From the NCBI GenBank assembly GCA_018669475.1, contig JABHCC010000023.1, positions 1 to 64,000 on the forward strand: a DNA stretch of 64,000 nucleotides, given 5' to 3'. Both the position numbers and the translations under genes were made by a program. The stretch's first letter is position 1. Every line of letters starts with the position of its first letter. The notes under the pieces were generated by a model. That model was not told the origin of the DNA. It made no database searches and worked only from the letters and a program-made list of their open reading frames with translations. Positions 1 through 64,000 of this stretch are shown here, piece after piece. This DNA comes from Bacteroidota bacterium (GTDB lineage Bacteria; Bacteroidota; Bacteroidia; Bacteroidales; UBA12481).

Positions 1-2117
1 ATCTCGGCATGGCCAAATAATATAACATTACGTCCAGGATACTTTTGAGATTCGTATTCAACATCCGGAATTATTTCTATTGCTCCATTTCCTCGGTACC
101 AAAAAGTCTCAGCATCAAACCTGGCTTTATTAAATGCCCATGAATTTTCAGCTTGAGTGCCGCTGGTCCCATATACAAAAACAACCTTATTTCTAAAAGC
201 ATCCTTAAATAAGCCTGATCTCTCAGGTCCCTTTTCAGATAAAGGTGGCTTGGATGTTACTTGCCAGACAGAGTTCTTCTTCTTAAGATACAGATCTTCC
301 TGATTTTCCGGAATAACTTTAATTGTATCCCCTTCCAGATGAATTTCCACTGGTTGCGAAGCTTGTAAATGATCTAGATTTAATTCCAGAACAGCCACAT
401 TTTCAGGCAAAACGGTTAGTATATTGTTCTTAAGATCCTGGTTAACCTTAACAGATGAAAACTCAAGAGCTTTGTTTTGCTGCCAGATGGTAATAAAACG
501 ATTTGTTGCTGACACTCCCGGACTGGCAGTAACAAACTCAAGTTTACTGATCTCATTAGCTGAAGGTCGGATATGGTCTTTGAAGAAGTTAAATAATGGC
601 GGCCAGTCAACACATTCATTCCCCCACCAATGACCCGCACCCTGACGTTCATAATAACAAAAATCCGGATGATAGCTTGCCAGGTGATTTCGCATGAACC
701 GTGCCTGCTCTACTGGTACATTATCATCTGCGTCACCATGAAGGATATAAACTCCGTAATTCAAGTAATTTCTTGATAATTCAAGTGTATTACTCGGATT
801 AGCCGATCTCTGAATTATTTCTTCAAAAGGCTCAGGCTTCTCCGCAGATTTTTTACCCGCGTAAGACCAAAAGCTATACCATCCGGCACTGGGTGCAATA
901 GCTGCCCATGGCCCAGGCAGAGTAACACCCACCTGCCATGCACCATGTCCTCCCATGGAGTGTCCGGTAAGATATATCCTGGCAGGATCGGGATTATACT
1001 TATTAATAGCTAATCCAAGTACCTCCTGAGCATCCCATCTGCCCCAGTCTTCCCAATCAAAACCATAGGGACGACGATTTGTTGGAGCCACAAGAACTCC
1101 CCAGGTTTTCTTTTGGTATGCATTTGCCTGGCTCACAGCTTCAACAGATGCCCCGTGCAATGAAAGAAATAAAGCTGACTCCCCTGTACCAGATTCAGAC
1201 TGTGGAACAACGCTATAATACTGAACTGATCCGTCTATTGCTGAGATAAATGTAACTTTATGCTTATCCTGACTATTTTTTACAGCCAGTTTGAATTCTT
1301 CATTAATAAGTTGCGAAATCAATTTTCCTTTAGAATTTCGAAGAAAAATTTTCACTGGAAGTTTTTCAGAGCTTTCATTCCCCTTATAAATAATTTCAAA
1401 TGGCACCTTCCTGCTTGAGAATGCAAGTATATCCGGCACATCAATCACTGATAATTCACCACCATTAACCTGAGTTTCTAACCTGTGACCAATAATTCTT
1501 TTGCTGGTAGCATTAATAATTCTGACAGCACCAAGTTTAGGACTCTTCTCTCCTGCAATAATATCCGGCAGGAGAGCATCGCGAGTACTTAAAAATATTT
1601 TGGACGGAGGAGTAGTTAATTTGGCTTGTTGTCTCCCTCTGCCTACTCTGAATAAAAAAGTATTGAGCCCTTTTTTCAATCTGACAGGATGTTGAACCCA
1701 GCCATATGCATAGACATCCCCTCCTCTAATCTCACCATTAACAAAAACTTCACTTTGCCCGTTGGCCTCAAGGATAAAGTTTCCAGCTTTTGGAGCCACA
1801 TAGCTACAATACAGATATCCTCCCCGCAAATTCGGATGCTTAAACCATTGCTTATCTCCTGCTATCACGGCTTTCCAGGTAATTGTATCCTGATTTGACT
1901 TGATCGTAAACACCTCTCCTTCAACAGGATTTATATTTTCACCAGCCACAATCTGATACAGTAAGTGATCAGTAAAAACTGCTTCTCGGCCATAGCTACC
2001 AACTAATGGAACTGACAAGCCTTCAGTAAACTGGAAGACTGTCTCTTGTGAATAGACATTGTTGATGCATAGAAATAAGATGCTTAGGATAAAAACCATC
2101 CGGGAGGGGATTCTCAT
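1..2117 (-). CDS. Secreted alpha/beta hydrolase, prolyl-oligopeptidase-like (3' end outside window)
   Basis: This reading frame is open from an ATG at 2117 to base 1, about 705 codons, so the C-terminus lies outside the window. The N-terminus is a signal peptide ending in a VYSQ-like site. An internal Met at codon 7 is an alternative start. The nucleophile elbow GHSMGGHGAW places the catalytic serine at about residue 387. Downstream are an LHGDADDNVP stretch that fits the acid residue and a GAGHWWGNE stretch that fits the catalytic histidine. This fits a periplasmic or secreted serine hydrolase of the prolyl oligopeptidase/esterase superfamily with a long beta-rich N-terminal part. It lies 28 bp after the GH92 mannosidase on the same strand, so a role in releasing acyl groups or peptides during glycan breakdown is an inference. 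The substrate is unknown. Confidence 0.75.
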   Translation of the reverse strand, partial: MRIPSRMVFILSILFLCINNVYSQETVFQFTEGLSVPLVGSYGREAVFTDHLLYQIVAGENINPVEGEVFTIKSNQDTITWKAVIAGDKQWFKHPNLRGGYLYCSYVAPKAGNFILEANGQSEVFVNGEIRGGDVYAYGWVQHPVRLKKGLNTFLFRVGRGRQQAKLTTPPSKIFLSTRDALLPDIIAGEKSPKLGAVRIINATSKRIIGHRLETQVNGGELSVIDVPDILAFSSRKVPFEIIYKGNESSEKLPVKIFLRNSKGKLISQLINEEFKLAVKNSQDKHKVTFISAIDGSVQYYSVVPQSESGTGESALFLSLHGASVEAVSQANAYQKKTWGVLVAPTNRRPYGFDWEDWGRWDAQEVLGLAINKYNPDPARIYLTGHSMGGHGAWQVGVTLPGPWAAIAPSAGWYSFWSYAGKKSAEKPEPFEEIIQRSANPSNTLELSRNYLNYGVYILHGDADDNVPVEQARFMRNHLASYHPDFCYYERQGAGHWWGNECVDWPPLFNFFKDHIRPSANEISKLEFVTASPGVSATNRFITIWQQNKALEFSSVKVNQDLKNNILTVLPENVAVLELNLDHLQASQPVEIHLEGDTIKVIPENQEDLYLKKKNSVWQVTSKPPLSEKGPERSGLFKDAFRNKVVFVYGTSGTQAENSWAFNKARFDAETFWYRGNGAIEIIPDVEYESQKYPGRNVILFGHAE

Positions 2118-2145
2118 AGTATTTATTATTATTACAATTAATGTT

Positions 2146-5091
2146 TTACTCTATAATGAGTTCATCAACAAAAACCCAGGCTTTCCCTCCTGCACCTTTA
2201 TGCCAGATGGGGCAAATACCTTTATTCTTAGCTTTGAAACGAATATACCTTGCTGTTCTCCACACATCCAGCTTAAATTCACGGATAAATGCCCCCTGGA
2301 GCTTGTCAGACAATTCATTTTCTACCACCCCGACACTCGTCCAATCCGTACCGTTTAGTGATAGCTCATATTCAACTGATTCAGGCATAAAAATCCAATA
2401 ATCCTGATCCTGAAAACAGCTTAATGCGAGGCGATGAATCGTTTGATTAAATCCCAGATCTATTGTGGCTGAAAGGTCTTTCCCTTCATAGCCCTGCCAT
2501 GCACCCGTTCTGAAATTTCTGGCGCCTCTGATCATATCTATCATGGCCATTTCTCCTCCGGCAGAGTATTGGGGGGTATATTGTGAATGCAACTCGATTT
2601 TTCTACTCGATGAGATTCGATTGAAATAAGCTTCAAATACTGCTGTCTCAATACTATCTTTCACTGCATAAAACCGAACCTTCCTGTCATATGAAATTCT
2701 TAATGGACGTGAATAAACCCTGAAGTTTCCTCTACCAATCTGATTCTGTCTGACAATCTCATAATATATCCGGGCTGTTGAATCTATAGAGGCCAATTCG
2801 ACTAAAGTACTTTCACTGAATGTCCGGTCGCCCGACTTAACATAGGGTGCAATGGTTATTTGATGATCAGAGATTTGAGATTTTGGTCGGTCCTTTTGTT
2901 GTAAACCCCATGAGTAATTAGGTTTATCACCCATAACAAATTCCAATAAGCCGCCATTCATTATTTCTTCATGAAAAATATAAGTCCGACTTAGTTCTTC
3001 ACCATTCAGGCTAAGAGATTGGATATATTTATTGATTTCTGAGCGATTATTGGCCTTGATTCTGAATACAGCGCCATTTTCGAGTGTGATCGAAGCTTCC
3101 GGAAACAGAGGAGTCCCAATTGTATAAACTGGTAATCCGGGAGTAAGTGGATAAAAACCAAGTGCACTTAGCACATACCATGCAGACATTTGTCCACAAT
3201 CCTCATTTCCACATAATCCATCGGGCTGATCTGAATACATCTTGTTCAGAATCTCATCAACATACTTTTGAGTTTTCCATGGCTCACCTGAGTAGGAATA
3301 AAGATAGGCCATATGATGACTCGGTTCATTTCCATGGGCATACTGTCCAATCAGTCCTGTTATATCTGCTTGTTGTCGACCAGTGGTTTCAGACGACTCT
3401 GAAAATAATTGATCAAGTTTAAGATTAAACAGAGAATCCCCTCCTGAAAGTTCAATCAGGCCTGATACATCCTGAGGAACAAAGAAGCTATATTGCCAGG
3501 CATTGGCTTCGGTATAATTAAAGTTCACTTCCTTCGGATTAAAGGGACTAAACCAAACAGCTCCAAGTTTTGCACGCATAAATCCAGATGATGGGTCAAA
3601 CAGGTTCTTGTAGCTTTGGGCTCTTTTAATAAAGTATTCATAATCATCAGAATATCCAAGATCAGATGCAAGCTGAGCAATGCACCAGTCATCATAAGCA
3701 TACTCAAGAGTTTTCGATACTGACTCGCTTTCCTCAGAAGCAGGAATATAGCCAAACTTTTTATAATGATTCAATCCCAGGTGATCCTGCATTGCACTAG
3801 TTTTCATAGCAGTATAGGCCAAATCAATATCATAATCACGAATACCTTTCATATAAGCATCTGCTATTACAGATACTGCATGATATCCGATCATTGTGCC
3901 CGTTTCATTTGCAGCTAATTCCCAGACAGGCAACATACCACCCTCTTCAAACTGAGTTGTAAAAGTTCTGATGAAATTATTCGTCCGGGTGGGTTCGGTA
4001 ATTGTAAATAATGGATGTGTTGCACGAAAGGTATCCCAGAGCGAAAAAAGTGTGTAATTAATATGTTCTTCAGCCTTGTGCACTAATAAATCCCGACCTC
4101 TGTACATACTATCAACATCCATGTACACATTAGGATTTAAATACTGGTGATATAATGCTGTGTAAAAAATTCTTTTTTTTTGATCTGAATTGCTCTGAAT
4201 CTGATATCTGTCAACAACTTCTTTCCAGGCATTCTGAGCCTGATTTTTAATTTTGGTGAAGCTCCAGTGAGGAATTTCAGCATCAAGATTAGCCCTTGCG
4301 CCGTTCACACTAACTGAGGAGATACCTATTTTAACATTTATCCTCTCTTTCTTTTTTGTAGAGAAAGTAAAATGTGCTTTTATCGAATTACCGTTAAGCT
4401 CTCTTCCTGATTTTTTTTTCTCATTTAAGTATAAGCCAAAATCTTTGAAAGGTTTCGAGAATCTCATTACGAAATAAACATACTGATCTCCGGCCCAGCT
4501 TTGAGATCGTCTCAGGCCTTCAATCTCGTATTCACTAATAATTCTGACAAATGAGCTTAGAACATGATCACGATGGACTAAATCAACTATCAGGTTTGAT
4601 TGATCAGATTTTGGAAACTGATAACTATGAAAGCCGGCTCTGCTTGTGGCAGTTAGATTTACCCCAATATCTCCATCATCGAGTTTCACAGAGTAGTAAC
4701 CAGCCTCTGCAATTTCGTTTTCATGACTAAACCCACTACAATATCCGGTAGATGGATCTGCAGGATCGCCATGATTGATCTGAACCTCACCAACTGTAGG
4801 CATCACAAGAATATCACCGTAATCACTTACTCCAGTACCACTTAAATGAGTATGTGAAAAGCCATATATAACACTATCGCTATAATGATAGCCACTACAA
4901 CCTTCCCAACCACTTAGCCTCGTATCAGGACTCAATTGGACCATTCCAAAGGGTAAACTTACACCAGGGTAGGTATGTCCAGCTCCACTAGTCCCAATAA
5001 AAGGATCGATATATGAAATCAGATTGACCTGGCGATCACAAGTCAGAAAGATCAAACAAATCAAGCCAATTCCAATGATTTTTTTTGTCAT
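2146..5091 (-). CDS. GH92 alpha-mannosidase lipoprotein with C-terminal F5/8-type domain
   Basis: Glycoside hydrolase family 92 exo-alpha-mannosidases are Ca2+-dependent enzymes that trim alpha-linked mannose from N-glycans or mannans. The family signatures are clear: YIDPFIGTSG near residue 27, the SGYHYSDS region, GNEPSHH at about 587-593 and NEDCGQMSAW at about 629-638. After the catalytic part comes a beta-rich segment (about 750-830), then a discoidin/F5-8C carbohydrate-binding domain (about 837-981). The frame is open back to 5136, but I start at 5091: this gives a lipoprotein signal (FLTC, lipidated Cys18) and removes a 29-bp overlap with the upstream gene. At 981 residues it is longer than a minimal GH92 because of the extra C-terminal domain. 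It should be anchored in a membrane facing the periplasm or cell surface. It probably shares a transcript with the CBM9-like lipoprotein upstream. Confidence 0.93.
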   Translation of the reverse strand: MTKKIIGIGLICLIFLTCDRQVNLISYIDPFIGTSGAGHTYPGVSLPFGMVQLSPDTRLSGWEGCSGYHYSDSVIYGFSHTHLSGTGVSDYGDILVMPTVGEVQINHGDPADPSTGYCSGFSHENEIAEAGYYSVKLDDGDIGVNLTATSRAGFHSYQFPKSDQSNLIVDLVHRDHVLSSFVRIISEYEIEGLRRSQSWAGDQYVYFVMRFSKPFKDFGLYLNEKKKSGRELNGNSIKAHFTFSTKKKERINVKIGISSVSVNGARANLDAEIPHWSFTKIKNQAQNAWKEVVDRYQIQSNSDQKKRIFYTALYHQYLNPNVYMDVDSMYRGRDLLVHKAEEHINYTLFSLWDTFRATHPLFTITEPTRTNNFIRTFTTQFEEGGMLPVWELAANETGTMIGYHAVSVIADAYMKGIRDYDIDLAYTAMKTSAMQDHLGLNHYKKFGYIPASEESESVSKTLEYAYDDWCIAQLASDLGYSDDYEYFIKRAQSYKNLFDPSSGFMRAKLGAVWFSPFNPKEVNFNYTEANAWQYSFFVPQDVSGLIELSGGDSLFNLKLDQLFSESSETTGRQQADITGLIGQYAHGNEPSHHMAYLYSYSGEPWKTQKYVDEILNKMYSDQPDGLCGNEDCGQMSAWYVLSALGFYPLTPGLPVYTIGTPLFPEASITLENGAVFRIKANNRSEINKYIQSLSLNGEELSRTYIFHEEIMNGGLLEFVMGDKPNYSWGLQQKDRPKSQISDHQITIAPYVKSGDRTFSESTLVELASIDSTARIYYEIVRQNQIGRGNFRVYSRPLRISYDRKVRFYAVKDSIETAVFEAYFNRISSSRKIELHSQYTPQYSAGGEMAMIDMIRGARNFRTGAWQGYEGKDLSATIDLGFNQTIHRLALSCFQDQDYWIFMPESVEYELSLNGTDWTSVGVVENELSDKLQGAFIREFKLDVWRTARYIRFKAKNKGICPIWHKGAGGKAWVFVDELIIE

Positions 5092-5107
5092 GCTCGGTTT
5101 ATCCGGA

Positions 5108-6211
5108 TTACTTAATCTTAACCTCACCTTCTTCATTAATCACCCAATAATGGCCTCCATCAGCAGGCAAGTAAGCATTAAAACCAAAGATTGTTTTCTC
5201 GACTGTTGGTAATTGAAAACCAATATCAGTCAAGGATTCAATAAGCCCAAGAGCTTCAAGATCTTCGGCGTATTCTCCATTTATTTCAAAATAAGCAGAT
5301 TGCTCGTAGTATATATTTCGTAATACCCACTTCACCTTCTCACTTTGGTCGATCTCACCCGAAGAGTTATCTTGAATTTGGGAGGCATCAGAGAAATACA
5401 AGAAGCCCCAATATTCTGGCATATGCATATTTATGTGATCCTGAGGCGACCAAACCCAATTATTCTCAGGAAAAGATTTTCCGGTTTCAGGATTAGTTTT
5501 CTTAACATACTTACCATTTTCAACAAGCACTTGCCATTCAACCCGGGAAAAGTTTATCCGCCAGGTATCACCAGCTGCAGGAGGTGAAGTTTTTGGAGAG
5601 CATTCCTCTAAAACTTTAAATGGTATCGCCATTTCGACGGTCCAGCCTTCATCAATATCTTCAGGATCATTGATAGTTCCCTGTACTGATACGCCCAGCT
5701 TTAATCCAGCTATATCCCAACTATCCACAGCATAGCCTCCATCCCGATAAGGCTTTGTCAACATCAAGTCCCATGGAGTACCAAAAGCATTCACTTCTAA
5801 CTCATAATAATGGTGTGTATCCCCATCTGGATCAATAAACACCTCAAAATCATTATCATAGAAGATTACTTCATCTCTTTCGGTAATTGTGGCCCAAACA
5901 TGCGGTTCTTTAATCTCGGCCGCAACATATAAATAATGATCATCCCACATCATCTTCGCTTTAGTTGAGTAGGTCGGCTTAGCTTTTGCGGGACCTTCAA
6001 TATCCATGAAACTAACTGTCCATGGTATATCTGCCCATTCTTCATCTGTCAGATTACCATCTATTTCAACGGATTGGGGGGCACGCAGGCAAGTGTAATA
6101 ATTTGGATCAGGAAAAGGGACTAATTCATTTATTTCAGAATCGATTCCGGATGGTCCCTTACATGAGGTCAAACTGATAGCCAATAACAGGATAAGTTTA
6201 GTTGTTTTCAT
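5108..6211 (-). CDS. CBM9-like lipoprotein
   Basis: A 367-residue lipoprotein: its signal peptide ends at a lipobox (LTSC, Cys17). The body shows the family 9 carbohydrate-binding/DOMON-like fold pattern: EIDGNLTDEEWADIPW near residue 50, the beta strands KMMWDDHYLYVAAEI, DNDFEVFIDPDGD and YYELEVNAFG, then a GWTVEMAIPF strand and a WRINFSRVEW strand. Such proteins bind glycans or, in some relatives, act beside glycosidases with no known catalysis. It lies 16 bp upstream of the GH92 mannosidase on the same strand, so it is probably its substrate-capturing partner. The binding specificity cannot be read from sequence. Confidence 0.85.
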   Translation of the reverse strand: MKTTKLILLLAISLTSCKGPSGIDSEINELVPFPDPNYYTCLRAPQSVEIDGNLTDEEWADIPWTVSFMDIEGPAKAKPTYSTKAKMMWDDHYLYVAAEIKEPHVWATITERDEVIFYDNDFEVFIDPDGDTHHYYELEVNAFGTPWDLMLTKPYRDGGYAVDSWDIAGLKLGVSVQGTINDPEDIDEGWTVEMAIPFKVLEECSPKTSPPAAGDTWRINFSRVEWQVLVENGKYVKKTNPETGKSFPENNWVWSPQDHINMHMPEYWGFLYFSDASQIQDNSSGEIDQSEKVKWVLRNIYYEQSAYFEINGEYAEDLEALGLIESLTDIGFQLPTVEKTIFGFNAYLPADGGHYWVINEEGEVKIK

Positions 6212-6275
6212 TTTCCAGCTTTGATAAGCTCTAAAGGTAGGAACTCCTTTTAATCTGAAAAAGCGAAAAGCAAAA

Positions 6276-7004
6276 TTAACCGTGTTCAGATATCATTAAA
6301 AGTTTCTTCTTTTCAATTATTGCAATCTGTTTCCCGTTAATGCTTATAAGGCTGTCTTTTCTGAACTCAGATAAAGTTCTTATAACGTTTTCGGGTGTCA
6401 TACCAATAAATTCAGCAATCTCTTTGCGTGATATTGGCAGTTCAAAATGGTTTGATTTATATACACTATCGGCAAAGAACAGCAGTACATGCGCGGTTCT
6501 GCCTCTTAAATGCTTCTTACGAATCTCCAGAAAATCAATAATAATCTGATCATAAACACGGCTCATTTTCTGCATAAGGTTCAGAGCAAATTCCCCATTC
6601 TCCTTGGCTAATTCAATAATTCTACTCAGCTTAATGGAGCAAGTAACAGAGTGTTCTAATGCTGTCACGGAGTATTTATGCATCGTATCAGAAAAAACAC
6701 TTAGCAAACTCACAAAATCAAGAGGTTTGCCAATCTTTATTATCTGAGATTTCCCTTCTTTATCTGTACGATATAATTTTACCAATCCAGATCTCAGATA
6801 TATAAAATTAATCAGATCTTCTCCCTCCCGGATGATTAAATCACCTTTTTCGTAATTATTCTCCTCTTTAGAAGAACAGATTTCAGCCAATATTGTATCG
6901 TCAACATGATCAAAAAAGAGATCCCGCAAATCACATCTCTCACAATCACATCCGAATTGTTTCTTTTCAATACTACCCTGATTTGAAGATTGTATCTGTG
7001 ACAT
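6276..7004 (-). CDS. Crp/Fnr family regulator with FNR-like cysteines
   Basis: A 242-residue CRP/FNR-type transcription factor. A cyclic-nucleotide-binding-like beta roll (about 50-140) is followed by a long dimer helix and a C-terminal winged helix (about 188-220). Cysteines occur at 19, 21, 24, 43 and 122. Cys122 aligns with the fourth cluster ligand of E. coli FNR (also Cys122), and the N-terminal CxCxxC resembles, but does not match, the FNR N-terminal ligand set. An oxygen- or redox-sensing Fe-S cluster is therefore plausible but unproven. In the recognition helix, Glu205 and Arg209 align with FNR Glu209 and Arg213, while FNR Ser212 is replaced by Ile208. It is divergent from the sulfur operon, with a palindromic site between the two start codons, so it probably controls that operon and itself. 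Confidence 0.88.
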   Translation of the reverse strand: MSQIQSSNQGSIEKKQFGCDCERCDLRDLFFDHVDDTILAEICSSKEENNYEKGDLIIREGEDLINFIYLRSGLVKLYRTDKEGKSQIIKIGKPLDFVSLLSVFSDTMHKYSVTALEHSVTCSIKLSRIIELAKENGEFALNLMQKMSRVYDQIIIDFLEIRKKHLRGRTAHVLLFFADSVYKSNHFELPISRKEIAEFIGMTPENVIRTLSEFRKDSLISINGKQIAIIEKKKLLMISEHG

Positions 7005-7012
7005 ATATCATG

Positions 7013-7030
7013 GTATGATAACTATCATAC
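7013..7030. promoter_or_regulatory. FNR-box-like palindrome between regulator and sulfur operon
   Basis: A perfect inverted repeat of 8-bp arms with a 2-bp spacer (GTATGATA-AC-TATCATAC). Its core TGAT-N4-ATCA matches the FNR/CRP-type half-sites (FNR consensus TTGAT-N4-ATCAA) except at the outermost base, which is A/T-reversed here. It starts 9 bp upstream of the regulator ATG and lies about 50 bp before the sulfur operon start. It is the most likely binding site of the divergent Crp/Fnr protein. Confidence 0.6.
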
Positions 7031-7061
7031 AAATATGCATTATAGAAGCCTATCCACCATA

Positions 7062-7069
7062 TAATTTTG
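7062..7069 (+). promoter_or_regulatory. Putative -7 box of the sulfur operon
   Basis: TAATTTTG matches the Bacteroidota -7 consensus TAnnTTTG exactly. It sits 11 bp before the chosen ATG at 7081 and about 44 bp downstream of the centre of the FNR-like palindrome. No clear -33 TTTG is visible. The implied leader is very short, so the start could instead be the second Met at 7087. Confidence 0.35.
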
Positions 7070-7080
7070 CGTTAAAATAC

Positions 7081-8322
7081 ATGAAAATGAAAAGATTCTT
7101 AATTCTTGGTGCAGGCACAGCTGGAACTATGATGGCTAATAAGCTCAGAAAAAGTCTTTCAGTTGATGAATGGGAGATCACTATTGTTGATCAGCACAAA
7201 ACCCATTACTATCAGCCTGGTTTTTTATTCATTCCATTTGGAATTTATAACAAGCAGGATGTAATAAAGCCCAAAACAGATTTTTTCCCTCCCGGTGTGA
7301 ATGTAGTTTTTTCAGAGATTGACCGGATAGATGGTGAAAACAATCAGGTTTTCCTTAACGATTCCAAAGTTCTGTCATATGACATGCTGATTATTGCTAC
7401 CGGTGTAAGAACAGTACCTGAAGAAACACCCGGATTAAAAGATAAGCTTTGGTATAAAAATATTTTCGATTTCTATACAGTTGAAGGAGCGATTGCTCTT
7501 CAGAAGTTTTTCAAATCATGGGAAGGAGGAAAACTTGTGATGGCAATTGCTGAAATGCCATTTAAGTGTCCTGTTGCGCCAATTGAATTTGTTTGTCTTG
7601 CTGACTGGTATTTTACACAGGCTGGTATTCGCGACAAGGTTGATATTAGCTTTGTAACACCACTGCCAGGTGCATTTACCAAGCCTATCGCGACAAAAAT
7701 GTTAAGCACCTTGCTTGAAGAAAAAAATATTAAAGTTATTCCTGAATTCTACATTCAGAATGTTGATAACGAAACAAAAGAATTAGTTTCTTATGACAAT
7801 CAAAAAGTACCCTTTGATGCCCTAACTATTGTACCTGTTAACATGGGTGCTGACATGATAGAAAACAGTGGATTAGGGGATGATTTGAATTTTGTTCCAA
7901 CAGATAAGGAAACTCTCCAGTCGAAGCAGTTTGAGAATATCTTCGTATTAGGCGATGCTTCAAATATTCCAACATCCAAAGCTGGATCTGTTGCTCATTT
8001 TAGTGCTGAAATTCTGCTGGAAAACCTTATGAGTTATATAGAAGGACGTCCAATGATGGCAAAGTTTGACGGACACGCCAACTGCTATATTGAAACAGGC
8101 TTTGGCAAGGGTGCTTTAATTGATTTCAATTACGATACAGAACCACTCCCCGGCACTTTTCCTCTACCAGGGATTGGACCTTTTGGCTTATTAAAAAACA
8201 CAAAGATCAATCATTATGGTAAAATCATGTTCAGGTGGATTTACTGGCATATCTTACTGAAAGGCAAGGAAATGCCGATTGAGCCACATATGACCATGGC
8301 CGGCAAGGTCAAAATGAAATAA
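7081..8322 (+). CDS. Sulfide:quinone oxidoreductase-like flavoprotein
   Basis: A 413-residue FAD-dependent disulfide reductase-fold protein. It has a dinucleotide-binding GAGTAGTMMA (about 10-19), an IIATG motif near 104-108 and a second FAD motif FVLGDASN at about 288-295. Three cysteines stand out: Cys163 in FKCPVAP, Cys172 and Cys335 in HANCYIE. Cys163 and Cys335 occupy the places of the redox cysteines of sulfide:quinone oxidoreductases. Those enzymes oxidise sulfide to sulfane sulfur or polysulfide and reduce quinone. The aromatic C-terminus (FRWIYWHILL) could dock on the membrane. The frame is open back to 7015, but the upstream residues look non-coding, so I start at 7081. It is first of four co-directional genes with DUF1641, DsrC/TusE-like and DsrE2-like proteins, which supports a sulfur role. 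A general NADH:quinone or flavin reductase is the alternative. Confidence 0.8.
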   Translation: MKMKRFLILGAGTAGTMMANKLRKSLSVDEWEITIVDQHKTHYYQPGFLFIPFGIYNKQDVIKPKTDFFPPGVNVVFSEIDRIDGENNQVFLNDSKVLSYDMLIIATGVRTVPEETPGLKDKLWYKNIFDFYTVEGAIALQKFFKSWEGGKLVMAIAEMPFKCPVAPIEFVCLADWYFTQAGIRDKVDISFVTPLPGAFTKPIATKMLSTLLEEKNIKVIPEFYIQNVDNETKELVSYDNQKVPFDALTIVPVNMGADMIENSGLGDDLNFVPTDKETLQSKQFENIFVLGDASNIPTSKAGSVAHFSAEILLENLMSYIEGRPMMAKFDGHANCYIETGFGKGALIDFNYDTEPLPGTFPLPGIGPFGLLKNTKINHYGKIMFRWIYWHILLKGKEMPIEPHMTMAGKVKMK

Positions 8323-8332
8323 ATTTCAGATT

Positions 8333-9004
8333 ATGAGTGACCAAAATATTGAACAAAGAATTGAAGCTCTTGATCACAAGGTGGATTTACTCCTCAACTA
8401 TGTGAATGAGCAGCGTTTGCGTGCACAGAGTCTGGATGATTTAGTAGCTGATGTTTCCATTGTTGGCAAAGACATATACGACAGTGCCGTTACAGAGCTT
8501 GACAAACAGTCTGTTGAGCTTGATCCTTCAACCATTACTCTGCTAGTAGTAAAATTATTGAAGAACATACCCAATTTTTCAATTGTACTTGAAGCTTTTG
8601 AAAGCCTCACTGATCTCGCAAAAGATGCGGGTCCAATAGCTAATGAGGTTATTATTGACTTGACACAAAAGCTTCATGAACTGGATCAGAAAGGATACCT
8701 TGAGTTCTTCAAAGAAAGCTTTTCTATCATTGACAAAATTGTTACACATTTCAGCAAAGAAGATGTACACTTATTAGCTGACAATATTACCACTATTCTT
8801 GAAACGGTTAAATCCTTAACACAACCCGAAATGATGGCAGCAATGAACAATGCTGTTCAGGTATTCAATTCCGTTGAACAAGATAATATACCCTCATACA
8901 GTCTTTTCAAATTAATGCGTGAAATGAATCAACCTGAAATGAAGAAAGCACTAGGGTTTGTGGTGGTATTTCTTAAGAATTTATCTAATAATAATGATGC
9001 TTAA
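8333..9004 (+). CDS. DUF1641 family protein
   Basis: A 223-residue, mainly alpha-helical protein without signal peptide. It matches the DUF1641 pattern: an N-terminal heptad-like helix (about 5-30), a central IVLEAFESLTDLAKDAGPIANEVI stretch in two parts, and a C-terminal segment where a QPEM motif occurs twice (about 163 and 202). DUF1641 proteins are often encoded beside SQR-like flavoproteins and formate dehydrogenases. No enzymatic activity is established to my knowledge. It starts 10 bp after the flavoprotein stop, so the two are very probably co-translated. A scaffold or partner role for the flavoprotein is an inference. Confidence 0.82.
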   Translation: MSDQNIEQRIEALDHKVDLLLNYVNEQRLRAQSLDDLVADVSIVGKDIYDSAVTELDKQSVELDPSTITLLVVKLLKNIPNFSIVLEAFESLTDLAKDAGPIANEVIIDLTQKLHELDQKGYLEFFKESFSIIDKIVTHFSKEDVHLLADNITTILETVKSLTQPEMMAAMNNAVQVFNSVEQDNIPSYSLFKLMREMNQPEMKKALGFVVVFLKNLSNNNDA

Positions 9005-9019
9005 CTAAATATAATCTAC

Positions 9020-9331
9020 ATGGAAAAAATTGAAGTTAAAGGAATTAGCATTGAGCTCAATGAGGAGGGTTTCCTTACTGACTCAGCACAATGGAACAAT
9101 GATGTTGCTCTCGAATTAGCAAAAGTGGAAGATATCGAACTGACTGAGAAGCACTTCGATGTTCTTAACTTCCTAAGGGACAAACATTCAGCAGGTGAAA
9201 CACTTACTATCAGGAAAGTGGGTAAATCAGGTATCGTGGATATCAAAGGTCTGTATGATCTTTTCCCAGGAGGACCTTTAAAGAAATCCTCAAGAATTGC
9301 AGGAATACCTAAACCCACTTCTTGCGTATAA
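9020..9331 (+). CDS. DsrC/TusE-family sulfur carrier with a single C-terminal cysteine
   Basis: A 103-residue protein with the DsrC/TusE fold. Diagnostic parts are EGFLTDSAQWN (about 16-26), the LYDLFPGGPLKK segment (about 78-89) and the C-terminal arm IAGIPKPTSCV. The penultimate cysteine (CysA, Cys102) that carries persulfide is present. The second cysteine of true dissimilatory DsrC, 11 residues earlier, is serine here (Ser91), and there are no other cysteines. That makes it TusE-like: it can accept and hand on sulfur but cannot form the intramolecular disulfide or trisulfide used with DsrAB. No dsrAB, hdr or tusBCD genes are in the window. It sits 15 bp after DUF1641 and 18 bp before the DsrE2-like gene. 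Confidence 0.88.
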   Translation: MEKIEVKGISIELNEEGFLTDSAQWNNDVALELAKVEDIELTEKHFDVLNFLRDKHSAGETLTIRKVGKSGIVDIKGLYDLFPGGPLKKSSRIAGIPKPTSCV

Positions 9332-9349
9332 ATCAAAAAACTAACAAAC

Positions 9350-9850
9350 ATGGCAAAAGAAGAAAAACCACTAAAGAAAGTATGCATCATCTGTGCCAAG
9401 GGCAGTATTGAAGATGTGTATGCCACATTAGTTATGGCAAATGGAGCAGTAATGGAGGGTATCGAAGCAAAGGTTTTCTTTACTTTCTTTGGTTTAGATG
9501 CAATAACAAAGAAGCAATTTAAGAAACTCAAAACTGCAACTGTTGGAAATCCTGCAATGAGAATGCCGGGGGGACTTCCTTTCCCTAGTCTCTTAGGAGT
9601 TTTACCTGGCGTTGAAGCTGGTGTTTCAGCAATGATGAAAAGCCAAATGGAAAAACTGGATATTCCTCCTGTTGATGAATTTCTTGATATGATAGTAGCC
9701 GGAGGCGGAGAAATTTATGCATGTCGACTTGCAGCTGATATGTTCAAATTGGAGATGAAAGATTTCACAGAACACGTTAAAGGTATTCTTACCATCGGGG
9801 AATTCTATGAATTAGCTGGTGGAGACAACACACAAATCATTTTTACCTGA
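9350..9850 (+). CDS. DsrE2-like sulfur-relay protein
   Basis: A 166-residue DsrE/DsrF/DrsH-like protein. The Rossmann-like start KVCIICAKGSIEDVYATLVMA (residues 10-30) includes Cys12 and Cys15. A hydrophobic GGLPFPSLLGVLPGVEAG stretch at about 74-91 is typical of the DsrE2 type. Cys125 in the conserved EIYACRLA motif is the likely persulfide-carrying residue. DsrE2 proteins receive or store sulfane sulfur and usually pass it to TusA, but no TusA is encoded in this window. As last gene of the operon, followed by a strong terminator, it probably receives sulfur generated by the SQR-like enzyme and exchanges it with the DsrC/TusE-like protein. Confidence 0.86.
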   Translation: MAKEEKPLKKVCIICAKGSIEDVYATLVMANGAVMEGIEAKVFFTFFGLDAITKKQFKKLKTATVGNPAMRMPGGLPFPSLLGVLPGVEAGVSAMMKSQMEKLDIPPVDEFLDMIVAGGGEIYACRLAADMFKLEMKDFTEHVKGILTIGEFYELAGGDNTQIIFT

Positions 9851-9856
9851 TTAAAA

Positions 9857-9883
9857 AAAAGACCGGCTTTTAGCCGGTCTTTT
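9857..9883 (+). terminator. Rho-independent terminator after sulfur operon
   Basis: Perfect 8-bp GC-rich stem (gaccggct / agccggtc) with a 3-nt loop, flanked by A-tract and T-tract that extend the helix. It begins 6 bp after the DsrE2-like stop codon. Confidence 0.9.
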
Positions 9884-9895
9884 CATTTTGATATC

Positions 9896-9903
9896 TATAT
9901 TTG
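9896..9903 (+). promoter_or_regulatory. Putative -7 box of the nucleotidyltransferase gene
   Basis: TATATTTG matches the TAnnTTTG consensus exactly, 26 bp before the ATG at 9930 and just after the upstream terminator. No -33 TTTG is visible at the usual spacing. Confidence 0.4.
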
Positions 9904-9929
9904 CCCATCATTTTAAAAAAGCACTGATC

Positions 9930-10835
9930 ATGAAACCAACTCTTTTGGTATTAGCTGCTGGAATGGGAAGCAGATATGGCGGCCTGAAGCAAATGGACCG
10001 ACTTGGTCCGAATGGTGAATCAATTATTGACTATTCAGTCTTCGATGCAGTACAAGCCGGCTTCGATAAAGTAATATTTGTTTTGCGAGAGGAAATTGTA
10101 GATGATTTCTATGATTTATTCGCCAATAAATACAAAAAAGTCATACAGGTAGATCATGTGGTTCAGAGGCTTGAGGACATCCCTTCAGATATAACTGTTC
10201 ATCCTGAAAGAGTTAAACCATGGGGAACCGGCCATGCAGTTCTATCAGCAAAAGAAAAACTTAATGCACCTTTCGCAGTAATCAATGGTGATGATTTTTA
10301 TGGGTCAGATGCTTTTAAAGTGATGGGAGATTTTCTTTCTACAATAGATGCTGATTCCATCACACTACAATCGATGGTTGGATATATTCTTGAGAATACG
10401 CTGTCAGATCATGGTTTTGTTTCGCGTGGGATTTGCGCTAAAGATGAGAATCACAATTTAACCACCGTAACTGAGAGAACACACATCGAACGCCTTGAGG
10501 AGAACATAATCTTTGTTGACGAGAAAAAAGAAACTCATTACCTGCAGGGTGATGAAATTGTATCGATGAATTTCTGGGGATTCACTCCGGCATTATTAGA
10601 TTTATTCGCCGACAAGTTCAAACTTTTCATGAATGAATTTGGAGGAGAACTGAAATCGGAGTATTTCATACCCTTTGGTATTAATCAAATGATACAAGAA
10701 AAAGTTCTCAACGTTAAAGTACTTAAGAGTACAGCAAAATGGTTTGGCGTTACTTATCAGGATGATAAACCCCTTGTTGTAGCAAAATTAAAAGAGCTTT
10801 CAGCCACCGGAGTTTATCCTGACAAAATCTGGTAG
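9930..10835 (+). CDS. Sugar-phosphate nucleotidyltransferase-like protein
   Basis: A 301-residue member of the NTP-transferase family. The N-terminal VLAAGMGSRYGGLKQ motif (about 7-20) is the nucleotide-binding loop seen in RmlA/GlmU/UTP-glucose-1-phosphate uridylyltransferases. The VINGDDFYG stretch (about 112-120) provides the metal-binding acidic residues. The body is longer than the bare catalytic domain, with a C-terminal helical part ending in GVYPDKIW. The substrate sugar cannot be deduced. The frame is open back to 9888, but I start at 9930, where the conserved N-terminus begins and after a good -7 box. It appears monocistronic, between a terminator and the convergent iorB gene 6 bp away. 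Confidence 0.8.
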   Translation: MKPTLLVLAAGMGSRYGGLKQMDRLGPNGESIIDYSVFDAVQAGFDKVIFVLREEIVDDFYDLFANKYKKVIQVDHVVQRLEDIPSDITVHPERVKPWGTGHAVLSAKEKLNAPFAVINGDDFYGSDAFKVMGDFLSTIDADSITLQSMVGYILENTLSDHGFVSRGICAKDENHNLTTVTERTHIERLEENIIFVDEKKETHYLQGDEIVSMNFWGFTPALLDLFADKFKLFMNEFGGELKSEYFIPFGINQMIQEKVLNVKVLKSTAKWFGVTYQDDKPLVVAKLKELSATGVYPDKIW

Positions 10836-10841
10836 AGATTT

Positions 10842-11420
10842 TTACTTAAGTGCTGCATCCCGACCAGCTCTCAAAGCGAGAAGGTTTTGCTGAACTACAG
10901 CGTCGCCTTTTCGCTCAAAGATAGCAGAAATACCCGACTCAAGACTTTCAAAATCCAGGCATATATATTGACTTGCAGCGCCTAGAATAACCATATTTGA
11001 TCCTCTTCTATTACCCAAATCCTTTGCTATTTTATCCGCATCTATGATCAGATGATTAGGCCATTCTGCAATTGTATTGAGTATCTTTTCAAGTTCAGGA
11101 TAATCAGGAACATTAATAAATGGGGAAGAATTACACACCAACCATCCATTTTTATTTAGAAATGGTAAATACCTTAATGTTTCTAGTGGTTCTACTGACA
11201 AAATCAGATCGGCTTGACCAAGTGGCACCAGATCAGATGCGACAGGGGTATCAGCAATTCTGAAGTTAGATTGCACAGCCCCACCCCGCTGACTCATCCC
11301 GTGAACTTCTGATTGTTTAAAATATAGTTTCTCTTTGAGAGTAGCCATACCAATAATACCTGCAATGGTTAAAATACCCTGCCCTCCTACTCCAGAAAGT
11401 ATAATATTTGATTTTTTCAT
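10842..11420 (-). CDS. iorB: Indolepyruvate:ferredoxin oxidoreductase beta subunit
   Basis: The IorB subunit (about 192 residues) has the gamma-type 2-oxoacid oxidoreductase fold. Evidence is the N-terminal ILSGVGGQGILT motif, the SEVHGMSQRGGAVQSNFRI segment and the ADLILSVEPLETLR stretch, all typical of IorB. With IorA it oxidatively decarboxylates arylpyruvates from aromatic amino acids to aryl-acetyl-CoA, reducing ferredoxin. ATGs lie at 11420 and 11426. I prefer 11420 because its upstream bases align with the leader of the mmdC-like gene. The gene follows iorA on the same strand after a 97-bp intergenic stretch that holds one copy of the repeated element described below. Confidence 0.9.
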   Translation of the reverse strand: MKKSNIILSGVGGQGILTIAGIIGMATLKEKLYFKQSEVHGMSQRGGAVQSNFRIADTPVASDLVPLGQADLILSVEPLETLRYLPFLNKNGWLVCNSSPFINVPDYPELEKILNTIAEWPNHLIIDADKIAKDLGNRRGSNMVILGAASQYICLDFESLESGISAIFERKGDAVVQQNLLALRAGRDAALK

Positions 11421-11517
11421 CCCCATATATTTAATTTTATTTGTCGGATGGAGCTCGCACAACAAAAACAATCATCCGTGTGTGTGTTAAAATATTTTTC
11501 CTTTTGTCATGCTCGGT
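11421..11517 (-). repeat. Intergenic element, copy A (iorA-iorB)
   Basis: Fills the whole iorA-iorB gap. On the minus strand it runs ACCGAGCATGACAAAA, an ACACACAC run, GGATGATTGTTTTTG, GAGCTCCATCCG, then CAAATAAAATTAAATATA before the start codon. It aligns with copy C (62654-62771) from stop codon to start codon, and in its middle with copy B (60789-60870). A helix CGGATG/CATCCG (plus-strand bases 11445-11450 with 11473-11478) can form in the RNA. Function unknown. Confidence 0.6.
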
Positions 11518-13140
11518 TCATGATTTCGTGGATAAGGATTTGGTTTCTACTTCAATGCGTTTTCGTTTCGAGGCTGTTTGAATACACTCGCGTCGAGCAA
11601 TTATCACAGATATGCCATGATAATTTAACTCATTAAGAATCACTTGAACATTCTCATCATGGTTCTTTTTCAAAGGAGTCACAATTTTTAAATGAGATTC
11701 TTCTACTCCAATACCCAGGCAAATTCCTTCAATTCTCCCCACTGCTGAAGACACCTGACCTCCTGTCATTCCAGTGGTTTCATTATCAGAGATAATAATT
11801 GTTATTGGAGAATTCTCAATAACTGCATCTAACAGGCCGGTCATCCCTGAATGTGTAAATGTTGAATCTCCAATAACTGCAACTGATGGTACAAGACCTG
11901 CATCAGCAGCTCCTTTCGCCATAGTAATACTGGCTCCCATATCCACACAGGTATTAATTGCATTATATGGAGGCAGAGCTCCCAGCGTGTAACAACCAAT
12001 ATCAGCGAAAGTGCGACCTTCACCAAAATCAGTTAATGCTTCAATAAGTGAATGATAGATATCAATATGACCACAACCTTTGCACAAAGCAGGAGGTCGG
12101 TTAACCATTATCTCAGGAATTTCAGGACCATTATGCACTTCCATACCCAATGCCTTTCGTACCAGATCAGAGTTTAATTCACCATCCCTTGGCAGGCTAC
12201 CGTCTAACCTTCCCCTGATAGGAACAGGGCTATTATTCAGGAGACCAAGCAGGGATTTCTCAAGTATTGGATACCCTTCTTCCAAAACAAGAATCTCCTT
12301 GCACGATGAAGTGATTTCCTTAATTTTCTTGACCGGTACCGGATACTGACCTATCTTTAATACAGGATGAGGAATACCTTCAGGATAATTCTCCATAAGG
12401 TAATTATGTGAAATTCCGCACGCAATAATTCCAAGAGACCGATCATTACCATCTTTAAGCGTATTATAAGCAGCATTTTCGCTTAGTTCGGTGAGATCAT
12501 CCTGAAGATTTAGTAGCAGCTTATACCTTTCCCTTGCTATGCTAGGAAGAAGAATAAACTTTTTCTTGTCATCGGGCAATTTCAACTCATTCTCTGCAAT
12601 ATTTTTCATACGCAGAACTCTTGACCGCGAATGCGACAATCGAGTGGTTATTCTCATTAACACAGGAAGGCCTACTTTTTCTGAGAGAGAAAAACCATTA
12701 TATGCCATATCATATGCCTCTTGCTGATCAGCGGGTTCAAGAATAGGTAATAGAGCAAAATCGCCGTAAAACCTTGAATCCTGCTCATTTTGCGAGGAAT
12801 GCATTGATGGATCATCAGCTACAACAACAATTAATCCACCACCTGCTCCAGTTATAGCAGAATTTATAAAAGGGTCAGCAGCAACATTTAATCCAACGTG
12901 CTTCATACACACCATTGCCCTTTTTCCTGCATATGACATCCCAATAGCAGACTCCATAGCAGTTTTCTCATTTGCTGACCATTCTGAATGTATCCCCTCT
13001 TTACGGGCACCCGAATTTCTTTGAATATATTCAGTGATTTCAGTTGATGGTGTACCCGGATAGGCATAAACTCCTGACATGCCTCCATCAATTGCACCCT
13101 GAGCAATAGCCTCAGCACCTAATAATACAACTTCGTTCAT
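11518..13140 (-). CDS. iorA: Indolepyruvate:ferredoxin oxidoreductase alpha subunit, no ferredoxin domain
   Basis: A 540-residue IorA. The pyrimidine-binding part of the fold is at the N-terminus (GVYAYPGTPSTEITE, about 23-37). CKGCGH at 353-358 and the thiamine-diphosphate motif starting GDS at 424-426 mark the PP domain. IorA oxidises indolepyruvate and related arylpyruvates with ferredoxin as acceptor. Archaeal IorA proteins end in a domain with two [4Fe-4S] clusters. This protein stops about 25 residues after the IIARREC strand and lacks the cysteine-rich tail, so electrons must leave by another route, perhaps a separate ferredoxin. Shorter IorA proteins are, I believe, usual in Bacteroidota, so this is probably not a local truncation. 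The start is 12 bp after the yjbQ-like stop, so an operon yjbQ-iorA-iorB is likely. Confidence 0.9.
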   Translation of the reverse strand: MNEVVLLGAEAIAQGAIDGGMSGVYAYPGTPSTEITEYIQRNSGARKEGIHSEWSANEKTAMESAIGMSYAGKRAMVCMKHVGLNVAADPFINSAITGAGGGLIVVVADDPSMHSSQNEQDSRFYGDFALLPILEPADQQEAYDMAYNGFSLSEKVGLPVLMRITTRLSHSRSRVLRMKNIAENELKLPDDKKKFILLPSIARERYKLLLNLQDDLTELSENAAYNTLKDGNDRSLGIIACGISHNYLMENYPEGIPHPVLKIGQYPVPVKKIKEITSSCKEILVLEEGYPILEKSLLGLLNNSPVPIRGRLDGSLPRDGELNSDLVRKALGMEVHNGPEIPEIMVNRPPALCKGCGHIDIYHSLIEALTDFGEGRTFADIGCYTLGALPPYNAINTCVDMGASITMAKGAADAGLVPSVAVIGDSTFTHSGMTGLLDAVIENSPITIIISDNETTGMTGGQVSSAVGRIEGICLGIGVEESHLKIVTPLKKNHDENVQVILNELNYHGISVIIARRECIQTASKRKRIEVETKSLSTKS

Positions 13141-13152
13141 CTAATCTGTGTT

Positions 13153-13563
13153 TTATGAGATAAGTGTTAAAACAATTTTACGCGGACCTCCAAAATCTCT
13201 GAACTCACAAAGATAAATTCCCTGCCAGATCCCAAGATTCATCCTGCTATTAGTCACTGGAATGGTAAGAGAGGTGCCTATTAAAGTACTTTTTATATGA
13301 GCTGGCATATCATCATCTCCTTCAAAAGTATGATTATACCATGCCTCACGCTCTTTCACCAGACGATTAAAAAAATTATCAAGGTCAGTTCTCACAGTTG
13401 GATCAGCATTTTCATTTAGAGATATTGCCGCTGATGTATGCTTGATAAAGATATTTAACAGACCAGACACAGGCATAGCAGGCAGCTCACGTTCAAGCAT
13501 ATGACTCACCAAATGCATTCCTCTTGGATACTCATTAAGAACAACTTCTTTTTGCCAAATCAT
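13153..13563 (-). CDS. YjbQ/UPF0047 family protein
   Basis: A 136-residue member of the YjbQ (UPF0047, secondary thiamine-phosphate synthase enzyme) family. Conserved features are IKHTSAAISLNENADP (about 57-72), HTFEGDDDMPAHIKS (about 94-108) and GIWQGIYLCEFRD (about 126 to the end). Members have weak thiamine-phosphate synthase activity in vitro, but their physiological role is unsettled. The frame is open upstream to 13605, but that part holds a hairpin and a promoter-like box, so I start at the ATG at 13563. Its place upstream of iorA, a thiamine-diphosphate enzyme, is suggestive but does not prove a link to the cofactor. Confidence 0.85.
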   Translation of the reverse strand: MIWQKEVVLNEYPRGMHLVSHMLERELPAMPVSGLLNIFIKHTSAAISLNENADPTVRTDLDNFFNRLVKEREAWYNHTFEGDDDMPAHIKSTLIGTSLTIPVTNSRMNLGIWQGIYLCEFRDFGGPRKIVLTLIS

Positions 13564-13580
13564 TTGTATAAAAACAAAAA

Positions 13581-13600
13581 GGCCGGAATAATTTTCGGCC
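13581..13600 (-). terminator. Terminator-like hairpin in the yjbQ leader
   Basis: GGCCGAAA-ATTA-TTCCGGCC on the minus strand (8-bp stem with one G.T pair), followed by TTTTTGTTTTT and, a few bases later, the start codon at 13563. No minus-strand gene lies directly upstream, so it is either a transcript-start hairpin or an attenuator rather than an ordinary gene-end terminator. Confidence 0.5.
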
Positions 13601-13606
13601 CGCATA

Positions 13607-13614
13607 CAAATTTA
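13607..13614 (-). promoter_or_regulatory. Putative -7 box of yjbQ-iorA-iorB
   Basis: TAAATTTG on the minus strand matches TAnnTTTG exactly. An ATTG lies 18 bp upstream in the place of the -33 element. Transcription would start just before the hairpin at 13581-13600. Confidence 0.4.
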
Positions 13615-13627
13615 TTGATATTTTTCG

Positions 13628-13659
13628 TTTGGCAATGTGTAAAAACGGGTTTATTTTTA
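13628..13659 (+). promoter_or_regulatory. Putative promoter of the 13674 gene
   Basis: TTTG at 13628-13631 and TATTTTTA at 13652-13659 are 20 bp apart, as in Bacteroidota -33/-7 promoters. The -7 box has one mismatch to TAnnTTTG. The ATG follows 14 bp later. It overlaps the divergent yjbQ promoter region. Confidence 0.35.
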
Positions 13660-13673
13660 TGCCTTTGAATTCA

Positions 13674-14312
13674 ATGAAAAACATACCAGCAATCATACTT
13701 GCTTTTTGTTTTGCCGTTTCAGTAAATGCGCAAAACGAACTATCAGATCAAGATCATATTTTTCATCTTTCAGGGAATATCTTAACTGATAGCCTGGAGT
13801 CGATTCCTTACGTTCATATCATTCTTCAGAATAAAAATCTGGCAACAGCCAGTGATATTCATGGGTATTTCAATTTTCCGGCAGAAGTCAATGATACAAT
13901 CCTTTTTTCTGCTATTGGGTATAAAATGAAATCTATGGTGGTTAGAGATACTTTCTCAATTAAATACCCCTACTTCGAAGTCTTCCTTGAGCAAGACACC
14001 ATCCAACTTGAAGAGCTCGTAATAAGGCCATGGCAAGGCAATTATGAAAGGTTCAAGATGGCTGTTCTGGAGTATGAACCGCATGAAACTGATCTCGACA
14101 GAGCATACAAAAACCTAGCTATCTTGGACTTATATTCATTATTGTATGATTCCCCTGCAACTCCGTCAATTGCATTTAAAAACACAATGAAAATGTACAA
14201 TGACAATTTGTACTGGGCAGGACAGTTACCTCCGGTTAGTATTACAAATCCGCTGGCCTGGGCACAGTTTTTTAAAGCCCTGAAGGATGGCGATTTTAAA
14301 AGAAAAAAATAG
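13674..14312 (+). CDS. Secreted CarboxypepD_reg-like protein
   Basis: A 212-residue protein with a signal peptide ending VNAQ. It is followed by one carboxypeptidase-regulatory-like beta-sandwich domain: LSGNILTDSLESIPYVHI (about 32-49), SDIHGYFNFPA and ILFSAIGYK. The C-terminal half (about 115-212) is helical and has no family I recognise. Such single-domain proteins are common in Bacteroidota next to TonB receptors that carry the same N-terminal domain, as here, 64 bp downstream. The frame is open back to 13629, but the chosen ATG gives the signal peptide. A periplasmic or outer-membrane accessory role is inferred. Confidence 0.75.
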   Translation: MKNIPAIILAFCFAVSVNAQNELSDQDHIFHLSGNILTDSLESIPYVHIILQNKNLATASDIHGYFNFPAEVNDTILFSAIGYKMKSMVVRDTFSIKYPYFEVFLEQDTIQLEELVIRPWQGNYERFKMAVLEYEPHETDLDRAYKNLAILDLYSLLYDSPATPSIAFKNTMKMYNDNLYWAGQLPPVSITNPLAWAQFFKALKDGDFKRKK

Positions 14313-14376
14313 ACTTTCAATCAATACGAATCCAGGACTATTACCGTTTGTTTTGAATAAAGAGACAATCTTACTA

Positions 14377-16800
14377 ATGAAGATTACCCGAACCATTCAA
14401 CTATTGCTGTTCCTGTGTATGTTTAGTTACTCGGTGCATGCCCAGGAAAAGATACACTTAAAAGGTATTATAAGTTCTGAGGAAGGAGAGCCTCTTGATT
14501 TGGTTTCGATCGGAGTTAAGGGTACAAGTTATTACGCTATTTCTGATCCGGAAGGAAAATTTAATCTTGAATGTGATAACCAGGCAGTTATTACCTTGCA
14601 ATTTTCACGTTTAGGATACCTCCGTCAGGAGAAAAGTATTTCCCCATCGAATATCACCAGACTCAATGATTATATTATCAAGGTGACACTTATAGCTTCA
14701 GTTGTTAATATAAGTGAAGTTGTTAAACGGGCCGGCAGGGAATACAATACTAACCTTGTTCGAATTGATCCAAGAATTTCCCAAATCCTCCCGGATGCAT
14801 CCGGGAGTTTTGAAGGATTGATAAAAAAACAATTAGGAGTAACTTCCTCAAACGAATTAAGTTCCCAATATTCTGTTCGTGGTGGTAATTACGATGAGAA
14901 CCTGGTGTATGTGAACGACATTCAAATATATCGTCCCTTACTGATTCGTTCAGGTCAACAAGAAGGATTAAGTTTTATCAACTCAGATATGGTTTCTTCA
15001 GTTTTGTTTTCAGCAGGTGGTTTTGAAGCGAGATATGGTGATAAAATGTCCTCAGTTCTGGATATCCGATATAAAAAACCAAGTACTTTTGCAGGCTCAG
15101 CTGCCATCAGTTTGATGGGAGGTTCTCTGCATCTTGAAGGATCATCACAAGACAGGCGCTTAAGCTATATTACAGGCTTACGCTATAAAACAAATAAGTT
15201 TTTACTTAATACTCTGGATACGAAAGGAGATTATAATCCACGTTTTACTGATTTCCAAACCTATATCAGTTATGATCTTACGACAGACTGGGAATTTGAT
15301 TTCCTTGCTAACATTGCTCATAATAATTATCGTTTTGTACCTGAAACCGGTGAAACTTCATTCGGGACAGTGAGTGAGGCTTTGAAACTTACAATTTACT
15401 TTGATGGGATGGAACAAGATGCATTTACCACTTATCTGGGAGCATTTTCAAGCCGTTATCATCCTAATGATAATCTGGAACTTAAATTTATACTATCTGC
15501 CTTTCAAACGAATGAGAAGGAGACTTTTGATATCCAGGGACAATATTGGCTAAATCAGTTAGACAACCAGCTGGGATCAGACAATTTTGCTGACAGTTTA
15601 GTTAATGTTGGGGTAGGAACATTTCTCGACCATGCCAGAAACAGACTACAAGCCAAAGTTATAAGTGCTAACCACAAAGGTTTTTTTATTGCTGGATCAC
15701 ATCAGTTGAACTGGGGTATTGAGTATCAGCGAAGCCAGATAGCTGATCAGATTGAGGAATGGATAATGATGGATTCAGCAGGCTACTCACTACCCTATTC
15801 TGATACCGATGTTCATCTCTTTGAGACCTATTTTGCTTCGGCCTCACTTTCTCATCAGCAAATTACATCATATTTTCAGGATAGTTACAAAAAAGAGTTT
15901 TCATCAGGTACCCTGACTACTACTGCTGGTTTAAGAGCTTCTTATCAGGATGTAAATAATAATTATGTCATAAGCCCGAGAGCTTCTTTAGCTTTTGCAC
16001 CCAGCTGGGAAAATAACTGGACATTCAGTTTATCAGGAGGTGCATATCATCAGCCACCATTTTTCAAGGAATTCAGAGACTTGAATGGGATGATAAATCC
16101 TTTGGTAACTGCACAGAAATCCATGCATATTTTAGGTGGAAGTGATTTGTATTTTACTGCATGGGAGCGTCCGTTTAAATTTGTCACTGAGTTATATTAC
16201 AAATACTTATGGGATCTGATTCCATATGAAATTGATAATGTAAGAATTCGATATTACGGTGATAATATGAGTAATGGATATGCTGCCGGACTCGACATGA
16301 AAATAAATGGAGAGTTTGTTCCAGGTGTAGAAAGCTGGGCAAGTGTTTCCATTATGAAAACTCAGGAAGACATCATAGGAGACACATTAGGATTTATAGA
16401 CAGGCCTACTGACCAGCGTGTCAATGTTGCCATATTTTTTCAGGATTTTCTACCTAATAATAAATCATATAAAGCTCATTTGAATCTCCTTTTTGGGACT
16501 GGCTTACCATATGGCCCTCCGGGAAGACCTGATCAGAAAGCACTTCTGAGAATCCCTCCGTACCGGAGAGTTGACCTGGGTTTTTCGAAGGTTCTGATTG
16601 GTGATCAGAGAATCTCTACTCTTCCGGGCTTTTTGAAACATCTCAAAAACACATGGATTAGCCTGGAAGTTTTCAACCTTCTGGATATAAACAACACCAT
16701 ATCACATATTTGGATTAGAGATATCAGCAATCGTCAATATTCCATCCCAAATTATTTAACAGGACGCAGGATAAATCTTAAATTGCAGGTCAGATTTTAG
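14377..16800 (+). CDS. TonB-dependent outer-membrane receptor
   Basis: An 807-residue TonB-dependent receptor. A signal peptide ends HAQ. A CarboxypepD_reg-like domain (about 25-105) shows IKGTS-type strands, then a plug domain (about 120-240) with SSQYSVRGGNYDENLVYVND, then a beta-barrel ending in an aromatic last strand (LKLQVRF). It imports a large or scarce ligand across the outer membrane with energy from TonB/ExbBD, which are not in this window. No SusD-like partner is encoded beside it, so it is not a typical SusCD pair. The ligand is unknown. The frame reaches back to 14287, but the chosen ATG begins the signal peptide. The next gene starts 4 bp after its stop. Confidence 0.92.
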   Translation: MKITRTIQLLLFLCMFSYSVHAQEKIHLKGIISSEEGEPLDLVSIGVKGTSYYAISDPEGKFNLECDNQAVITLQFSRLGYLRQEKSISPSNITRLNDYIIKVTLIASVVNISEVVKRAGREYNTNLVRIDPRISQILPDASGSFEGLIKKQLGVTSSNELSSQYSVRGGNYDENLVYVNDIQIYRPLLIRSGQQEGLSFINSDMVSSVLFSAGGFEARYGDKMSSVLDIRYKKPSTFAGSAAISLMGGSLHLEGSSQDRRLSYITGLRYKTNKFLLNTLDTKGDYNPRFTDFQTYISYDLTTDWEFDFLANIAHNNYRFVPETGETSFGTVSEALKLTIYFDGMEQDAFTTYLGAFSSRYHPNDNLELKFILSAFQTNEKETFDIQGQYWLNQLDNQLGSDNFADSLVNVGVGTFLDHARNRLQAKVISANHKGFFIAGSHQLNWGIEYQRSQIADQIEEWIMMDSAGYSLPYSDTDVHLFETYFASASLSHQQITSYFQDSYKKEFSSGTLTTTAGLRASYQDVNNNYVISPRASLAFAPSWENNWTFSLSGGAYHQPPFFKEFRDLNGMINPLVTAQKSMHILGGSDLYFTAWERPFKFVTELYYKYLWDLIPYEIDNVRIRYYGDNMSNGYAAGLDMKINGEFVPGVESWASVSIMKTQEDIIGDTLGFIDRPTDQRVNVAIFFQDFLPNNKSYKAHLNLLFGTGLPYGPPGRPDQKALLRIPPYRRVDLGFSKVLIGDQRISTLPGFLKHLKNTWISLEVFNLLDINNTISHIWIRDISNRQYSIPNYLTGRRINLKLQVRF

Positions 16801-16804
16801 TAAC

Positions 16805-18853
16805 ATGCAATTTCTTTATCCTGTATACTTATATGGTTTATTTCTGGTAGCTATCCCGATCATTATCCATTTATTCAAACTACGACGCTATCGGACAGTT
16901 TATTTCAGTAATTTAAGCTTCATTGAAGAGGCTGAATCAAGCCACAAGCGGAAATCCAAATTACAGAACCTTTTACTTTTATTAGTAAGAATACTGCTAA
17001 TAATTCTTATTGTCATGGCTTTTGCACAGCCCTATTCCACTTCAAGCAATAAAATAGATTTATACAGCGGTCGTGAGGTGGGTATTTTAATCGATCAAAG
17101 CATGAGTATGTCAAATGAGGGATTGGAAGGAACTGTATTTGATGAAAGTAAGAAAAAAGCTTTAGATCTGGTAAGTCGCTTAGCTTTAGAAACCAGGATC
17201 ACCTTATTTAATGCAGGAGAAAATGCCACTTATGAAAGATCTCTCGATAAATTTGAAGCTATAGAGAAAATCAAGGCTCTTCAGCTTACTCATCTATCCG
17301 AGAATATTAATGATTTTATCGTTAGATATTATGGTGACTCCATCCAACAGCAGGAACAATTACCATCAAAAGTTTACGTATTCTCTGATTATCAGCAAAG
17401 TTTTCTTAATCCATATACATTAGTTGACAGTATTGTTCCTGAGATCATTCTTATACCTGCTTATCCTCAAAATACTAAAAACATCTATATTGATTCATGT
17501 TGGCTAAGTGAACCAATTCATCACTTTGGCAGCAGGATAAAGCTTTCTGTTCGGATAAGTAATACAGGTTATCAGGACTACCATCAGTTTCCGGTCAAAC
17601 TTCTCATTAATGATAGTCTTATTTCTCAGGAGTCCATTGAAATACCTTCAGAGAACTCTACAGTATTCACAATGAGTTATATGCCTTTTTCGACAGGTTG
17701 GCAGAAAGGCATGCTTAGCATCAGAGATTATCCTGTCGATTTTGACAACAACTTTTATTTTTCCTTTTCTCTTGATGAGCACATCAGGGTTTGTCATTTG
17801 TATGAGGATGCACCGAATCTCTTTATTCAAGCAAGCTTTTCTTCAGATGAGGTGTTTCAGTTTCAAGCCTATCCAATAAGTGCTTATCCTAATCAGGATT
17901 TCGATCAATATTCAACCCTCATCATTTCAGATGTTCATGAAATTCCAGGATCGATTGAAACAGAGCTTATTACTTTCGTTACTAATGGTGGCAATCTAAT
18001 CCTTTTCCCTCCCCAATCAGGAGAGCAAACAGCGATGAATAGATTTCTTATAAAATTATCGGCTCCACGTATTCTGGACATTATCAGTCGACCTGAGATG
18101 TCAATGTTTACCAATGAGTTAAAGGATTTCTACTCTGAAATTAGTTTGAATCCTGAAAGTCAGGCTGCATGGCCCTTTTTTACAAAATACTTCAGAATCT
18201 CCAAACCTTCATTTCAATCACGATCACTTCTTGAAACTCAATCAGGCCGACCACTAATTATTCAGACCACCCAAGGTAAGGGCAGCATTTCGTTAGCCAG
18301 CTTTGCTTTGCATATGGACTATACTGATCTGCCGACTCATCCTGTTTTCATACCAACACTTTACTATCTGGCCAGTTCTGATGCAGAAACTCCCAGACTA
18401 TTCACAAGGCTGGGATCATCTGATCCATTTAAGCTTGGGAACCATCCGGCAGGAAACAAACCTATTCAGCTTTCAGATCAGTCAGGAACCAGCAATCTTA
18501 TTCCTTTTCAGTTTACAAACCCTAATGAGCCAGGTCTTTTTATTTCAACTGCAAAGTGGATTGGCTCGCCAGGGTTTCTGCATGTAAAGCAATCAGATCA
18601 AATTCTGGCTACAATAGCATTAAACTATTCAAGAAATGAATCGGAATTAAAGTTCCATTCTGCAACTGATATTCAGAATCTCACAGATAATTATGGAACG
18701 GGAAGGCTGACATTGGCACCCTCGCTGACCAGTATGACAACATTTGATTCAGGTGATAATGGAAGCAGGAGATTATCACTATATCAGTATTTATTACTCG
18801 GTGCAATCATTCTCCTAATCTTTGAATCTTTTATTTACAGGATAAACCGATAA
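16805..18853 (+). CDS. BatA/VWA domain membrane protein
   Basis: A 682-residue inner-membrane protein. The N-terminus FLYPVYLYGLFLVAIPIIIHLF is the aerotolerance-regulator (BatA) N-terminal segment. A second membrane helix lies at about 55-75. A von Willebrand factor A domain follows, with the metal-site motif DQSMS at 97-101. The centre looks like beta-rich and glutamine-amidotransferase-like folds, and a last membrane helix is near 660-677. Bat-type proteins are often linked to MoxR ATPases, but none is near here. It starts 4 bp after the TonB receptor stop, so the pair is probably one transcript. The functional link to uptake is not clear. Confidence 0.82.
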   Translation: MQFLYPVYLYGLFLVAIPIIIHLFKLRRYRTVYFSNLSFIEEAESSHKRKSKLQNLLLLLVRILLIILIVMAFAQPYSTSSNKIDLYSGREVGILIDQSMSMSNEGLEGTVFDESKKKALDLVSRLALETRITLFNAGENATYERSLDKFEAIEKIKALQLTHLSENINDFIVRYYGDSIQQQEQLPSKVYVFSDYQQSFLNPYTLVDSIVPEIILIPAYPQNTKNIYIDSCWLSEPIHHFGSRIKLSVRISNTGYQDYHQFPVKLLINDSLISQESIEIPSENSTVFTMSYMPFSTGWQKGMLSIRDYPVDFDNNFYFSFSLDEHIRVCHLYEDAPNLFIQASFSSDEVFQFQAYPISAYPNQDFDQYSTLIISDVHEIPGSIETELITFVTNGGNLILFPPQSGEQTAMNRFLIKLSAPRILDIISRPEMSMFTNELKDFYSEISLNPESQAAWPFFTKYFRISKPSFQSRSLLETQSGRPLIIQTTQGKGSISLASFALHMDYTDLPTHPVFIPTLYYLASSDAETPRLFTRLGSSDPFKLGNHPAGNKPIQLSDQSGTSNLIPFQFTNPNEPGLFISTAKWIGSPGFLHVKQSDQILATIALNYSRNESELKFHSATDIQNLTDNYGTGRLTLAPSLTSMTTFDSGDNGSRRLSLYQYLLLGAIILLIFESFIYRINR

Positions 18854-18929
18854 AAAGCTGACATTATTCCTTTGAATTCATTCTTGTTCTTCTTAAGATT
18901 GTGTACAAATTTTCAATTATATACGCAAA

Positions 18930-20138
18930 ATGAAAATCCAAGATTACATTCAGAAAGAAGATCAATTTGGTGCCCACAATTATCATCCACTTCCAGTGGT
19001 TCTTGACCGTGGTGAAGGTGTTTATGTTTGGGATGTTGAAGGCAAACGTTATTTTGATTTCTTGTCGGCATACTCAGCTGTCAATCAAGGACATTGCCAT
19101 CCTGATATACTTTCAGCACTAATAGATCAATCTAAGAAACTAACCCTGACATCACGTGCTTTCTATTCTTCAGCTTTGGGTGAATATGAGGAGTATATCA
19201 CCAAATACTTTGCTTATGATAAGGTTCTGCCAATGAATACAGGAGCTGAAGGTGATGAAACAGCATTAAAATTATGCCGCAAGTGGGGATATCTTAAGAA
19301 AGGCATTCCGGAGAATGAGGCAAAAATAATCGTTTGTGAAGGAAACTTCCACGGACGCACTATCACAGTAATTTCTATGTCGACTGATCCCGACTCTTAC
19401 AAAGGTTTTGGCCCATTTACTCCGGGTTTTGTTACTATACCCTACGATGACATAGCTGCTCTTGAGGAGGCATTGGAAGACAAGAACGTGGCAGGCTTTT
19501 TGGTTGAGCCTATTCAGGGAGAAGCTGGTGTTTATGTCCCTGAGGAAGGATATCTGAAGAAAGCATATAATCTGTGCAAGAAAAATAATGTTCTGTTTAT
19601 TGCTGACGAAGTTCAAACCGGAATCGCCAGGACCGGAAGCTTGCTTGCTTGTGATCATGAAGAGGTTCGTCCTGACATCCTGATATTAGGCAAAGCCTTG
19701 TCGGGTGGATTCTACCCAATTTCGGCAGTTCTGGCTGATGATGACATTATGTTGTGTATTAAACCTGGAGAACACGGATCTACTTTTGGAGGAAATCCTG
19801 TAGCAGCCAAAGTTGCTACTGCTGCTCTTGAGGTGATACGCAAAGAGAATCTGGCAGAAAATGCGAGCAAGATGGGTGAAATATTCAGAAATGAGCTATC
19901 AAAGATCAAAAGTGATCGCATTGAATTAATAAGAGGAAAAGGATTACTAAATGCCGTGATAATTAAACCTAAGGATGGTCAAACTGCCTGGGATGTTTGC
20001 ATTGCGATGAAGGATAATGGACTCATAGCAAAGCCAACTCATCAACACATCATCCGTTTTGCTCCACCATTAGTTATTAACGAGGAGCAAATCCTAGAAG
20101 CTTCCAAGATCATACGAGATACGATAGAATCTATGTAA
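18930..20138 (+). CDS. rocD: Ornithine aminotransferase
   Basis: A 402-residue class III PLP aminotransferase of the ornithine--oxo-acid transaminase type. It moves the delta-amino group of ornithine to 2-oxoglutarate, giving glutamate-5-semialdehyde (arginine/proline metabolism). The start [20 protein letters not shown] is typical of [16 protein letters not shown] (about 103-115) binds the cofactor phosphate, Asp226 in ADEVQTG contacts the pyridine nitrogen, and Lys255 in LGKALSGG forms the Schiff base. The length fits the family. The gene stands alone, with a terminator just after it. Confidence 0.93.
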
Positions 20139-20146
20139 AAAAGCAT

Positions 20147-20172
20147 AAAAGCTGCTTATAATAGCAGCTTTT
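20147..20172 (+). terminator. Rho-independent terminator after rocD
   Basis: Perfect 10-bp stem (aaaagctgct / agcagctttt), 6-nt loop, then an AT-rich T-tract. It begins 8 bp after the rocD stop. Confidence 0.85.
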
Positions 20173-20207
20173 ATTTATATTTATGTTTTGGATCCTAAGC
20201 CAAAAGA

Positions 20208-20597
20208 ATGGGAACAGATAAGAAAACACCTACAGGTCTGAATATATTAATTGCTGAAGATGAACCTATCAATTATATGATTCTTGAGAAGATACTGTCG
20301 ACTATGGGTGCAAATATTTTTTGGGCAAAAGATGGTATTGAAGCAGTTGATATGGCACGATCACATCACGACATACAAATGGTTTTTATGGATATTCGTA
20401 TGCCTGAGATGGATGGTTTTGAGGCAACAAAAATTATAAGATCTGAATTTCCAGAATTGGCCATCATCATGTTAACTGCTTATACATTAAGTAATGAAGA
20501 AGAATTGTGCATTAAGGCAGGAGCTACTGCATTTCTTACCAAACCAATTAGGCCTGTTGAACTCAGGCAGGTGATTAATGAAATAGCTATTAAGTAA
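20208..20597 (+). CDS. Stand-alone response-regulator receiver protein
   Basis: A 129-residue CheY-like receiver with no output domain. The acidic pocket is EDE at 17-19, the phospho-acceptor is Asp62 (FMDIRMPEMDG), Thr90 is the switch residue and Lys112 lies in TKP. All residues needed for phosphorylation are present. Its histidine kinase is not in the window, so the pathway is unknown. It may act by protein contact, as CheY or the receivers of hybrid-kinase phosphorelays do. The stop codon lies inside the first unit of a 13-bp tandem repeat that runs up to the M13 peptidase start. Confidence 0.9.
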   Translation: MGTDKKTPTGLNILIAEDEPINYMILEKILSTMGANIFWAKDGIEAVDMARSHHDIQMVFMDIRMPEMDGFEATKIIRSEFPELAIIMLTAYTLSNEEELCIKAGATAFLTKPIRPVELRQVINEIAIK

Positions 20598-20627
20598 AAT
20601 TATTAAGTAAAGGGATTAAGTAAAGTG
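20589..20627 (+). repeat. Three tandem 13-bp units at a gene junction
   Basis: ATTAAGTAAA occurs three times at exact 13-bp spacing (20589, 20602, 20615), with spacers ATT, GGG and GTG. The first unit holds the receiver-protein stop TAA. The third spacer is the possible GTG start of the next gene. It looks like a recent slippage duplication. Confidence 0.85.
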
Positions 20628-22577
20628 AACAAGATGTTGCATTTCGATAGAACAGATTTGGATGAAAACATTGCTCCATGCGATGATTTCTATCAATTTG
20701 CAAATGGTGGTTGGCTTAAGAAAAATCCTTTGCCTGCATCAGAAGAGAATTACAGCAGTTTTATCCAGCTGGGAAATCAAACACTAAAACAATTAAAGAA
20801 CCTTATAGAATCGGCTATACACGATACTAAAAAAAGGAAGTTGCCAGATTATCAGAAAATTTGTGACTTTTATGCTTCTGGTCTTCATACTGGTCAACTC
20901 GAAAAGGATAGCTATAATCCTCTTGAAACCTGTTTTGCAATGATATCTGACATACAGAATATTGCTGAAGTACAGGATCATATAACCTATATGCACAAAT
21001 TTGGATTAACTCCAGCATTTCGTTTCTATACAGCTGCATATCCAAAAAACAGCAAAAAGTATGAGGCATACATTTTCAATGGTGAACTGGCACTAAAGAA
21101 TGTAAAACATTATTGGGATGAATCAGCAGAGAGTTCTAAGATCCGGAAGGCTTACATCAATTTTATTGAAGAATTACTCAAATCATCTCCATTCATATCT
21201 GGAAACATTAAAAAAAATGCTCTGGAGATCTTTAATTTTGAGGCTAAACTAGCCAGGATTTATTATAATGAGGGAAGAAAATCCAGGTTCCTGATGTTGA
21301 GCTTTGAGGAATTGGCCGATCTTTCCAGATCAATAAACTGGCATCGCATATTCAGCAATCTGGGAATCCTTTCTCCTGAGCGCGTAATTGTTTCAAATAC
21401 TGAATTCATTGAATCATTAAATGAATTGATGGATGATGTACCAATTGCTACCTGGAAATCATATCTTGGATATATTTGGATTAAAACGGCAGCTCCTTTC
21501 GTATCTGAGAATTGCAGGCAACTGCATTTCCATTTTTTTAAACATATTGTTGGGGGTCAGCAAGAAAGAAAACCTCTTTGGGAGTCAGTAACGAGTACTA
21601 TATCCACTCTACTAGGTGAGCTTATGGGGAAATTCTATATTGACGAATATTTCTCAAAGTCGCTTGAGGCATCTGCGTTGGAACTTGTAAATAATCTAAA
21701 GGAGGCAAGTGAAGAAATTATCTCCAACCATCCTTCCCTATCCCCTATCGCTAAAGACCTGCTAAAACTTCGACTTGAAACAATCCAAATTGAGATTGGA
21801 TATCCACAAAAATGGAAGGACTACAAGAATCTGAAGATATCTAAACGTGGATATTTTCAAAACGTCCTCAACAGTATGGCATTTGAAATGAATCTCATTC
21901 TTTCGAGGCTTGGTAAACCGGTAACAGTTTATGATTGGGATATTAGTCCTCACAGTGTTAATGCCTATTATAATCCTTTATACAATCAAATTGTTATACC
22001 AGCTGCTTTGTTTCAAGCACCATATTTTTCGGAGAATGGTGATAAAGCAATGAATTATGGAGCAATTGGAGTAATAATTGCTCATGAAATTATTCATGCC
22101 TTCCAGCAAACAAAAGTACAGGATTTAGGATCAGTAGGGACTGGGAAAGCAATTTCTGAAAGTGATGTTGCTATCTATCATCAAATTGAATCAAAACTTA
22201 AGCAACAGTTAATAAATCTCTATCCTGAAGTTGATTCGATTAATCATCTGGGCAACAGCATAAGTGAAAACATAGCTGATTTTGGTGGCTTAATTATAGC
22301 GGTTAAGGCTTTTGAAAAACACATGACAGATAATGCCATGGAAAACCAGGAGGATTTAAGTCCGTGGCAAAGATTCTTCATATCATATGCAAGAATCTGG
22401 GCACAAAATTCGAGCAGAGAAGAGTTATACCGAAGAACATCTGAAGACGTTCATTCCTTACCTGAAACACGCGTTAAGTTACCATTGCCCAATATCCCAC
22501 AATTTGTTGAGGCCTTCAACATTGAATCCGGCTCACCCATGTATATTGAGAAAAAGCAAACTATCAGTATCTCATAA
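20625..22577 (+). CDS. M13 family zinc metallopeptidase without signal peptide
   Basis: A 650-residue neprilysin/PepO-type endopeptidase. The N-terminal DFYQFANGGWLKKNP motif is characteristic. NAYYNP (about 446-451), the zinc site HEIIH at 487-491 and ENIAD at 548-552 complete the M13 active site. There is no signal peptide or membrane helix, so it probably acts in the cytoplasm on peptides, like lactococcal PepO, whereas many M13 enzymes are exported. The C-terminus lacks the usual final tryptophan. The start is either GTG at 20625 or ATG at 20634. The GTG lies inside the 13-bp tandem repeat, so ATG may be the true start. Confidence 0.9.
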   Translation: MNKMLHFDRTDLDENIAPCDDFYQFANGGWLKKNPLPASEENYSSFIQLGNQTLKQLKNLIESAIHDTKKRKLPDYQKICDFYASGLHTGQLEKDSYNPLETCFAMISDIQNIAEVQDHITYMHKFGLTPAFRFYTAAYPKNSKKYEAYIFNGELALKNVKHYWDESAESSKIRKAYINFIEELLKSSPFISGNIKKNALEIFNFEAKLARIYYNEGRKSRFLMLSFEELADLSRSINWHRIFSNLGILSPERVIVSNTEFIESLNELMDDVPIATWKSYLGYIWIKTAAPFVSENCRQLHFHFFKHIVGGQQERKPLWESVTSTISTLLGELMGKFYIDEYFSKSLEASALELVNNLKEASEEIISNHPSLSPIAKDLLKLRLETIQIEIGYPQKWKDYKNLKISKRGYFQNVLNSMAFEMNLILSRLGKPVTVYDWDISPHSVNAYYNPLYNQIVIPAALFQAPYFSENGDKAMNYGAIGVIIAHEIIHAFQQTKVQDLGSVGTGKAISESDVAIYHQIESKLKQQLINLYPEVDSINHLGNSISENIADFGGLIIAVKAFEKHMTDNAMENQEDLSPWQRFFISYARIWAQNSSREELYRRTSEDVHSLPETRVKLPLPNIPQFVEAFNIESGSPMYIEKKQTISIS

Positions 22578-22581
22578 TTGA

Positions 22582-23229
22582 ATGGCTAATCTGAAGAGAA
22601 AAATAGCTTTCATAATTCTCCTGCTTTATATATTCGGTAATCTGGGTGCTCAGATCAGACCAGATTCAACAGGTATCTGGTTTAAAAATGTTAATAGTTT
22701 TCCGGGCAGATTTGCATATTCTCAAGCGATTCTGTGGCCATCCTCTATAGCCGGACATATTGGTTTGTATATACTTAAAGATGATTTCGATTGGTCGAGA
22801 GCAGTCACATGGTCTATGTATAAGCAAAGTTTCTCAATGCTTCCCAGACTTGACAAAGACCATTGGTCATGGAATTATGAGGTGCATCCCATGATGGGTT
22901 CATTTTCATACCTTGCTTATAGAAACAGGGGGGCAGCAATTTGGGAGTCATTTACAGGAAGTGCTTTAAATTCTGTTATTTACGAATACATTATTGCTGG
23001 AGGGACGCAACCACCAAGCTGGAATGACATGGTTATTACACCCATAAGTGGAAGTCTTGTGGGAGAAGGTCTTTTTCAGATGAAGAAATATTTTCTACGT
23101 GATAATTACCTCACTATCTTTGAAAAGATACTGATATCTGTCAGCGACCCTTTTGAAGTACTGTATTTCGGTTTTAACTTTAATAAAATGATTCATTATC
23201 ATGGGCTTGCTCAGACTCGCTTTCGGTAA
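22582..23229 (+). CDS. DUF3943-like protein
   Basis: A 215-residue protein with an N-terminal signal peptide (GNLGAQ). The pattern KDHWSWNYEVHPMMGSFSYLAYRNRG (in two parts, about 93-118), WESFTGSALNSVIYEY and PPSWNDMVITPISGSLVGE resembles DUF3943. That family is found in Gram-negative envelopes, may be membrane-embedded, and has no assigned activity. It starts 4 bp after the M13 peptidase stop, so the two are probably co-transcribed. Its last 19 bp overlap the end of the convergent ABC permease gene. Confidence 0.72.
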   Translation: MANLKRKIAFIILLLYIFGNLGAQIRPDSTGIWFKNVNSFPGRFAYSQAILWPSSIAGHIGLYILKDDFDWSRAVTWSMYKQSFSMLPRLDKDHWSWNYEVHPMMGSFSYLAYRNRGAAIWESFTGSALNSVIYEYIIAGGTQPPSWNDMVITPISGSLVGEGLFQMKKYFLRDNYLTIFEKILISVSDPFEVLYFGFNFNKMIHYHGLAQTRFR

Positions 23230-24326
23230 GCCAGAGAGGCAAGGTACAATACTACTACGCTATATATAGCAATTCCGATAAGATTTGGGAGCACATCTAA
23301 GAAATCAGAACCCTTTAGCAGCACCATTCTGATTACTGGCATAAAATACGCCAGGGGATTTAAATAATTCACATACTGAGCCCAATTTGGCATACTTTCA
23401 ACCGGAGTAAACAATCCTGACATCATTATAAAGGTAAGGTTAAAGAAAAATGTCAGAAACATAACTTGTTGTTGATTATTTGAGAGACTCGAGAATAACA
23501 ATCCAATACCCAGAGGTGCCAGCATATAGACTGCAGTAAATAAAAACAGTAGCCCGACACTTCCAATAATTGGCACACCAAAAAGTATTCGTCCCAGTAA
23601 CAAACCAAAAGCCAGTTCAAACATAGCGATCAGCCAAAAAGGAGCAAGCTTACCAAGTAGAAATTGATATTTCCGAACCGGAGTAACATTTATCTGTTCA
23701 ATTGTTCCGATTTCCTTTTCTCTGACAATATTGAGTGCAGTCAAAATCCAGCCAATCATAGATACCAGTAACACCAGTATCCCAGGCACCATATAAACTT
23801 TAAAATCAAGTTCAGGATTGAACCAATGGCGCGATTTTATTTCAATACCTTTTGCTTGCACTTCCTGGAGATTCAGCCAGGAACTACCAAGATTATTATG
23901 ATATTTCAGCAGAATATTCTGAGCATAAGCAGTAGTGATTACAGCAGCAGCATTGTTAATTCCATCAACCAAAAACTGGACTTCCACCGATTCATTATTC
24001 ATCAAAGACTTTTCAAAACCCTTTGGTATTTTAATCACAATATCTGCTTCGCCTGATTTCAAACTATGCTCCATATCCTCATCACTGAATAACTGCTCCT
24101 GAGTATCGAAAAAAGGACTACTATCATAATGACTAAGCAATTCTCTCGAAGCATGAGATGCATCAAGATCAAACACTGAGTATTCTATGCTTTTCATATT
24201 CAAATCTGCGGCATATACAAGAATTACCAGTTGCACTATGGGCATAATGAAAATTAGCGGAAGCATAGTTTTGTTTCTCGCTATCTGAATAAACTCTTTC
24301 TGGATTAAAAATAAAAGTGTTCTCAT
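23211..24326 (-). CDS. ABC-2 type permease (YbhR/YbhS-like), second of pair
   Basis: A 371-residue ABC-2 permease: one N-terminal membrane helix (about 20-42), a large periplasmic loop (about 45-175), then five more helices. The VREKEIGTIEQINVTPVRKYQFLLGK element in two parts (about 199-224) is the conserved coupling region. It is the last gene of the efflux operon, overlapping the preceding permease gene by 4 bp. With its partner it should form the inner-membrane channel of a tripartite ABC exporter. Its 3' end overlaps the convergent DUF3943 gene by 19 bp. Confidence 0.9.
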   Translation of the reverse strand: MRTLLFLIQKEFIQIARNKTMLPLIFIMPIVQLVILVYAADLNMKSIEYSVFDLDASHASRELLSHYDSSPFFDTQEQLFSDEDMEHSLKSGEADIVIKIPKGFEKSLMNNESVEVQFLVDGINNAAAVITTAYAQNILLKYHNNLGSSWLNLQEVQAKGIEIKSRHWFNPELDFKVYMVPGILVLLVSMIGWILTALNIVREKEIGTIEQINVTPVRKYQFLLGKLAPFWLIAMFELAFGLLLGRILFGVPIIGSVGLLFLFTAVYMLAPLGIGLLFSSLSNNQQQVMFLTFFFNLTFIMMSGLFTPVESMPNWAQYVNYLNPLAYFMPVIRMVLLKGSDFLDVLPNLIGIAIYSVVVLYLASLAYRKRV

Positions 24327-25432
24327 CCTTCAAGACGGATTTTAAACTTTCGTATACTGGCAATAATAAAAATAACAGTCATTCCGGTTAGAATCAAGGT
24401 TTCATCCCAGATGTATTCTAATCCATTACCTTTTAACATTATGTCTTTGACAATTATAATAAACCATCTGGGAGGTATAATGTAGCTGAGCCATTGCAGC
24501 ACTAAGGGCATATTTTCAATCGGATAAATAAATCCAGACAATAATACAGCAGGCAACATGAGAGCAAAAAGAGAGATAAACATTGCGACTTGCTGATTAG
24601 GTGCCATAGTTGAAATAAAAATCCCTAGCGAAAGAGATAAAACGATATAGAGTAGTAATTCAGCCATCAGCAAGATTAAACTGCCAGAAATTGGTAGTTG
24701 AAAAACCAAAGTACCCATAAGGAGTATCACAATGGCATTGATAAATCCCAGTCCAACGTAAGGCATTACCTTACCTAAAATTATCTGCGCGGGGCGAAGT
24801 GGACTAACCAGCAGAACCTCCATTGTTCCTAATTCTTTTTCACGAGCTACAGATATTGATGTCAATAAGGCACAGATTAATAATAAGATTAGTGCCATCG
24901 TACCGGGTACAAACATATATGCGCCTTTGAGACTTTCGTTGAAAAGCATTCTGGTTTCAACTACCATCATACTCTTCTGGAGCCCATTCCCAAGTTTCTG
25001 CACCTGGTACTGCCGAACAATTCCAGATAAATAATTTACCACCGTATTTGCCAGATTTGGATCAGAAGCATCTGTGATAATTTGTATTTCTGATGATCCG
25101 GATCCTTCAATATCTGAAGTAAATTTTGAAGGGAAGACCAATACTGCCCGTATATCTCCTCTCTGGAATTTTGATTCAATTTCTTTTTCTGAGCGAATTG
25201 CTCCCTTATATATAAAATATCCTGACGAGAACACTTTTGATTGAATTCCTTTTGAGTGGATATCATTTGACTGATCCATGACAGCTATACCAATATCTTT
25301 AAAATTATTAGTGATAACATATCCAAAAATAAGAATCTGCACAACAGGTATTCCAAACAGGACAATCAGTGTTTTTCGATCACGGAAAATATGATGAAAC
25401 TCCTTAATGACAAAGCTTGTGAAACTTCTCAT
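24323..25432 (-). CDS. ABC-2 type permease (YbhR/YbhS-like), first of pair
   Basis: A 369-residue ABC-2 permease with the same topology as its neighbour: an N-terminal helix near 20-42, a periplasmic domain up to about 170, then a membrane bundle. The AREKELGTMEVLLVSPLRPAQ segment (about 197-217) is the cytoplasmic coupling region. The similarity to the second permease suggests an old duplication and a heterodimeric channel. It overlaps the genes on both sides by 4 bp, so translational coupling is likely. Confidence 0.9.
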   Translation of the reverse strand: MRSFTSFVIKEFHHIFRDRKTLIVLFGIPVVQILIFGYVITNNFKDIGIAVMDQSNDIHSKGIQSKVFSSGYFIYKGAIRSEKEIESKFQRGDIRAVLVFPSKFTSDIEGSGSSEIQIITDASDPNLANTVVNYLSGIVRQYQVQKLGNGLQKSMMVVETRMLFNESLKGAYMFVPGTMALILLLICALLTSISVAREKELGTMEVLLVSPLRPAQIILGKVMPYVGLGFINAIVILLMGTLVFQLPISGSLILLMAELLLYIVLSLSLGIFISTMAPNQQVAMFISLFALMLPAVLLSGFIYPIENMPLVLQWLSYIIPPRWFIIIVKDIMLKGNGLEYIWDETLILTGMTVIFIIASIRKFKIRLEG

Positions 25433-26175
25433 ACTCGATCCTCTCCTTTAACTATTCTATAAAACAATTCATCGATTGAAGTCACCTGATACTCATGTTT
25501 TAGATTTGATGGTTCGCCTAAAGCTTTTATCTGCCCATCAGCCAAAACGCAAATACGATCACAATATTCGGCCTCATCCATATAATGTGTCGTCACAAAA
25601 ACAGTAGTCCCCTGTTTGGCTACGCGATAAATGAGCTCCCAAAATTGCCGCCGTGTCAGTGGATCAACACCTCCGGTCGGTTCATCTAAAAAAATCAGTT
25701 TGGGTCGATGAATTATAGCTATAGAGAAAGCAAGTTTTTGTTTCCAACCCAAGGGAATATCTCCAACCAATCTTTTCCTTAGATTTTCTATACCCAGGTC
25801 TTTCACCAGTTCGTCAGAACGATTCCTAATTTCCTTGTTGCTTAAACCATAAATTCCACCAAATAAGCGAATGTTTTCAATTACCGTCAAATCATCATAC
25901 AGGCTAAAACGTTGACTCATATAGCCAATATTCTTTTTAATGCTTTCTGATTGTTTCATAGCATCGAATCCCACAACTTTTACGATGCCCTCAGTCGGTT
26001 TTGACAATCCTGACAAAATTCTAATTGTTGTAGTCTTTCCAGCTCCATTTGCACCAAGGAATCCAAAAATCTCTCCTGCATACACTTTAAATGTCAAATT
26101 ATCATTAGCAGTAAAGGTTCCAAACCTTTTTACCAGATTTTCAACTTCTATTATGGCAGTATTATTAGTTTGCAT
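25429..26175 (-). CDS. ABC transporter ATP-binding protein (second ATPase)
   Basis: A 248-residue ATPase. The Walker A motif is GANGAGKT, Walker B is LIFLDEPTGG, and the switch histidine lies in VTTHYMDE. The usual LSGG signature is not seen; GDIPLGWKQKLAFS occupies that position. The frame is open to 26205, but the ATG at 26175 overlaps the preceding stop as TGATG, which decides the start. In E. coli YbhF the two equivalent ATPase domains are one polypeptide; here they are two genes. It powers the two permeases downstream. Confidence 0.9.
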   Translation of the reverse strand: MQTNNTAIIEVENLVKRFGTFTANDNLTFKVYAGEIFGFLGANGAGKTTTIRILSGLSKPTEGIVKVVGFDAMKQSESIKKNIGYMSQRFSLYDDLTVIENIRLFGGIYGLSNKEIRNRSDELVKDLGIENLRKRLVGDIPLGWKQKLAFSIAIIHRPKLIFLDEPTGGVDPLTRRQFWELIYRVAKQGTTVFVTTHYMDEAEYCDRICVLADGQIKALGEPSNLKHEYQVTSIDELFYRIVKGEDRV

Positions 26176-27083
26176 CACCTTGTTTTCATTAAACTGATAA
26201 AACAATCCTCAACAGTTGGCTGAATCTGGCTTATTGTAACATCTCCCCACTCGTTCTTTTTAAAGTATTCAAGCAATTTATCATGTTTAACATCTCTCAG
26301 AACAAAGTGCACTTCCTGTCCACATAAATAGACAAGATCAATCCATGGAACCTGTTCCAAACGATTAAGTAGTACAAAACGGTCAAGACTTGAAGCTGCA
26401 AATAAAGGTTCAGAATAATTATCAATTAAGGATTTTGGAGAATCAACATAAAGCAGTTCACCTTTCTGAATCATTGCAATTCTATCGCAGCGATTGGCTT
26501 CATCCATATAAGGTGTTGAAACCAGGATTGTCATACCATCTTCTTTCAGGCTATCAAGAGTATTCCAAAACTCAATTCTTGATACTGCATCCACCCCTGT
26601 TGTTGGCTCATCAAGTATTAGAAGTTCAGGTTTATGGATCAAAGCACATGATAAAGCCAGCTTTTGTTTCATGCCTCCTGATAACTTTCCAGCTCTTCTG
26701 TTAGCAAATGGTTTTAATTGATCATAAACGGAAGCAATCATTCCGTAGTTCTTTTCTATATCTACCTTAAACACGGAAGAATAAAACTGAAGATTCTCCT
26801 TAACAGTCAGATCGTGGTAAAGTGAGAATCTTCCAGGCATGTAGCCAATTCGTTTTCTTATTGACAGATAATCTTTTATAGAATCAAAACCCAATACCTG
26901 GGCATCACCATCATCCGGAATTAATAGAGTCGCCAGTATCCTGAAGAGGGTTGTTTTCCCTCCGCCGTCAGGCCCAATCACCCCAAATAATTCACCCCTT
27001 TCAACATCAATATTAATGTTCTGCAAGGCAGAAATTTCACCAAACTTCTTTGATAAAGCTGTACAACTAAGAGCAAGATTCAT
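26175..27083 (-). CDS. ABC transporter ATP-binding protein (first ATPase)
   Basis: A 302-residue ATPase. Walker A is GPDGGGKT, with an aspartate in the second loop position as I recall for the N-terminal half of YbhF. The signature is LSGGMKQKLALS, Walker B is LLILDEPTTG, and the switch region is STPYMDE with tyrosine where a histidine is usual. The missing switch histidine suggests that this ATP site is degenerate and the partner carries out hydrolysis, as in asymmetric ABC pairs. The C-terminal 75 residues form an added regulatory-type extension. It starts 2 bp after the membrane-fusion protein stop. Confidence 0.9.
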   Translation of the reverse strand: MNLALSCTALSKKFGEISALQNINIDVERGELFGVIGPDGGGKTTLFRILATLLIPDDGDAQVLGFDSIKDYLSIRKRIGYMPGRFSLYHDLTVKENLQFYSSVFKVDIEKNYGMIASVYDQLKPFANRRAGKLSGGMKQKLALSCALIHKPELLILDEPTTGVDAVSRIEFWNTLDSLKEDGMTILVSTPYMDEANRCDRIAMIQKGELLYVDSPKSLIDNYSEPLFAASSLDRFVLLNRLEQVPWIDLVYLCGQEVHFVLRDVKHDKLLEYFKKNEWGDVTISQIQPTVEDCFISLMKTR

Positions 27084-27085
27084 CT

Positions 27086-27964
27086 TTATAAAACCATTTC
27101 TCCTGGCATTCCAATTTTAATACGACCATCGTTAACTACTCTCACCAGGACGGCATAAACCAGATTAAGCCTTTCCTCTTTGGTTTGAATAATCTTTGGT
27201 GTAAATTCAGCCTGATCAGCTACCCAAATAATCTTACCAGAATATGAGTAGTACCCATCACTTTGATTATCAATCCTGACATTCACTGTTTGTCCAATCT
27301 TTAAGGATGACAAGCTGATGCCACTTACATAAGCTCTCAGATCCATTTTGCTCAAGTCTGCAATCTTGGACAAAGGTTTATTTGGTCCGACTAACTCTCC
27401 CCTTCGTGCAAAAGTTTCAAGTACAGTACCATCAAGCGGAGCAACAATACTGGCACGACTCATTTTCTGATTCAATACTGCTGTCTGAGTATTCAGAAAT
27501 TGCACCTCCCTCTTCACACCAACAATTTGGGCATCAAAAGTTTTCAGGCCCTCTAAAGCTACATTACGTTGACTTATCAGACGATCCAGATCTTGTTCCT
27601 TGCCAGCACCACTTTCAACCAGGCTTTTAATTCTGATAACTTCTTTATTAAGTCCTTCTATTTCAATATCGGCCACTCTTTTTTGGGCCATAATAATGAG
27701 GGCTTTAGCGTTAATTGATGCAATTTGTGCTTCAAAACCCAATTTTTGTAAATGAAATGATTGGGTATCCACCTGAGCAATAAGCTGACCTGAATCAATT
27801 TCATGTCCTTTCTCCAAAGCAAAAGCGATTAATTGTCCTGATGCTTCAGAGGATATTAATACTTCATCTGCTTCAAAATGACCATAAGCCTCAACCACAG
27901 CACCATCCTCATTGCAGGAGATCAGGAAAATAAGCAGACTAATTACGGGTAGTAGATGTTTCAT
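27086..27964 (-). CDS. HlyD/YbhG-family membrane-fusion lipoprotein
   Basis: A 292-residue periplasmic adaptor. It has a lipoprotein signal (LISC, Cys17), a first biotinyl-lipoyl-like half (SGQLIAFALEKGHEIDSGQLIAQVD, two parts, about 43-67), a coiled-coil hairpin (about 70-165), the second half motif (IVAPLDGTVLETFARRGELV) and a beta-barrel. It connects the inner-membrane ABC complex to the TolC-type channel encoded 6 bp upstream. It corresponds to E. coli YbhG. Confidence 0.9.
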   Translation of the reverse strand: MKHLLPVISLLIFLISCNEDGAVVEAYGHFEADEVLISSEASGQLIAFALEKGHEIDSGQLIAQVDTQSFHLQKLGFEAQIASINAKALIIMAQKRVADIEIEGLNKEVIRIKSLVESGAGKEQDLDRLISQRNVALEGLKTFDAQIVGVKREVQFLNTQTAVLNQKMSRASIVAPLDGTVLETFARRGELVGPNKPLSKIADLSKMDLRAYVSGISLSSLKIGQTVNVRIDNQSDGYYSYSGKIIWVADQAEFTPKIIQTKEERLNLVYAVLVRVVNDGRIKIGMPGEMVL

Positions 27965-27970
27965 TCCTAT

Positions 27971-29230
27971 TTAATTACCTGTTAAACTTTTCATATTTAA
28001 TTTTGCATGTACAAGCTGGATTTTGTGTAACTCCAGATTTATTCGATATATTTTCTCAGCATTAATATCCTGGATAAATTCCCTTGATGATGCAACTCCC
28101 TGACTGAGCCTTTCCCTACTCGAGGCTGAGATATTCTCGCTTGACTCAACAAGCTCCAAGTCCTTAATGATCAATTGATTTATGGCTTCTATTCTTTTGT
28201 TCAATTCAATAATTCTGGATCTCAATTGCATATCAAAATCTTCCTCCTGATTAGAGATTACCTCCTGTTGTAAACTAATTTGATTACGAATAGTTTTTGT
28301 TTTTTTATAATCAAGAACTTCCCATTTAATCTTCACTCCGGCAATGAAAAACACATCCCACTGATCAGATAAGATGTTAAGGCCCGGTCTACCATACCCC
28401 AGCTGACTGAAAGCAAGCATCTGTGGCATTCTGCCAATTTCCATCTTCCTTGAGAGAATATCCAATGCATCTTTTTTGTATCCAAATAGCAGATTCTCGG
28501 GTCTTTCAATCTCCCAATTTTGACTCTGCTCTTCCGGCATTGTGAAATTACTATCATGATTTATAGGTAATCCAGTCAGTAAACTTAGGCGGGCAATTGC
28601 TGAATTTAGCTTGGAACTTATCTCAATAATTTTTTGCTCTGCAACAAGCTTTTGGTTTTCAAGTTTATATATATCTGCAGAAATGAGCATCCCATGTTCT
28701 ACAGCTTTTGTCACCTCTGAAATTGAAGCATCGATTGTAGCAATAATTGATTCATGAATGGTCAGTTCTCCTTTAGATAATAAAATCGATAAATAAAGTT
28801 CAATTATATGTTTTTCTATATCATCTTCAGTAATATCTATCTCTAACAATTGTATCTGTTCACTGATATTGTTTTGCTCCAGCAAAGCTTGTGTTAGTCC
28901 CCAGTCATATAATCGTTGATTGATATCCAGGCTGGTCTGAAACTGAGCATGCGGGATCTCAGGGAAGCTAAGACCAGCAATTGGCAAGTCGAAATCAAAT
29001 TCCACAACATCTGACTGGTAAGCAGCCTTTCCATTAAGACTAATGGCCGGATAGTTTGGCAAGTAATTCAACTTTCGGGCCAGATTATAATATGTCTTGT
29101 AAATGGACTTATTCTTAACTATGTGGCTTGTAGTGATAGCAGCCTTCACACAATCCGTAAGATTTATTTTCTGCGCTGATACAGTAGCAGTAATCAATAA
29201 AACCAAACTAATGGATAAAAGATTCTTCAT
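27971..29230 (-). CDS. TolC family outer-membrane efflux protein
   Basis: A 419-residue TolC-like protein with a signal peptide (TVSAQ). The two long helical repeats typical of outer-membrane factors are visible: helical segments at about 105-200 and 295-415, separated by beta-strand sections (about 60-100, 270-300). It supplies the outer-membrane exit duct of the tripartite pump encoded by the rest of the operon. E. coli uses a distant shared TolC instead. Its ATG overlaps the TetR stop by 4 bp. Confidence 0.88.
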   Translation of the reverse strand: MKNLLSISLVLLITATVSAQKINLTDCVKAAITTSHIVKNKSIYKTYYNLARKLNYLPNYPAISLNGKAAYQSDVVEFDFDLPIAGLSFPEIPHAQFQTSLDINQRLYDWGLTQALLEQNNISEQIQLLEIDITEDDIEKHIIELYLSILLSKGELTIHESIIATIDASISEVTKAVEHGMLISADIYKLENQKLVAEQKIIEISSKLNSAIARLSLLTGLPINHDSNFTMPEEQSQNWEIERPENLLFGYKKDALDILSRKMEIGRMPQMLAFSQLGYGRPGLNILSDQWDVFFIAGVKIKWEVLDYKKTKTIRNQISLQQEVISNQEEDFDMQLRSRIIELNKRIEAINQLIIKDLELVESSENISASSRERLSQGVASSREFIQDINAEKIYRINLELHKIQLVHAKLNMKSLTGN

Positions 29231-29856
29231 TTTATTGCTCTGATAAAAAAGTCAGCTGTAACCCGCTTTCTTTCATTAATTAATTCATTATATTCCTTAT
29301 CATCCTTTTCTAAAAAATTCATCAATATTGGCTTAGCAATGATCGGAAATACACTGAGTGAAATGAGGTTCATTAGAAACTCTTCAGTAGGAATTGGTCT
29401 CATCTCTCCTTTTCTGACGCATTCATCGATCAATTCTGACAGTTGGAGGATTACCCCAGACTCCATAGGACCAGAGAAAAATTCCATTAGCATTTCAGGT
29501 TTGCGAACAATTTCTGCAATAATAAATTGCGGTACTAAAGGATTATCTAGTAAAAAGCCAATATATAAATCGAAAAACCTTGTAATCTTATCAGACAGTG
29601 AGCCCGTTTCGTCAAACACACCAAATACGACTGGGAAAAACTGATCCATTATATCTTTCACTATTACCCGATACAATTTTTCCTTTGATCGGTAATAATA
29701 ATGCAACAATGCTTTGTTCAAAGCAGCTTTATCAGCGATCTCCTGCATTCGCGCGCCATCAAACCCCTTTTCCAGAAAAACTTCTTTTGCAGCAATTAGT
29801 ATCTGCTTTTCAGGACCTGGCTGAGCGGAATCGGGTATTTTTTTGTTTTGAACCAT
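29227..29856 (-). CDS. TetR/AcrR family repressor of the efflux operon
   Basis: A 209-residue TetR-type regulator. The DNA-binding domain is at about 15-62: ILIAAKEVFLEKGFDG, then MQEIADKAALNKALLHYYY with the HTH recognition helix. The rest is a helical ligand-binding domain. It is the first gene of the seven-gene efflux operon, as ybiH/cecR is linked to ybhGFSR in E. coli. Two palindromes between its ATG and the promoter are probable operators, so it should repress its own operon until an inducer binds. The inducer and exported compound are unknown. Confidence 0.9.
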   Translation of the reverse strand: MVQNKKIPDSAQPGPEKQILIAAKEVFLEKGFDGARMQEIADKAALNKALLHYYYRSKEKLYRVIVKDIMDQFFPVVFGVFDETGSLSDKITRFFDLYIGFLLDNPLVPQFIIAEIVRKPEMLMEFFSGPMESGVILQLSELIDECVRKGEMRPIPTEEFLMNLISLSVFPIIAKPILMNFLEKDDKEYNELINERKRVTADFFIRAIK

Positions 29857-29869
29857 TTGGTTTAACCAA
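29857..29869. promoter_or_regulatory. Probable TetR operator, proximal
   Basis: TTGGTT-T-AACCAA, a perfect palindrome of 6-bp arms that touches the repressor start codon. Its half-site resembles the arms of the distal operator at 29873-29892. Confidence 0.6.
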
Positions 29870-29872
29870 TAT

Positions 29873-29892
29873 ATTTAACCGTTTGGTCAAAT
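29873..29892. promoter_or_regulatory. Probable TetR operator, over the promoter
   Basis: ATTTAACC-GTTT-GGTCAAAT: 8-bp arms that match at 7 positions. It overlaps the -7 box at 29888-29895, so a bound repressor would block transcription start. Confidence 0.65.
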
Positions 29893-29895
29893 ATA
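29888..29895 (-). promoter_or_regulatory. Putative -7 box of the efflux operon
   Basis: TATATTTG on the minus strand is an exact TAnnTTTG match, 31 bp before the repressor ATG. No -33 TTTG at normal spacing. Confidence 0.5.
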
Positions 29896-29906
29896 CAATT
29901 ATTTAA

Positions 29907-29937
29907 CAAAAAAAGGGCTGTCAATCGACAGCCCTTT
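29907..29937 (-). terminator. Rho-independent terminator of the OmpA-like gene
   Basis: Perfect 11-bp stem (aaagggctgtc / gacagcccttt), 4-nt loop, then a T-run on the minus strand. It lies 21 bp after the OmpA-like stop and insulates that gene from the efflux operon downstream. Confidence 0.9.
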
Positions 29938-29958
29938 AATATATTATCGTTTCAGACT

Positions 29959-31404
29959 CTATTTAATTTTAAACAGCTTATAGTCTACGCGTCTATTGAA
30001 CTTGCGACCTTCTTTGGTAATGTTATCCATAAAAGGATTTGCTTCACCAAAATACTCAGTACGGATTCTTCCATCCTGAATACCTTTTCCAATCAGGTAT
30101 CTCTTAGCAGAGGCAACCCTCTTCTCAGACAGTTTAAGATTATAATCATTGCTTCCTGTCCAATCAGTGTGGCCATCCAAATGCACACCAAAGTTCTGTT
30201 GATTTGAAAGGGCCTCAGCAATTTTGTTCAGCGTTTGCATACCATTATCCTGCAGATTTGAATCATCAAAATCAAAAAGAATTTTCTGATTATTAATGCT
30301 ATATTTTGCCATTAAGGTTGGTACATCAAATGGACACCCTTTTAGTTCAGCAACACCTGGTTCTTCAGGACATTCGTCTTCACTATCTGGAATTCCATCA
30401 CGGTCGCTATCAATAGGACAACCGAATCTGTCAACCTGCCATCCTTTAGGAGTATCAGGACATCTGTCGTCTTTGTCTGGCACACCATCTCCATCTGAAT
30501 CAGGGCATCCTTTTAACACGGCAGGTCCTGGTTCATCCGGACATTCATCCTCTTTATCCTGAATTCCATCACCATCAGTATCAGGACAACCGTTAAATTC
30601 TTTTAAACCAGGAATAGTAGGACATTCATCCTCATAATCATAAATGCCATCTTTATCAGTATCCAATGGGCAACCATTTTCATCAACAGCAACTCCGGGA
30701 GGAGTATCAGGACACATGTCATTTTTATCTATAACACCATCACCATCAGAGTCCTTAGCTTTACCCGGGGTAAAGTATAATGACACAGAGTTTTGATGGA
30801 AAATATCATTCAAACTATTCGGTGCTGTTACAACATCACCTTTTGTACCATCAATGACATCAGTCAGCGGATACTCCAATGAAGTTTGAACAGCAAAGCT
30901 TAGCCAGGATGTTAATCTAATGCCAACACCTACACCACCATATAAATTAGGTCGCAGAAGAGTTTGAGTAAAGGCACCATTTTCACCTGTACCGTTTCCA
31001 TCAGCATAATTTGCTCCAAGTCCACCAAGAACAAAAGGAGCTATTCGTGACTCTTCCTTAAAGATATAGCCATTATTAAACTTATACTTAGCAAGCAAAT
31101 TTACATTGTACATGTGCGACATAAATGACAATTGAGTACCAGGCATCAGATTGTTCTCATCAACCTTTCTTACTCTATCATAAAATCCGTGCAACATAAC
31201 ATCGAAGGAAGGATTCAAATACCTCGCAATAGAAAGGGCTCCGGCATAACCCTGCTCAAAGGTCATGTATTCATTTCCATAATCGCCATTGTACTCCATT
31301 ACGCCAAAATGTAGACCGAAGCCCCATTTATTTTCAGCATTCTGAGACAATGCAAATCCTGTAGATAATAACAGGATAAATAAGGTAAGGGTAGTTTTTC
31401 TCAT
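29959..31404 (-). CDS. OmpA-family protein with thrombospondin type 3 repeats
   Basis: A 481-residue outer-membrane protein. A signal peptide (ALSQ) is followed by an OmpA-like eight-strand barrel (about 25-220). Then come five calcium-binding TSP3-type repeats with D-D-G-D and paired cysteines (about 225-370, repeats of the DSDGDGV...CPD type), and a C-terminal OmpA domain with LDGHTDWTGSNDYN and KLSEKRVASAKRYL that binds peptidoglycan. It is a major structural porin-like protein in many Bacteroidota and tethers the outer membrane to the wall. It is monocistronic, with its own terminator. Confidence 0.93.
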   Translation of the reverse strand: MRKTTLTLFILLLSTGFALSQNAENKWGFGLHFGVMEYNGDYGNEYMTFEQGYAGALSIARYLNPSFDVMLHGFYDRVRKVDENNLMPGTQLSFMSHMYNVNLLAKYKFNNGYIFKEESRIAPFVLGGLGANYADGNGTGENGAFTQTLLRPNLYGGVGVGIRLTSWLSFAVQTSLEYPLTDVIDGTKGDVVTAPNSLNDIFHQNSVSLYFTPGKAKDSDGDGVIDKNDMCPDTPPGVAVDENGCPLDTDKDGIYDYEDECPTIPGLKEFNGCPDTDGDGIQDKEDECPDEPGPAVLKGCPDSDGDGVPDKDDRCPDTPKGWQVDRFGCPIDSDRDGIPDSEDECPEEPGVAELKGCPFDVPTLMAKYSINNQKILFDFDDSNLQDNGMQTLNKIAEALSNQQNFGVHLDGHTDWTGSNDYNLKLSEKRVASAKRYLIGKGIQDGRIRTEYFGEANPFMDNITKEGRKFNRRVDYKLFKIK

Positions 31405-31497
31405 AAGTAGGATGAATTATTCGTATGTTTTCAATAAAGTAAAAATAATTAAAAACTTTAACTTTTATTGTCAATTCACCTAATTATCAAAAAACAA

Positions 31498-32691
31498 TCA
31501 ATCTCCTCGCTTGGCTCTCTCCCATTTTACTGACTGTTTTCCTTTTATATAGCGAAAGAATCCAAGAAAAACAGAAAGGTTCATAATGAAGAAATAATAA
31601 GGAATAAAAAGCAATTTTATCTTAATTTGTTTGTTCTCAAGGAACCATCCGAGCAACGCAGCGACATAGAAAAGTAATTGCAAGGCTAACATCACAGAGA
31701 AAAAAGCCCTATTAAATGGTCCATCCTGCATGATCGACAGCCAAATATTTACAGGAATTAGAAATAACAACGCAACTGGCGCCAAAGACCATCGAAGCAC
31801 CCTGTGTGAGATGTATTGAAATGACAAAATGCCGTATTTGAAAATATTAAGTAATTTTTTCAATCTAACAATAGATTGTATACCACCAGCAGAAATTCTT
31901 ATTTTTCTTTTTAGCTCTTCTTTTACATTTGCTGAGGCAGTCTCAATAGCGTAAGCTTCAGGATTATATTGAATGGTATATCCCTTCATCGCTATCCTTA
32001 GAGATATAATAAAATCATCAAGGAGAGTATCCTTCTCGACGACATTAAAGAGCTCTGTTCTTACCGCAAATAATTCACCGGCAGCTCCAACAACTGAATA
32101 CAATTCAGCATCCCACTTTTTCAAAGTAGACTCATATTTCCAATAGAGGCCCTCTCCAGCACTGGCAGCAGCATCCGCTCCTTTCTGAAAAATTCTCTTC
32201 TCACCACTAACACAGCCTACTTTAGGATTTCTGAACATATCAACAATTAATCGGATCGAATCCTTACCAAGCAAAGTATTAGCATCAGAAAAAACTACAA
32301 TTGGTGTTTTAACAAAGCTAAATCCACGATTCATTGCTGCAATCTTCCCATTCCGTGCATCTTCATGGTAAACCTCAATATCTCCATAATTCTTTAGCAT
32401 ATTTGGGGTTCCATCGTCTGAGCCATCAGTCACCCAGACCATTTTCAACTTCGATGCCGGATAATCCAATTCGCGACTATTACTAACTTTCCTATCAACA
32501 AAATCCTTTTCGTTGAACGCTGTAATAAAAAGAGTTACTTCTGGTTCATAATCATCATTCCCTTTAAAAGGCTTTGACTTTCCCATAAGTCTTTTGATCC
32601 GAACCATAATAAAAAGTACGATACCATATCCCAGATAGGCATAAAAAATTATGAAAACCAATACCCAAAAAATAATCTTCAATGCTAGCAT
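31498..32691 (-). CDS. Membrane GT2 glycosyltransferase
   Basis: About 397 residues. An N-terminal membrane helix is followed by a family 2 glycosyltransferase domain (VTLFITAFNE near 50, WVTDGSDDGT, VVFSDANTLLG with the acidic site), and the C-terminus has several membrane helices (about 290-375), as in processive or lipid-linked polysaccharide synthases. The frame is open from a GTG at 32703, but the ATG at 32691 is a better start. It is the last gene of the glycan operon. The sugar is unknown. Confidence 0.86.
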   Translation of the reverse strand: MLALKIIFWVLVFIIFYAYLGYGIVLFIMVRIKRLMGKSKPFKGNDDYEPEVTLFITAFNEKDFVDRKVSNSRELDYPASKLKMVWVTDGSDDGTPNMLKNYGDIEVYHEDARNGKIAAMNRGFSFVKTPIVVFSDANTLLGKDSIRLIVDMFRNPKVGCVSGEKRIFQKGADAAASAGEGLYWKYESTLKKWDAELYSVVGAAGELFAVRTELFNVVEKDTLLDDFIISLRIAMKGYTIQYNPEAYAIETASANVKEELKRKIRISAGGIQSIVRLKKLLNIFKYGILSFQYISHRVLRWSLAPVALLFLIPVNIWLSIMQDGPFNRAFFSVMLALQLLFYVAALLGWFLENKQIKIKLLFIPYYFFIMNLSVFLGFFRYIKGKQSVKWERAKRGD

Positions 32692-32718
32692 AATGAATCC
32701 CACATTAATAGTTAATAA

Positions 32719-33339
32719 TTATATGTCAACTCTCTCCCACTTACCCGATTTCTTATTATATGTTTTAATGACGCGTGCAGGATTACCAACAGCAACAGAA
32801 AAAGCCGGAATATCTTTTGTGACAACACTACCAGCACCAATCTGACATCTCTTTCCTATAGTTACACCTGGCAACACAACAGAATTTGCTCCAATATGAG
32901 CCTCATCCTCAATAATCACAGGTCTGATATCTAAGTCCTGCTTACTAGAGTTTTTTTCTCCGTCAGAAAAGCCGTGATTAAAACCGCTTAGGAAAACATG
33001 CTGACCCAAACCTGATCCATTCCCCATTTTCACCGGGCCAATAATTACGCTACCAATACCAACTCTGACTTTAGAACCAAGAATAACATCCCCAGCTCCA
33101 TTATTTATTACGCAGAAACTCTCAACAGTAGAGTTTTCTCCTAATTCAAAGCGTTTATAAGGAAACAAATCCATTCTGCTTATTCTACGAATTTTTGAAT
33201 GTTTTCCTCGCTTATGCACAAAAGGATTAACAAACAATTTTATCCACAAACGCGGCTTCGGTCTACGTCTGGGAGATATTGTCCACATCACAAAATCTCT
33301 GAACTTTTGGTTTTTTTTAATCCTTTCCTTAATATCCAT
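32719..33339 (-). CDS. Hexapeptide-repeat acyltransferase
   Basis: A 206-residue left-handed beta-helix transferase of the LbetaH/WcaF type. The hexapeptide series runs from about 75 to 190 (DVILGSKVRVGIGSVIIG, IEDEAHIGANSVVLPG, IGAGSVVTKDIPAFSVAVGNPA). The catalytic-type histidine lies in SGFNHGFSDG. Such enzymes add acetyl or other acyl groups to sugars. It should modify the glycan made by its operon neighbours. Start at ATG 33339. Confidence 0.88.
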   Translation of the reverse strand: MDIKERIKKNQKFRDFVMWTISPRRRPKPRLWIKLFVNPFVHKRGKHSKIRRISRMDLFPYKRFELGENSTVESFCVINNGAGDVILGSKVRVGIGSVIIGPVKMGNGSGLGQHVFLSGFNHGFSDGEKNSSKQDLDIRPVIIEDEAHIGANSVVLPGVTIGKRCQIGAGSVVTKDIPAFSVAVGNPARVIKTYNKKSGKWERVDI

Positions 33340-33354
33340 ATTTTTGATCTAAGC

Positions 33355-34551
33355 TTATTTTTCAGAATTTTCAGCAGCCTCAAATATTGATTTCACATTG
33401 TTAGCCCAGGTATGACTTCTGGCAAAGTCTTTTCTTCCCTTCTGTTTTTCTTCACTATCCTCATCAAGAGCTAACTGAATAAGTTTCTGATAGTCCTCTG
33501 CCGTGACACCGAGGTATGTATAATCACTAAAATATTCCATTGCTTTTGTTGAACTAGCAACTGTAGGTTTACCCATAGCCAGATACTCGTCAATTTTTCG
33601 AGGATAATTCCCAATTGTAGCATCATTAACCTGTTGTGGATTTAAACAAACTGTAAAACCTTTTATGTAGCCCGGCAATTCTTCAGGGTTCCTGGATCCA
33701 AGAAAATGAACATTTTGCATCTGGTGCAATCTGGATTCTTTGAAGTTCTCATCCTCAGGACCGACAAAAATAAATGTCCATTTTGTCTCAAGCTCAGCCA
33801 GCTCCTCAAGCAAATTAATACTCAGGCGTCTGGAGCTTAAAAAACCAACATAGCCAATAATTGGTTTATCAAACTCGACAAGATCCTCTGCAACCTTGAT
33901 ATCCTTAATGTCATCATTAAAATCATCTACTTCGCATCCCTGTCCAACCATGTAAGAATGAGAATTGTACTTCAGACCGTACTCAGTATATAAAGTAGAA
34001 TTATTGCATACTACATCTGCCTTGGCTATTAATTTTGGTTCAATTCTAACGCCATGCTTTTTCCAATAGGGATTCTTCGTCAGATAATCCCGCATATAAT
34101 AAATGTACAAATCAGGTTTCAGCAGTTCTTTTTGGAATAGACCCAGAAACATGCTGCTATCATTAAAAATTATAAAATCTTTAAACTTCAGTTCCTCCAA
34201 TGCTGGTTTTATTGCTTCAGCAAAACGGTTGTTATTAATTCGATTCAGCCAATCAAATAATGGGCCATCTGGCAGCCAGTTGTTTGACTCAATCAGTGTT
34301 CTGGGATTCAGCACCCAGAAATTATCCATTTCTTTTTTTAATGCAGCTTGTTCTCCTCGTAAAACAGCCTTTCGTAACCGTACTTTATCAGTATTTTTCT
34401 CAGCGTATTGACTTTTTCGATCCAGGGGTTGGTTGACATAAAGAACCCGATTATTCTTTGCCATTTCCACAGCAATGTTTTTACAATTGCTTCCTATCTC
34501 AATATCCCAGGCCTGAATACCAATAACTATTATATCACGACCAGTAATCAT
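33355..34551 (-). CDS. Glycosyltransferase, GT-B fold
   Basis: A 398-residue glycosyltransferase of the GT1/GT4-like type. No signal peptide. An N-terminal Rossmann domain begins IIVIGIQAWDIEIGSN; the C-terminal donor domain shows PIIGYVGFLSSRRLSINLL and NPQQVNDATIGNYPRKIDEYLAMGKPTVAS (read in parts), the usual nucleotide-sugar contact region. It lies 2 bp after the GT4 gene upstream. Acceptor and donor are unknown. Confidence 0.86.
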   Translation of the reverse strand: MITGRDIIVIGIQAWDIEIGSNCKNIAVEMAKNNRVLYVNQPLDRKSQYAEKNTDKVRLRKAVLRGEQAALKKEMDNFWVLNPRTLIESNNWLPDGPLFDWLNRINNNRFAEAIKPALEELKFKDFIIFNDSSMFLGLFQKELLKPDLYIYYMRDYLTKNPYWKKHGVRIEPKLIAKADVVCNNSTLYTEYGLKYNSHSYMVGQGCEVDDFNDDIKDIKVAEDLVEFDKPIIGYVGFLSSRRLSINLLEELAELETKWTFIFVGPEDENFKESRLHQMQNVHFLGSRNPEELPGYIKGFTVCLNPQQVNDATIGNYPRKIDEYLAMGKPTVASSTKAMEYFSDYTYLGVTAEDYQKLIQLALDEDSEEKQKGRKDFARSHTWANNVKSIFEAAENSEK

Positions 34552-34553
34552 AA

Positions 34554-35705
34554 TTATTTATTTTTGTTATACACCTTATCATAAAGTTCAAGCACATTTT
34601 CGGCCATTGATCTCCACGAAAACTTAGCCGAATTATTTAGGCCTTTCTCAATATAACTGTTTCTAATATCCTCTTTGCTCGTCAATTCAATCATTGCCTT
34701 TGTAATCTCATCAATCTTGTATGGATCAACCAGATATGAGCCATCACCCGACACTTCAGGCATACTAGAAGTATTGGCAGTTATCACAGGGACTCCACAT
34801 TTTTGCGCCTCCAGAATTGGTATTCCAAAACTTTCTCTGAAAGATGGATACAGGAAAAGATCAGCTAAAGAATAAATTGCAGGTAAATCTGTGTTAGTTA
34901 CATAACCAGTAAGATGTATATGCTTAACTAATTCAGGATCTCCAATATTATTCGCAATTTTCTGCAAATCTTCACTGTCATAGTCCAACATAACAAGAGG
35001 AATATCAGAAGATGTTTCTTTGCGATAATTCGAATAAGCAGCCAAAGTTCCTGGTGTATTCTTCTTCTGCACAGTATTTCCAAGAAAAAAGAAGAATCTG
35101 TCAGGCAGTTTATACATTTTCTTTACCCTGTCAAGAGTTTCCTTATCCTTAACAGGCATAAAATACTCCGATACTCCATTATAAACCGCAAATAAGCGAT
35201 CATCCTGAATTTTGAAATATTCGCCAATTCGCTTTTTTTCAAATTCACTAACGGTGATAACTGCATCTGCCCTTTTTAAAATCCGAGGCACAACAAATTT
35301 TCTGTATAGGTTTCCAAACCTTTGATAAGCAGTACCCTGACTGAAAATCAAATTTAGATTTGAATGCTCCATATAAATAATGTCATGCAGGGTAAGAACA
35401 AGTGGTATACTGCCTCTTAGCGGGGCGGTGTTACTTGTACAGTGCAAAATATCACATTTTTCCTGAGCAGCAGCTTTTGGAAGGGCTAATTGCTCCCATT
35501 TAGGATAGAAACCACCATCTAGTTCAACTATCTTGAAATTTTCAGTTTCAGACAAACAAGTCCGATCTTCGTCCGGATTTATAAAAATAACATATTGATT
35601 CACTTTATCAATCTGCTGTAGATTTCGGATAAGTTCAAGGGCAACCATATCCATACCATGCTTTTTAACACGAAAAAGTCTTTGTCCTTCAATTCCAATT
35701 TTCAT
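34554..35705 (-). CDS. GT4 family glycosyltransferase
   Basis: A 383-residue GT4 glycosyltransferase. The N-terminus KIGIEGQRLFRVKKHGMD, DILHCTSNTAPL and TLHDIIYME belong to the acceptor domain. RFFFFLGNTVQKKN, HIHLTGYV and YPSFRESFGIPILEAQ-CGVPVI form the donor domain, with the conserved E-x7-E. It probably adds a hexose or mannose-like residue to the growing surface glycan. It is inside the operon, 21 bp from its upstream gene. Confidence 0.9.
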   Translation of the reverse strand: MKIGIEGQRLFRVKKHGMDMVALELIRNLQQIDKVNQYVIFINPDEDRTCLSETENFKIVELDGGFYPKWEQLALPKAAAQEKCDILHCTSNTAPLRGSIPLVLTLHDIIYMEHSNLNLIFSQGTAYQRFGNLYRKFVVPRILKRADAVITVSEFEKKRIGEYFKIQDDRLFAVYNGVSEYFMPVKDKETLDRVKKMYKLPDRFFFFLGNTVQKKNTPGTLAAYSNYRKETSSDIPLVMLDYDSEDLQKIANNIGDPELVKHIHLTGYVTNTDLPAIYSLADLFLYPSFRESFGIPILEAQKCGVPVITANTSSMPEVSGDGSYLVDPYKIDEITKAMIELTSKEDIRNSYIEKGLNNSAKFSWRSMAENVLELYDKVYNKNK

Positions 35706-35726
35706 CCGTATATATTTATTTCTATT

Positions 35727-36959
35727 TCATTTATCAGTCTTACTTTCATCACTTAGTCCATGGCTCGTATGAATAAACTTTTTATTTGCACCTTTTAGTT
35801 TAAATAATGAAAGCAGCATCAATAGAAATCCTCCAGGAAGACTAACTAATGCTTTTGCTGTTTTTCGATTATATAATGACTTGGGAATAGCAAAACAAAA
35901 TGCCAAAACGGTCAGTGCCCAGATTATAAACCAAGCCGCAAAATTAAATATCAAATGAGTCCACATCCAAAATTGAGCAAAACCATTGATCAAAGCCATT
36001 ACAAAAACTATAATACTGAGTACTCCTAATAATAAAATCCGGGGAGGTTGAATCATTTGATACACCTTGTCAGCAAAATCAATATTGCCTGACTTAATCA
36101 GAGCTTTAAAACCTGAGTACGCAAACCTTCTGAAATAAATAAATTGAGCTGAAAGCCACCTTTTGCGCTGATTGGCAAAGACTTCTGATTTCTGTACTTT
36201 TTCATCCAGCACAATAGCATCTGGAACATATTCTATACGATGTTTATCACGTAACAGGGTTAATTCCAACTCCTTATCAAATCCTCCAACAGCCTTAATA
36301 CTTTTCATAGTTGTTTTAAAGAAAGCATAATCAAATGCCATCCCTGAACCAATTAGGGCAGAAGATAATCCTAAAACCCGATGTCCTTTTCTAAAAATAC
36401 TATTGTTGATCTCTTCACTAACAGCATCGAGAACAGCAAGATTAGTGTTAAGATTTTTTGCTACACGATGTCCCTGAACTGTGTGGTAATTTCGATCAAA
36501 TGCCAAATTAATTTTTGAAATAAAATCAGTAGCCATAATATTATCAGCATCCAGGATAAGAGCTACATCATAACCGTCTCCAATGATTTCCATCGCAGCA
36601 TTAAGAGCTTTAGACTTTGTACTCTTTTCAAAGCTAACCTCAATAAGCCTAAGAGGCAATTTCTTTAATTCAATTATTGTTTCCTCTTTGAAAGAATCTG
36701 CAATTATTACCACCTCAAACATTTCCTTAGGGTAATCCTGCTCCAGGGCTTTTTCAGCAACTTCCATGATTACCTCATCCTCCTTATATCCAGGAATCAG
36801 AACAGCAAACTTTCGAAATGACTCAGGACCAGTAACAATAGTTTTATACCTGAAAAGGCTGGCAAAACTAAAAATGAATATATATACAGCAGCAAAACCA
36901 ATGTATACAAAAAGCACTATTTCAATGAGGTTAAAAAAATACCATATTATCTCCATCAA
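35727..36959 (-). CDS. Membrane-anchored GT2 glycosyltransferase
   Basis: A 410-residue protein: an N-terminal membrane helix (about 8-33), a GT2 domain (FAVLIPGYKEDEVI, LILDADNIMA with DxD, QRKRWLSAQ) and C-terminal membrane helices (about 300-385), as in hyaluronan/cellulose-synthase-like enzymes. The QRKRW motif (QxxRW type) supports a processive beta-glycosyltransferase. It could be the polymer-forming enzyme of the cluster. The start could also be the second Met. Confidence 0.88.
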   Translation of the reverse strand: MMEIIWYFFNLIEIVLFVYIGFAAVYIFIFSFASLFRYKTIVTGPESFRKFAVLIPGYKEDEVIMEVAEKALEQDYPKEMFEVVIIADSFKEETIIELKKLPLRLIEVSFEKSTKSKALNAAMEIIGDGYDVALILDADNIMATDFISKINLAFDRNYHTVQGHRVAKNLNTNLAVLDAVSEEINNSIFRKGHRVLGLSSALIGSGMAFDYAFFKTTMKSIKAVGGFDKELELTLLRDKHRIEYVPDAIVLDEKVQKSEVFANQRKRWLSAQFIYFRRFAYSGFKALIKSGNIDFADKVYQMIQPPRILLLGVLSIIVFVMALINGFAQFWMWTHLIFNFAAWFIIWALTVLAFCFAIPKSLYNRKTAKALVSLPGGFLLMLLSLFKLKGANKKFIHTSHGLSDESKTDK

Positions 36960-36968
36960 TCCTTAGTT

Positions 36969-37871
36969 TTATTTGTGGTTTTTGTTGTAAGCTTTATGGG
37001 ATAAATTCCAAAGAGTTCCTTTCCATGAAGCACGTAAAAGCGGAATCTGCTTTTTAGCCAAATATTTAAGGCTAAATTTAACTGGTACTAGCAGGTACAG
37101 ATAAATCAGACTAATCCATTTAAGCCCTGCTTTGGAGTTCCTTCTGGTAAAAAGTATTCGGTTTCTTGTAATATAATATGCCTTCAATGGACTCTCACGA
37201 CCTGTAGAAATAGATTCTTTGTGCCAAACAATGGAATTTGATTCATAATACATTTTATAGCCAGCTTTCTTGACTCTTTCACACCAATCATGCTCTTCGT
37301 AATACAAAAAAAAGATCTCGTCCATCGAACCAATCTGATCAATAATCTTCATTGGAACCATCATAGCAGCTCCGTGTACGGCAAAAGTATATCCACCAGC
37401 ATCATGTTGCCCCACATCTTTTTCCCTGTACCCAATAAGTTGCTGCCGCATCGTAATGGGATGGTATCGGGTATAACCAGCATACTGTATCGTATCTGGT
37501 GTATGATGAAAACGTATTTTTGGACTTAGCATTCCGATTGATTCATCAGATTGCATTCGACTAATTAGAGGTTCAAGGAAATCAGGTTCTACCTCAGTAT
37601 CATTATTAATAAAAAGACAATACTCTCCTTTTGCCTTATCTACTCCCAGATTATTCCCTCCGGCAAATCCAAGATTCTCCTGACTAATAATCAAAATAAT
37701 TTCTGGAAAATCATCTTTTAGTTTTTCCGGTGTGTCATTTGGAGAACCATTATCAATCACCAGAATTTCAATATTCTGATAGCTAATTTTTCGCAAACTA
37801 GATAACAATTGACGAGTAACTTCTGATTGATTATAATTTACTGTAATGATAGATACCAGAGGAGTTTTCAT
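36969..37871 (-). CDS. GT2 family glycosyltransferase, rhamnosyltransferase-like
   Basis: A 300-residue GT2 enzyme. SIITVNYNQSEVTRQLL at the N-terminus, LVIDNGSPND, ENLGFAGGNNLG and LFINNDTEVEPD with the metal site are typical of WcaA/RfbN-like rhamnosyl or galactofuranosyl transferases. The C-terminus has a weakly hydrophobic helix but no clear membrane domain. It lies 2 bp after the lipoprotein gene. Confidence 0.88.
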   Translation of the reverse strand: MKTPLVSIITVNYNQSEVTRQLLSSLRKISYQNIEILVIDNGSPNDTPEKLKDDFPEIILIISQENLGFAGGNNLGVDKAKGEYCLFINNDTEVEPDFLEPLISRMQSDESIGMLSPKIRFHHTPDTIQYAGYTRYHPITMRQQLIGYREKDVGQHDAGGYTFAVHGAAMMVPMKIIDQIGSMDEIFFLYYEEHDWCERVKKAGYKMYYESNSIVWHKESISTGRESPLKAYYITRNRILFTRRNSKAGLKWISLIYLYLLVPVKFSLKYLAKKQIPLLRASWKGTLWNLSHKAYNKNHK

Positions 37872-37873
37872 AA

Positions 37874-38533
37874 TTAATAAACATATTCTATTAATGTTGT
37901 ATCAAAAGCACTTGCGAAAAACCTGTCTGTGCCACCTGTTTGAACATCTGCTTTAATTTTATTCCATTGTACTATAACATCCTGATGACCAATAGCCAGG
38001 CATATAAAATCTTCATTCACTAACATACCTAAATATGTATTATTATCAGAACTACAGCATTCCTGGCAATTATCAGGAGCATTTAAAAGACGAAAATCAA
38101 AAAGGTCATTGCTATCTGTTGGTGAACCATTCTTAATGCTGAATTGTAACCATGCCTTTGCTTGCATATTATAAACCTCATCAATCCCCATATCTCTTTT
38201 AAGAATATCGCCTTCTATCTCATATTCCCAATTAAAATAACCCTCTTTCAAAAAGAACAATTTAATTGAGGCCCAGGTACGATTCGACAACTCAAATGAA
38301 AATCTTCCGTCAGCTGAAGTATTAATACTGGATGCTAAATCATAATTTGCCGAATAAATACCGTTTTCAATTTTTCTTGTATATAATTCGACTGTAACAT
38401 CCTCAATATTTATTTTCTGTATAGAGTCAACCAAAGTACCAGCTATTTGAATAGTCTCAGCTGTTCTTTCACATCCCATTAATATGATCAGCAATAATAA
38501 CGGGATAAACATATACTTTGTGACAATACCCAT
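37874..38533 (-). CDS. Hypothetical lipoprotein heading the glycan operon
   Basis: A 219-residue lipoprotein: signal peptide with lipobox LMGC (Cys21). The body contains a carboxypeptidase-regulatory-like beta-sandwich pattern (IAGTLVDSIQKINIEDVTVELY, DGRFSFELSN), then a segment with three closely spaced cysteines (NCQECC) that I do not recognise. It is the first gene of the glycosyltransferase operon, 2 bp before the next gene. It may bind or export the glycan, but nothing in the sequence proves this. Confidence 0.65.
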   Translation of the reverse strand: MGIVTKYMFIPLLLLIILMGCERTAETIQIAGTLVDSIQKINIEDVTVELYTRKIENGIYSANYDLASSINTSADGRFSFELSNRTWASIKLFFLKEGYFNWEYEIEGDILKRDMGIDEVYNMQAKAWLQFSIKNGSPTDSNDLFDFRLLNAPDNCQECCSSDNNTYLGMLVNEDFICLAIGHQDVIVQWNKIKADVQTGGTDRFFASAFDTTLIEYVY

Positions 38534-38651
38534 TTCAGATAATAGTTGAACTCAGTCAATTAATCACCCTTAAATTAGTTTTTTTTGGGTTGCGATTGCA
38601 ATTAATTGTCAATGAAAACTAACTATTTGACCAATTAAGTAATTAATAAAG

Positions 38652-38683
38652 AAAAGCCCATTCAATTAACTGAATGGGCTTTT
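38652..38683 (-). terminator. Rho-independent terminator after the HD-domain gene
   Basis: Perfect 13-bp stem (aaaagcccattca / tgaatgggctttt) with a 6-nt loop, T-rich on both strands. It lies 18 bp after the stop of the HD-fold gene on the minus strand. It also separates that gene from the glycan operon. Confidence 0.9.
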
Positions 38684-38701
38684 ATCATAATGAAAATGCT
38701 T

Positions 38702-39247
38702 TTATATCTTCAATCGTGATTTAAAAGGTAAAAAAGTCATGAAATCAGCATGATGAACCAGGTATGCCTCAGTTGTTCTTTTAACAAGATCACCTTCTTT
38801 GGCATGACCTGCTATAATATGGCAAACTTCAGGAGGAACACCACATTCTTCAGCCAATGACACTCCTGAAAAAGGATGTCGTAAGTACTTACCATAAGAT
38901 CCTTGAATAGCTTTTCCATCCTGCATCACATACTCAAGTAATTTTCCAACATCTGCAAGTATGGCTCCAGATAACAATACATCCATATTAACCGGCAAGT
39001 CCTCTCCGAAAAATTCCTGGCACTTCAAGCCGGCATCTTTCGCAATATGTACCACTGCACGTTTGTGGGCCATAAAAGTAACATTCAAATCAGGAACCAG
39101 CAGCGTAAAAGGTATTGTGTTCAAATCGTCAGGAGTAAGTACACTTCTTTCCAATGCAATCTCCCATGTTTTTGCAGTTTTCTCACGTAAATCCTCATCC
39201 TTGATCCAGTTCAACTCAGGCCAAAGATCCAAAATAGCTTGATTCAT
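38702..39247 (-). CDS. HD-domain protein lacking the HD histidine
   Basis: A 181-residue HD-fold protein. Histidines that fit the first and later metal ligands are present: His61 (MAHKR), His124 (RHPFSGV), His148 (AGHAKEGD) and His165-His166-Ala-Asp168. The central HD dyad reads Ala98-Asp99 (GAILADVGK), so the histidine that gives the family its name is missing. The protein may bind fewer metals or be an altered phosphohydrolase. The frame opens at 39274, but the ATG at 39247 starts the conserved part. It follows the dehydrogenase gene by 33 bp and is probably co-transcribed. Confidence 0.78.
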   Translation of the reverse strand: MNQAILDLWPELNWIKDEDLREKTAKTWEIALERSVLTPDDLNTIPFTLLVPDLNVTFMAHKRAVVHIAKDAGLKCQEFFGEDLPVNMDVLLSGAILADVGKLLEYVMQDGKAIQGSYGKYLRHPFSGVSLAEECGVPPEVCHIIAGHAKEGDLVKRTTEAYLVHHADFMTFLPFKSRLKI

Positions 39248-39280
39248 AATAATTCGTTTGTTTTCAATTTTCAATTTTTT

Positions 39281-40477
39281 TTACTCTCCTAATGCTTCAA
39301 TCACTGCATCCGCCATTTCATCAGTTGATGCAGCTCCTGCATCCAGAACTGTAGACTTACCAGTCATTTTCATCATATCATATGTTTTCACCTTACCATC
39401 TTCAATTACTTTTGCAATTGCCTTTTTAATTCTATCGGAAATCTTTGTTTCACCAATATGATCTAACATCATACAGGCAGATGCAATCATTGCAATTGGA
39501 TTAACAATCGATTCAGGATAATCAGCATACTTAGGTGCTGATCCATGAGTTGGTTCAAATACTGCAACATCTTCTCCAATATTGGCGCTACAAGCAAAGC
39601 CCAAACCACCAATCAGTCCGGCAAAACCATCTGAAACAATATCACCAAACATATTACCAGCGACAATTACACCATAATTCTCAGGGTTTTTTGTCAGCCA
39701 CATCATTTGAGCATCGATATTGGTATTCCAAAGCTCAATTTCAGGATATTCATTCTTTTGAATTTCCTGTGCCAACTTAAACATCATCCCTGAAGTTTCT
39801 CTTATGACATTTGGTTTTTCACAAACTGTTACAGATTTGTAGCCATATTTCTCAGCATATGCAAAAGCAGCTTTGAGAATCCGGCTTGTATATTTTTTTG
39901 TGAATATGCGAGTGGATACAGATAGCTCCTCAACCGGAACATCACTGAAGTTCTGCACAAATTTCGGATGGGTCTTTAAAGCATCGTACACCTGAGCCGG
40001 TGGGTTACTCCACTCCACTCCACCATACAATCCCTCAGTATTCTGCCTGAAAATAACCACGTCAACAACAGGCTCCTCAATAGCATCTTTTTGACCTCTT
40101 CTGATAAAATTCAAAGGATTTCCTTTATAAGTACGGCATGGTCTGGTACAAACATCAAGATCAAAATACTGGCGTAAACCAACTATTGGACTTGAATATA
40201 CCAGTCCTTTATCCTTAAGATTTTCATCCAGTTCGGCATTTGCAGCATCCTTTGGTTTTGAGGTTATTGCTCCAAATAATCCAATCTTGTGCTCAGTAAG
40301 CAAGTCAAGTGTTCGTTGAGGTAAGGGATTACCCTCTTTTTTCCAAAACTCCCAACCGATATCTGCCTGAACATAGTCAGCTTTGAAACCAGCAGCGTCA
40401 AGTACTCTGATGCTTGCATCTAATACCACACCACCAATACCATCACCTGGCATAGCTACAACGGTTCTCTTAGTCAT
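39281..40477 (-). CDS. Isocitrate/isopropylmalate family dehydrogenase, probably isocitrate dehydrogenase
   Basis: A 398-residue member of the isocitrate/isopropylmalate dehydrogenase family. PGDGIGG (10-16) begins the fold. RQNTEGLYGG (about 144-153) and NMFGDIVSDG (about 275-284) carry the substrate and metal aspartates. The coenzyme loop EPTHGSAPKYA (308-318) has Lys316 and Tyr317, as in E. coli NADP-isocitrate dehydrogenase, which suggests NADP. The length is above that of LeuB (about 350). Isocitrate is the likely substrate; homoisocitrate or tartrate-type substrates cannot be excluded. It is divergent from pepD. Confidence 0.85.
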   Translation of the reverse strand: MTKRTVVAMPGDGIGGVVLDASIRVLDAAGFKADYVQADIGWEFWKKEGNPLPQRTLDLLTEHKIGLFGAITSKPKDAANAELDENLKDKGLVYSSPIVGLRQYFDLDVCTRPCRTYKGNPLNFIRRGQKDAIEEPVVDVVIFRQNTEGLYGGVEWSNPPAQVYDALKTHPKFVQNFSDVPVEELSVSTRIFTKKYTSRILKAAFAYAEKYGYKSVTVCEKPNVIRETSGMMFKLAQEIQKNEYPEIELWNTNIDAQMMWLTKNPENYGVIVAGNMFGDIVSDGFAGLIGGLGFACSANIGEDVAVFEPTHGSAPKYADYPESIVNPIAMIASACMMLDHIGETKISDRIKKAIAKVIEDGKVKTYDMMKMTGKSTVLDAGAASTDEMADAVIEALGE

Positions 40478-40617
40478 AAATATCTTATTTATAAGTTAGT
40501 AATATACATTTCAATGATCTAAAGATAAAATATAATTTGATATCCAAAAATGACAATTGTGAGGTTTGAAGCTGGATCTTCTTCATTATCTTTATCAAAA
40601 ATTAATACCAAAGAAAG

Positions 40618-42066
40618 ATGCTTTTCAATAATATTGAACCTCAGGCTATATGGAACTATTTTGAAGATATTTTACGCATTCCCCGTCCGAGTGATTCAGA
40701 ACAAAAGATTCGACAATACCTGCTTGATTTTGCTTCTAAACATAATCTTGACTGTAAAGTTGATGATACCGGTAATGTTTTAATTAGCAAGGCTCCCACA
40801 GCAGGACGTGAACAATCATCCGGAGTGATTCTCCAAAGCCATATGGACATGGTTTGTGAGAAAAATAAAGATTGTGAAATCGATTTCATGAATGACCCGA
40901 TCTCTGCTTATATTGATGGCAACTGGGTGAAAGCAAAAGGCACTACCCTCGGAGCAGATGATGGGATTGGTATTGCAGCTCAACTTGCGGTTCTGAGCAG
41001 CTCAGATATCTCACATGGCCCGATAGAATGCTTATTCACTGTAGCTGAAGAGACTGGCTTAAGTGGAGCTTTTGGATTGAAAGATGGTTTTTTAACAAAC
41101 AAAATTCTGCTCAATCTTGATTCGGAAGATGAAGGTGAGATCTTCATTGGATGTTCAGGAGGAATTGATACTACCGCATGGTTTGATTATCAAAATGATC
41201 TCCTGCCGGATGATTACTCTTCTGTTGAGCTCAGAGTATCAGGACTTAAAGGTGGACATTCGGGAGATGAGATTCATAAAGGGCTCGGAAATTCTATCAA
41301 GATTTTAAATCGCTTCTTATGGGATCAGGCGGATGAACTTGAACTCCGTATTTCACATTTTGAAGGAGGAAACCTGCGAAATGCGATACCACGTGAGGCC
41401 GCATGCATTGTAACTCTACCCGCAGAGAATGAAAAAACCCTTATAGAACGATTTGAAGCATTTGAAAAAATTACAAGAAACGAGTTACCACATACTGAAC
41501 CAGATTTAGCATTAAGCCACACAAAAACAAGCCTGCCTGCAGAAGTGATTGATATCGACACACAATCAAATATGCTTAATGCTTTGTATGCATGCCCCCA
41601 CGGAGTTTTGGCATGGAGTCAGTCAATGGATAATATGGTAGAAACTTCCACAAATCTAGCGGCGCTTAAATTTGTTGATGGACGTATAAAAGTCACCACA
41701 TCTCAGAGAAGTTCATTAGAATCAGCAAAGAATAATATGGCTTCTATGGTCGAATCTGCCTTTTTGCTTGCTGGGGCAGAAACAAAAAGATCAGGCAGAT
41801 ATCCCGGCTGGAATCCAAATCCGAACTCTGCTCTTGTTAGATTATCTGAAAAGGTTTATGAGGATATATTTGGAAACAAGCCGATAGTAAGGGCAATTCA
41901 TGCTGGTCTGGAATGCGGATTATTTCTTGAGAAATACCCTGATCTGGATATGATATCCTTTGGACCAACCATCCGGGGTGCACATTCACCCGATGAAAGA
42001 TTAGATATTGATTCGACTCAAAAATTTTGGAAATACCTGATTGAACTATTGGAGCAAATACAATAA
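40618..42066 (+). CDS. pepD: Aminoacyl-histidine dipeptidase (M20 family)
   Basis: A 482-residue cytosolic dipeptidase of the PepD type. It cleaves Xaa-His and other dipeptides with two zinc ions. His75 and Asp77 (QSHMDMVCEKN), Asp114 (LGADDGIG) and Glu144-Glu145 (AEETGLSGA) form the metal site and catalytic base, and RGAHSPDERL near the C-terminus adds the last ligand. The length is typical of PepD. It is the first gene of a block that goes on 2 bp later with the glycogen branching enzyme. Confidence 0.93.
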   Translation: MLFNNIEPQAIWNYFEDILRIPRPSDSEQKIRQYLLDFASKHNLDCKVDDTGNVLISKAPTAGREQSSGVILQSHMDMVCEKNKDCEIDFMNDPISAYIDGNWVKAKGTTLGADDGIGIAAQLAVLSSSDISHGPIECLFTVAEETGLSGAFGLKDGFLTNKILLNLDSEDEGEIFIGCSGGIDTTAWFDYQNDLLPDDYSSVELRVSGLKGGHSGDEIHKGLGNSIKILNRFLWDQADELELRISHFEGGNLRNAIPREAACIVTLPAENEKTLIERFEAFEKITRNELPHTEPDLALSHTKTSLPAEVIDIDTQSNMLNALYACPHGVLAWSQSMDNMVETSTNLAALKFVDGRIKVTTSQRSSLESAKNNMASMVESAFLLAGAETKRSGRYPGWNPNPNSALVRLSEKVYEDIFGNKPIVRAIHAGLECGLFLEKYPDLDMISFGPTIRGAHSPDERLDIDSTQKFWKYLIELLEQIQ

Positions 42067-42068
42067 AC

Positions 42069-44099
42069 ATGATGAAAATCCCTCTCATTGATAATGATCC
42101 CTATCTTGAGGCCTACAGAGGGATTATTCAAAACAGAATTTCTGATATCAGAAATAAAAAGCAGGATCTGATTCAGGATCATGTTAGTCTGAGTGATTTT
42201 GCCAATGGGCATCATTATTTTGGACTTCACAAAACCAAACAGGGATGGATATGCCGTGAGTGGGCACCTAATGCAACAGCCATAATTTTCATATCTGAAA
42301 GTACGGGATGGATTGATTCAGGTTCTGAGTTTCATTTTACCAATATTGGTAAGGGTATTTGGGAATTATATCTTAATTCAAATTTCTTAAAACACCAGGA
42401 CAAATACAAACTTCTTGTCAGATGGAATGGCGGAGAGGCTCACCGTCTGCCCATCTGGATTAACAGAGTAGTTCAGGATGAACACTCAAAAACGTTTAAC
42501 GCACAGGTGTGGTCACCCGCCAATCCGTTTATCTGGCAGCATCCATCACCAACAAAACTGCCTGATGAAACCATTCTGATTTATGAAGCTCATGTTGGGA
42601 TGTCTTCCGAAGAAGGGAAAGTGAACAATTTCAGAAATTTTGCCGATAGCTTAATCCCAAAAATTGCCAGTCTGGGCTATAACGTAATTCAATTAATGGC
42701 AATTCAGGAACATCCATATTATGGGTCATTCGGATATCATGTAAGTAACTTTTTCGCCATGTCAAGCCGATTCGGCACTCCTGAAGACCTAAAATACTTA
42801 ATTGACTCTGCTCATGGAGAGGGGATTAGTGTTATTATGGATATTGTTCATTCACATGCAGTTAAAAACACACTTGAAGGCCCGGGTCTTTTTGATGGCC
42901 AGCCAGGAATGTATTTCCATACAGATGAAAGAAGGGATCACCCTGCATGGGATAGTCTGTGTTTTGATTACAGCCGGAATGAAACCCTTCACTTTTTGCT
43001 ATCTAATTGCAAATATTGGTTGGAGGAATATCATTTCGATGGCTTCAGATTTGATGGAATTACAAGCATGCTGTTTTATGACCATGGATTAGGAAAGTCC
43101 TTTAGTTCATATGATCAATATTTTGATTCCGGAGTTGATACGGATGCAGTGATATATCTGGGTTTAGCCAATGAGCTCATCCGGGAGGTAAACCCAAACG
43201 CCATAACGATAGCTGAAGATATGAGTGGCATGCCGGGTTTATCGGTTAAAATAAACGAAGGTGGTATTGGATTTTCTCATCGTCTGGCCATGGGAATACC
43301 GGATTTCTGGATAAAGTATATTAAGGAGAAATCTGATGAATCATGGAACATAAATGAGATTTTTCACGAACTCACAAACCGTCGGCAAGATGAAAAAACA
43401 ATTTCATATACTGAATCGCACGACCAGGCTTTAGTGGGTGACAAAACGATTATTTTCAGGTTAGCTGATAATGAAATGTATACAAGCATGGCTGTCAATA
43501 GCAACAGTTTGATTATTGACCGTGCGATTGCATTGCATAAACTAATCAGACTGATTACCCTGACAAGCAGTGGTGGTGGATACCTCAATTTCATGGGTAA
43601 TGAATTTGGACATCCAGAATGGATTGATTTCCCACGAGAAGGAAACGCGTGGTCATATCAGTATGCCCGGAGGCAATGGAGCCTGGCTGAATCACGTGAT
43701 CTTAAATACCTTAGTCTTAATAAATTTGACTCTGCCATGATTCATTTCTGGCGCCAAAATCCACACTTAGCAACACTAGCTCCCAGAATTATTCATGGAA
43801 ATGAGTCTGACCAGGTTCTGGCATTTGAAAGAGGAGAATATCTATTTATTTTCAATTTCAATCCAGGTAATTCTTTTTCTGATTACGGCATCCCTTGCGA
43901 AGGAGCTGACTATGAGTTTATCTTGAACACTGACAGGAAGGAGTTTAGCGGACACGAACGTATTAATGAATCCATCGTTTTGGAGTCATTTCCACTTAAG
44001 CAGTCAGATCATGAATACCAATTGATGATTTATCTCCCAAATCGTACTGCATTTGTATTGAAGAAAATGCAGACGCCATCAATCAGATCAATAAAGTGA
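42069..44099 (+). CDS. glgB: 1,4-alpha-glucan branching enzyme, eukaryotic type (GH13)
   Basis: A 676-residue branching enzyme, which makes alpha-1,6 branches in glycogen. An N-terminal CBM48-like domain (about 55-150) precedes the GH13 barrel. The nucleophile is Asp329 (GFRFDGITSM), the acid/base Glu383 (IAEDMSG), and His451-Asp452 (YTESHDQALVGD) stabilise the transition state. The segments HSHAVKN, LNFMGNEFGHPEWIDFPR and YARRQW are closely like animal and yeast branching enzymes rather than E. coli GlgB. Its stop overlaps the next start as GTGA, so the two are coupled. Confidence 0.95.
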   Translation: MMKIPLIDNDPYLEAYRGIIQNRISDIRNKKQDLIQDHVSLSDFANGHHYFGLHKTKQGWICREWAPNATAIIFISESTGWIDSGSEFHFTNIGKGIWELYLNSNFLKHQDKYKLLVRWNGGEAHRLPIWINRVVQDEHSKTFNAQVWSPANPFIWQHPSPTKLPDETILIYEAHVGMSSEEGKVNNFRNFADSLIPKIASLGYNVIQLMAIQEHPYYGSFGYHVSNFFAMSSRFGTPEDLKYLIDSAHGEGISVIMDIVHSHAVKNTLEGPGLFDGQPGMYFHTDERRDHPAWDSLCFDYSRNETLHFLLSNCKYWLEEYHFDGFRFDGITSMLFYDHGLGKSFSSYDQYFDSGVDTDAVIYLGLANELIREVNPNAITIAEDMSGMPGLSVKINEGGIGFSHRLAMGIPDFWIKYIKEKSDESWNINEIFHELTNRRQDEKTISYTESHDQALVGDKTIIFRLADNEMYTSMAVNSNSLIIDRAIALHKLIRLITLTSSGGGYLNFMGNEFGHPEWIDFPREGNAWSYQYARRQWSLAESRDLKYLSLNKFDSAMIHFWRQNPHLATLAPRIIHGNESDQVLAFERGEYLFIFNFNPGNSFSDYGIPCEGADYEFILNTDRKEFSGHERINESIVLESFPLKQSDHEYQLMIYLPNRTAFVLKKMQTPSIRSIK

Positions 44100-45805
44100 G
44101 TGTGCCAAAATCCAAGAAAATAATCTATCAGCTGCTTCCAAGGCTATTTGGTCAGGCACCAAAATCGAATGTTCTCATGGGAGATATTCATCAAAATGCC
44201 TGCGGTAAACTATCTGACATCACTGTCAGTGTACTTCAGGATATCAAAGCTTTTGGAGTCACTCACCTCTGGTTAACCGGCCTGATCAACCACGCCTGTT
44301 CAACTGACTACCTGACTATTGGAGTGCCGGCAAGTCATCCTGCATTATTAAAAGGCAAAGCCGGATCTCCATATGCAATTCGGGATTATTATGATATTCA
44401 TCCTGACCTTGCAAGTGACCCTGCCTCCAGAATGCCGGAGTTTGGAGAATTAACTGATCGCATCCTTGCGGCAGATTTGGGTTTGATAATTGATTTTGTG
44501 CCGAATCATGTATCCCGCGATTACAGGTCTTTAATGCTTCCAAACTCTGAAAAAGACCTTGGTGAGAATGACAATAATAAAACAGCTTTTGATAAGGATA
44601 ATAATTTCTACTACCTGCCGGATGAGGAATTAAGATTGTACCATGAGGATAAACTCAGTGGACATCAGGATGACTATGTTGAATATCCGGCAAGGGTAAC
44701 GGGAAATGATATATTCCATTCAAACCCGGGAAAAAATGACTGGTATGAAACTGTTAAGCTTAACTATGGCATCGACTACAGGAGTGGTAAGAAGGCTTTC
44801 AGTCCAATACCTGATACCTGGATGAAGATGACCAATATACTATTATTCTGGGCAGGTAAAGGGGTACATGGATTCAGATGCGATATGGCCGGTATGGTTC
44901 CGGTAGAATTTTGGAATTTTGCAATAAAAAGAGTTAAACAAGACTTTCCTGAAATTTTCTTTGTCGCAGAAATTTATGAAACAGAGCGCTACCATTCTTA
45001 TATCAAAGAAGGCCTGTTTGATTATCTGTATGATAAAGTTGGCTTATATGATAATCTCAGGCAGATTATTGCTGGAGATGGATCAACACAAAGTATTACA
45101 GCCCATTGGCAATCCCTAAATGGACTAGACGGAAACATGTTGAGCTTTCTTGAAAATCATGATGAACAAAGAATAGCATCGAAGTATTTTGCAAAAGATC
45201 CGTGGAAAGCTTTACCTGGAATGGCAGTTTCATTACTAATGAACACAGGACCGGGTATGATTTATTTTGGCCAGGAATTTGGAGAAGAAGCATCTGGTGA
45301 GTCAGGATATAGTGGTGATGATGGGCGAACCTCAATATTTGACTATACAGATGTACCGACGATTACTAACTGGCTCGCCAGAGGACACAATGAAACAGAA
45401 GCTGCATATAATAATCGGACAAATCTGCGCAAAGCTTATCAAAGCTTACTGAAACTAGCGTCTCACAATCTAATTGCTCAAGGTCAGTTCTATGATTTGA
45501 TGTGGAGTAATGAACATCTTGCCTTTGAGATCAGATCCAGAATATTTGCTTTTATCAGGCACAATGCCGAAGAAGCCGTCATAATTGTTTGCAGCTTTGA
45601 TCCCGAATTAGCACAAGTAAGCATACGAATCCCCGAACACGCAATAATGCATATGGGGCAGCAACATTGTTCCCGATTTTTTCTGGAGGGGATATATCCA
45701 CAACAGACTTTGAATACACTATTAGTAAGTCAGCTTACCAATTCAGGAGTATCTATAAAATTCGACAGAACGTCCTGGTCTGCCCTTCGTCTTGTATTCA
45801 ATTAA
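44096..45805 (+). CDS. GH13 alpha-amylase family enzyme
   Basis: A 569-residue GH13 hydrolase or transglycosidase without signal peptide, so it acts inside the cell. Catalytic residues are Asp263 (GFRCDMAG), Glu292 (FVAEIYE) and Asp356 (ENHDEQR), with IIDFVPNHV at about 131-139. It starts with GTG inside the branching-enzyme stop (4-bp overlap). It probably trims or rearranges glycogen-derived maltooligosaccharides. The specificity cannot be read off. Its stop overlaps the convergent glycogen synthase-phosphorylase stop by 4 bp. Confidence 0.9.
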   Translation: MSVPKSKKIIYQLLPRLFGQAPKSNVLMGDIHQNACGKLSDITVSVLQDIKAFGVTHLWLTGLINHACSTDYLTIGVPASHPALLKGKAGSPYAIRDYYDIHPDLASDPASRMPEFGELTDRILAADLGLIIDFVPNHVSRDYRSLMLPNSEKDLGENDNNKTAFDKDNNFYYLPDEELRLYHEDKLSGHQDDYVEYPARVTGNDIFHSNPGKNDWYETVKLNYGIDYRSGKKAFSPIPDTWMKMTNILLFWAGKGVHGFRCDMAGMVPVEFWNFAIKRVKQDFPEIFFVAEIYETERYHSYIKEGLFDYLYDKVGLYDNLRQIIAGDGSTQSITAHWQSLNGLDGNMLSFLENHDEQRIASKYFAKDPWKALPGMAVSLLMNTGPGMIYFGQEFGEEASGESGYSGDDGRTSIFDYTDVPTITNWLARGHNETEAAYNNRTNLRKAYQSLLKLASHNLIAQGQFYDLMWSNEHLAFEIRSRIFAFIRHNAEEAVIIVCSFDPELAQVSIRIPEHAIMHMGQQHCSRFFLEGIYPQQTLNTLLVSQLTNSGVSIKFDRTSWSALRLVFN

Positions 45806-48800
45806 ATCCAGCGCAAATAGCTAAAGTCCTGCCTATGAGGTAATTTTGGATGTTTAGGAAATATCCTGATCCCCAATTTAAATACTCCGGGATGAGTCGG
45901 GATAGTTCTCATTTTGTATGTGATTTGTTTTCCCTTCCTGCTTATCCGAGTAAACTCTTTTCGATAAATAAATTCCAGATCTTCGTTTGCCTTTTCTCCT
46001 ACTACAATAAGTTCAACACCTACTTCCTCTGGCTCCAGTTCACCTATTTCCAGATTAACCAAGGCCTTATACTTTTGGCCAAGCTGCAAAGGAATACTTT
46101 CATTATCAGGTAATTCTGAAGTAATAATCCTGATTTTATCCCAATGAGTTACGATACGCTTTTTCCAGTTCGACAACTCCCGCGCCATATGATAATTATT
46201 CGCTTTGATATCGCTTATTCGTGAGCTAAGAATTGAATAGAATCTATCATTGTAGTCATCGATCATCCTTTTGGTTGTAAATTTCGGGACGATCTGGGCT
46301 ATTGTATTTTTAATATGTTTTATCCATGCTTCAGGAACTCCTTCTTCATTTCTATCATAATAAGCCGGTACAATTTCATGTTCAAGAATATTATAAAGGG
46401 TGGTTGCATCTAACTCATCCTGAAATCCCTGATCAGCATAAATTCTCTCTTCAGGAAGTGCCCATCCTGCACCTTTACGGTACCCTTCGCACCACCAGCC
46501 ATCAAGAACGCTGAAATTCATAGCAGCATTCATTATAGCTTTCATCCCTGAAGTGCCACTGGCTTCAAGCGGACGTGTAGGTGTATTTAGCCAGATATCC
46601 ACACCCTGCACCAATTGTTTTGCAAGGTTCATGTCATAGTTTTCCAGAAACACTATCCGTCCAATAAATTCAGGCCGGCGTGACATTTCTACAATATATT
46701 TTATTAAGTCCTGACCAGCCTTATCTCTTGGATGGGCCTTCCCGGCAAACAGAAACTGAACAGGCCTGTCGGTATTATTAATTATCCTGGCAAGCCGGTC
46801 AATATCTTTGAACAGAAGATGAGCACGCTTGTATGTAGCAAAGCGACGAGCAAAGCCAATGGTTAGAACTTTGGCATTGAGTTTTCCAATTACTTCAAGC
46901 ACTTGTCCAGGGGGTTCATGTCTCCTTATAGAGTTTTTTCTAAGTCGTTTTTTCAGGTACTCAATCAGTATATTACGCTGTGATTCTCTAATTTGCCATA
47001 TCCTGTTATCAGCCACATCATGAATTTTCTCCCAATAAGATGCATCAGACTGACTATTCAGGAAATCATTACCGAATGTTTCAAGATACAAAGCTTGCCA
47101 GGCCTTAGCTGTCCATGTTTTATAGTGCACTCCGTTTGTTACATACCCAATATGGAGTTCCTCAGGAAAATATCCTTCCCAGAGATTTGCAAACATTGAG
47201 CGAGTCACTTCACCATGCAGATTGCTAACAGCGTTTATTTCCTGAGACAGATTTGCAGCAAGATGCGACATAGAAAATTTCTCATTATGATCTCCGGGTA
47301 CTTTACGTCCGAGATCAGTAAACTCTTCCCATGCAATCTTTAATCTATCAGGATAATGCCCCATGTAGGTTCTGATCAAATCCTCATGAAATGCATCATG
47401 ACCTGCCGGTACCGGAGTATGAGTAGTAAAAAGAGTTGAGGCCCTGATCACTTCTCTCGATTCATTAAAGGTGAAATTTTTAGTCTCCATCAACTGTTTA
47501 ATGCGTTCAAAGCCAATAAATGCAGCATGACCTTCATTACAATGGAAAATATCAGCTTTAATTCCTAGCAGCTCCAGCATTCTTATTCCCCCCACACCAA
47601 GTAGCATTTCTTGCTTCAACCTATGTTCCTCATCACCTCCGTATAAATTAGATGTTAGCAATCTGTCATGTGCTTGATTGCTTTCTATATCAGTATCCAG
47701 AAGAAATAAATTAACCCGACCAACGGGAACACGCCAGATCCTTGCTGAAACTATACGTCCGGGAAATGCAATTTGAATCTGAAGATTTTTACCCTTTTCG
47801 TCCAGCATAGGATATAGAGGAAGCTCAGTAAATTCTTCTCTCATATTTTCAGCAACCTGATCACCATGCAGAGTAAGTACTTGTTTGAAATACCCGTACC
47901 GGTATAATAATCCTATTCCGGTTAGTTGATAATTACAGTCGCTAGCTTCTTTAAGATAATCACCAGCCAATATTCCTAAACCACCGGAGTAGATTTTTAA
48001 ACTGGAGTGAAAACCATACTCCATACTCAGATAGGCAATCTTTGGCTGATCCTTATCCTCTTTTTTGTTCATATATGAGTTGAAAGACTCCAATACACCT
48101 TTATATTGATGAAAAAAATCACCGTGCTTGCCTAAATCCTGAAGCCTGTTGTATGGAACTTGCTTAAGAAGTTTAACCGGGTTATGTTCAACTTCCTCCC
48201 ACAGTTCAGGATCAATAGCACAAAACAATTCTTCTGCCTCATAATTCCATGACCACCAAAGGTTCTTAGCAAGCTCTTCCAAGCCAGCTAATTCATCCGG
48301 CAGGGAAGATTCAATAACAACATTCTTCCATACAGGGTCATTTGACTTACGCTTAAGAGCAACTGAATCAAGCTCGTGTAAGGTTGATGGCTCTCTCTCA
48401 GGAATATCTATCACACCAGATTTATCCATAACAAGACTGTATAATTCTTCATAATTCTTAATGAGCTCATTCCATTGAGCAATTTTCGCAATAGCCCGGG
48501 CATCATCTTCATTCTTTGCTCTTTGAGAGGGATGAATTTGACAATAATCTCCTATCATGCCGGATAATTCGTCAATCAATTCCGCATTCGTTTGTTTAAG
48601 ACGATCTAATACCCATACCCCATTAGATTCCAGCTCGGGAAACAGCTCCTGTATCCAAAGACCAAAACCAGCAAGGTTTGTTGTCATTGTAGGAACACCA
48701 AATGCCAAACTCTCAAGCGGGGTATATCCCCAAGGTTCGTAATATGAAGGGAACAAAGTAAGATCCAGTCCCATTAACAGATCATAATACTTCAAATTGA

Positions 48801-50049
48801 TGATCCCATCATCACCATTCAGATAACTTGGAATAAAAAACACCTGGACATTATCACTCTCGCTGTTCTCAAGGCCTTCAGCTTTTAGCATTTTCAGAAC
48901 CGGATCATCAGATGCATCATGAAGATTATGACTCAGGTAGGGGCTATTCATTGGCTCCTGACTTCGCCCCTCCAGTCTTGACAAAACACTTTTTCGTGGA
49001 CCGTAATGATTGGCAGGAACGAGAATGAAGGCCAAAATTTTTGATGGGCTTTCGTTTGACTTGTTCAATTGGCCCAGGGTTTTAATGAAAATATCAATTC
49101 CCTTATTATAGAACTCATACCTGCCACTGGTTCCAATTAAGATCTCATCTTTCGAGGCCTTTCGCCCGGTAATTGCTTCAGCAAGAGCGTATAATTTATT
49201 TTTGGCTCTCTCTCTCTTCTCAATAAACACATCATCATCAGGTACAAGGAGGGCATCAAAACCATTTGGTGTTATCCGGTCAGGTGTTCTTCCCAGAAAG
49301 TGGGCACATTCCTTTCCTGTAATCTCACTAACTGTAGAGAAACCATGTGCTTCTTTAGCTGCCAAACGCTCGAGTGAGAATTTAGCCCTGACACCAAGAT
49401 CTGTTGATATAAGCTCAGGATCATACTCATTGAGTTTTGAATACAGAGGCAGGCCATTACCAGCAATAGAGCGACCAAGCACCGTAGCGTGAGTTGTAAA
49501 AACAGTTCCGATATATGGTGCATTTTCCTTCAGGTACAGTACTCCCATACCAGTCATCCATTCATGGAAGTGAGCAAGCACAGACTTGCTGCGATAGTAT
49601 TCTACAAAACTATTTATTACCTGACCGGCGGCATAGCCAAACAGAGCCGCCTCCACATAATCCCAGTGCCCTGAAATTGAATCCAGCTTCCATATTTCCC
49701 AAGCTTCACTCAAGATAGTGTCTTTTTCAGGAAACAGAGGTGTGAAGTCGACAATAATAGCCACTGGTTTACCTTCAATATTCCAATGTCCTGTTCGAAT
49801 ATTTATCCCTGATAGTTTAGCTTGCTCTCTCCAGCCTCTGAAAAGGTTAAAATCCTCAATAAACTCCGGATTCTCACTCTCCTCCCGCCAAATATCTGGT
49901 CCGATAACAATATATTGCTCGCCCAGATGCTTTATCATTTCGGGAGTTTTGGAGGCAATAACAGTGTGAATACCACCTACTTTATTACATACTTCCCAGC
50001 TTACTTCAAAAGCGATTTCGGGCATACAATTTTGTTGCTTATTAAGCAT
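45802..50049 (-). CDS. Glycogen synthase (GT3)-glycogen phosphorylase (GT35) fusion
   Basis: A 1415-residue two-enzyme fusion. Residues 1 to about 545 are a eukaryote-like GT3 glycogen synthase: EVCNKVGGIHTV near the start, HFHEWMTG, a TTHATVLGRSIAG loop and PSYYEPWGYTPLES in the donor site. After a linker (about 546-590) comes a DUF3417-type N-terminal part of bacterial alpha-glucan phosphorylases, then GT35: SMEYGFHSSLKIYSGGLGILAGDYL (read in two parts), and EASGTSGMK with the PLP lysine at about residue 1170. The fused protein would both extend chains from nucleotide-glucose and break them down by phosphorolysis. In several relatives the two are separate adjacent genes. A beta-sandwich tail ends the protein. 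Confidence 0.93.
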   Translation of the reverse strand: MLNKQQNCMPEIAFEVSWEVCNKVGGIHTVIASKTPEMIKHLGEQYIVIGPDIWREESENPEFIEDFNLFRGWREQAKLSGINIRTGHWNIEGKPVAIIVDFTPLFPEKDTILSEAWEIWKLDSISGHWDYVEAALFGYAAGQVINSFVEYYRSKSVLAHFHEWMTGMGVLYLKENAPYIGTVFTTHATVLGRSIAGNGLPLYSKLNEYDPELISTDLGVRAKFSLERLAAKEAHGFSTVSEITGKECAHFLGRTPDRITPNGFDALLVPDDDVFIEKRERAKNKLYALAEAITGRKASKDEILIGTSGRYEFYNKGIDIFIKTLGQLNKSNESPSKILAFILVPANHYGPRKSVLSRLEGRSQEPMNSPYLSHNLHDASDDPVLKMLKAEGLENSESDNVQVFFIPSYLNGDDGIINLKYYDLLMGLDLTLFPSYYEPWGYTPLESLAFGVPTMTTNLAGFGLWIQELFPELESNGVWVLDRLKQTNAELIDELSGMIGDYCQIHPSQRAKNEDDARAIAKIAQWNELIKNYEELYSLVMDKSGVIDIPEREPSTLHELDSVALKRKSNDPVWKNVVIESSLPDELAGLEELAKNLWWSWNYEAEELFCAIDPELWEEVEHNPVKLLKQVPYNRLQDLGKHGDFFHQYKGVLESFNSYMNKKEDKDQPKIAYLSMEYGFHSSLKIYSGGLGILAGDYLKEASDCNYQLTGIGLLYRYGYFKQVLTLHGDQVAENMREEFTELPLYPMLDEKGKNLQIQIAFPGRIVSARIWRVPVGRVNLFLLDTDIESNQAHDRLLTSNLYGGDEEHRLKQEMLLGVGGIRMLELLGIKADIFHCNEGHAAFIGFERIKQLMETKNFTFNESREVIRASTLFTTHTPVPAGHDAFHEDLIRTYMGHYPDRLKIAWEEFTDLGRKVPGDHNEKFSMSHLAANLSQEINAVSNLHGEVTRSMFANLWEGYFPEELHIGYVTNGVHYKTWTAKAWQALYLETFGNDFLNSQSDASYWEKIHDVADNRIWQIRESQRNILIEYLKKRLRKNSIRRHEPPGQVLEVIGKLNAKVLTIGFARRFATYKRAHLLFKDIDRLARIINNTDRPVQFLFAGKAHPRDKAGQDLIKYIVEMSRRPEFIGRIVFLENYDMNLAKQLVQGVDIWLNTPTRPLEASGTSGMKAIMNAAMNFSVLDGWWCEGYRKGAGWALPEERIYADQGFQDELDATTLYNILEHEIVPAYYDRNEEGVPEAWIKHIKNTIAQIVPKFTTKRMIDDYNDRFYSILSSRISDIKANNYHMARELSNWKKRIVTHWDKIRIITSELPDNESIPLQLGQKYKALVNLEIGELEPEEVGVELIVVGEKANEDLEFIYRKEFTRISRKGKQITYKMRTIPTHPGVFKLGIRIFPKHPKLPHRQDFSYLRWI

Positions 50050-50111
50050 AGTGCAGAAATTTTGAATCTGCGAAGTAATAAAAACTCTGGTAGTTGCAAA
50101 AGGGATCAGCC

Positions 50112-51449
50112 TTATTTCTTAGCCTGACCCTTAGGGTTATTACGCTCCAACTGAGTACGCCTCTTTCTAAGTCTCTTTAAAACAAGAGCATACCTATCTA
50201 TTGCCTCATAAAGCATTTCTTCATCTAATTCGTCAACAATTACACCTTTATACCTGTCACGATCAATCGCCTCTTCTAAACGAAGAATGAAATCACTCAA
50301 AACGTTCATATAATTGATAAAGGCATCATATGGACTACCATAAGGATTAAAATAGTTGTGAACCGCCTGATCAGAGAAAAACTTGGTACACATGTAGTAA
50401 AAGTGGTCACTAGCCTGCAGGTATGACCAATCTGCCATCAATTCAGGACTATTTGCCAGCTTAAGGTCATTTCTGAGAGAATACAGTTTACTAAAAGCTT
50501 CATTCTGCAATTCATTACCAAGCCATGCTGATAAATCCCTTTCCTCATCTGCCCAGCTTATTGGAAATGGGACGGGCAATGGTGCAATTGGCTGGCAGGT
50601 TTTAACAACTTCAGATGGCGTTAAAAATTCGAAATCAGTTTCTTCTATTATTCGTTTTGGGAATTCCTTCAGAAATTCGAATATTCCAGACTCTGCAGAC
50701 TGGTGTTCGCCAAAGGTTTCGTAATCCATAAACAGATTGATCACATCTTCATTCTCATCAACTCCTTTAATCCAGTCGACATACTTATCAGCTGTGAGAG
50801 GCCACTCACTCCATTCCTGGTTAGTAAATCTGAAAGCCAGATCATCGCTTAACTTAAAGTTCCTGAGTAAAAGTTTCAGTTTAGGTTGATGTACATTATA
50901 ATACAAAAAATTCGGGCTTTTCCAGCCCAGAATATGCTTAGCACCCTCAGTGAGCATCGCTTTGAATCCCATTCTGTATACCTGCTCACCAATCTGGTCA
51001 GAGTATATTAACTCAGTATTACGAAATACCTTAGGCTTCATGCCAAATAACTCCTCAATCCTTTCAGAATGGGTCATTACCTGGTGTTGAAACTCGTCTT
51101 CATTTGATAAGGAAACCAGTGAGTGTGAATAGGTCTCAGCCAGGAATTCAACCTGACCAGTAGCCGCTAATTCCTTAAAACTATCTATAAGCTCAGGTGC
51201 ATATAATGCAAATTGATCAAGAGCGATTCCAGTAATCGAGAAACTGATCTTAAACCGGCCTGGAAATTGTTCAATTAGCTTAAGAAACAATTGGTTTGCA
51301 GGGAGGTATGATTTCCGGGCTACTTTTCTGAGGATACTTTGGTTCGTATAATCATCAAAGTAATAGTGGTCAGCACCAATTTCAAAAAATCTATAGTTCT
51401 TTAGCCTGAAAGGCTGATGGATTTGAAAATATAAGCAGATGCTTTTCAT
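50112..51449 (-). CDS. GH57 glycoside hydrolase, alpha-amylase-like
   Basis: A 445-residue cytosolic GH57 enzyme. Region 1 is FQIHQPFR (His11), the nucleophile is Glu146 (FRNTELIYS), and the acid is Asp242 (FMDYETFGEH). GH57 enzymes in Bacteroidota glycogen clusters are alpha-amylase or branching-like. The short length points to the amylase type. It is 62 bp upstream of the synthase-phosphorylase and 11 bp downstream of the GT4/5 gene, so these form an operon with the debranching enzyme. Confidence 0.9.
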   Translation of the reverse strand: MKSICLYFQIHQPFRLKNYRFFEIGADHYYFDDYTNQSILRKVARKSYLPANQLFLKLIEQFPGRFKISFSITGIALDQFALYAPELIDSFKELAATGQVEFLAETYSHSLVSLSNEDEFQHQVMTHSERIEELFGMKPKVFRNTELIYSDQIGEQVYRMGFKAMLTEGAKHILGWKSPNFLYYNVHQPKLKLLLRNFKLSDDLAFRFTNQEWSEWPLTADKYVDWIKGVDENEDVINLFMDYETFGEHQSAESGIFEFLKEFPKRIIEETDFEFLTPSEVVKTCQPIAPLPVPFPISWADEERDLSAWLGNELQNEAFSKLYSLRNDLKLANSPELMADWSYLQASDHFYYMCTKFFSDQAVHNYFNPYGSPYDAFINYMNVLSDFILRLEEAIDRDRYKGVIVDELDEEMLYEAIDRYALVLKRLRKRRTQLERNNPKGQAKK

Positions 51450-51460
51450 AGTTGAAGTAA

Positions 51461-52834
51461 TTACTGAGGTTTAATATTTTCTAAAAGAGCAGTATACTGC
51501 TCTTTTGTATTCTTTGCAGCATTTTCCCACTTGAGGTTATCCACCTCTGTTTTACCATGCTTGCTAAACATATCTGATAAAGCTGAATATTTAACTAATC
51601 CATAAATTGCATCAGCCATTGCATCAACATCCCAGAAATCAATCTTAATGGCATATTTAAGAATTTCTGATACTCCGGATTGTTTTGATATAATGACCGG
51701 AACATTTGAGCGCATTGCTTCCAAAGGACTAATTCCGAAGGGCTCAGAAACGGATGGCATAACATACACATCACTTAATTGAAACATTCTATCAACATCT
51801 TTCCCTTTCAAAAAATCAGTAAAATGGAATTTCTTTGTAATGCCCAATCTTGCAGCATGACGAATCATTTTCCGAAGGAGATCTCCATTTCCAGCCATTA
51901 CGAATCTTACATCATCAGTTTTTTGAAGTACCTTATATGCGGCTTCAATAAAATATTCAGGACCCTTCTGAAATGTAACCCTACCCAGGAAAGTCACAAC
52001 TTTTTCGTTGAGGTGTTTTCTGATACTATCTTCCTCTATCTTGGCATTTGGTTCAACAGCATTATAAACAGTAAATACTTTTTCTTCAGGAATACCATAC
52101 TTATTTACTACAGTATTCCTGGTGAGATTACTAACTGTTATGATGCGGTCAGCTGCTTCCATACCCATCCGTTCAATGTCAAAAACCAATGAATTAACAT
52201 TTTCACCAGCACGATCGTATTCAGTTGCATGAACATGAATTATTAATGGTTTGCCTGATATTTTTTGTGCTGCGATACCTGCTGCATAGGTAAGCCAATC
52301 ATGAGCATGAATCAAATCAAAATCTTGTCCCTGAGCAATTTCAGCAGCAATGAGTCCATAGTTTGACACTTCCTGCAGCAAATCAGGTCCATACTTTCCT
52401 GAAAAATCAATTGTACCTATCTGTTTTGATTCAACGGCTTTGCTTTCCTGACTCTTCCTCAGAAGTTTTTCCCATTTATAATCTTTTGCTTCGATTTTTT
52501 CATTTACAAATGTCTCAAATTCTTCAGGTGAGAGATACGGCATTAACATTGATCCTACTTCAAGATAGGTGATTTCTTTGCTTGTCAGCTCTGTTCGTGG
52601 CAGGGACTCTTCTGTAAGATTTTTATAAAACTGAACAGTTCTTTGCATAACCGGGACACCTGAAGCACCAATTAATTTAATTGCACTTTGATCTTCATCT
52701 CCATAAGCTTTTGGGACAACGAAAATCACCTCGACATCCTGAAAGGCTAATCCTTTGGTGAGACCATAGCAGGCTGTTCCAAGGCCTCCGCTTATATGTG
52801 GTGGAAATTCCCACCCAAACATCAATACACGCAT
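51461..52834 (-). CDS. GT4/GT5-type glycosyltransferase of the glycogen operon
   Basis: A 457-residue GT-B glycosyltransferase. The N-terminus MFGWEFPPHISGGLGTACYGL is like GT5 starch/glycogen synthases; HAHDWLTYAAG is the acceptor-domain signature. VTFLGRVTFQKGPEY and PSVSEPFGISPLEAM form the donor site. It lies between GH57 and debranching enzyme genes, an arrangement known from Bacteroides, so it is likely an alpha-glucan elongating or glycogenin-like enzyme. Donor unknown. Confidence 0.88.
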   Translation of the reverse strand: MRVLMFGWEFPPHISGGLGTACYGLTKGLAFQDVEVIFVVPKAYGDEDQSAIKLIGASGVPVMQRTVQFYKNLTEESLPRTELTSKEITYLEVGSMLMPYLSPEEFETFVNEKIEAKDYKWEKLLRKSQESKAVESKQIGTIDFSGKYGPDLLQEVSNYGLIAAEIAQGQDFDLIHAHDWLTYAAGIAAQKISGKPLIIHVHATEYDRAGENVNSLVFDIERMGMEAADRIITVSNLTRNTVVNKYGIPEEKVFTVYNAVEPNAKIEEDSIRKHLNEKVVTFLGRVTFQKGPEYFIEAAYKVLQKTDDVRFVMAGNGDLLRKMIRHAARLGITKKFHFTDFLKGKDVDRMFQLSDVYVMPSVSEPFGISPLEAMRSNVPVIISKQSGVSEILKYAIKIDFWDVDAMADAIYGLVKYSALSDMFSKHGKTEVDNLKWENAAKNTKEQYTALLENIKPQ

Positions 52835-52844
52835 ATCAGAAGGA

Positions 52845-54785
52845 TCATAAGTTTGACAATAAGTACTTAATTCTCAGCACCTCAGCAACGCTTGAAGCAA
52901 AGGCAATTGCACCGCATGCCCTATATGGAGGGCTTCCATCATAAACCTCAGAAATCATGAAAATGCCATGCTCCATCATATCTTCCTCAAAAGAGGCGAC
53001 TATTCTTTCAACAAAAGCGACACCGTTTTTTCCATACAGGTTTAGCCAGGCTTCTGCAAAATGGCCCAACAACCAAGGCCATACAGTTCCCTGATGATAT
53101 GCCTGATCACGTTTGACATGATCTCCTTCATAGCTTTGCTTGAATGCCTCTGATCGTGGTGATAAGGAGCGGATACCTTTGTCTGTTAAGAGGTCATTAT
53201 TAACCTTATGCAATACAGATTGCTTCTGCTCCTCTGTTAGCATTGAATATGGCAATGAAGCAGCAATAACCTGATTGGGCCGAACATCCCAATTTGCCTT
53301 ATCTTCAAAAACATAATCGGCGAGGTATGCCTTCTCAGGATCCCAGAAAATATCCTGAAAACGCTGACTGATCAAATCCGGCAGGAGCTTGAATTCCTTT
53401 AAAAAGCTTTTACTTTTAATAAGCTGAGCCCCTTCAAGTGCATAACATACAGCATTATACCACAAAGCGTTTATTTCAACAGCATATCCAGGCCTTTGGG
53501 TAACAGGTTTTCCATCAGTATATGAATCCATCCAGGTTAAAGCAGTATTCTCACGGAAAGCGTGTATCAGACCAGATGAATCGACAAAAACATCCGGGAG
53601 GTGACCTTCTTTATAAGCCCTGACAATTGAGAAAATTGTTTTACTAAAATTTTTGAATACTTGTTCCGGATTATCAGAGCTCTCAGCAAGTTTCTGGACT
53701 GCCCATATAAACCATAGTGAATTATCTGCAGACAGGTATACCGGTTTAGTAAAATCGGCGGAATGATCGGGAAATCTTGTTTTATCAAGGTGTTTCACCA
53801 TGTTATTTAGCAACTCAGAAGCAAGTTCAGGTCGGTCAGCGGCAATGGTTAAACCTGGATTTGCGATGAAGCTATGCCGCCCCCATCTACCAAACCATGG
53901 ATATCCTGACATAATCTCCAATCCTTTATCGCGGTTCTGAATAAAAAGATTAGCAGATTGCTTCAGAACATCGTCAAAACTCTCGCATTTTTGAGCTTGC
54001 CTGACGAGAAGTTCAAAACTTCTGCTGAGTTTATTCGTTGTCACCTCTGTTAGACCAGCCGTAAAGACAATACTTTCTCCTTTTCGTATTCTTGTCTCAA
54101 AAAATCCAGGGACAAATAAATCTTCGTGGAATTCGTATCCTCTGATTTCCTCCTTAGGATATTCAACATCATGATACCAATCAGGAGCAACGACAAACTC
54201 ACATTTACGGGAGGTCTGCATGAATAATGAAGGATACTCGGAATATAATCGGGATTTTATCCCATTTTTAACTATTTCTGCTCTTGTATTAGCGAGCATA
54301 TTGGCTTTCGAAAGTTTATGAATGCTTCTGAATGCCAAAAATGGTTGTAAGCGCAATTTGGTAGGTGAATGAGCCTCAAGTAAAGTATATCTGATCATCA
54401 ACCTGGATTCATTTTCTACTAACTGTAATTCTTTCTTAATGACTACTCCCCCGACACGGTAAACCATGCTTATAACAGGTTCCATTTCAAACCAACGGAT
54501 ATATTTATGTCCTTTAGGATTGTATTCTCCCGGATATTTATTGATTCCCAAATTGAATTCATGTCCGTGCTGAATTACAGTTTCATGAAGGTTGCTAAGA
54601 AAAATATGTCGTCCACCATCAATTTCCTGAACAGGAGCTATCAATAAACCATGATATTTACGTGTATTACAACCCACTATAGTAGTAGAACAGTAGGCTC
54701 CATTCTGATTTGCCACAATAATTTCTTTTGGCAAAGAGTATTCTAGATTTACTAGCTGGGTTTTATCAAATTTCAGAAAGTTCAT
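52845..54785 (-). CDS. Glycogen debranching enzyme, amylo-alpha-1,6-glucosidase (GH133)
   Basis: A 646-residue enzyme. An N-terminal glycogen-debranching domain (about 1-270; ANQNGAYCSTTIVGCNTRKYHG in parts) is followed by an (alpha/alpha)6 barrel. PWFGRWGRHSFIANPG (about 305-320), WMDSYTDG, AVEINALWYNA and YHQGTVWPWLLG mark the amylo-1,6-glucosidase catalytic half with its acid residues. It hydrolyses alpha-1,6 branch stubs. It is the first gene of the minus-strand glycogen operon. The 206-bp gap upstream holds the divergent ferredoxin promoter and is otherwise featureless AT-rich DNA. Confidence 0.93.
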   Translation of the reverse strand: MNFLKFDKTQLVNLEYSLPKEIIVANQNGAYCSTTIVGCNTRKYHGLLIAPVQEIDGGRHIFLSNLHETVIQHGHEFNLGINKYPGEYNPKGHKYIRWFEMEPVISMVYRVGGVVIKKELQLVENESRLMIRYTLLEAHSPTKLRLQPFLAFRSIHKLSKANMLANTRAEIVKNGIKSRLYSEYPSLFMQTSRKCEFVVAPDWYHDVEYPKEEIRGYEFHEDLFVPGFFETRIRKGESIVFTAGLTEVTTNKLSRSFELLVRQAQKCESFDDVLKQSANLFIQNRDKGLEIMSGYPWFGRWGRHSFIANPGLTIAADRPELASELLNNMVKHLDKTRFPDHSADFTKPVYLSADNSLWFIWAVQKLAESSDNPEQVFKNFSKTIFSIVRAYKEGHLPDVFVDSSGLIHAFRENTALTWMDSYTDGKPVTQRPGYAVEINALWYNAVCYALEGAQLIKSKSFLKEFKLLPDLISQRFQDIFWDPEKAYLADYVFEDKANWDVRPNQVIAASLPYSMLTEEQKQSVLHKVNNDLLTDKGIRSLSPRSEAFKQSYEGDHVKRDQAYHQGTVWPWLLGHFAEAWLNLYGKNGVAFVERIVASFEEDMMEHGIFMISEVYDGSPPYRACGAIAFASSVAEVLRIKYLLSNL

Positions 54786-54953
54786 ATAGATTCATTGGTT
54801 TTCAGGTTGTTAAACTAAGAAGCATGACATGTTTAAGATATTAGAGTTTATTAAATTATCATAAAATGAAATGATTAACAAACAGAAAAGAAGAAGATTA
54901 AAAAAATTAAGAATAAAAAGCACTCAGAATGTCATGAAAAATAAAAAAGCGTA

Positions 54954-54961
54954 TAAATTTG
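54954..54961 (+). promoter_or_regulatory. Putative -7 box of the ferredoxin gene
   Basis: TAAATTTG matches TAnnTTTG exactly, 30 bp before the ATG at 54992. No convincing -33 element. Confidence 0.45.
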
Positions 54962-54991
54962 TGGCGGAATAATAATTCAAAACGAAGAAAA

Positions 54992-55159
54992 ATGGCATAC
55001 GTAATTAATGACGATTGTACAGCTTGCGGTACCTGCATTGATGAATGTCCGGTTGAGGCTATCAGTGAAGGAGATATCTATGTAATTGATCCGGAAGAGT
55101 GCACTGATTGTGGTGCATGTGCTGATGTTTGTCCGGTTGAAGCAATTCATCCCGCATAA
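54992..55159 (+). CDS. 2[4Fe-4S] ferredoxin
   Basis: A 55-residue bacterial-type ferredoxin. Two CxxCxxCxxxCP motifs are complete (CTACGTCIDECP, about 9-20, and CTDCGACADVCP, about 38-49), each supplying three ligands to one cluster and the fourth to the other. The frame begins at 54959, but the ATG at 54992 gives the exact classic ferredoxin length. It is a low-potential electron carrier for enzymes such as the indolepyruvate oxidoreductase of this window. It is monocistronic with a terminator. Confidence 0.95.
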   Translation: MAYVINDDCTACGTCIDECPVEAISEGDIYVIDPEECTDCGACADVCPVEAIHPA

Positions 55160-55181
55160 GCAATCTAAAGACATTTTACAG

Positions 55182-55206
55182 AAGCCGGTTTATCCGGCTT
55201 TTTTTA
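55182..55206 (+). terminator. Rho-independent terminator of the ferredoxin gene
   Basis: 7-bp GC-rich stem (aagccgg / ccggctt), 5-nt loop, then a run of T. It abuts the end of the convergent lamin-tail gene at 55204. Confidence 0.85.
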
Positions 55207-57936
55207 TTTTCTCATCAGCATAAATGACTTTACAATCCTCTCTTCTCCAGTATTGACAAAGATGAAATACATCCCATTATCCTTCAGGTTTAGCTCTGAT
55301 GTTGATCCAATTGTTTGTTTTTGACCTGCCTGGCTCAGGAAAAAAGCCCCTTTGGCCATATCTCGTCCCTGAATATCAACAATTTTCCACTCTATCATAC
55401 CGGTATTTGCTCCTTCGAGATTTAAGAAGAGTTCTTCTCCAACGGGATTAGGATACAGAAGTAGTTTGGGTCCCGCTTCAAATTCATTCTCAATACCACT
55501 ACCTGAATTTGAAGACAATGGTGTTGGTGTGGTCATATAGGACCAATCAGATGCTCCATCCTGACTTCGGGCGTATGAAACATCTGTTGTTTGTACAGGG
55601 TAACTAACATCATCCAGCACGTGGTTTTCACCCCCAATCCTTTGCACAAGACCTATATGTTCACCTGCCCCTGCCAGTTGAAAATCAACGTGAGTGGGTC
55701 CAAGGCTAAGGTTATTATCGGGCCAAAGCAGTAGGTACCCCTTTGCAGGAACAGTTGTTTTACCGGGTTCAGTTGTCGGAATCAATGAAGCCAGCGGATC
55801 ATTCATATCATCTGTAAGGTATAATCCTCCCAGATCGATGGCGACATTACTATTATTGTAAATTTCAATCCAATCAACAAAATTACCAGCTTCATCAGAA
55901 ATGGTAGAAACATTTCTGGCCATTAACTCATTAATATACAAGCCTGTAATCAGATCATCTTCCACCACATTTGACACTCCTGGAGTTGGAGTCTCGAAAA
56001 AGCCCCAATCTGTTGCACCATCGAACAAACGTCCATATGATATATCAGAGCTTTGTTGCCCATACGCAATTTCATCAACAGAATGGTAGGTTCCATCTAC
56101 CAATTCAAACAGACCCACTTGTTCGCCTGCTCCGGCAAGCAGAAAATTTGTATGCAAAATCCCATTTTCAGGACTTGCATCCGGTCGGAATACTAAATAG
56201 CCTTTGGCAGGAATGGTAGTCTTTTGAGGGTCAGTTGATGGAATTTGAAACAATCCCGGGTCACCAGTATCATCTGTCAGAAACAACCCAGCCAGATTAA
56301 CCGCTTGATTGTTTATGTTATACAGCTCTATCCAATCAGAAAATTCACCATTTTCATCTGGAAATATTTTAGTATTTCTAGCTAGTATCTCGTTAATAAA
56401 GATACCCGTTACACGATCATTAATTTCTGCCGAATTTGCATAGCCAGGAGTAGGAACCTTCATTGGCAGCCAAGAACCTGTGCCATCAGGGAAACGACCA
56501 ATAGAAACATTTGGTTCCTGGGTAGTAAAAGTATGGGAATCTAAAAATACGGAAGTGCTGCGATATTGAACCAGCCCCACTGACTCACCTGAGCCTGAAA
56601 GCTTAATATCGAGGTGTCTGACACCCTGTTCGGGATCATTGTCAGCCCAAAAAACCAGAAATCCGTGAGCCGGAATTGTGGTTGAATCAGGGGCTGTGGC
56701 AGGAATTCTGTAATTAATTGGTTTGAGCAGGCTGTCAGTCACAATCAATCCACCAATATCAACCGCAAAATCATTGGTGTTATAAAATTCTATCCAGTCT
56801 TCAATCTCTCCAAAATTATCCGGCAGGTAGCTCTCATTACTTGCCATAATCTCATTTATTACCACTCCATCAATCTGGGTATAAGTATATTGGTTTTCAG
56901 CTTCAGGACTTGGAATATTCAGAAAAATCCAATTATCACTTCCATCAGGAAACCGGCCAAATGTGGCATCCGAACTTGCGGCAGGATATTGAGCCTGAGT
57001 CATTATTGTTAAACCGTCAGCTTGAACCATGGTAACTTTTTCTCCATTTCCACTTAATCTGAAATCAATATGCAAAATTCCCTGTTTAGGATCTCCATCA
57101 GCCCATAAGCGTAAAAAGCCACCGGCCGGGACAGTTGTGCTATCCGGAAAATAAATGGGTATTCTGTGCATGGTTAGTTCCCCAATGCTATCAGTAAGAT
57201 AGGCACCTCCCACATCAATTGGATTGCCACTTGGATTAAAAAACTCGATCCAGTCTTCCGATTCACCGTACTCATCCGTATCAACTCCTCTGTTCACCGC
57301 CATTATTTCATTCATTAGCACATTTCCTATACTTCTGACGGGAAGATTTTGTGAGTTCGGGCTGGGATCCGATAATAGCTGCCAATTATTACTCCCATCC
57401 GGATACCTTCCATAGGGTACATCTCTTTCAAGCTTTGGATAGCTTATCTGATCAATAATATTCACTTGTCCACCGATCAGCTGGGCCAAATAGACTGTTT
57501 CACCTCCATTACTCAACTTAAATGGTAAATGGTTGATCCCTTCCCCTGATTCTCCATCCGCCCAAAGGATTAGATGTCCTCCTGCAGGAATAGTTGTTTT
57601 TGAGGCATCTGAGCCAGGAATGCGATGAAAACTGGTAGGCAGAGAAGTATCTGACATGTATAAACCAGCAATATTAATATCAGATCCTCCCGGATTATAC
57701 AGTTCAATCCAATCATCATCATCTCCAGCTTCATCCTGCAGTCCTTTTGCATTCCGCGCTACAACTTCATTAATTCGTATATCCGCAGTGGTAAATTCCG
57801 TTTTTGAAAAGTCCACCTCATCATTTTCAGGTAGTACTATAGATATCTTCGTACCATTCAGTAGAAGATTATGAGACGCAACTACTTCAACAAAGATAAA
57901 TCCCAGTAAAAGAAAGATTATAATACTTTTATTCAT
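55204..57936 (-). CDS. Secreted five-repeat lamin-tail-domain protein with T9SS sorting domain
   Basis: A 910-residue exported protein. A signal peptide is followed by five lamin-tail domains of about 155-160 residues. Each starts INE(V/I/L)(V/M/L)A and contains DWIE(L/F/I)YN, a GG-x-(Y/L)-(M/L/V)-(S/T)-D strand, a TTIPA-type segment and a SYGR-like strand. The last about 85 residues (LLLYPNPVGEELFLNLEG, and VKSFMLMRK at the end) are a type A C-terminal sorting domain for type IX secretion, so the protein is placed on the cell surface or released. The frame opens at 57990, but GAGGAA at 57943-57948 lies 6 bp before the ATG at 57936. It follows citF on the same strand. The link to citrate lyase is unexplained. 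Confidence 0.88.
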   Translation of the reverse strand: MNKSIIIFLLLGFIFVEVVASHNLLLNGTKISIVLPENDEVDFSKTEFTTADIRINEVVARNAKGLQDEAGDDDDWIELYNPGGSDINIAGLYMSDTSLPTSFHRIPGSDASKTTIPAGGHLILWADGESGEGINHLPFKLSNGGETVYLAQLIGGQVNIIDQISYPKLERDVPYGRYPDGSNNWQLLSDPSPNSQNLPVRSIGNVLMNEIMAVNRGVDTDEYGESEDWIEFFNPSGNPIDVGGAYLTDSIGELTMHRIPIYFPDSTTVPAGGFLRLWADGDPKQGILHIDFRLSGNGEKVTMVQADGLTIMTQAQYPAASSDATFGRFPDGSDNWIFLNIPSPEAENQYTYTQIDGVVINEIMASNESYLPDNFGEIEDWIEFYNTNDFAVDIGGLIVTDSLLKPINYRIPATAPDSTTIPAHGFLVFWADNDPEQGVRHLDIKLSGSGESVGLVQYRSTSVFLDSHTFTTQEPNVSIGRFPDGTGSWLPMKVPTPGYANSAEINDRVTGIFINEILARNTKIFPDENGEFSDWIELYNINNQAVNLAGLFLTDDTGDPGLFQIPSTDPQKTTIPAKGYLVFRPDASPENGILHTNFLLAGAGEQVGLFELVDGTYHSVDEIAYGQQSSDISYGRLFDGATDWGFFETPTPGVSNVVEDDLITGLYINELMARNVSTISDEAGNFVDWIEIYNNSNVAIDLGGLYLTDDMNDPLASLIPTTEPGKTTVPAKGYLLLWPDNNLSLGPTHVDFQLAGAGEHIGLVQRIGGENHVLDDVSYPVQTTDVSYARSQDGASDWSYMTTPTPLSSNSGSGIENEFEAGPKLLLYPNPVGEELFLNLEGANTGMIEWKIVDIQGRDMAKGAFFLSQAGQKQTIGSTSELNLKDNGMYFIFVNTGEERIVKSFMLMRK

Positions 57937-57942
57937 TTTCAT

Positions 57943-57948
57943 TTCCTC
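57943..57948 (-). promoter_or_regulatory. Shine-Dalgarno-like site deciding the lamin-tail start
   Basis: GAGGAA on the minus strand, 6 bp from the ATG at 57936 but directly touching the other ATG at 57942. This supports the second ATG. Such sites are uncommon in Bacteroidota. Confidence 0.45.
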
Positions 57949-57961
57949 AGCATTTAAGTCA

Positions 57962-59521
57962 CTACTTTTCAACTTTGTGAACCACATCAATCAAAGTACC
58001 ATCCACCCATTTTATTCCTGCAATAACTTCACCACCCTTCCGGGCTTTCAATGGTTTTCCACAGATCTCTTCAGCTTCATCTTTTAATTCATGTATAGAT
58101 TTAACAGGCAAATCTGAATCTTTCATCTTTTCAAATAAATCTTTTCGAAGAGGATTAATGGCAATTCCTCGTTCAGTTATTATTACATCAATTAATTCGC
58201 CGGGGCCACAAAGTGTTGTCACTTCATCAACAATGACCGGTATTCGATCTCTGAAAAGGGGTACGGGTAAGATAACCGTTTTTGAAAATAAGCAATTCTG
58301 CCAGCCACCTATACCATGCAATAAATATCCATCTGAATGTGTAACTACATTTCCGTTAAAATTTACATCTATTTCTGTGGCACCCAATATTGCGACATCA
58401 ACCATGCCGGCAAAGTTACCTTTTCCATGGTAGTTATAACTAGTAAAAGGGCTTGTCCAAACATGATTAGGATTCTCCGCCATTGAGCGTATTCCCTCTA
58501 AATCAAATGTTTGACCATCAAGTATATATTCAATCAGACCTTCCTCCAGCATCTGAACAAGATATTTATTACTTCCCCCCCTTGCAAATCTTGCTTTAAT
58601 CCCTTTACTTTTCATTATGGTTCTGAAGTAATCACTAACAGCCAGTGAGGTACCTCCTGCTCCGGTTTGAAAAGAGAATCCTTCCTGAATTATACCAGTA
58701 TGCTCACAAAATCGTGCAGTCATTTCAGCAAGCAATAAACGATCAGGACTTTTTGTAATCTGTGTTGTGCCCGAAACAATTTTCTCGGGGATACCAACTT
58801 TGTCCATTACGACGGTATAATCCACATGATTTCCTTGTATTTGCCAGGGGATACAAGGAAATTCAACCATATTATCAGTTACAACAATAACTTTTTCTGC
58901 ATATTCTGAATCAGCCAGAGCAAATCCTAGTAATCCACTTGCAGATTGACCATACAATCCGTTTGCATTCCCGAATGGATCGGCACAACCAGCGCCAATT
59001 ATTGCAATATCAATCTCCACATCGCCATCCTGTATAGCCTGATATCTTCCTCCATGAGATCTCAAAACAGCAGTTCCAGACATATTTCCCAATGAAGTAA
59101 ATCTTCCTAAAGGGCCATTCATACTTCCTTCAATTCTGTTAATAGTTCCGTCTTCCAGATATTTGATCAGGTGTTCATGACACGGGAAAGAAGCTGAAGG
59201 AATCCAAACGAGGTCTTTTATTCCCAGTTCATGAGCAATATCAAAAACCTGATTAGCTATCAAATCACCATTGCGAAAATGATGATGGGTCGAAAGTGTC
59301 ATTCCATCCTTCAATCCAGCCTTAATGAGGGCCTCTTTAAGGTTTTTAACAGTTTTATTACCATCTGCCGGATAATCGGCATAAGTATTAATTCTCCTTG
59401 ATTTGATTCTTCCGGTGGGTTTAAATTTTCCAACACCCTGAAAAGGCACAACACTTTTTCCGTTCAGTTCGCTTAACACCCATCTACCAGCAGCATTCTT
59501 TATCAATTTTTCCTTACTCAT
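57962..59521 (-). CDS. citF: Citrate lyase alpha subunit
   Basis: A 519-residue CitF, the acetyl-ACP:citrate ACP-transferase of citrate lyase. Homology runs throughout, with THHHFRNGD (about 77-85), GNMSGTAVLRSHGGR near 145-160, FQTGAGGTSLAV and the GIAINPLRKDL end segment typical of CitF. With the CitDE fusion upstream it would cleave citrate to oxaloacetate and acetate. The related citramalate lyase is the main alternative. I start at 59521 because GGAGGA lies 6 bp upstream; the other ATG at 59527 directly touches it. The gene overlaps the CitDE end by 8 bp. Confidence 0.92.
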   Translation of the reverse strand: MSKEKLIKNAAGRWVLSELNGKSVVPFQGVGKFKPTGRIKSRRINTYADYPADGNKTVKNLKEALIKAGLKDGMTLSTHHHFRNGDLIANQVFDIAHELGIKDLVWIPSASFPCHEHLIKYLEDGTINRIEGSMNGPLGRFTSLGNMSGTAVLRSHGGRYQAIQDGDVEIDIAIIGAGCADPFGNANGLYGQSASGLLGFALADSEYAEKVIVVTDNMVEFPCIPWQIQGNHVDYTVVMDKVGIPEKIVSGTTQITKSPDRLLLAEMTARFCEHTGIIQEGFSFQTGAGGTSLAVSDYFRTIMKSKGIKARFARGGSNKYLVQMLEEGLIEYILDGQTFDLEGIRSMAENPNHVWTSPFTSYNYHGKGNFAGMVDVAILGATEIDVNFNGNVVTHSDGYLLHGIGGWQNCLFSKTVILPVPLFRDRIPVIVDEVTTLCGPGELIDVIITERGIAINPLRKDLFEKMKDSDLPVKSIHELKDEAEEICGKPLKARKGGEVIAGIKWVDGTLIDVVHKVEK

Positions 59522-60746
59522 TCTCATTCCTCCAATTGCTTGAAATCAGGTTTAATTCTGTTGCTAATCTGACAGTTCTTTCAGCTCTTTTCACTACGGG
59601 TGGATCTATCATTTTTGTTCCAAGAGAAACAACTCCCAGACCTCTTTGGGTCGCATCCTCAAAAGCCATAACAACTTCTTGGGCACGCCTTATTTCATCT
59701 GGTTCAGGAGCAAAACTTTTATGTATTATCTCAATCTGACGGGGGTGAATGCATCCCATGCCATCATAACCCATAGCTTTTGAGCGTTTCACAGTAGCAG
59801 CCAGTCCAACATGATCCCCAACATCAGAGAAAACAGAGTCGATAGCCTGAATTCCGGCAGCCTTACAAGCATTAACCACAACAGATCGTGCATAAAATGA
59901 TTCCGATCCTTCTACGGTTCTTCTACATCCCATATCAGCAGTGTAGTCTTCTAGTCCGATTGCCAGGGCCACTACGTTACTAGCTGCCGAAGCAATCTCA
60001 AAGGCTTTGACAATCCCTAAAGCACTTTCAACAATCGGCATTAGCCAGATATCACCTTGATCGCTGTCGTTTTCCCTGATCTCCAGAATTTTCTGATTTA
60101 CCTGCTTAATCTGCTCAGCACTTTCACACTTTGGCACCAATATCAGCTGAACTCCATGAGGCACAACAAATTCAAGGTCGCATAATCCCAAAGGTACCTG
60201 ATTTATTCTCACCATCTTTTCAGCACCAAAGAAGTCTAGAACCCGAAGAGCATTGCGGACCAATATTCTTGCTTCAGGCTTGCGTTCAACAGCCACGGCA
60301 TCTTCAAGATCCAATATTAATCCATTGGGCTTATGAACACCAGCATTAAGCATCAGGCTTGGTGTATTACCAGGCAGATACAATCTTGAAAACCTGAATT
60401 TATCCTTTGCTGTGGACTCAACCTTTTCATCTCTTTCCTGAGGCAGGTATTCAACTCTGGTTTCAATTAACTGTCGTATGGCAGCTTCGATCCTGGCTGA
60501 AATAACAAATGGAAGAGCACCAGCATCATGAATTGTGATATGAAGATGTTCAAAGCCAAAATGACGAACAACTTCTTCGGCAAGCTGTTCAATGGATGGG
60601 CCATACATAGTCTTAACTTTAGAAGTAAGTTGTATCTGAATGCCCCCTGACATAGATTTCTCCAGAATTACTTCGCAATCAGATCTAATCCGACCGCCAT
60701 AATTCCCTGCTTTTGAATAACCATCTAAATATTTCACAAGTTTCAT
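59514..60746 (-). CDS. Citrate lyase gamma-beta fusion (CitD-CitE)
   Basis: A 410-residue fusion. Residues 1 to about 97 match the citrate lyase acyl-carrier subunit CitD (GGIQIQLTSKV, GPSIEQLAEEVV, LHITIHDAGALPFVISARIEAAI in parts). Ser22 in RSDCEV aligns with the serine that carries the phosphoribosyl-dephospho-CoA group. Residues about 117-405 are the CitE/HpcH lyase domain: SRLYLPGNTP, LDLEDAVA, LVPKCES, MPIVESALG with Glu240, and GLEDYTADMG. The two subunits are normally separate proteins. The citrate lyase ligase (citC) and prosthetic-group genes (citX, citG) are not in the window. A promoter-like -7 box precedes it at 60761-60768. Confidence 0.88.
   Translation of the reverse strand: MKLVKYLDGYSKAGNYGGRIRSDCEVILEKSMSGGIQIQLTSKVKTMYGPSIEQLAEEVVRHFGFEHLHITIHDAGALPFVISARIEAAIRQLIETRVEYLPQERDEKVESTAKDKFRFSRLYLPGNTPSLMLNAGVHKPNGLILDLEDAVAVERKPEARILVRNALRVLDFFGAEKMVRINQVPLGLCDLEFVVPHGVQLILVPKCESAEQIKQVNQKILEIRENDSDQGDIWLMPIVESALGIVKAFEIASAASNVVALAIGLEDYTADMGCRRTVEGSESFYARSVVVNACKAAGIQAIDSVFSDVGDHVGLAATVKRSKAMGYDGMGCIHPRQIEIIHKSFAPEPDEIRRAQEVVMAFEDATQRGLGVVSLGTKMIDPPVVKRAERTVRLATELNLISSNWRNENE
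59528..59533 (-). promoter_or_regulatory. Shine-Dalgarno-like site deciding the citF start
   Basis: GGAGGA on the minus strand, inside the end of the CitDE reading frame. It is 6 bp before the ATG at 59521 and 0 bp before the ATG at 59527, so it favours the former. Confidence 0.45.
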
Positions 60747-60760
60747 TGATTGGGTAAGTG

Positions 60761-60768
60761 CAAATATA
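60761..60768 (-). promoter_or_regulatory. Putative -7 box of the citrate lyase operon
   Basis: TATATTTG on the minus strand matches TAnnTTTG exactly, 14 bp before the CitDE ATG. It lies downstream of repeat copy B. Confidence 0.4.
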
Positions 60769-60788
60769 CATTTTCATCCGCTTATTTT

Positions 60789-60870
60789 TAGATTTATAAT
60801 CCTTGGATGGAGCTCTTATATCAAATAAAAACCATCGTCATGTGTGTTTAAATGACTCGGTATTCGTTCA
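60789..60870 (-). repeat. Intergenic element, copy B (mmdB-citDE)
   Basis: On the minus strand: ACCGAG, then TTTAAACACACATGACGATGG, TTTTTATTTG, GAGCTCCATCC and ATTATAAATC. It shares GAGCTCCATCC and the preceding ACACAC and T-rich parts with copy A, but lacks about 20 bases between ACCGAG and the ACAC run. The helix GATGG/CCATC can form in the RNA. Confidence 0.5.
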
Positions 60871-60884
60871 GTTGATAATATAAA

Positions 60885-62231
60885 CTACAGAAGAAAACTT
60901 AAAAGTATACCTGCAGCGATTGCACTACCAATAACACCTGCTACATTAGGAGCCATTGCATGCATAAGTAAATGGTTGCTCGGATCATTTTTGAGGCCTT
61001 CATTCTGGACAACTCTCGCTGAATCAGGAACAGCAGAAACTCCGGCTGCGCCAACTAATGGATTTATTTTATTCTCACTACTGAGAAAAATATTCATCAC
61101 TTTGGCAAATAAAATACCTCCTGCAGTTGCTATCATAAAGGAAAAGGCTCCCAGTCCGAAGATCATAATAGAATCAGTTGTCAAGAAGACATCAGCTTGC
61201 GTGGATGCTCCAACTGTTAATCCCAATAATATGGTTACTATATCAATCAGAGAGTTCCTGGCAGTTTCAGCAAGTCGTCGGGTCACCCCACTTTCTTTCA
61301 GAAGATTTCCAAAGAACAACATCCCCAATAATGGAAGAGCACTGGGAGAGATGAAGGTTGTCAGTAGCAAGCCTATTATAGGAAAGAGTATTTTCTCAAG
61401 TTTAGAAACTGACCGGGGAGGTTTCATCCTGATTTTTCGCTCTCTTTTACTCGTAAGTAAACGCATAATCGGAGGTTGGATAATGGGCACAAGAGCCATG
61501 TATGAATATGCGGCAATGGCTATTGGGCCAATCAGATTAGCCACCTGTACTCCCTCCCATACATTCACTCCATTTGCCAGCTTCGAAGACAGAAAAATAG
61601 CAGTAGGTCCGTCAGCTCCACCAATAATACCAATTGCTCCAGCTTCAGGTGGTGAAAATCCAAGAACTAATGCACCGAGAAAAGTCAGGAAGATCCCAAC
61701 CTGTGCTGCAGCACCCAGAATCATCAATCGAGGATTTGACATCAATGATGAAAAATCAGTCATTGCTCCCAATCCCAGAAATATTAAAGGAGGATAGATT
61801 CCCTGTGTCACACCAAAATAAAGATAATTCAACACACTTCCTTCTTCATAGATACCCAACTTAAGACCGGCACCCTGCACGAAAGGAATATTTCCAATAA
61901 GTATCCCTACTCCAATAGGTATCAATAATAAAGGTTCATAATCATATTTTATTGCCAGGAAAATAAAAATCAAGCCGACTACCAACATAATCAAGTGCTT
62001 GAAAGTAGCATTTGCAAATCCTGAGTATTGGAGAAACTGCTTTAGGCCTGCAAATGCTCCTTCAACAAAACTCTCTGAATCTGTAATCTCTTCTTCTTGT
62101 TCTTGCCCGTTCTTTTCAAGTGACTCAATCTTATCATTTGAATATGAAACTAGTGGCTTATCAGGTACAACGAATGACAGAGTACCCAACAAAACAATAA
62201 TACCAATAATGGTTAACCAACGTCGCTTCAT
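60885..62231 (-). CDS. mmdB: Na+-translocating decarboxylase beta subunit
   Basis: A 448-residue membrane protein of the OadB/MmdB/GcdB family, the Na+ pump proper of biotin-dependent decarboxylases. The N-terminal helix and an acidic linker (about 30-55) precede nine or more membrane helices. GIIGGADGPTAIF (about 201-213, Asp207) is the conserved Na+-binding, carboxybiotin-decarboxylating motif. It couples decarboxylation of carboxybiotin to export of Na+. It starts 2 bp after the biotin-carrier gene stop. The carboxyltransferase upstream is of the methylmalonyl-CoA type, so methylmalonyl-CoA decarboxylase is the best call rather than oxaloacetate decarboxylase. Confidence 0.92.
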   Translation of the reverse strand: MKRRWLTIIGIIVLLGTLSFVVPDKPLVSYSNDKIESLEKNGQEQEEEITDSESFVEGAFAGLKQFLQYSGFANATFKHLIMLVVGLIFIFLAIKYDYEPLLLIPIGVGILIGNIPFVQGAGLKLGIYEEGSVLNYLYFGVTQGIYPPLIFLGLGAMTDFSSLMSNPRLMILGAAAQVGIFLTFLGALVLGFSPPEAGAIGIIGGADGPTAIFLSSKLANGVNVWEGVQVANLIGPIAIAAYSYMALVPIIQPPIMRLLTSKRERKIRMKPPRSVSKLEKILFPIIGLLLTTFISPSALPLLGMLFFGNLLKESGVTRRLAETARNSLIDIVTILLGLTVGASTQADVFLTTDSIMIFGLGAFSFMIATAGGILFAKVMNIFLSSENKINPLVGAAGVSAVPDSARVVQNEGLKNDPSNHLLMHAMAPNVAGVIGSAIAAGILLSFLL

Positions 62232-62233
62232 GT

Positions 62234-62653
62234 TTAAATAATTTCAAATAATAAATCACCTTGCAACACAGCATCACCAACAGAGACCTTAATTTCACCT
62301 ATTGTACCATCTTTTTCTGCCAGCACCTTGTTTTCCATCTTCATGGCTTCATATATCAATACCATGTCTCCTTTTGCAACTACATCACCAGTTTTTTTTG
62401 TCACCTGCATAATATTTCCCGGCAAAGGTGCTTTGATCAGGGTAACACCATCTGTCTTTGAGATTTTTGCAGCATTTTCTGGTGCTTTTATCCGCTTCCG
62501 AATCAAAGTTGGAGTTTTCGTAGGAATAACTTCTTTCTGAACCCCAACATCATAAGTAGTCCCATTTACCTCAACAACAGCCACATTACCTTCAACTTCC
62601 TTTATTTCAACCTCGTAAGGATTACCTTGTATCTTGAATTTAAATTTCTTCAT
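62234..62653 (-). CDS. mmdC: Biotin carrier subunit of the decarboxylase
   Basis: A 139-residue biotinyl carrier protein. The C-terminal biotinyl domain (about 68-139) contains YEAMKMENKV with the biotinylated lysine at 105; the N-terminal part resembles the flexible linker and strand region of MmdC, but lacks a long Ala/Pro-rich run. Biotin carries CO2 from the carboxyltransferase to the membrane pump. It is 2 bp before mmdB and 118 bp after the gamma/delta subunit gene; that gap holds repeat copy C. Confidence 0.92.
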   Translation of the reverse strand: MKKFKFKIQGNPYEVEIKEVEGNVAVVEVNGTTYDVGVQKEVIPTKTPTLIRKRIKAPENAAKISKTDGVTLIKAPLPGNIMQVTKKTGDVVAKGDMVLIYEAMKMENKVLAEKDGTIGEIKVSVGDAVLQGDLLFEII

Positions 62654-62771
62654 CCGTCTATATTTAATTTATTTGTTCCCGGATTGAATCGGGATAGCCC
62701 ACACAATAAAAAAAATCATCATCCCAGTGTGTCAAGATGGTTTTGTTTATTGCCATGCTTGTTTCATAATG
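62654..62771 (-). repeat. Intergenic element, copy C (OadG-mmdC)
   Basis: Minus strand: ATGAAACAAGCATGGCAA, GACACACTGGGATGATGATTT..., ATTGTGTGGGCTATCCCG, an extra hairpin CCCGATT/AATCCGGG, then CAAATAAATTAAATATA before the mmdC start. It aligns with copy A from end to end, including the bases just before the ATG. The helix TGGGAT/ATCCCG replaces CGGATG/CATCCG of copy A. Confidence 0.6.
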
Positions 62772-63137
62772 TTATCTCCGGTAGTTACTGTTATTTAGGC
62801 CATAGATCTTAGAACTCCAGGGAGAATAACGTTTTGACACCTTTTTTATGGTCATTACCATGTCTTCATTATCATGAATATCATTAAAGTACATATACAG
62901 TGCCAGACTAATAGCAGCCCCGGCCTCGCCAGTAATGTCCAAACCATTATTATCATTGGCATTTCGTTTTCGGCCCTGGCGACGCCTCATCTCCCTTAAC
63001 TGAATTTTATATAGTTTAGGGATTGAATTAAAGATCAGATACAATAGCAGCAAGGCAGTGAAAACAGTGATATAGCCAACAATCGCCACAACAATTGCAA
63101 AAGAATTAATTTCTGCTATATAAACCGGAATATCCAT
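62772..63137 (-). CDS. OadG/MmdD-like small membrane subunit
   Basis: A 121-residue subunit of the Na+-translocating decarboxylase. One membrane helix at about 14-36 (IVVAIVGYITVFTALLLLYL) is followed by a charged linker and the C-terminal TGEAGAAISLALYMYF...YSPWSSKIYGL motif typical of the OadG/GcdD/MmdD family in Bacteroidota. It stabilises the complex and links the membrane pump to the carboxyltransferase. It starts 11 bp after the carboxyltransferase stop. Confidence 0.88.
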   Translation of the reverse strand: MDIPVYIAEINSFAIVVAIVGYITVFTALLLLYLIFNSIPKLYKIQLREMRRRQGRKRNANDNNGLDITGEAGAAISLALYMYFNDIHDNEDMVMTIKKVSKRYSPWSSKIYGLNNSNYRR

Positions 63138-63148
63138 TTTTCTATTTT

Positions 63149-64000
63149 TTACAAAGGAATATTTGAGTGCTTTTTCGGAGGATTTGTATCCTTCTTGGTA
63201 GCCAATGTTTGAAGAGCTCTGATAATTCTGAATCGTGTATTCCTTGGTTCAATTACATCATCAATGTATCCGAATTTTGCAGCTTCATAAGGATTGGCAA
63301 ACTTATCTTTATACTCTTTCTCCTTCTTTGCAATGTAAGCAGCACGTTCCTCATCATTGTCCATACTACGGAGAATTGTTCCTTCAAGAACCTCAATAGC
63401 TCCTGAGGCTCCCATCACAGCAATCTCGGCAGTAGGCCAGGCATAGTTTATGTCTCCTCGCAATTGCTTGCAGCTCATAACATCATGTGCTCCACCGTAT
63501 GATTTTCTTATTGTGACTGTAACTTTTGGTACGGTTGCTTCACCATAAGCGAACATTAGTTTAGCCCCATGAGTAATGATTCCACCGTACTCCTGAGAGC
63601 TTCCCGGCAGGAAGCCAGGAACGTCAACCAAAGTTACAAGCGGAATATTAAAGCAATCACATAGTCTGACAAATCGTGCAGCTTTTCTTGATGCGTCAAT
63701 ATCTAAAACTCCAGCCATGAAATTTGGCTGATTAGCAACAATACCAACCGGAACCCCATTGAAAGTAGCAAATCCCACTACAATATTCATTGCATAATTG
63801 CGGTGCATCTCCAGAAATTCATTATCATCCACTATCAGATGGATAATATCTTTTATATCATAGGCCTGATTTGGATTCTCAGGTATTATTTCATTTAGTT
63901 CATCTTCTTTCCTGTCGATAGCATCCTTAGTCTCATATACCGGAGGATCCTCCAGATTATTTTGAGGAAAATAGCTGAGGAATTTACGAATCAACATGAT
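63149..64000 (-). CDS. mmdA: Methylmalonyl-CoA decarboxylase alpha subunit / acyl-CoA carboxyltransferase (5' end outside window)
   Basis: About 284 codons of the C-terminal half of a biotin-dependent acyl-CoA carboxyltransferase of the PccB/MmdA family. The frame continues beyond base 64000. Diagnostic parts are VANQPNFMAGVLDIDASRKAARFVRLCD (in two parts), TLVDVPGFLPGSSQEYGGIITHGAK, KSYGGAHDVM and GASGAIEVL, the acyl-CoA and biotin site. The enzyme transfers CO2 from (S)-methylmalonyl-CoA to biotin, giving propionyl-CoA. The order alpha-gamma/delta-biotin carrier-beta downstream indicates methylmalonyl-CoA decarboxylase over propionyl-CoA carboxylase. The Met at 63997 is internal, not the start. 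Confidence 0.9.
   Translation of the reverse strand: MMLIRKFLSYFPQNNLEDPPVYETKDAIDRKEDELNEIIPENPNQAYDIKDIIHLIVDDNEFLEMHRNYAMNIVVGFATFNGVPVGIVANQPNFMAGVLDIDASRKAARFVRLCDCFNIPLVTLVDVPGFLPGSSQEYGGIITHGAKLMFAYGEATVPKVTVTIRKSYGGAHDVMSCKQLRGDINYAWPTAEIAVMGASGAIEVLEGTILRSMDNDEERAAYIAKKEKEYKDKFANPYEAAKFGYIDDVIEPRNTRFRIIRALQTLATKKDTNPPKKHSNIPL

Follow-up and report, generated by a model that had tools for sequence, protein, structure and literature searches.

A short folded repeat of Bacteroidota that often ends in start codons and carries a putative inner guide

Three intergenic gaps in a 64-kb window (the whole stretch of DNA that was analysed) hold copies, named A, B and C, of one short folded repeat element. 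The element typically begins and ends in ATGAA(A), has a length of about 85-110 bp and is scattered through the genome of the window and other Bacteroidota, mostly with its right end in the start codon of the next gene. The explanation judged best, which is held to be probable with modest confidence, is that of a mobile element that is not autonomous: its fold and an inner guide would mark its ends and its target ATGAAA, in a manner resembling IS200/IS605, and its insertions would survive at start codons.

Results

Copies in the window and in its genome

The initial annotation had described the three gaps as related on the minus strand, and this was confirmed: the alignment of A with C runs from one end to the other, that of B covers the full length of B, and the shared blocks stand in the order described. 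The extents of the copies were revised to about 11415-11522, 60772-60877 and 62648-62768. The features in the window are as follows.

11415..11522 (-), copy A, whole element (R2 97.4 bits, E 2.2e-15; R1 136.8 bits)
11502..11512 (-), 5' arm of the long hairpin of A, GCATGACAAAA (sequence and minimum-energy fold)
11457..11467 (-), 3' arm of the long hairpin of A, TTTTGTTGTGC (sequence and minimum-energy fold)
11445..11450 (-), putative inner guide of A, CATCCG (from the sequence; its right-end partner covaries in relatives)
11418..11423 (-), right end of A, GGGATG, which holds the iorB start codon (5 of 6 pairs with the guide)
60772..60877 (-), copy B, older (R2 58.7 bits, E 2.8e-8; R1 67.6 bits)
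62648..62768 (-), copy C, older, with an extra small hairpin (R2 50.2 bits, E 9.9e-7; R1 72.1 bits)
5083..5101 (-), probable left-end relic, TAAACCGAGCATGACAAAA (5083-5103: CGGATAAACCGAGCATGACAAAAA; left-end scan with 1 mismatch; R2 E 4.6 only)

Copy A extends from the ATGA of the iorA stop to the iorB start codon, copy C terminates in the start codon of the mmdC-like gene, and about 25 nt separate the right end of copy B, CGGATGAA, from the citDE start further downstream. An alignment of A and C from stop codon to start codon had also been proposed; the two do align end to end, but among the three copies the stop/start overlap is found only in A, and the stop upstream of C is a separate TAA, a few bases ahead of ATGAAAC.

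In the genome of the window (G000, 5.56 Mb, 215 contigs), copy A as the sole query gave 46 matches (40 of 148 candidates scored), and a 30-base core with up to 3 mismatches was present in 72 copies, the reversed pattern in 0. A covariance model built from 23 copies (R1) recovered 137 matches with E values of 1 or less; this number is a minimum, since 150 of 4133 candidates were scored. Because A, B and C helped to build R1, the proof beyond chance rests on the rest of the genome. The structure predicted for R1 was subsequently replaced by that of R2. The earlier suggestion of a small interspersed repeat with further genomic copies is thus borne out by at least 137 R1 matches in the same genome.

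The 64 best-scoring copies in G000 had a mean identity to the consensus of 94%. A short class (14 of the 137 copies, 50-54 bp long, e.g. L096, L139 and L080) was also seen; most of its members look deleted between the inner and the terminal CGGATGA, and many still end at a start codon. Head-to-tail copies that share one ATGA occur in G000, and arrays of two or three are frequent in McBI.38 (Bacteroidales bacterium).

Distribution among genomes

Among 295 genomes of the order Bacteroidales, with 13 candidates scored per genome, 101 matched R2; in the sample of the phylum Bacteroidota, with 9 scored per genome, 28 of 395 did. G000 is counted in both samples. A 21-base pattern recovered at least 120 stretches, and Bacteroidota names stand on 79 of 80 among the matches listed. 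These include isolates of Chryseobacterium, Pedobacter, Epilithonimonas and Winogradskyella, which are backed by R2 with E values from 3e-7 to 6e-4.

On a contig labelled Deltaproteobacteria (L271, 2372-2468, minus strand), the element equals that of a Flavobacteriaceae locus (L281) in length, score and GC; the label is perhaps a binning error.

Plasmid and phage collections searched with one element, and viral contigs searched with one 21-base pattern, returned zero matches. Rfam gave nothing in the window at the gathering threshold and, in 17 relative loci, only tRNA and a sub-threshold mir-1422 match over the L028 element (28.3 bits against 60). In the open PMC literature, from which subscription journals are mostly absent, no description of this element was found.

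Conserved fold and inner guide

Among relatives, the sequence of the element changes while the fold stays. The long hairpin, formed by GCATGACAAAA with TTTTGTTGTGC in A, reaches 20 pairs in L025 of G050. Directly 3' of it lies CATNNG, the putative guide, and its complement CNNATG is the right end of the element; the pairing of the two is referred to as P2. The guide and right end occur as CATCCG/CGGATG, CATCTG/CAGATG, CATATG/CATATG, CATGTG/CACATG and CATAAG/CTTATG, and the guide with its neighbours, TTCCATCTG, complements CAGATGAAA in sequence save one base.

In a MAFFT alignment (A3), paired cells amounted to 91.3%; shuffling gave 84.2% and sliding 19-43%. Changes on both sides of a pair were seen in 35 cells against 11.2 in the shuffled alignments, and pairs with two-sided change numbered 6 against 4.2, a value reached by 42 of 500 shuffles. 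In an alignment fitted to the model (A4), 96.5% of the cells were paired against 83.9%, with 114 changes on both sides against 20.6. Independently of alignment, an exact 6-base complement of the element's own right end was held by 155 of 182 elements from other genomes (drawn from 197 matches, with 15 left out, some of them end-clipped, overlapping, short or weak, and one, L283, for no good reason). Where the right end is not CAGATG (43 unique elements), 26 have a guide complementary to their own right end, and 10 have the majority guide. Covariation also extends to the foot of the stem, where a GA/GA tandem (40 of 92 rows) gives way to AT/AT (7) or GC/GC (3). These sequence comparisons indicate that the long hairpin and the guide/right-end pairing covary across genomes.

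The helix named in the initial annotation, CGGATG/CATCCG, can form in A. It was rejected as the conserved helix, since in relatives the first arm has no complement. The idea of a structured element survives in that a conserved fold exists, different from the helix named, and compensatory changes in related genomes are present on both A3 and A4.

In L198, L200, L212 and L220, about 25-40 extra bases lie inside the hairpin and partly pair.

Position at start codons

Copy ends were read from the fetched flanks of the 137 matches in G000. A terminal ATGA was present in 125 copies and absent from 12, and in 101 of the 125 this ATG begins a reading frame that either has 60 codons or more or runs off the fetched stretch without a stop. 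The other 36 copies consist of 4 more exact starts (3 ATG, 1 GTG), 8 followed by another copy and 24 remaining, half of which (12) have a same-strand start within 50 nt. Among the non-tandem copies, 105 of 129 (81%) end exactly in the start codon of the next gene. The terminal hexamers are ATGAAA (95), ATGAAT (13), ATGAAC (13), ATGAAG (3) and ATGACT (1); the last is a mis-picked ATGAAT copy. Terminal ATGAA was counted in 124 of the 125. The left-end ATGA was seen in 96 of the 137 matches, the rest being truncated or changed.

For the null, 20 stretches of 20 kb from G000 that hold none of the 137 copies were used. Their ATGAA sites comprised 78 called starts, 221 other noncoding sites and 1515 sites inside genes; when ATGAAA was counted instead, shorter genes were admitted and every early in-frame ATG could serve as a start, the split became 61 to 59. 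The expected share at starts is 26-51%, whereas 81% was observed (p 3e-39 to 5e-13 across all versions). These results indicate that an ATGAAA target together with loss of insertions from genes explains part of the start-codon excess, but not all of it.

The 182 elements from other genomes comprised 118 at starts, 27 in tandem and 37 others, several of which meet the contig end or a further copy. In G261, which has six copies with equal scores, 6 of 11 copies end at a start, so that young copies may be less concentrated, on a small number. The best reading of these distributions is that selection, targeting or both concentrate the element at starts.

Copies that do not end at a start codon, which could help to separate targeting from selection, include L193 of G223 and L368, L370, L371, L375 and L376 of G261.

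Empty and filled sites

A genome of the same family, G005, has no element between iorA and iorB, which overlap there in the ATGA that the element occupies in G000. The element is absent from this gap in G004 too, where stop and start lie a few bases apart; in G001, the other genome of the genus examined (62% complete), neither the element nor the iorA-iorB region was found. L227 and L268, whose flanks are 97% identical, differ by the presence of the element at the ATG of a 215-codon gene. The empty site reads ATG CAT AAA CTT and the filled site ATG-element-ATG AAA AAA CTT; the CAT codon may have been lost on insertion, be a remnant of excision or reflect drift. In G092, L457, which matches at 72% identity, reads ATGAAA CAACTC at the place where L383 carries an array of three copies, flanked by ATGAAA on one side and ATGAAA CAACTA on the other. 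A further nearly empty place, L437, lies upstream of a start, not at it.

Two RAYT genes of G039 carry the element near the 5' end of the coding part, at TTGAAA.

L172 1368-1462 (-), element inside a RAYT gene, antisense to the gene
L179 1362-1456 (-), element inside a RAYT gene, antisense to the gene

Start codons are therefore not the sole target. ATGAA(A) stands on both sides of the element, and the empty sites fit either a target-site duplication or an end brought along. Taken together, the empty sites in relatives show that insertion occurs at start codons, which the element would rebuild.

A reading in which the element forms a phylum-wide class of start-codon homing elements is possible but doubtful. 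Here the inner guide would direct sense-strand insertion after ATG, and the element would be a portable translation leader. If it were true, at least 100 genes of one cell would be read from the start codons of a selfish repeat.

Search for the moving enzyme

A single Y1 gene was found in G000; it belongs to the IS200 family (69.3 bits, with a cut-off of 55) and has no element nearby. Scans of Y1 and RAYT loci covered the fetched loci, about 1.5 kb on each side or less. At the Y1 loci, R1 found no element and R2 with filters off found nothing below E 1 at 27 of 29, the G039 insertions excepted; in flanks read by eye, Y1 genes were not recognised as element carriers. A longer, enzyme-bearing version was considered and rejected, as end scans of G000 yielded no distant left/right pair among the left-end matches listed, of 105.

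The element and RAYT genes tend to occur in the same genomes: of the 295, with an E cut-off of 1e-20, 41 have both, 60 the element only, 20 RAYT only and 174 neither (Fisher p 5e-9). For the Bacteroidetes RAYT subclass 2.6, the sections of PMC6006769 on these genes report atypical secondary structures around them, with copies elsewhere in the genomes, and no GT[AG]G. The element might accordingly be a REP-like repeat moved specifically by this subclass, whose repeats are described as atypical; we regard this as unlikely. At E up to 1e-10, no RAYT match was obtained in G000 or in 10 more of 41 element-rich genomes, the element lies within 1.5 kb at only 1 of 30 RAYT loci, and in the loci read the RAYT genes are flanked by other palindromes.

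The element resembles REP sequences in being short, folded, extragenic, of high copy number and non-autonomous, as well as in the co-occurrence with RAYT genes. It differs from them in length (about 100 bp, compared to 21-65 nt), in beginning and ending in ATGAA, in the foot of its stem (AACGA/GAGTTC or covarying forms, with no GT[AG]G) and in not flanking the RAYT genes examined; the family may overlap with the subclass 2.6 repeats.

Strand of the folded form

On A4, G.U cells outnumber A.C cells 29 to 2, and in P2, located alignment-free in 160 of 165 elements, 9 to 1, an excess that speaks for the sense strand. On A3 the counts were 19 to 13, which is not significant (13 to 6 in G000 rows, 6 to 7 in others). 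For 154 elements folded with RNA parameters, the mean z was -2.99 for sense and -2.14 for antisense, whereas the mean energy was lower for antisense; with DNA parameters, the two strands were about equal. These predicted folding energies do not decide the strand.

Movement as RNA, in which a transcript would insert into mRNAs at AUGAAA and then be copied back, would favour both starts and the sense orientation. The start-codon excess beyond the null and the G.U counts on A4 and in P2 are in line with it, but the A3 counts, the antisense insertion in RAYT genes and the lack of any catalytic core seen in the element make it distinctly unlikely.

Downstream genes and conservation within young copies

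The initial annotation had tied the element to ferredoxin- and CoA-linked acid metabolism. That link was not upheld: a set of 101 proteins encoded downstream of copies has matches to 129 Pfam families, each with 3 members at most. Housekeeping proteins, for example GidA, histidinol dehydrogenase and chorismate synthase, are among them.

Substitutions per site in the 64 young copies came to 0.054 overall; the values were 0.083 for the loop and linker, 0.039 for the guide, 0.104 for the right-end ACG and 0.013 for the final GATGAA. The start codon is thus kept without special conservation of the right-end bases that pair with the guide, which argues for a selfish repeat rather than a regulator. 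The left end and the arms also vary less than the loop, for which the selfish-repeat reading does not account.

A cis-regulatory RNA that masks the start codon within P2, spread to many genes by selection or copying, is a highly improbable alternative. In its favour, the start codon lies within P2, this pairing covaries across the phylum, and copies end exactly at starts. Against it, the target genes are unrelated and include housekeeping ones, P2 is not specially kept in the young copies, orthologous genes in close relatives lack the element, head-to-tail arrays occur, and in G039 P2 is kept with CAGAAG replacing CAGATG, away from a start.

A conserved small peptide encoded in the element was rejected, as, by eye, reading frames and stop codons differ from genome to genome, and so was a promoter within it, as the promoter-like words of G000 are not kept by eye in relatives. 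Copies in G013 have a frame of 20-odd codons that is not common to other genomes.

Discussion

In the favoured reading of the element as a non-autonomous mobile element, the folded strand would be recognised by an enzyme acting in trans, for which a single-strand transposase (HUH, Y1) is the most plausible candidate. The inner guide would pair with both ends and thereby set the target ATGAAA, as in IS200/IS605. The right end would regenerate ATGAAA and add an A-rich leader, so that a gene entered at its start codon would stay readable; with insertions inside genes mostly lost, start codons would be where copies remain. Several observations count against this reading: REP-type and Y1 genes are rarely adjacent and no RAYT match is found in G000, the start-codon excess is above what target plus loss predicts, the empty L227/L268 site differs by the CAT codon, and the element has a single hairpin with the guide 3' of it.

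The likeness to IS200/IS605 lies in the folded ends, a short fixed oligonucleotide at the left end (here ATGA) and a guide complementary to the cleavage site, which in IS200/IS605, according to the part of PMC6006769 that treats them, sets the target and lies 5' of the hairpin. The element differs in having one long hairpin and the guide pairing instead of a hairpin at both ends, and in the position of its guide, which is 3' of the hairpin on the sense strand; the other strand would place it 5'. In addition, no linked transposase was found for the element, and its target sits on start codons. As with MITEs, the element is short, non-autonomous and dispersed, with a possible target duplication, but no terminal inverted repeats are visible when its ends are compared by eye.

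Putative mobile promoters place similar 5' regions ahead of unrelated genes. The element, by contrast, conserves a structure that ends in the start codon, and no promoter motif was seen by eye to be kept. TAACTGA heptamer repeats stand directly before start codons of unrelated genes, in a few Bacteroidetes too (PMC4679880); in the portion of that report bearing on them, they are seven-base direct repeats of another sequence, with no conserved fold reported.

The covariation of the guide predicts that a changed guide would go with a changed target. Mobile elements usually harm the gene that they enter. For this element, the target hexamer, the right end and the start codon coincide, so that insertion would leave the coding sequence whole, which would explain how a genome could be filled by an element of no evident benefit. 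The family, found across Bacteroidota, takes the place of the 5' leader in many genes, at times together with their first codons, and it therefore has a bearing on start-site annotation and expression.

In the window, the relic at 5083-5103 on the minus strand directly precedes a lipoprotein-like gene. The start of this gene is probably the inner ATG of the relic at 5091, not 5136.
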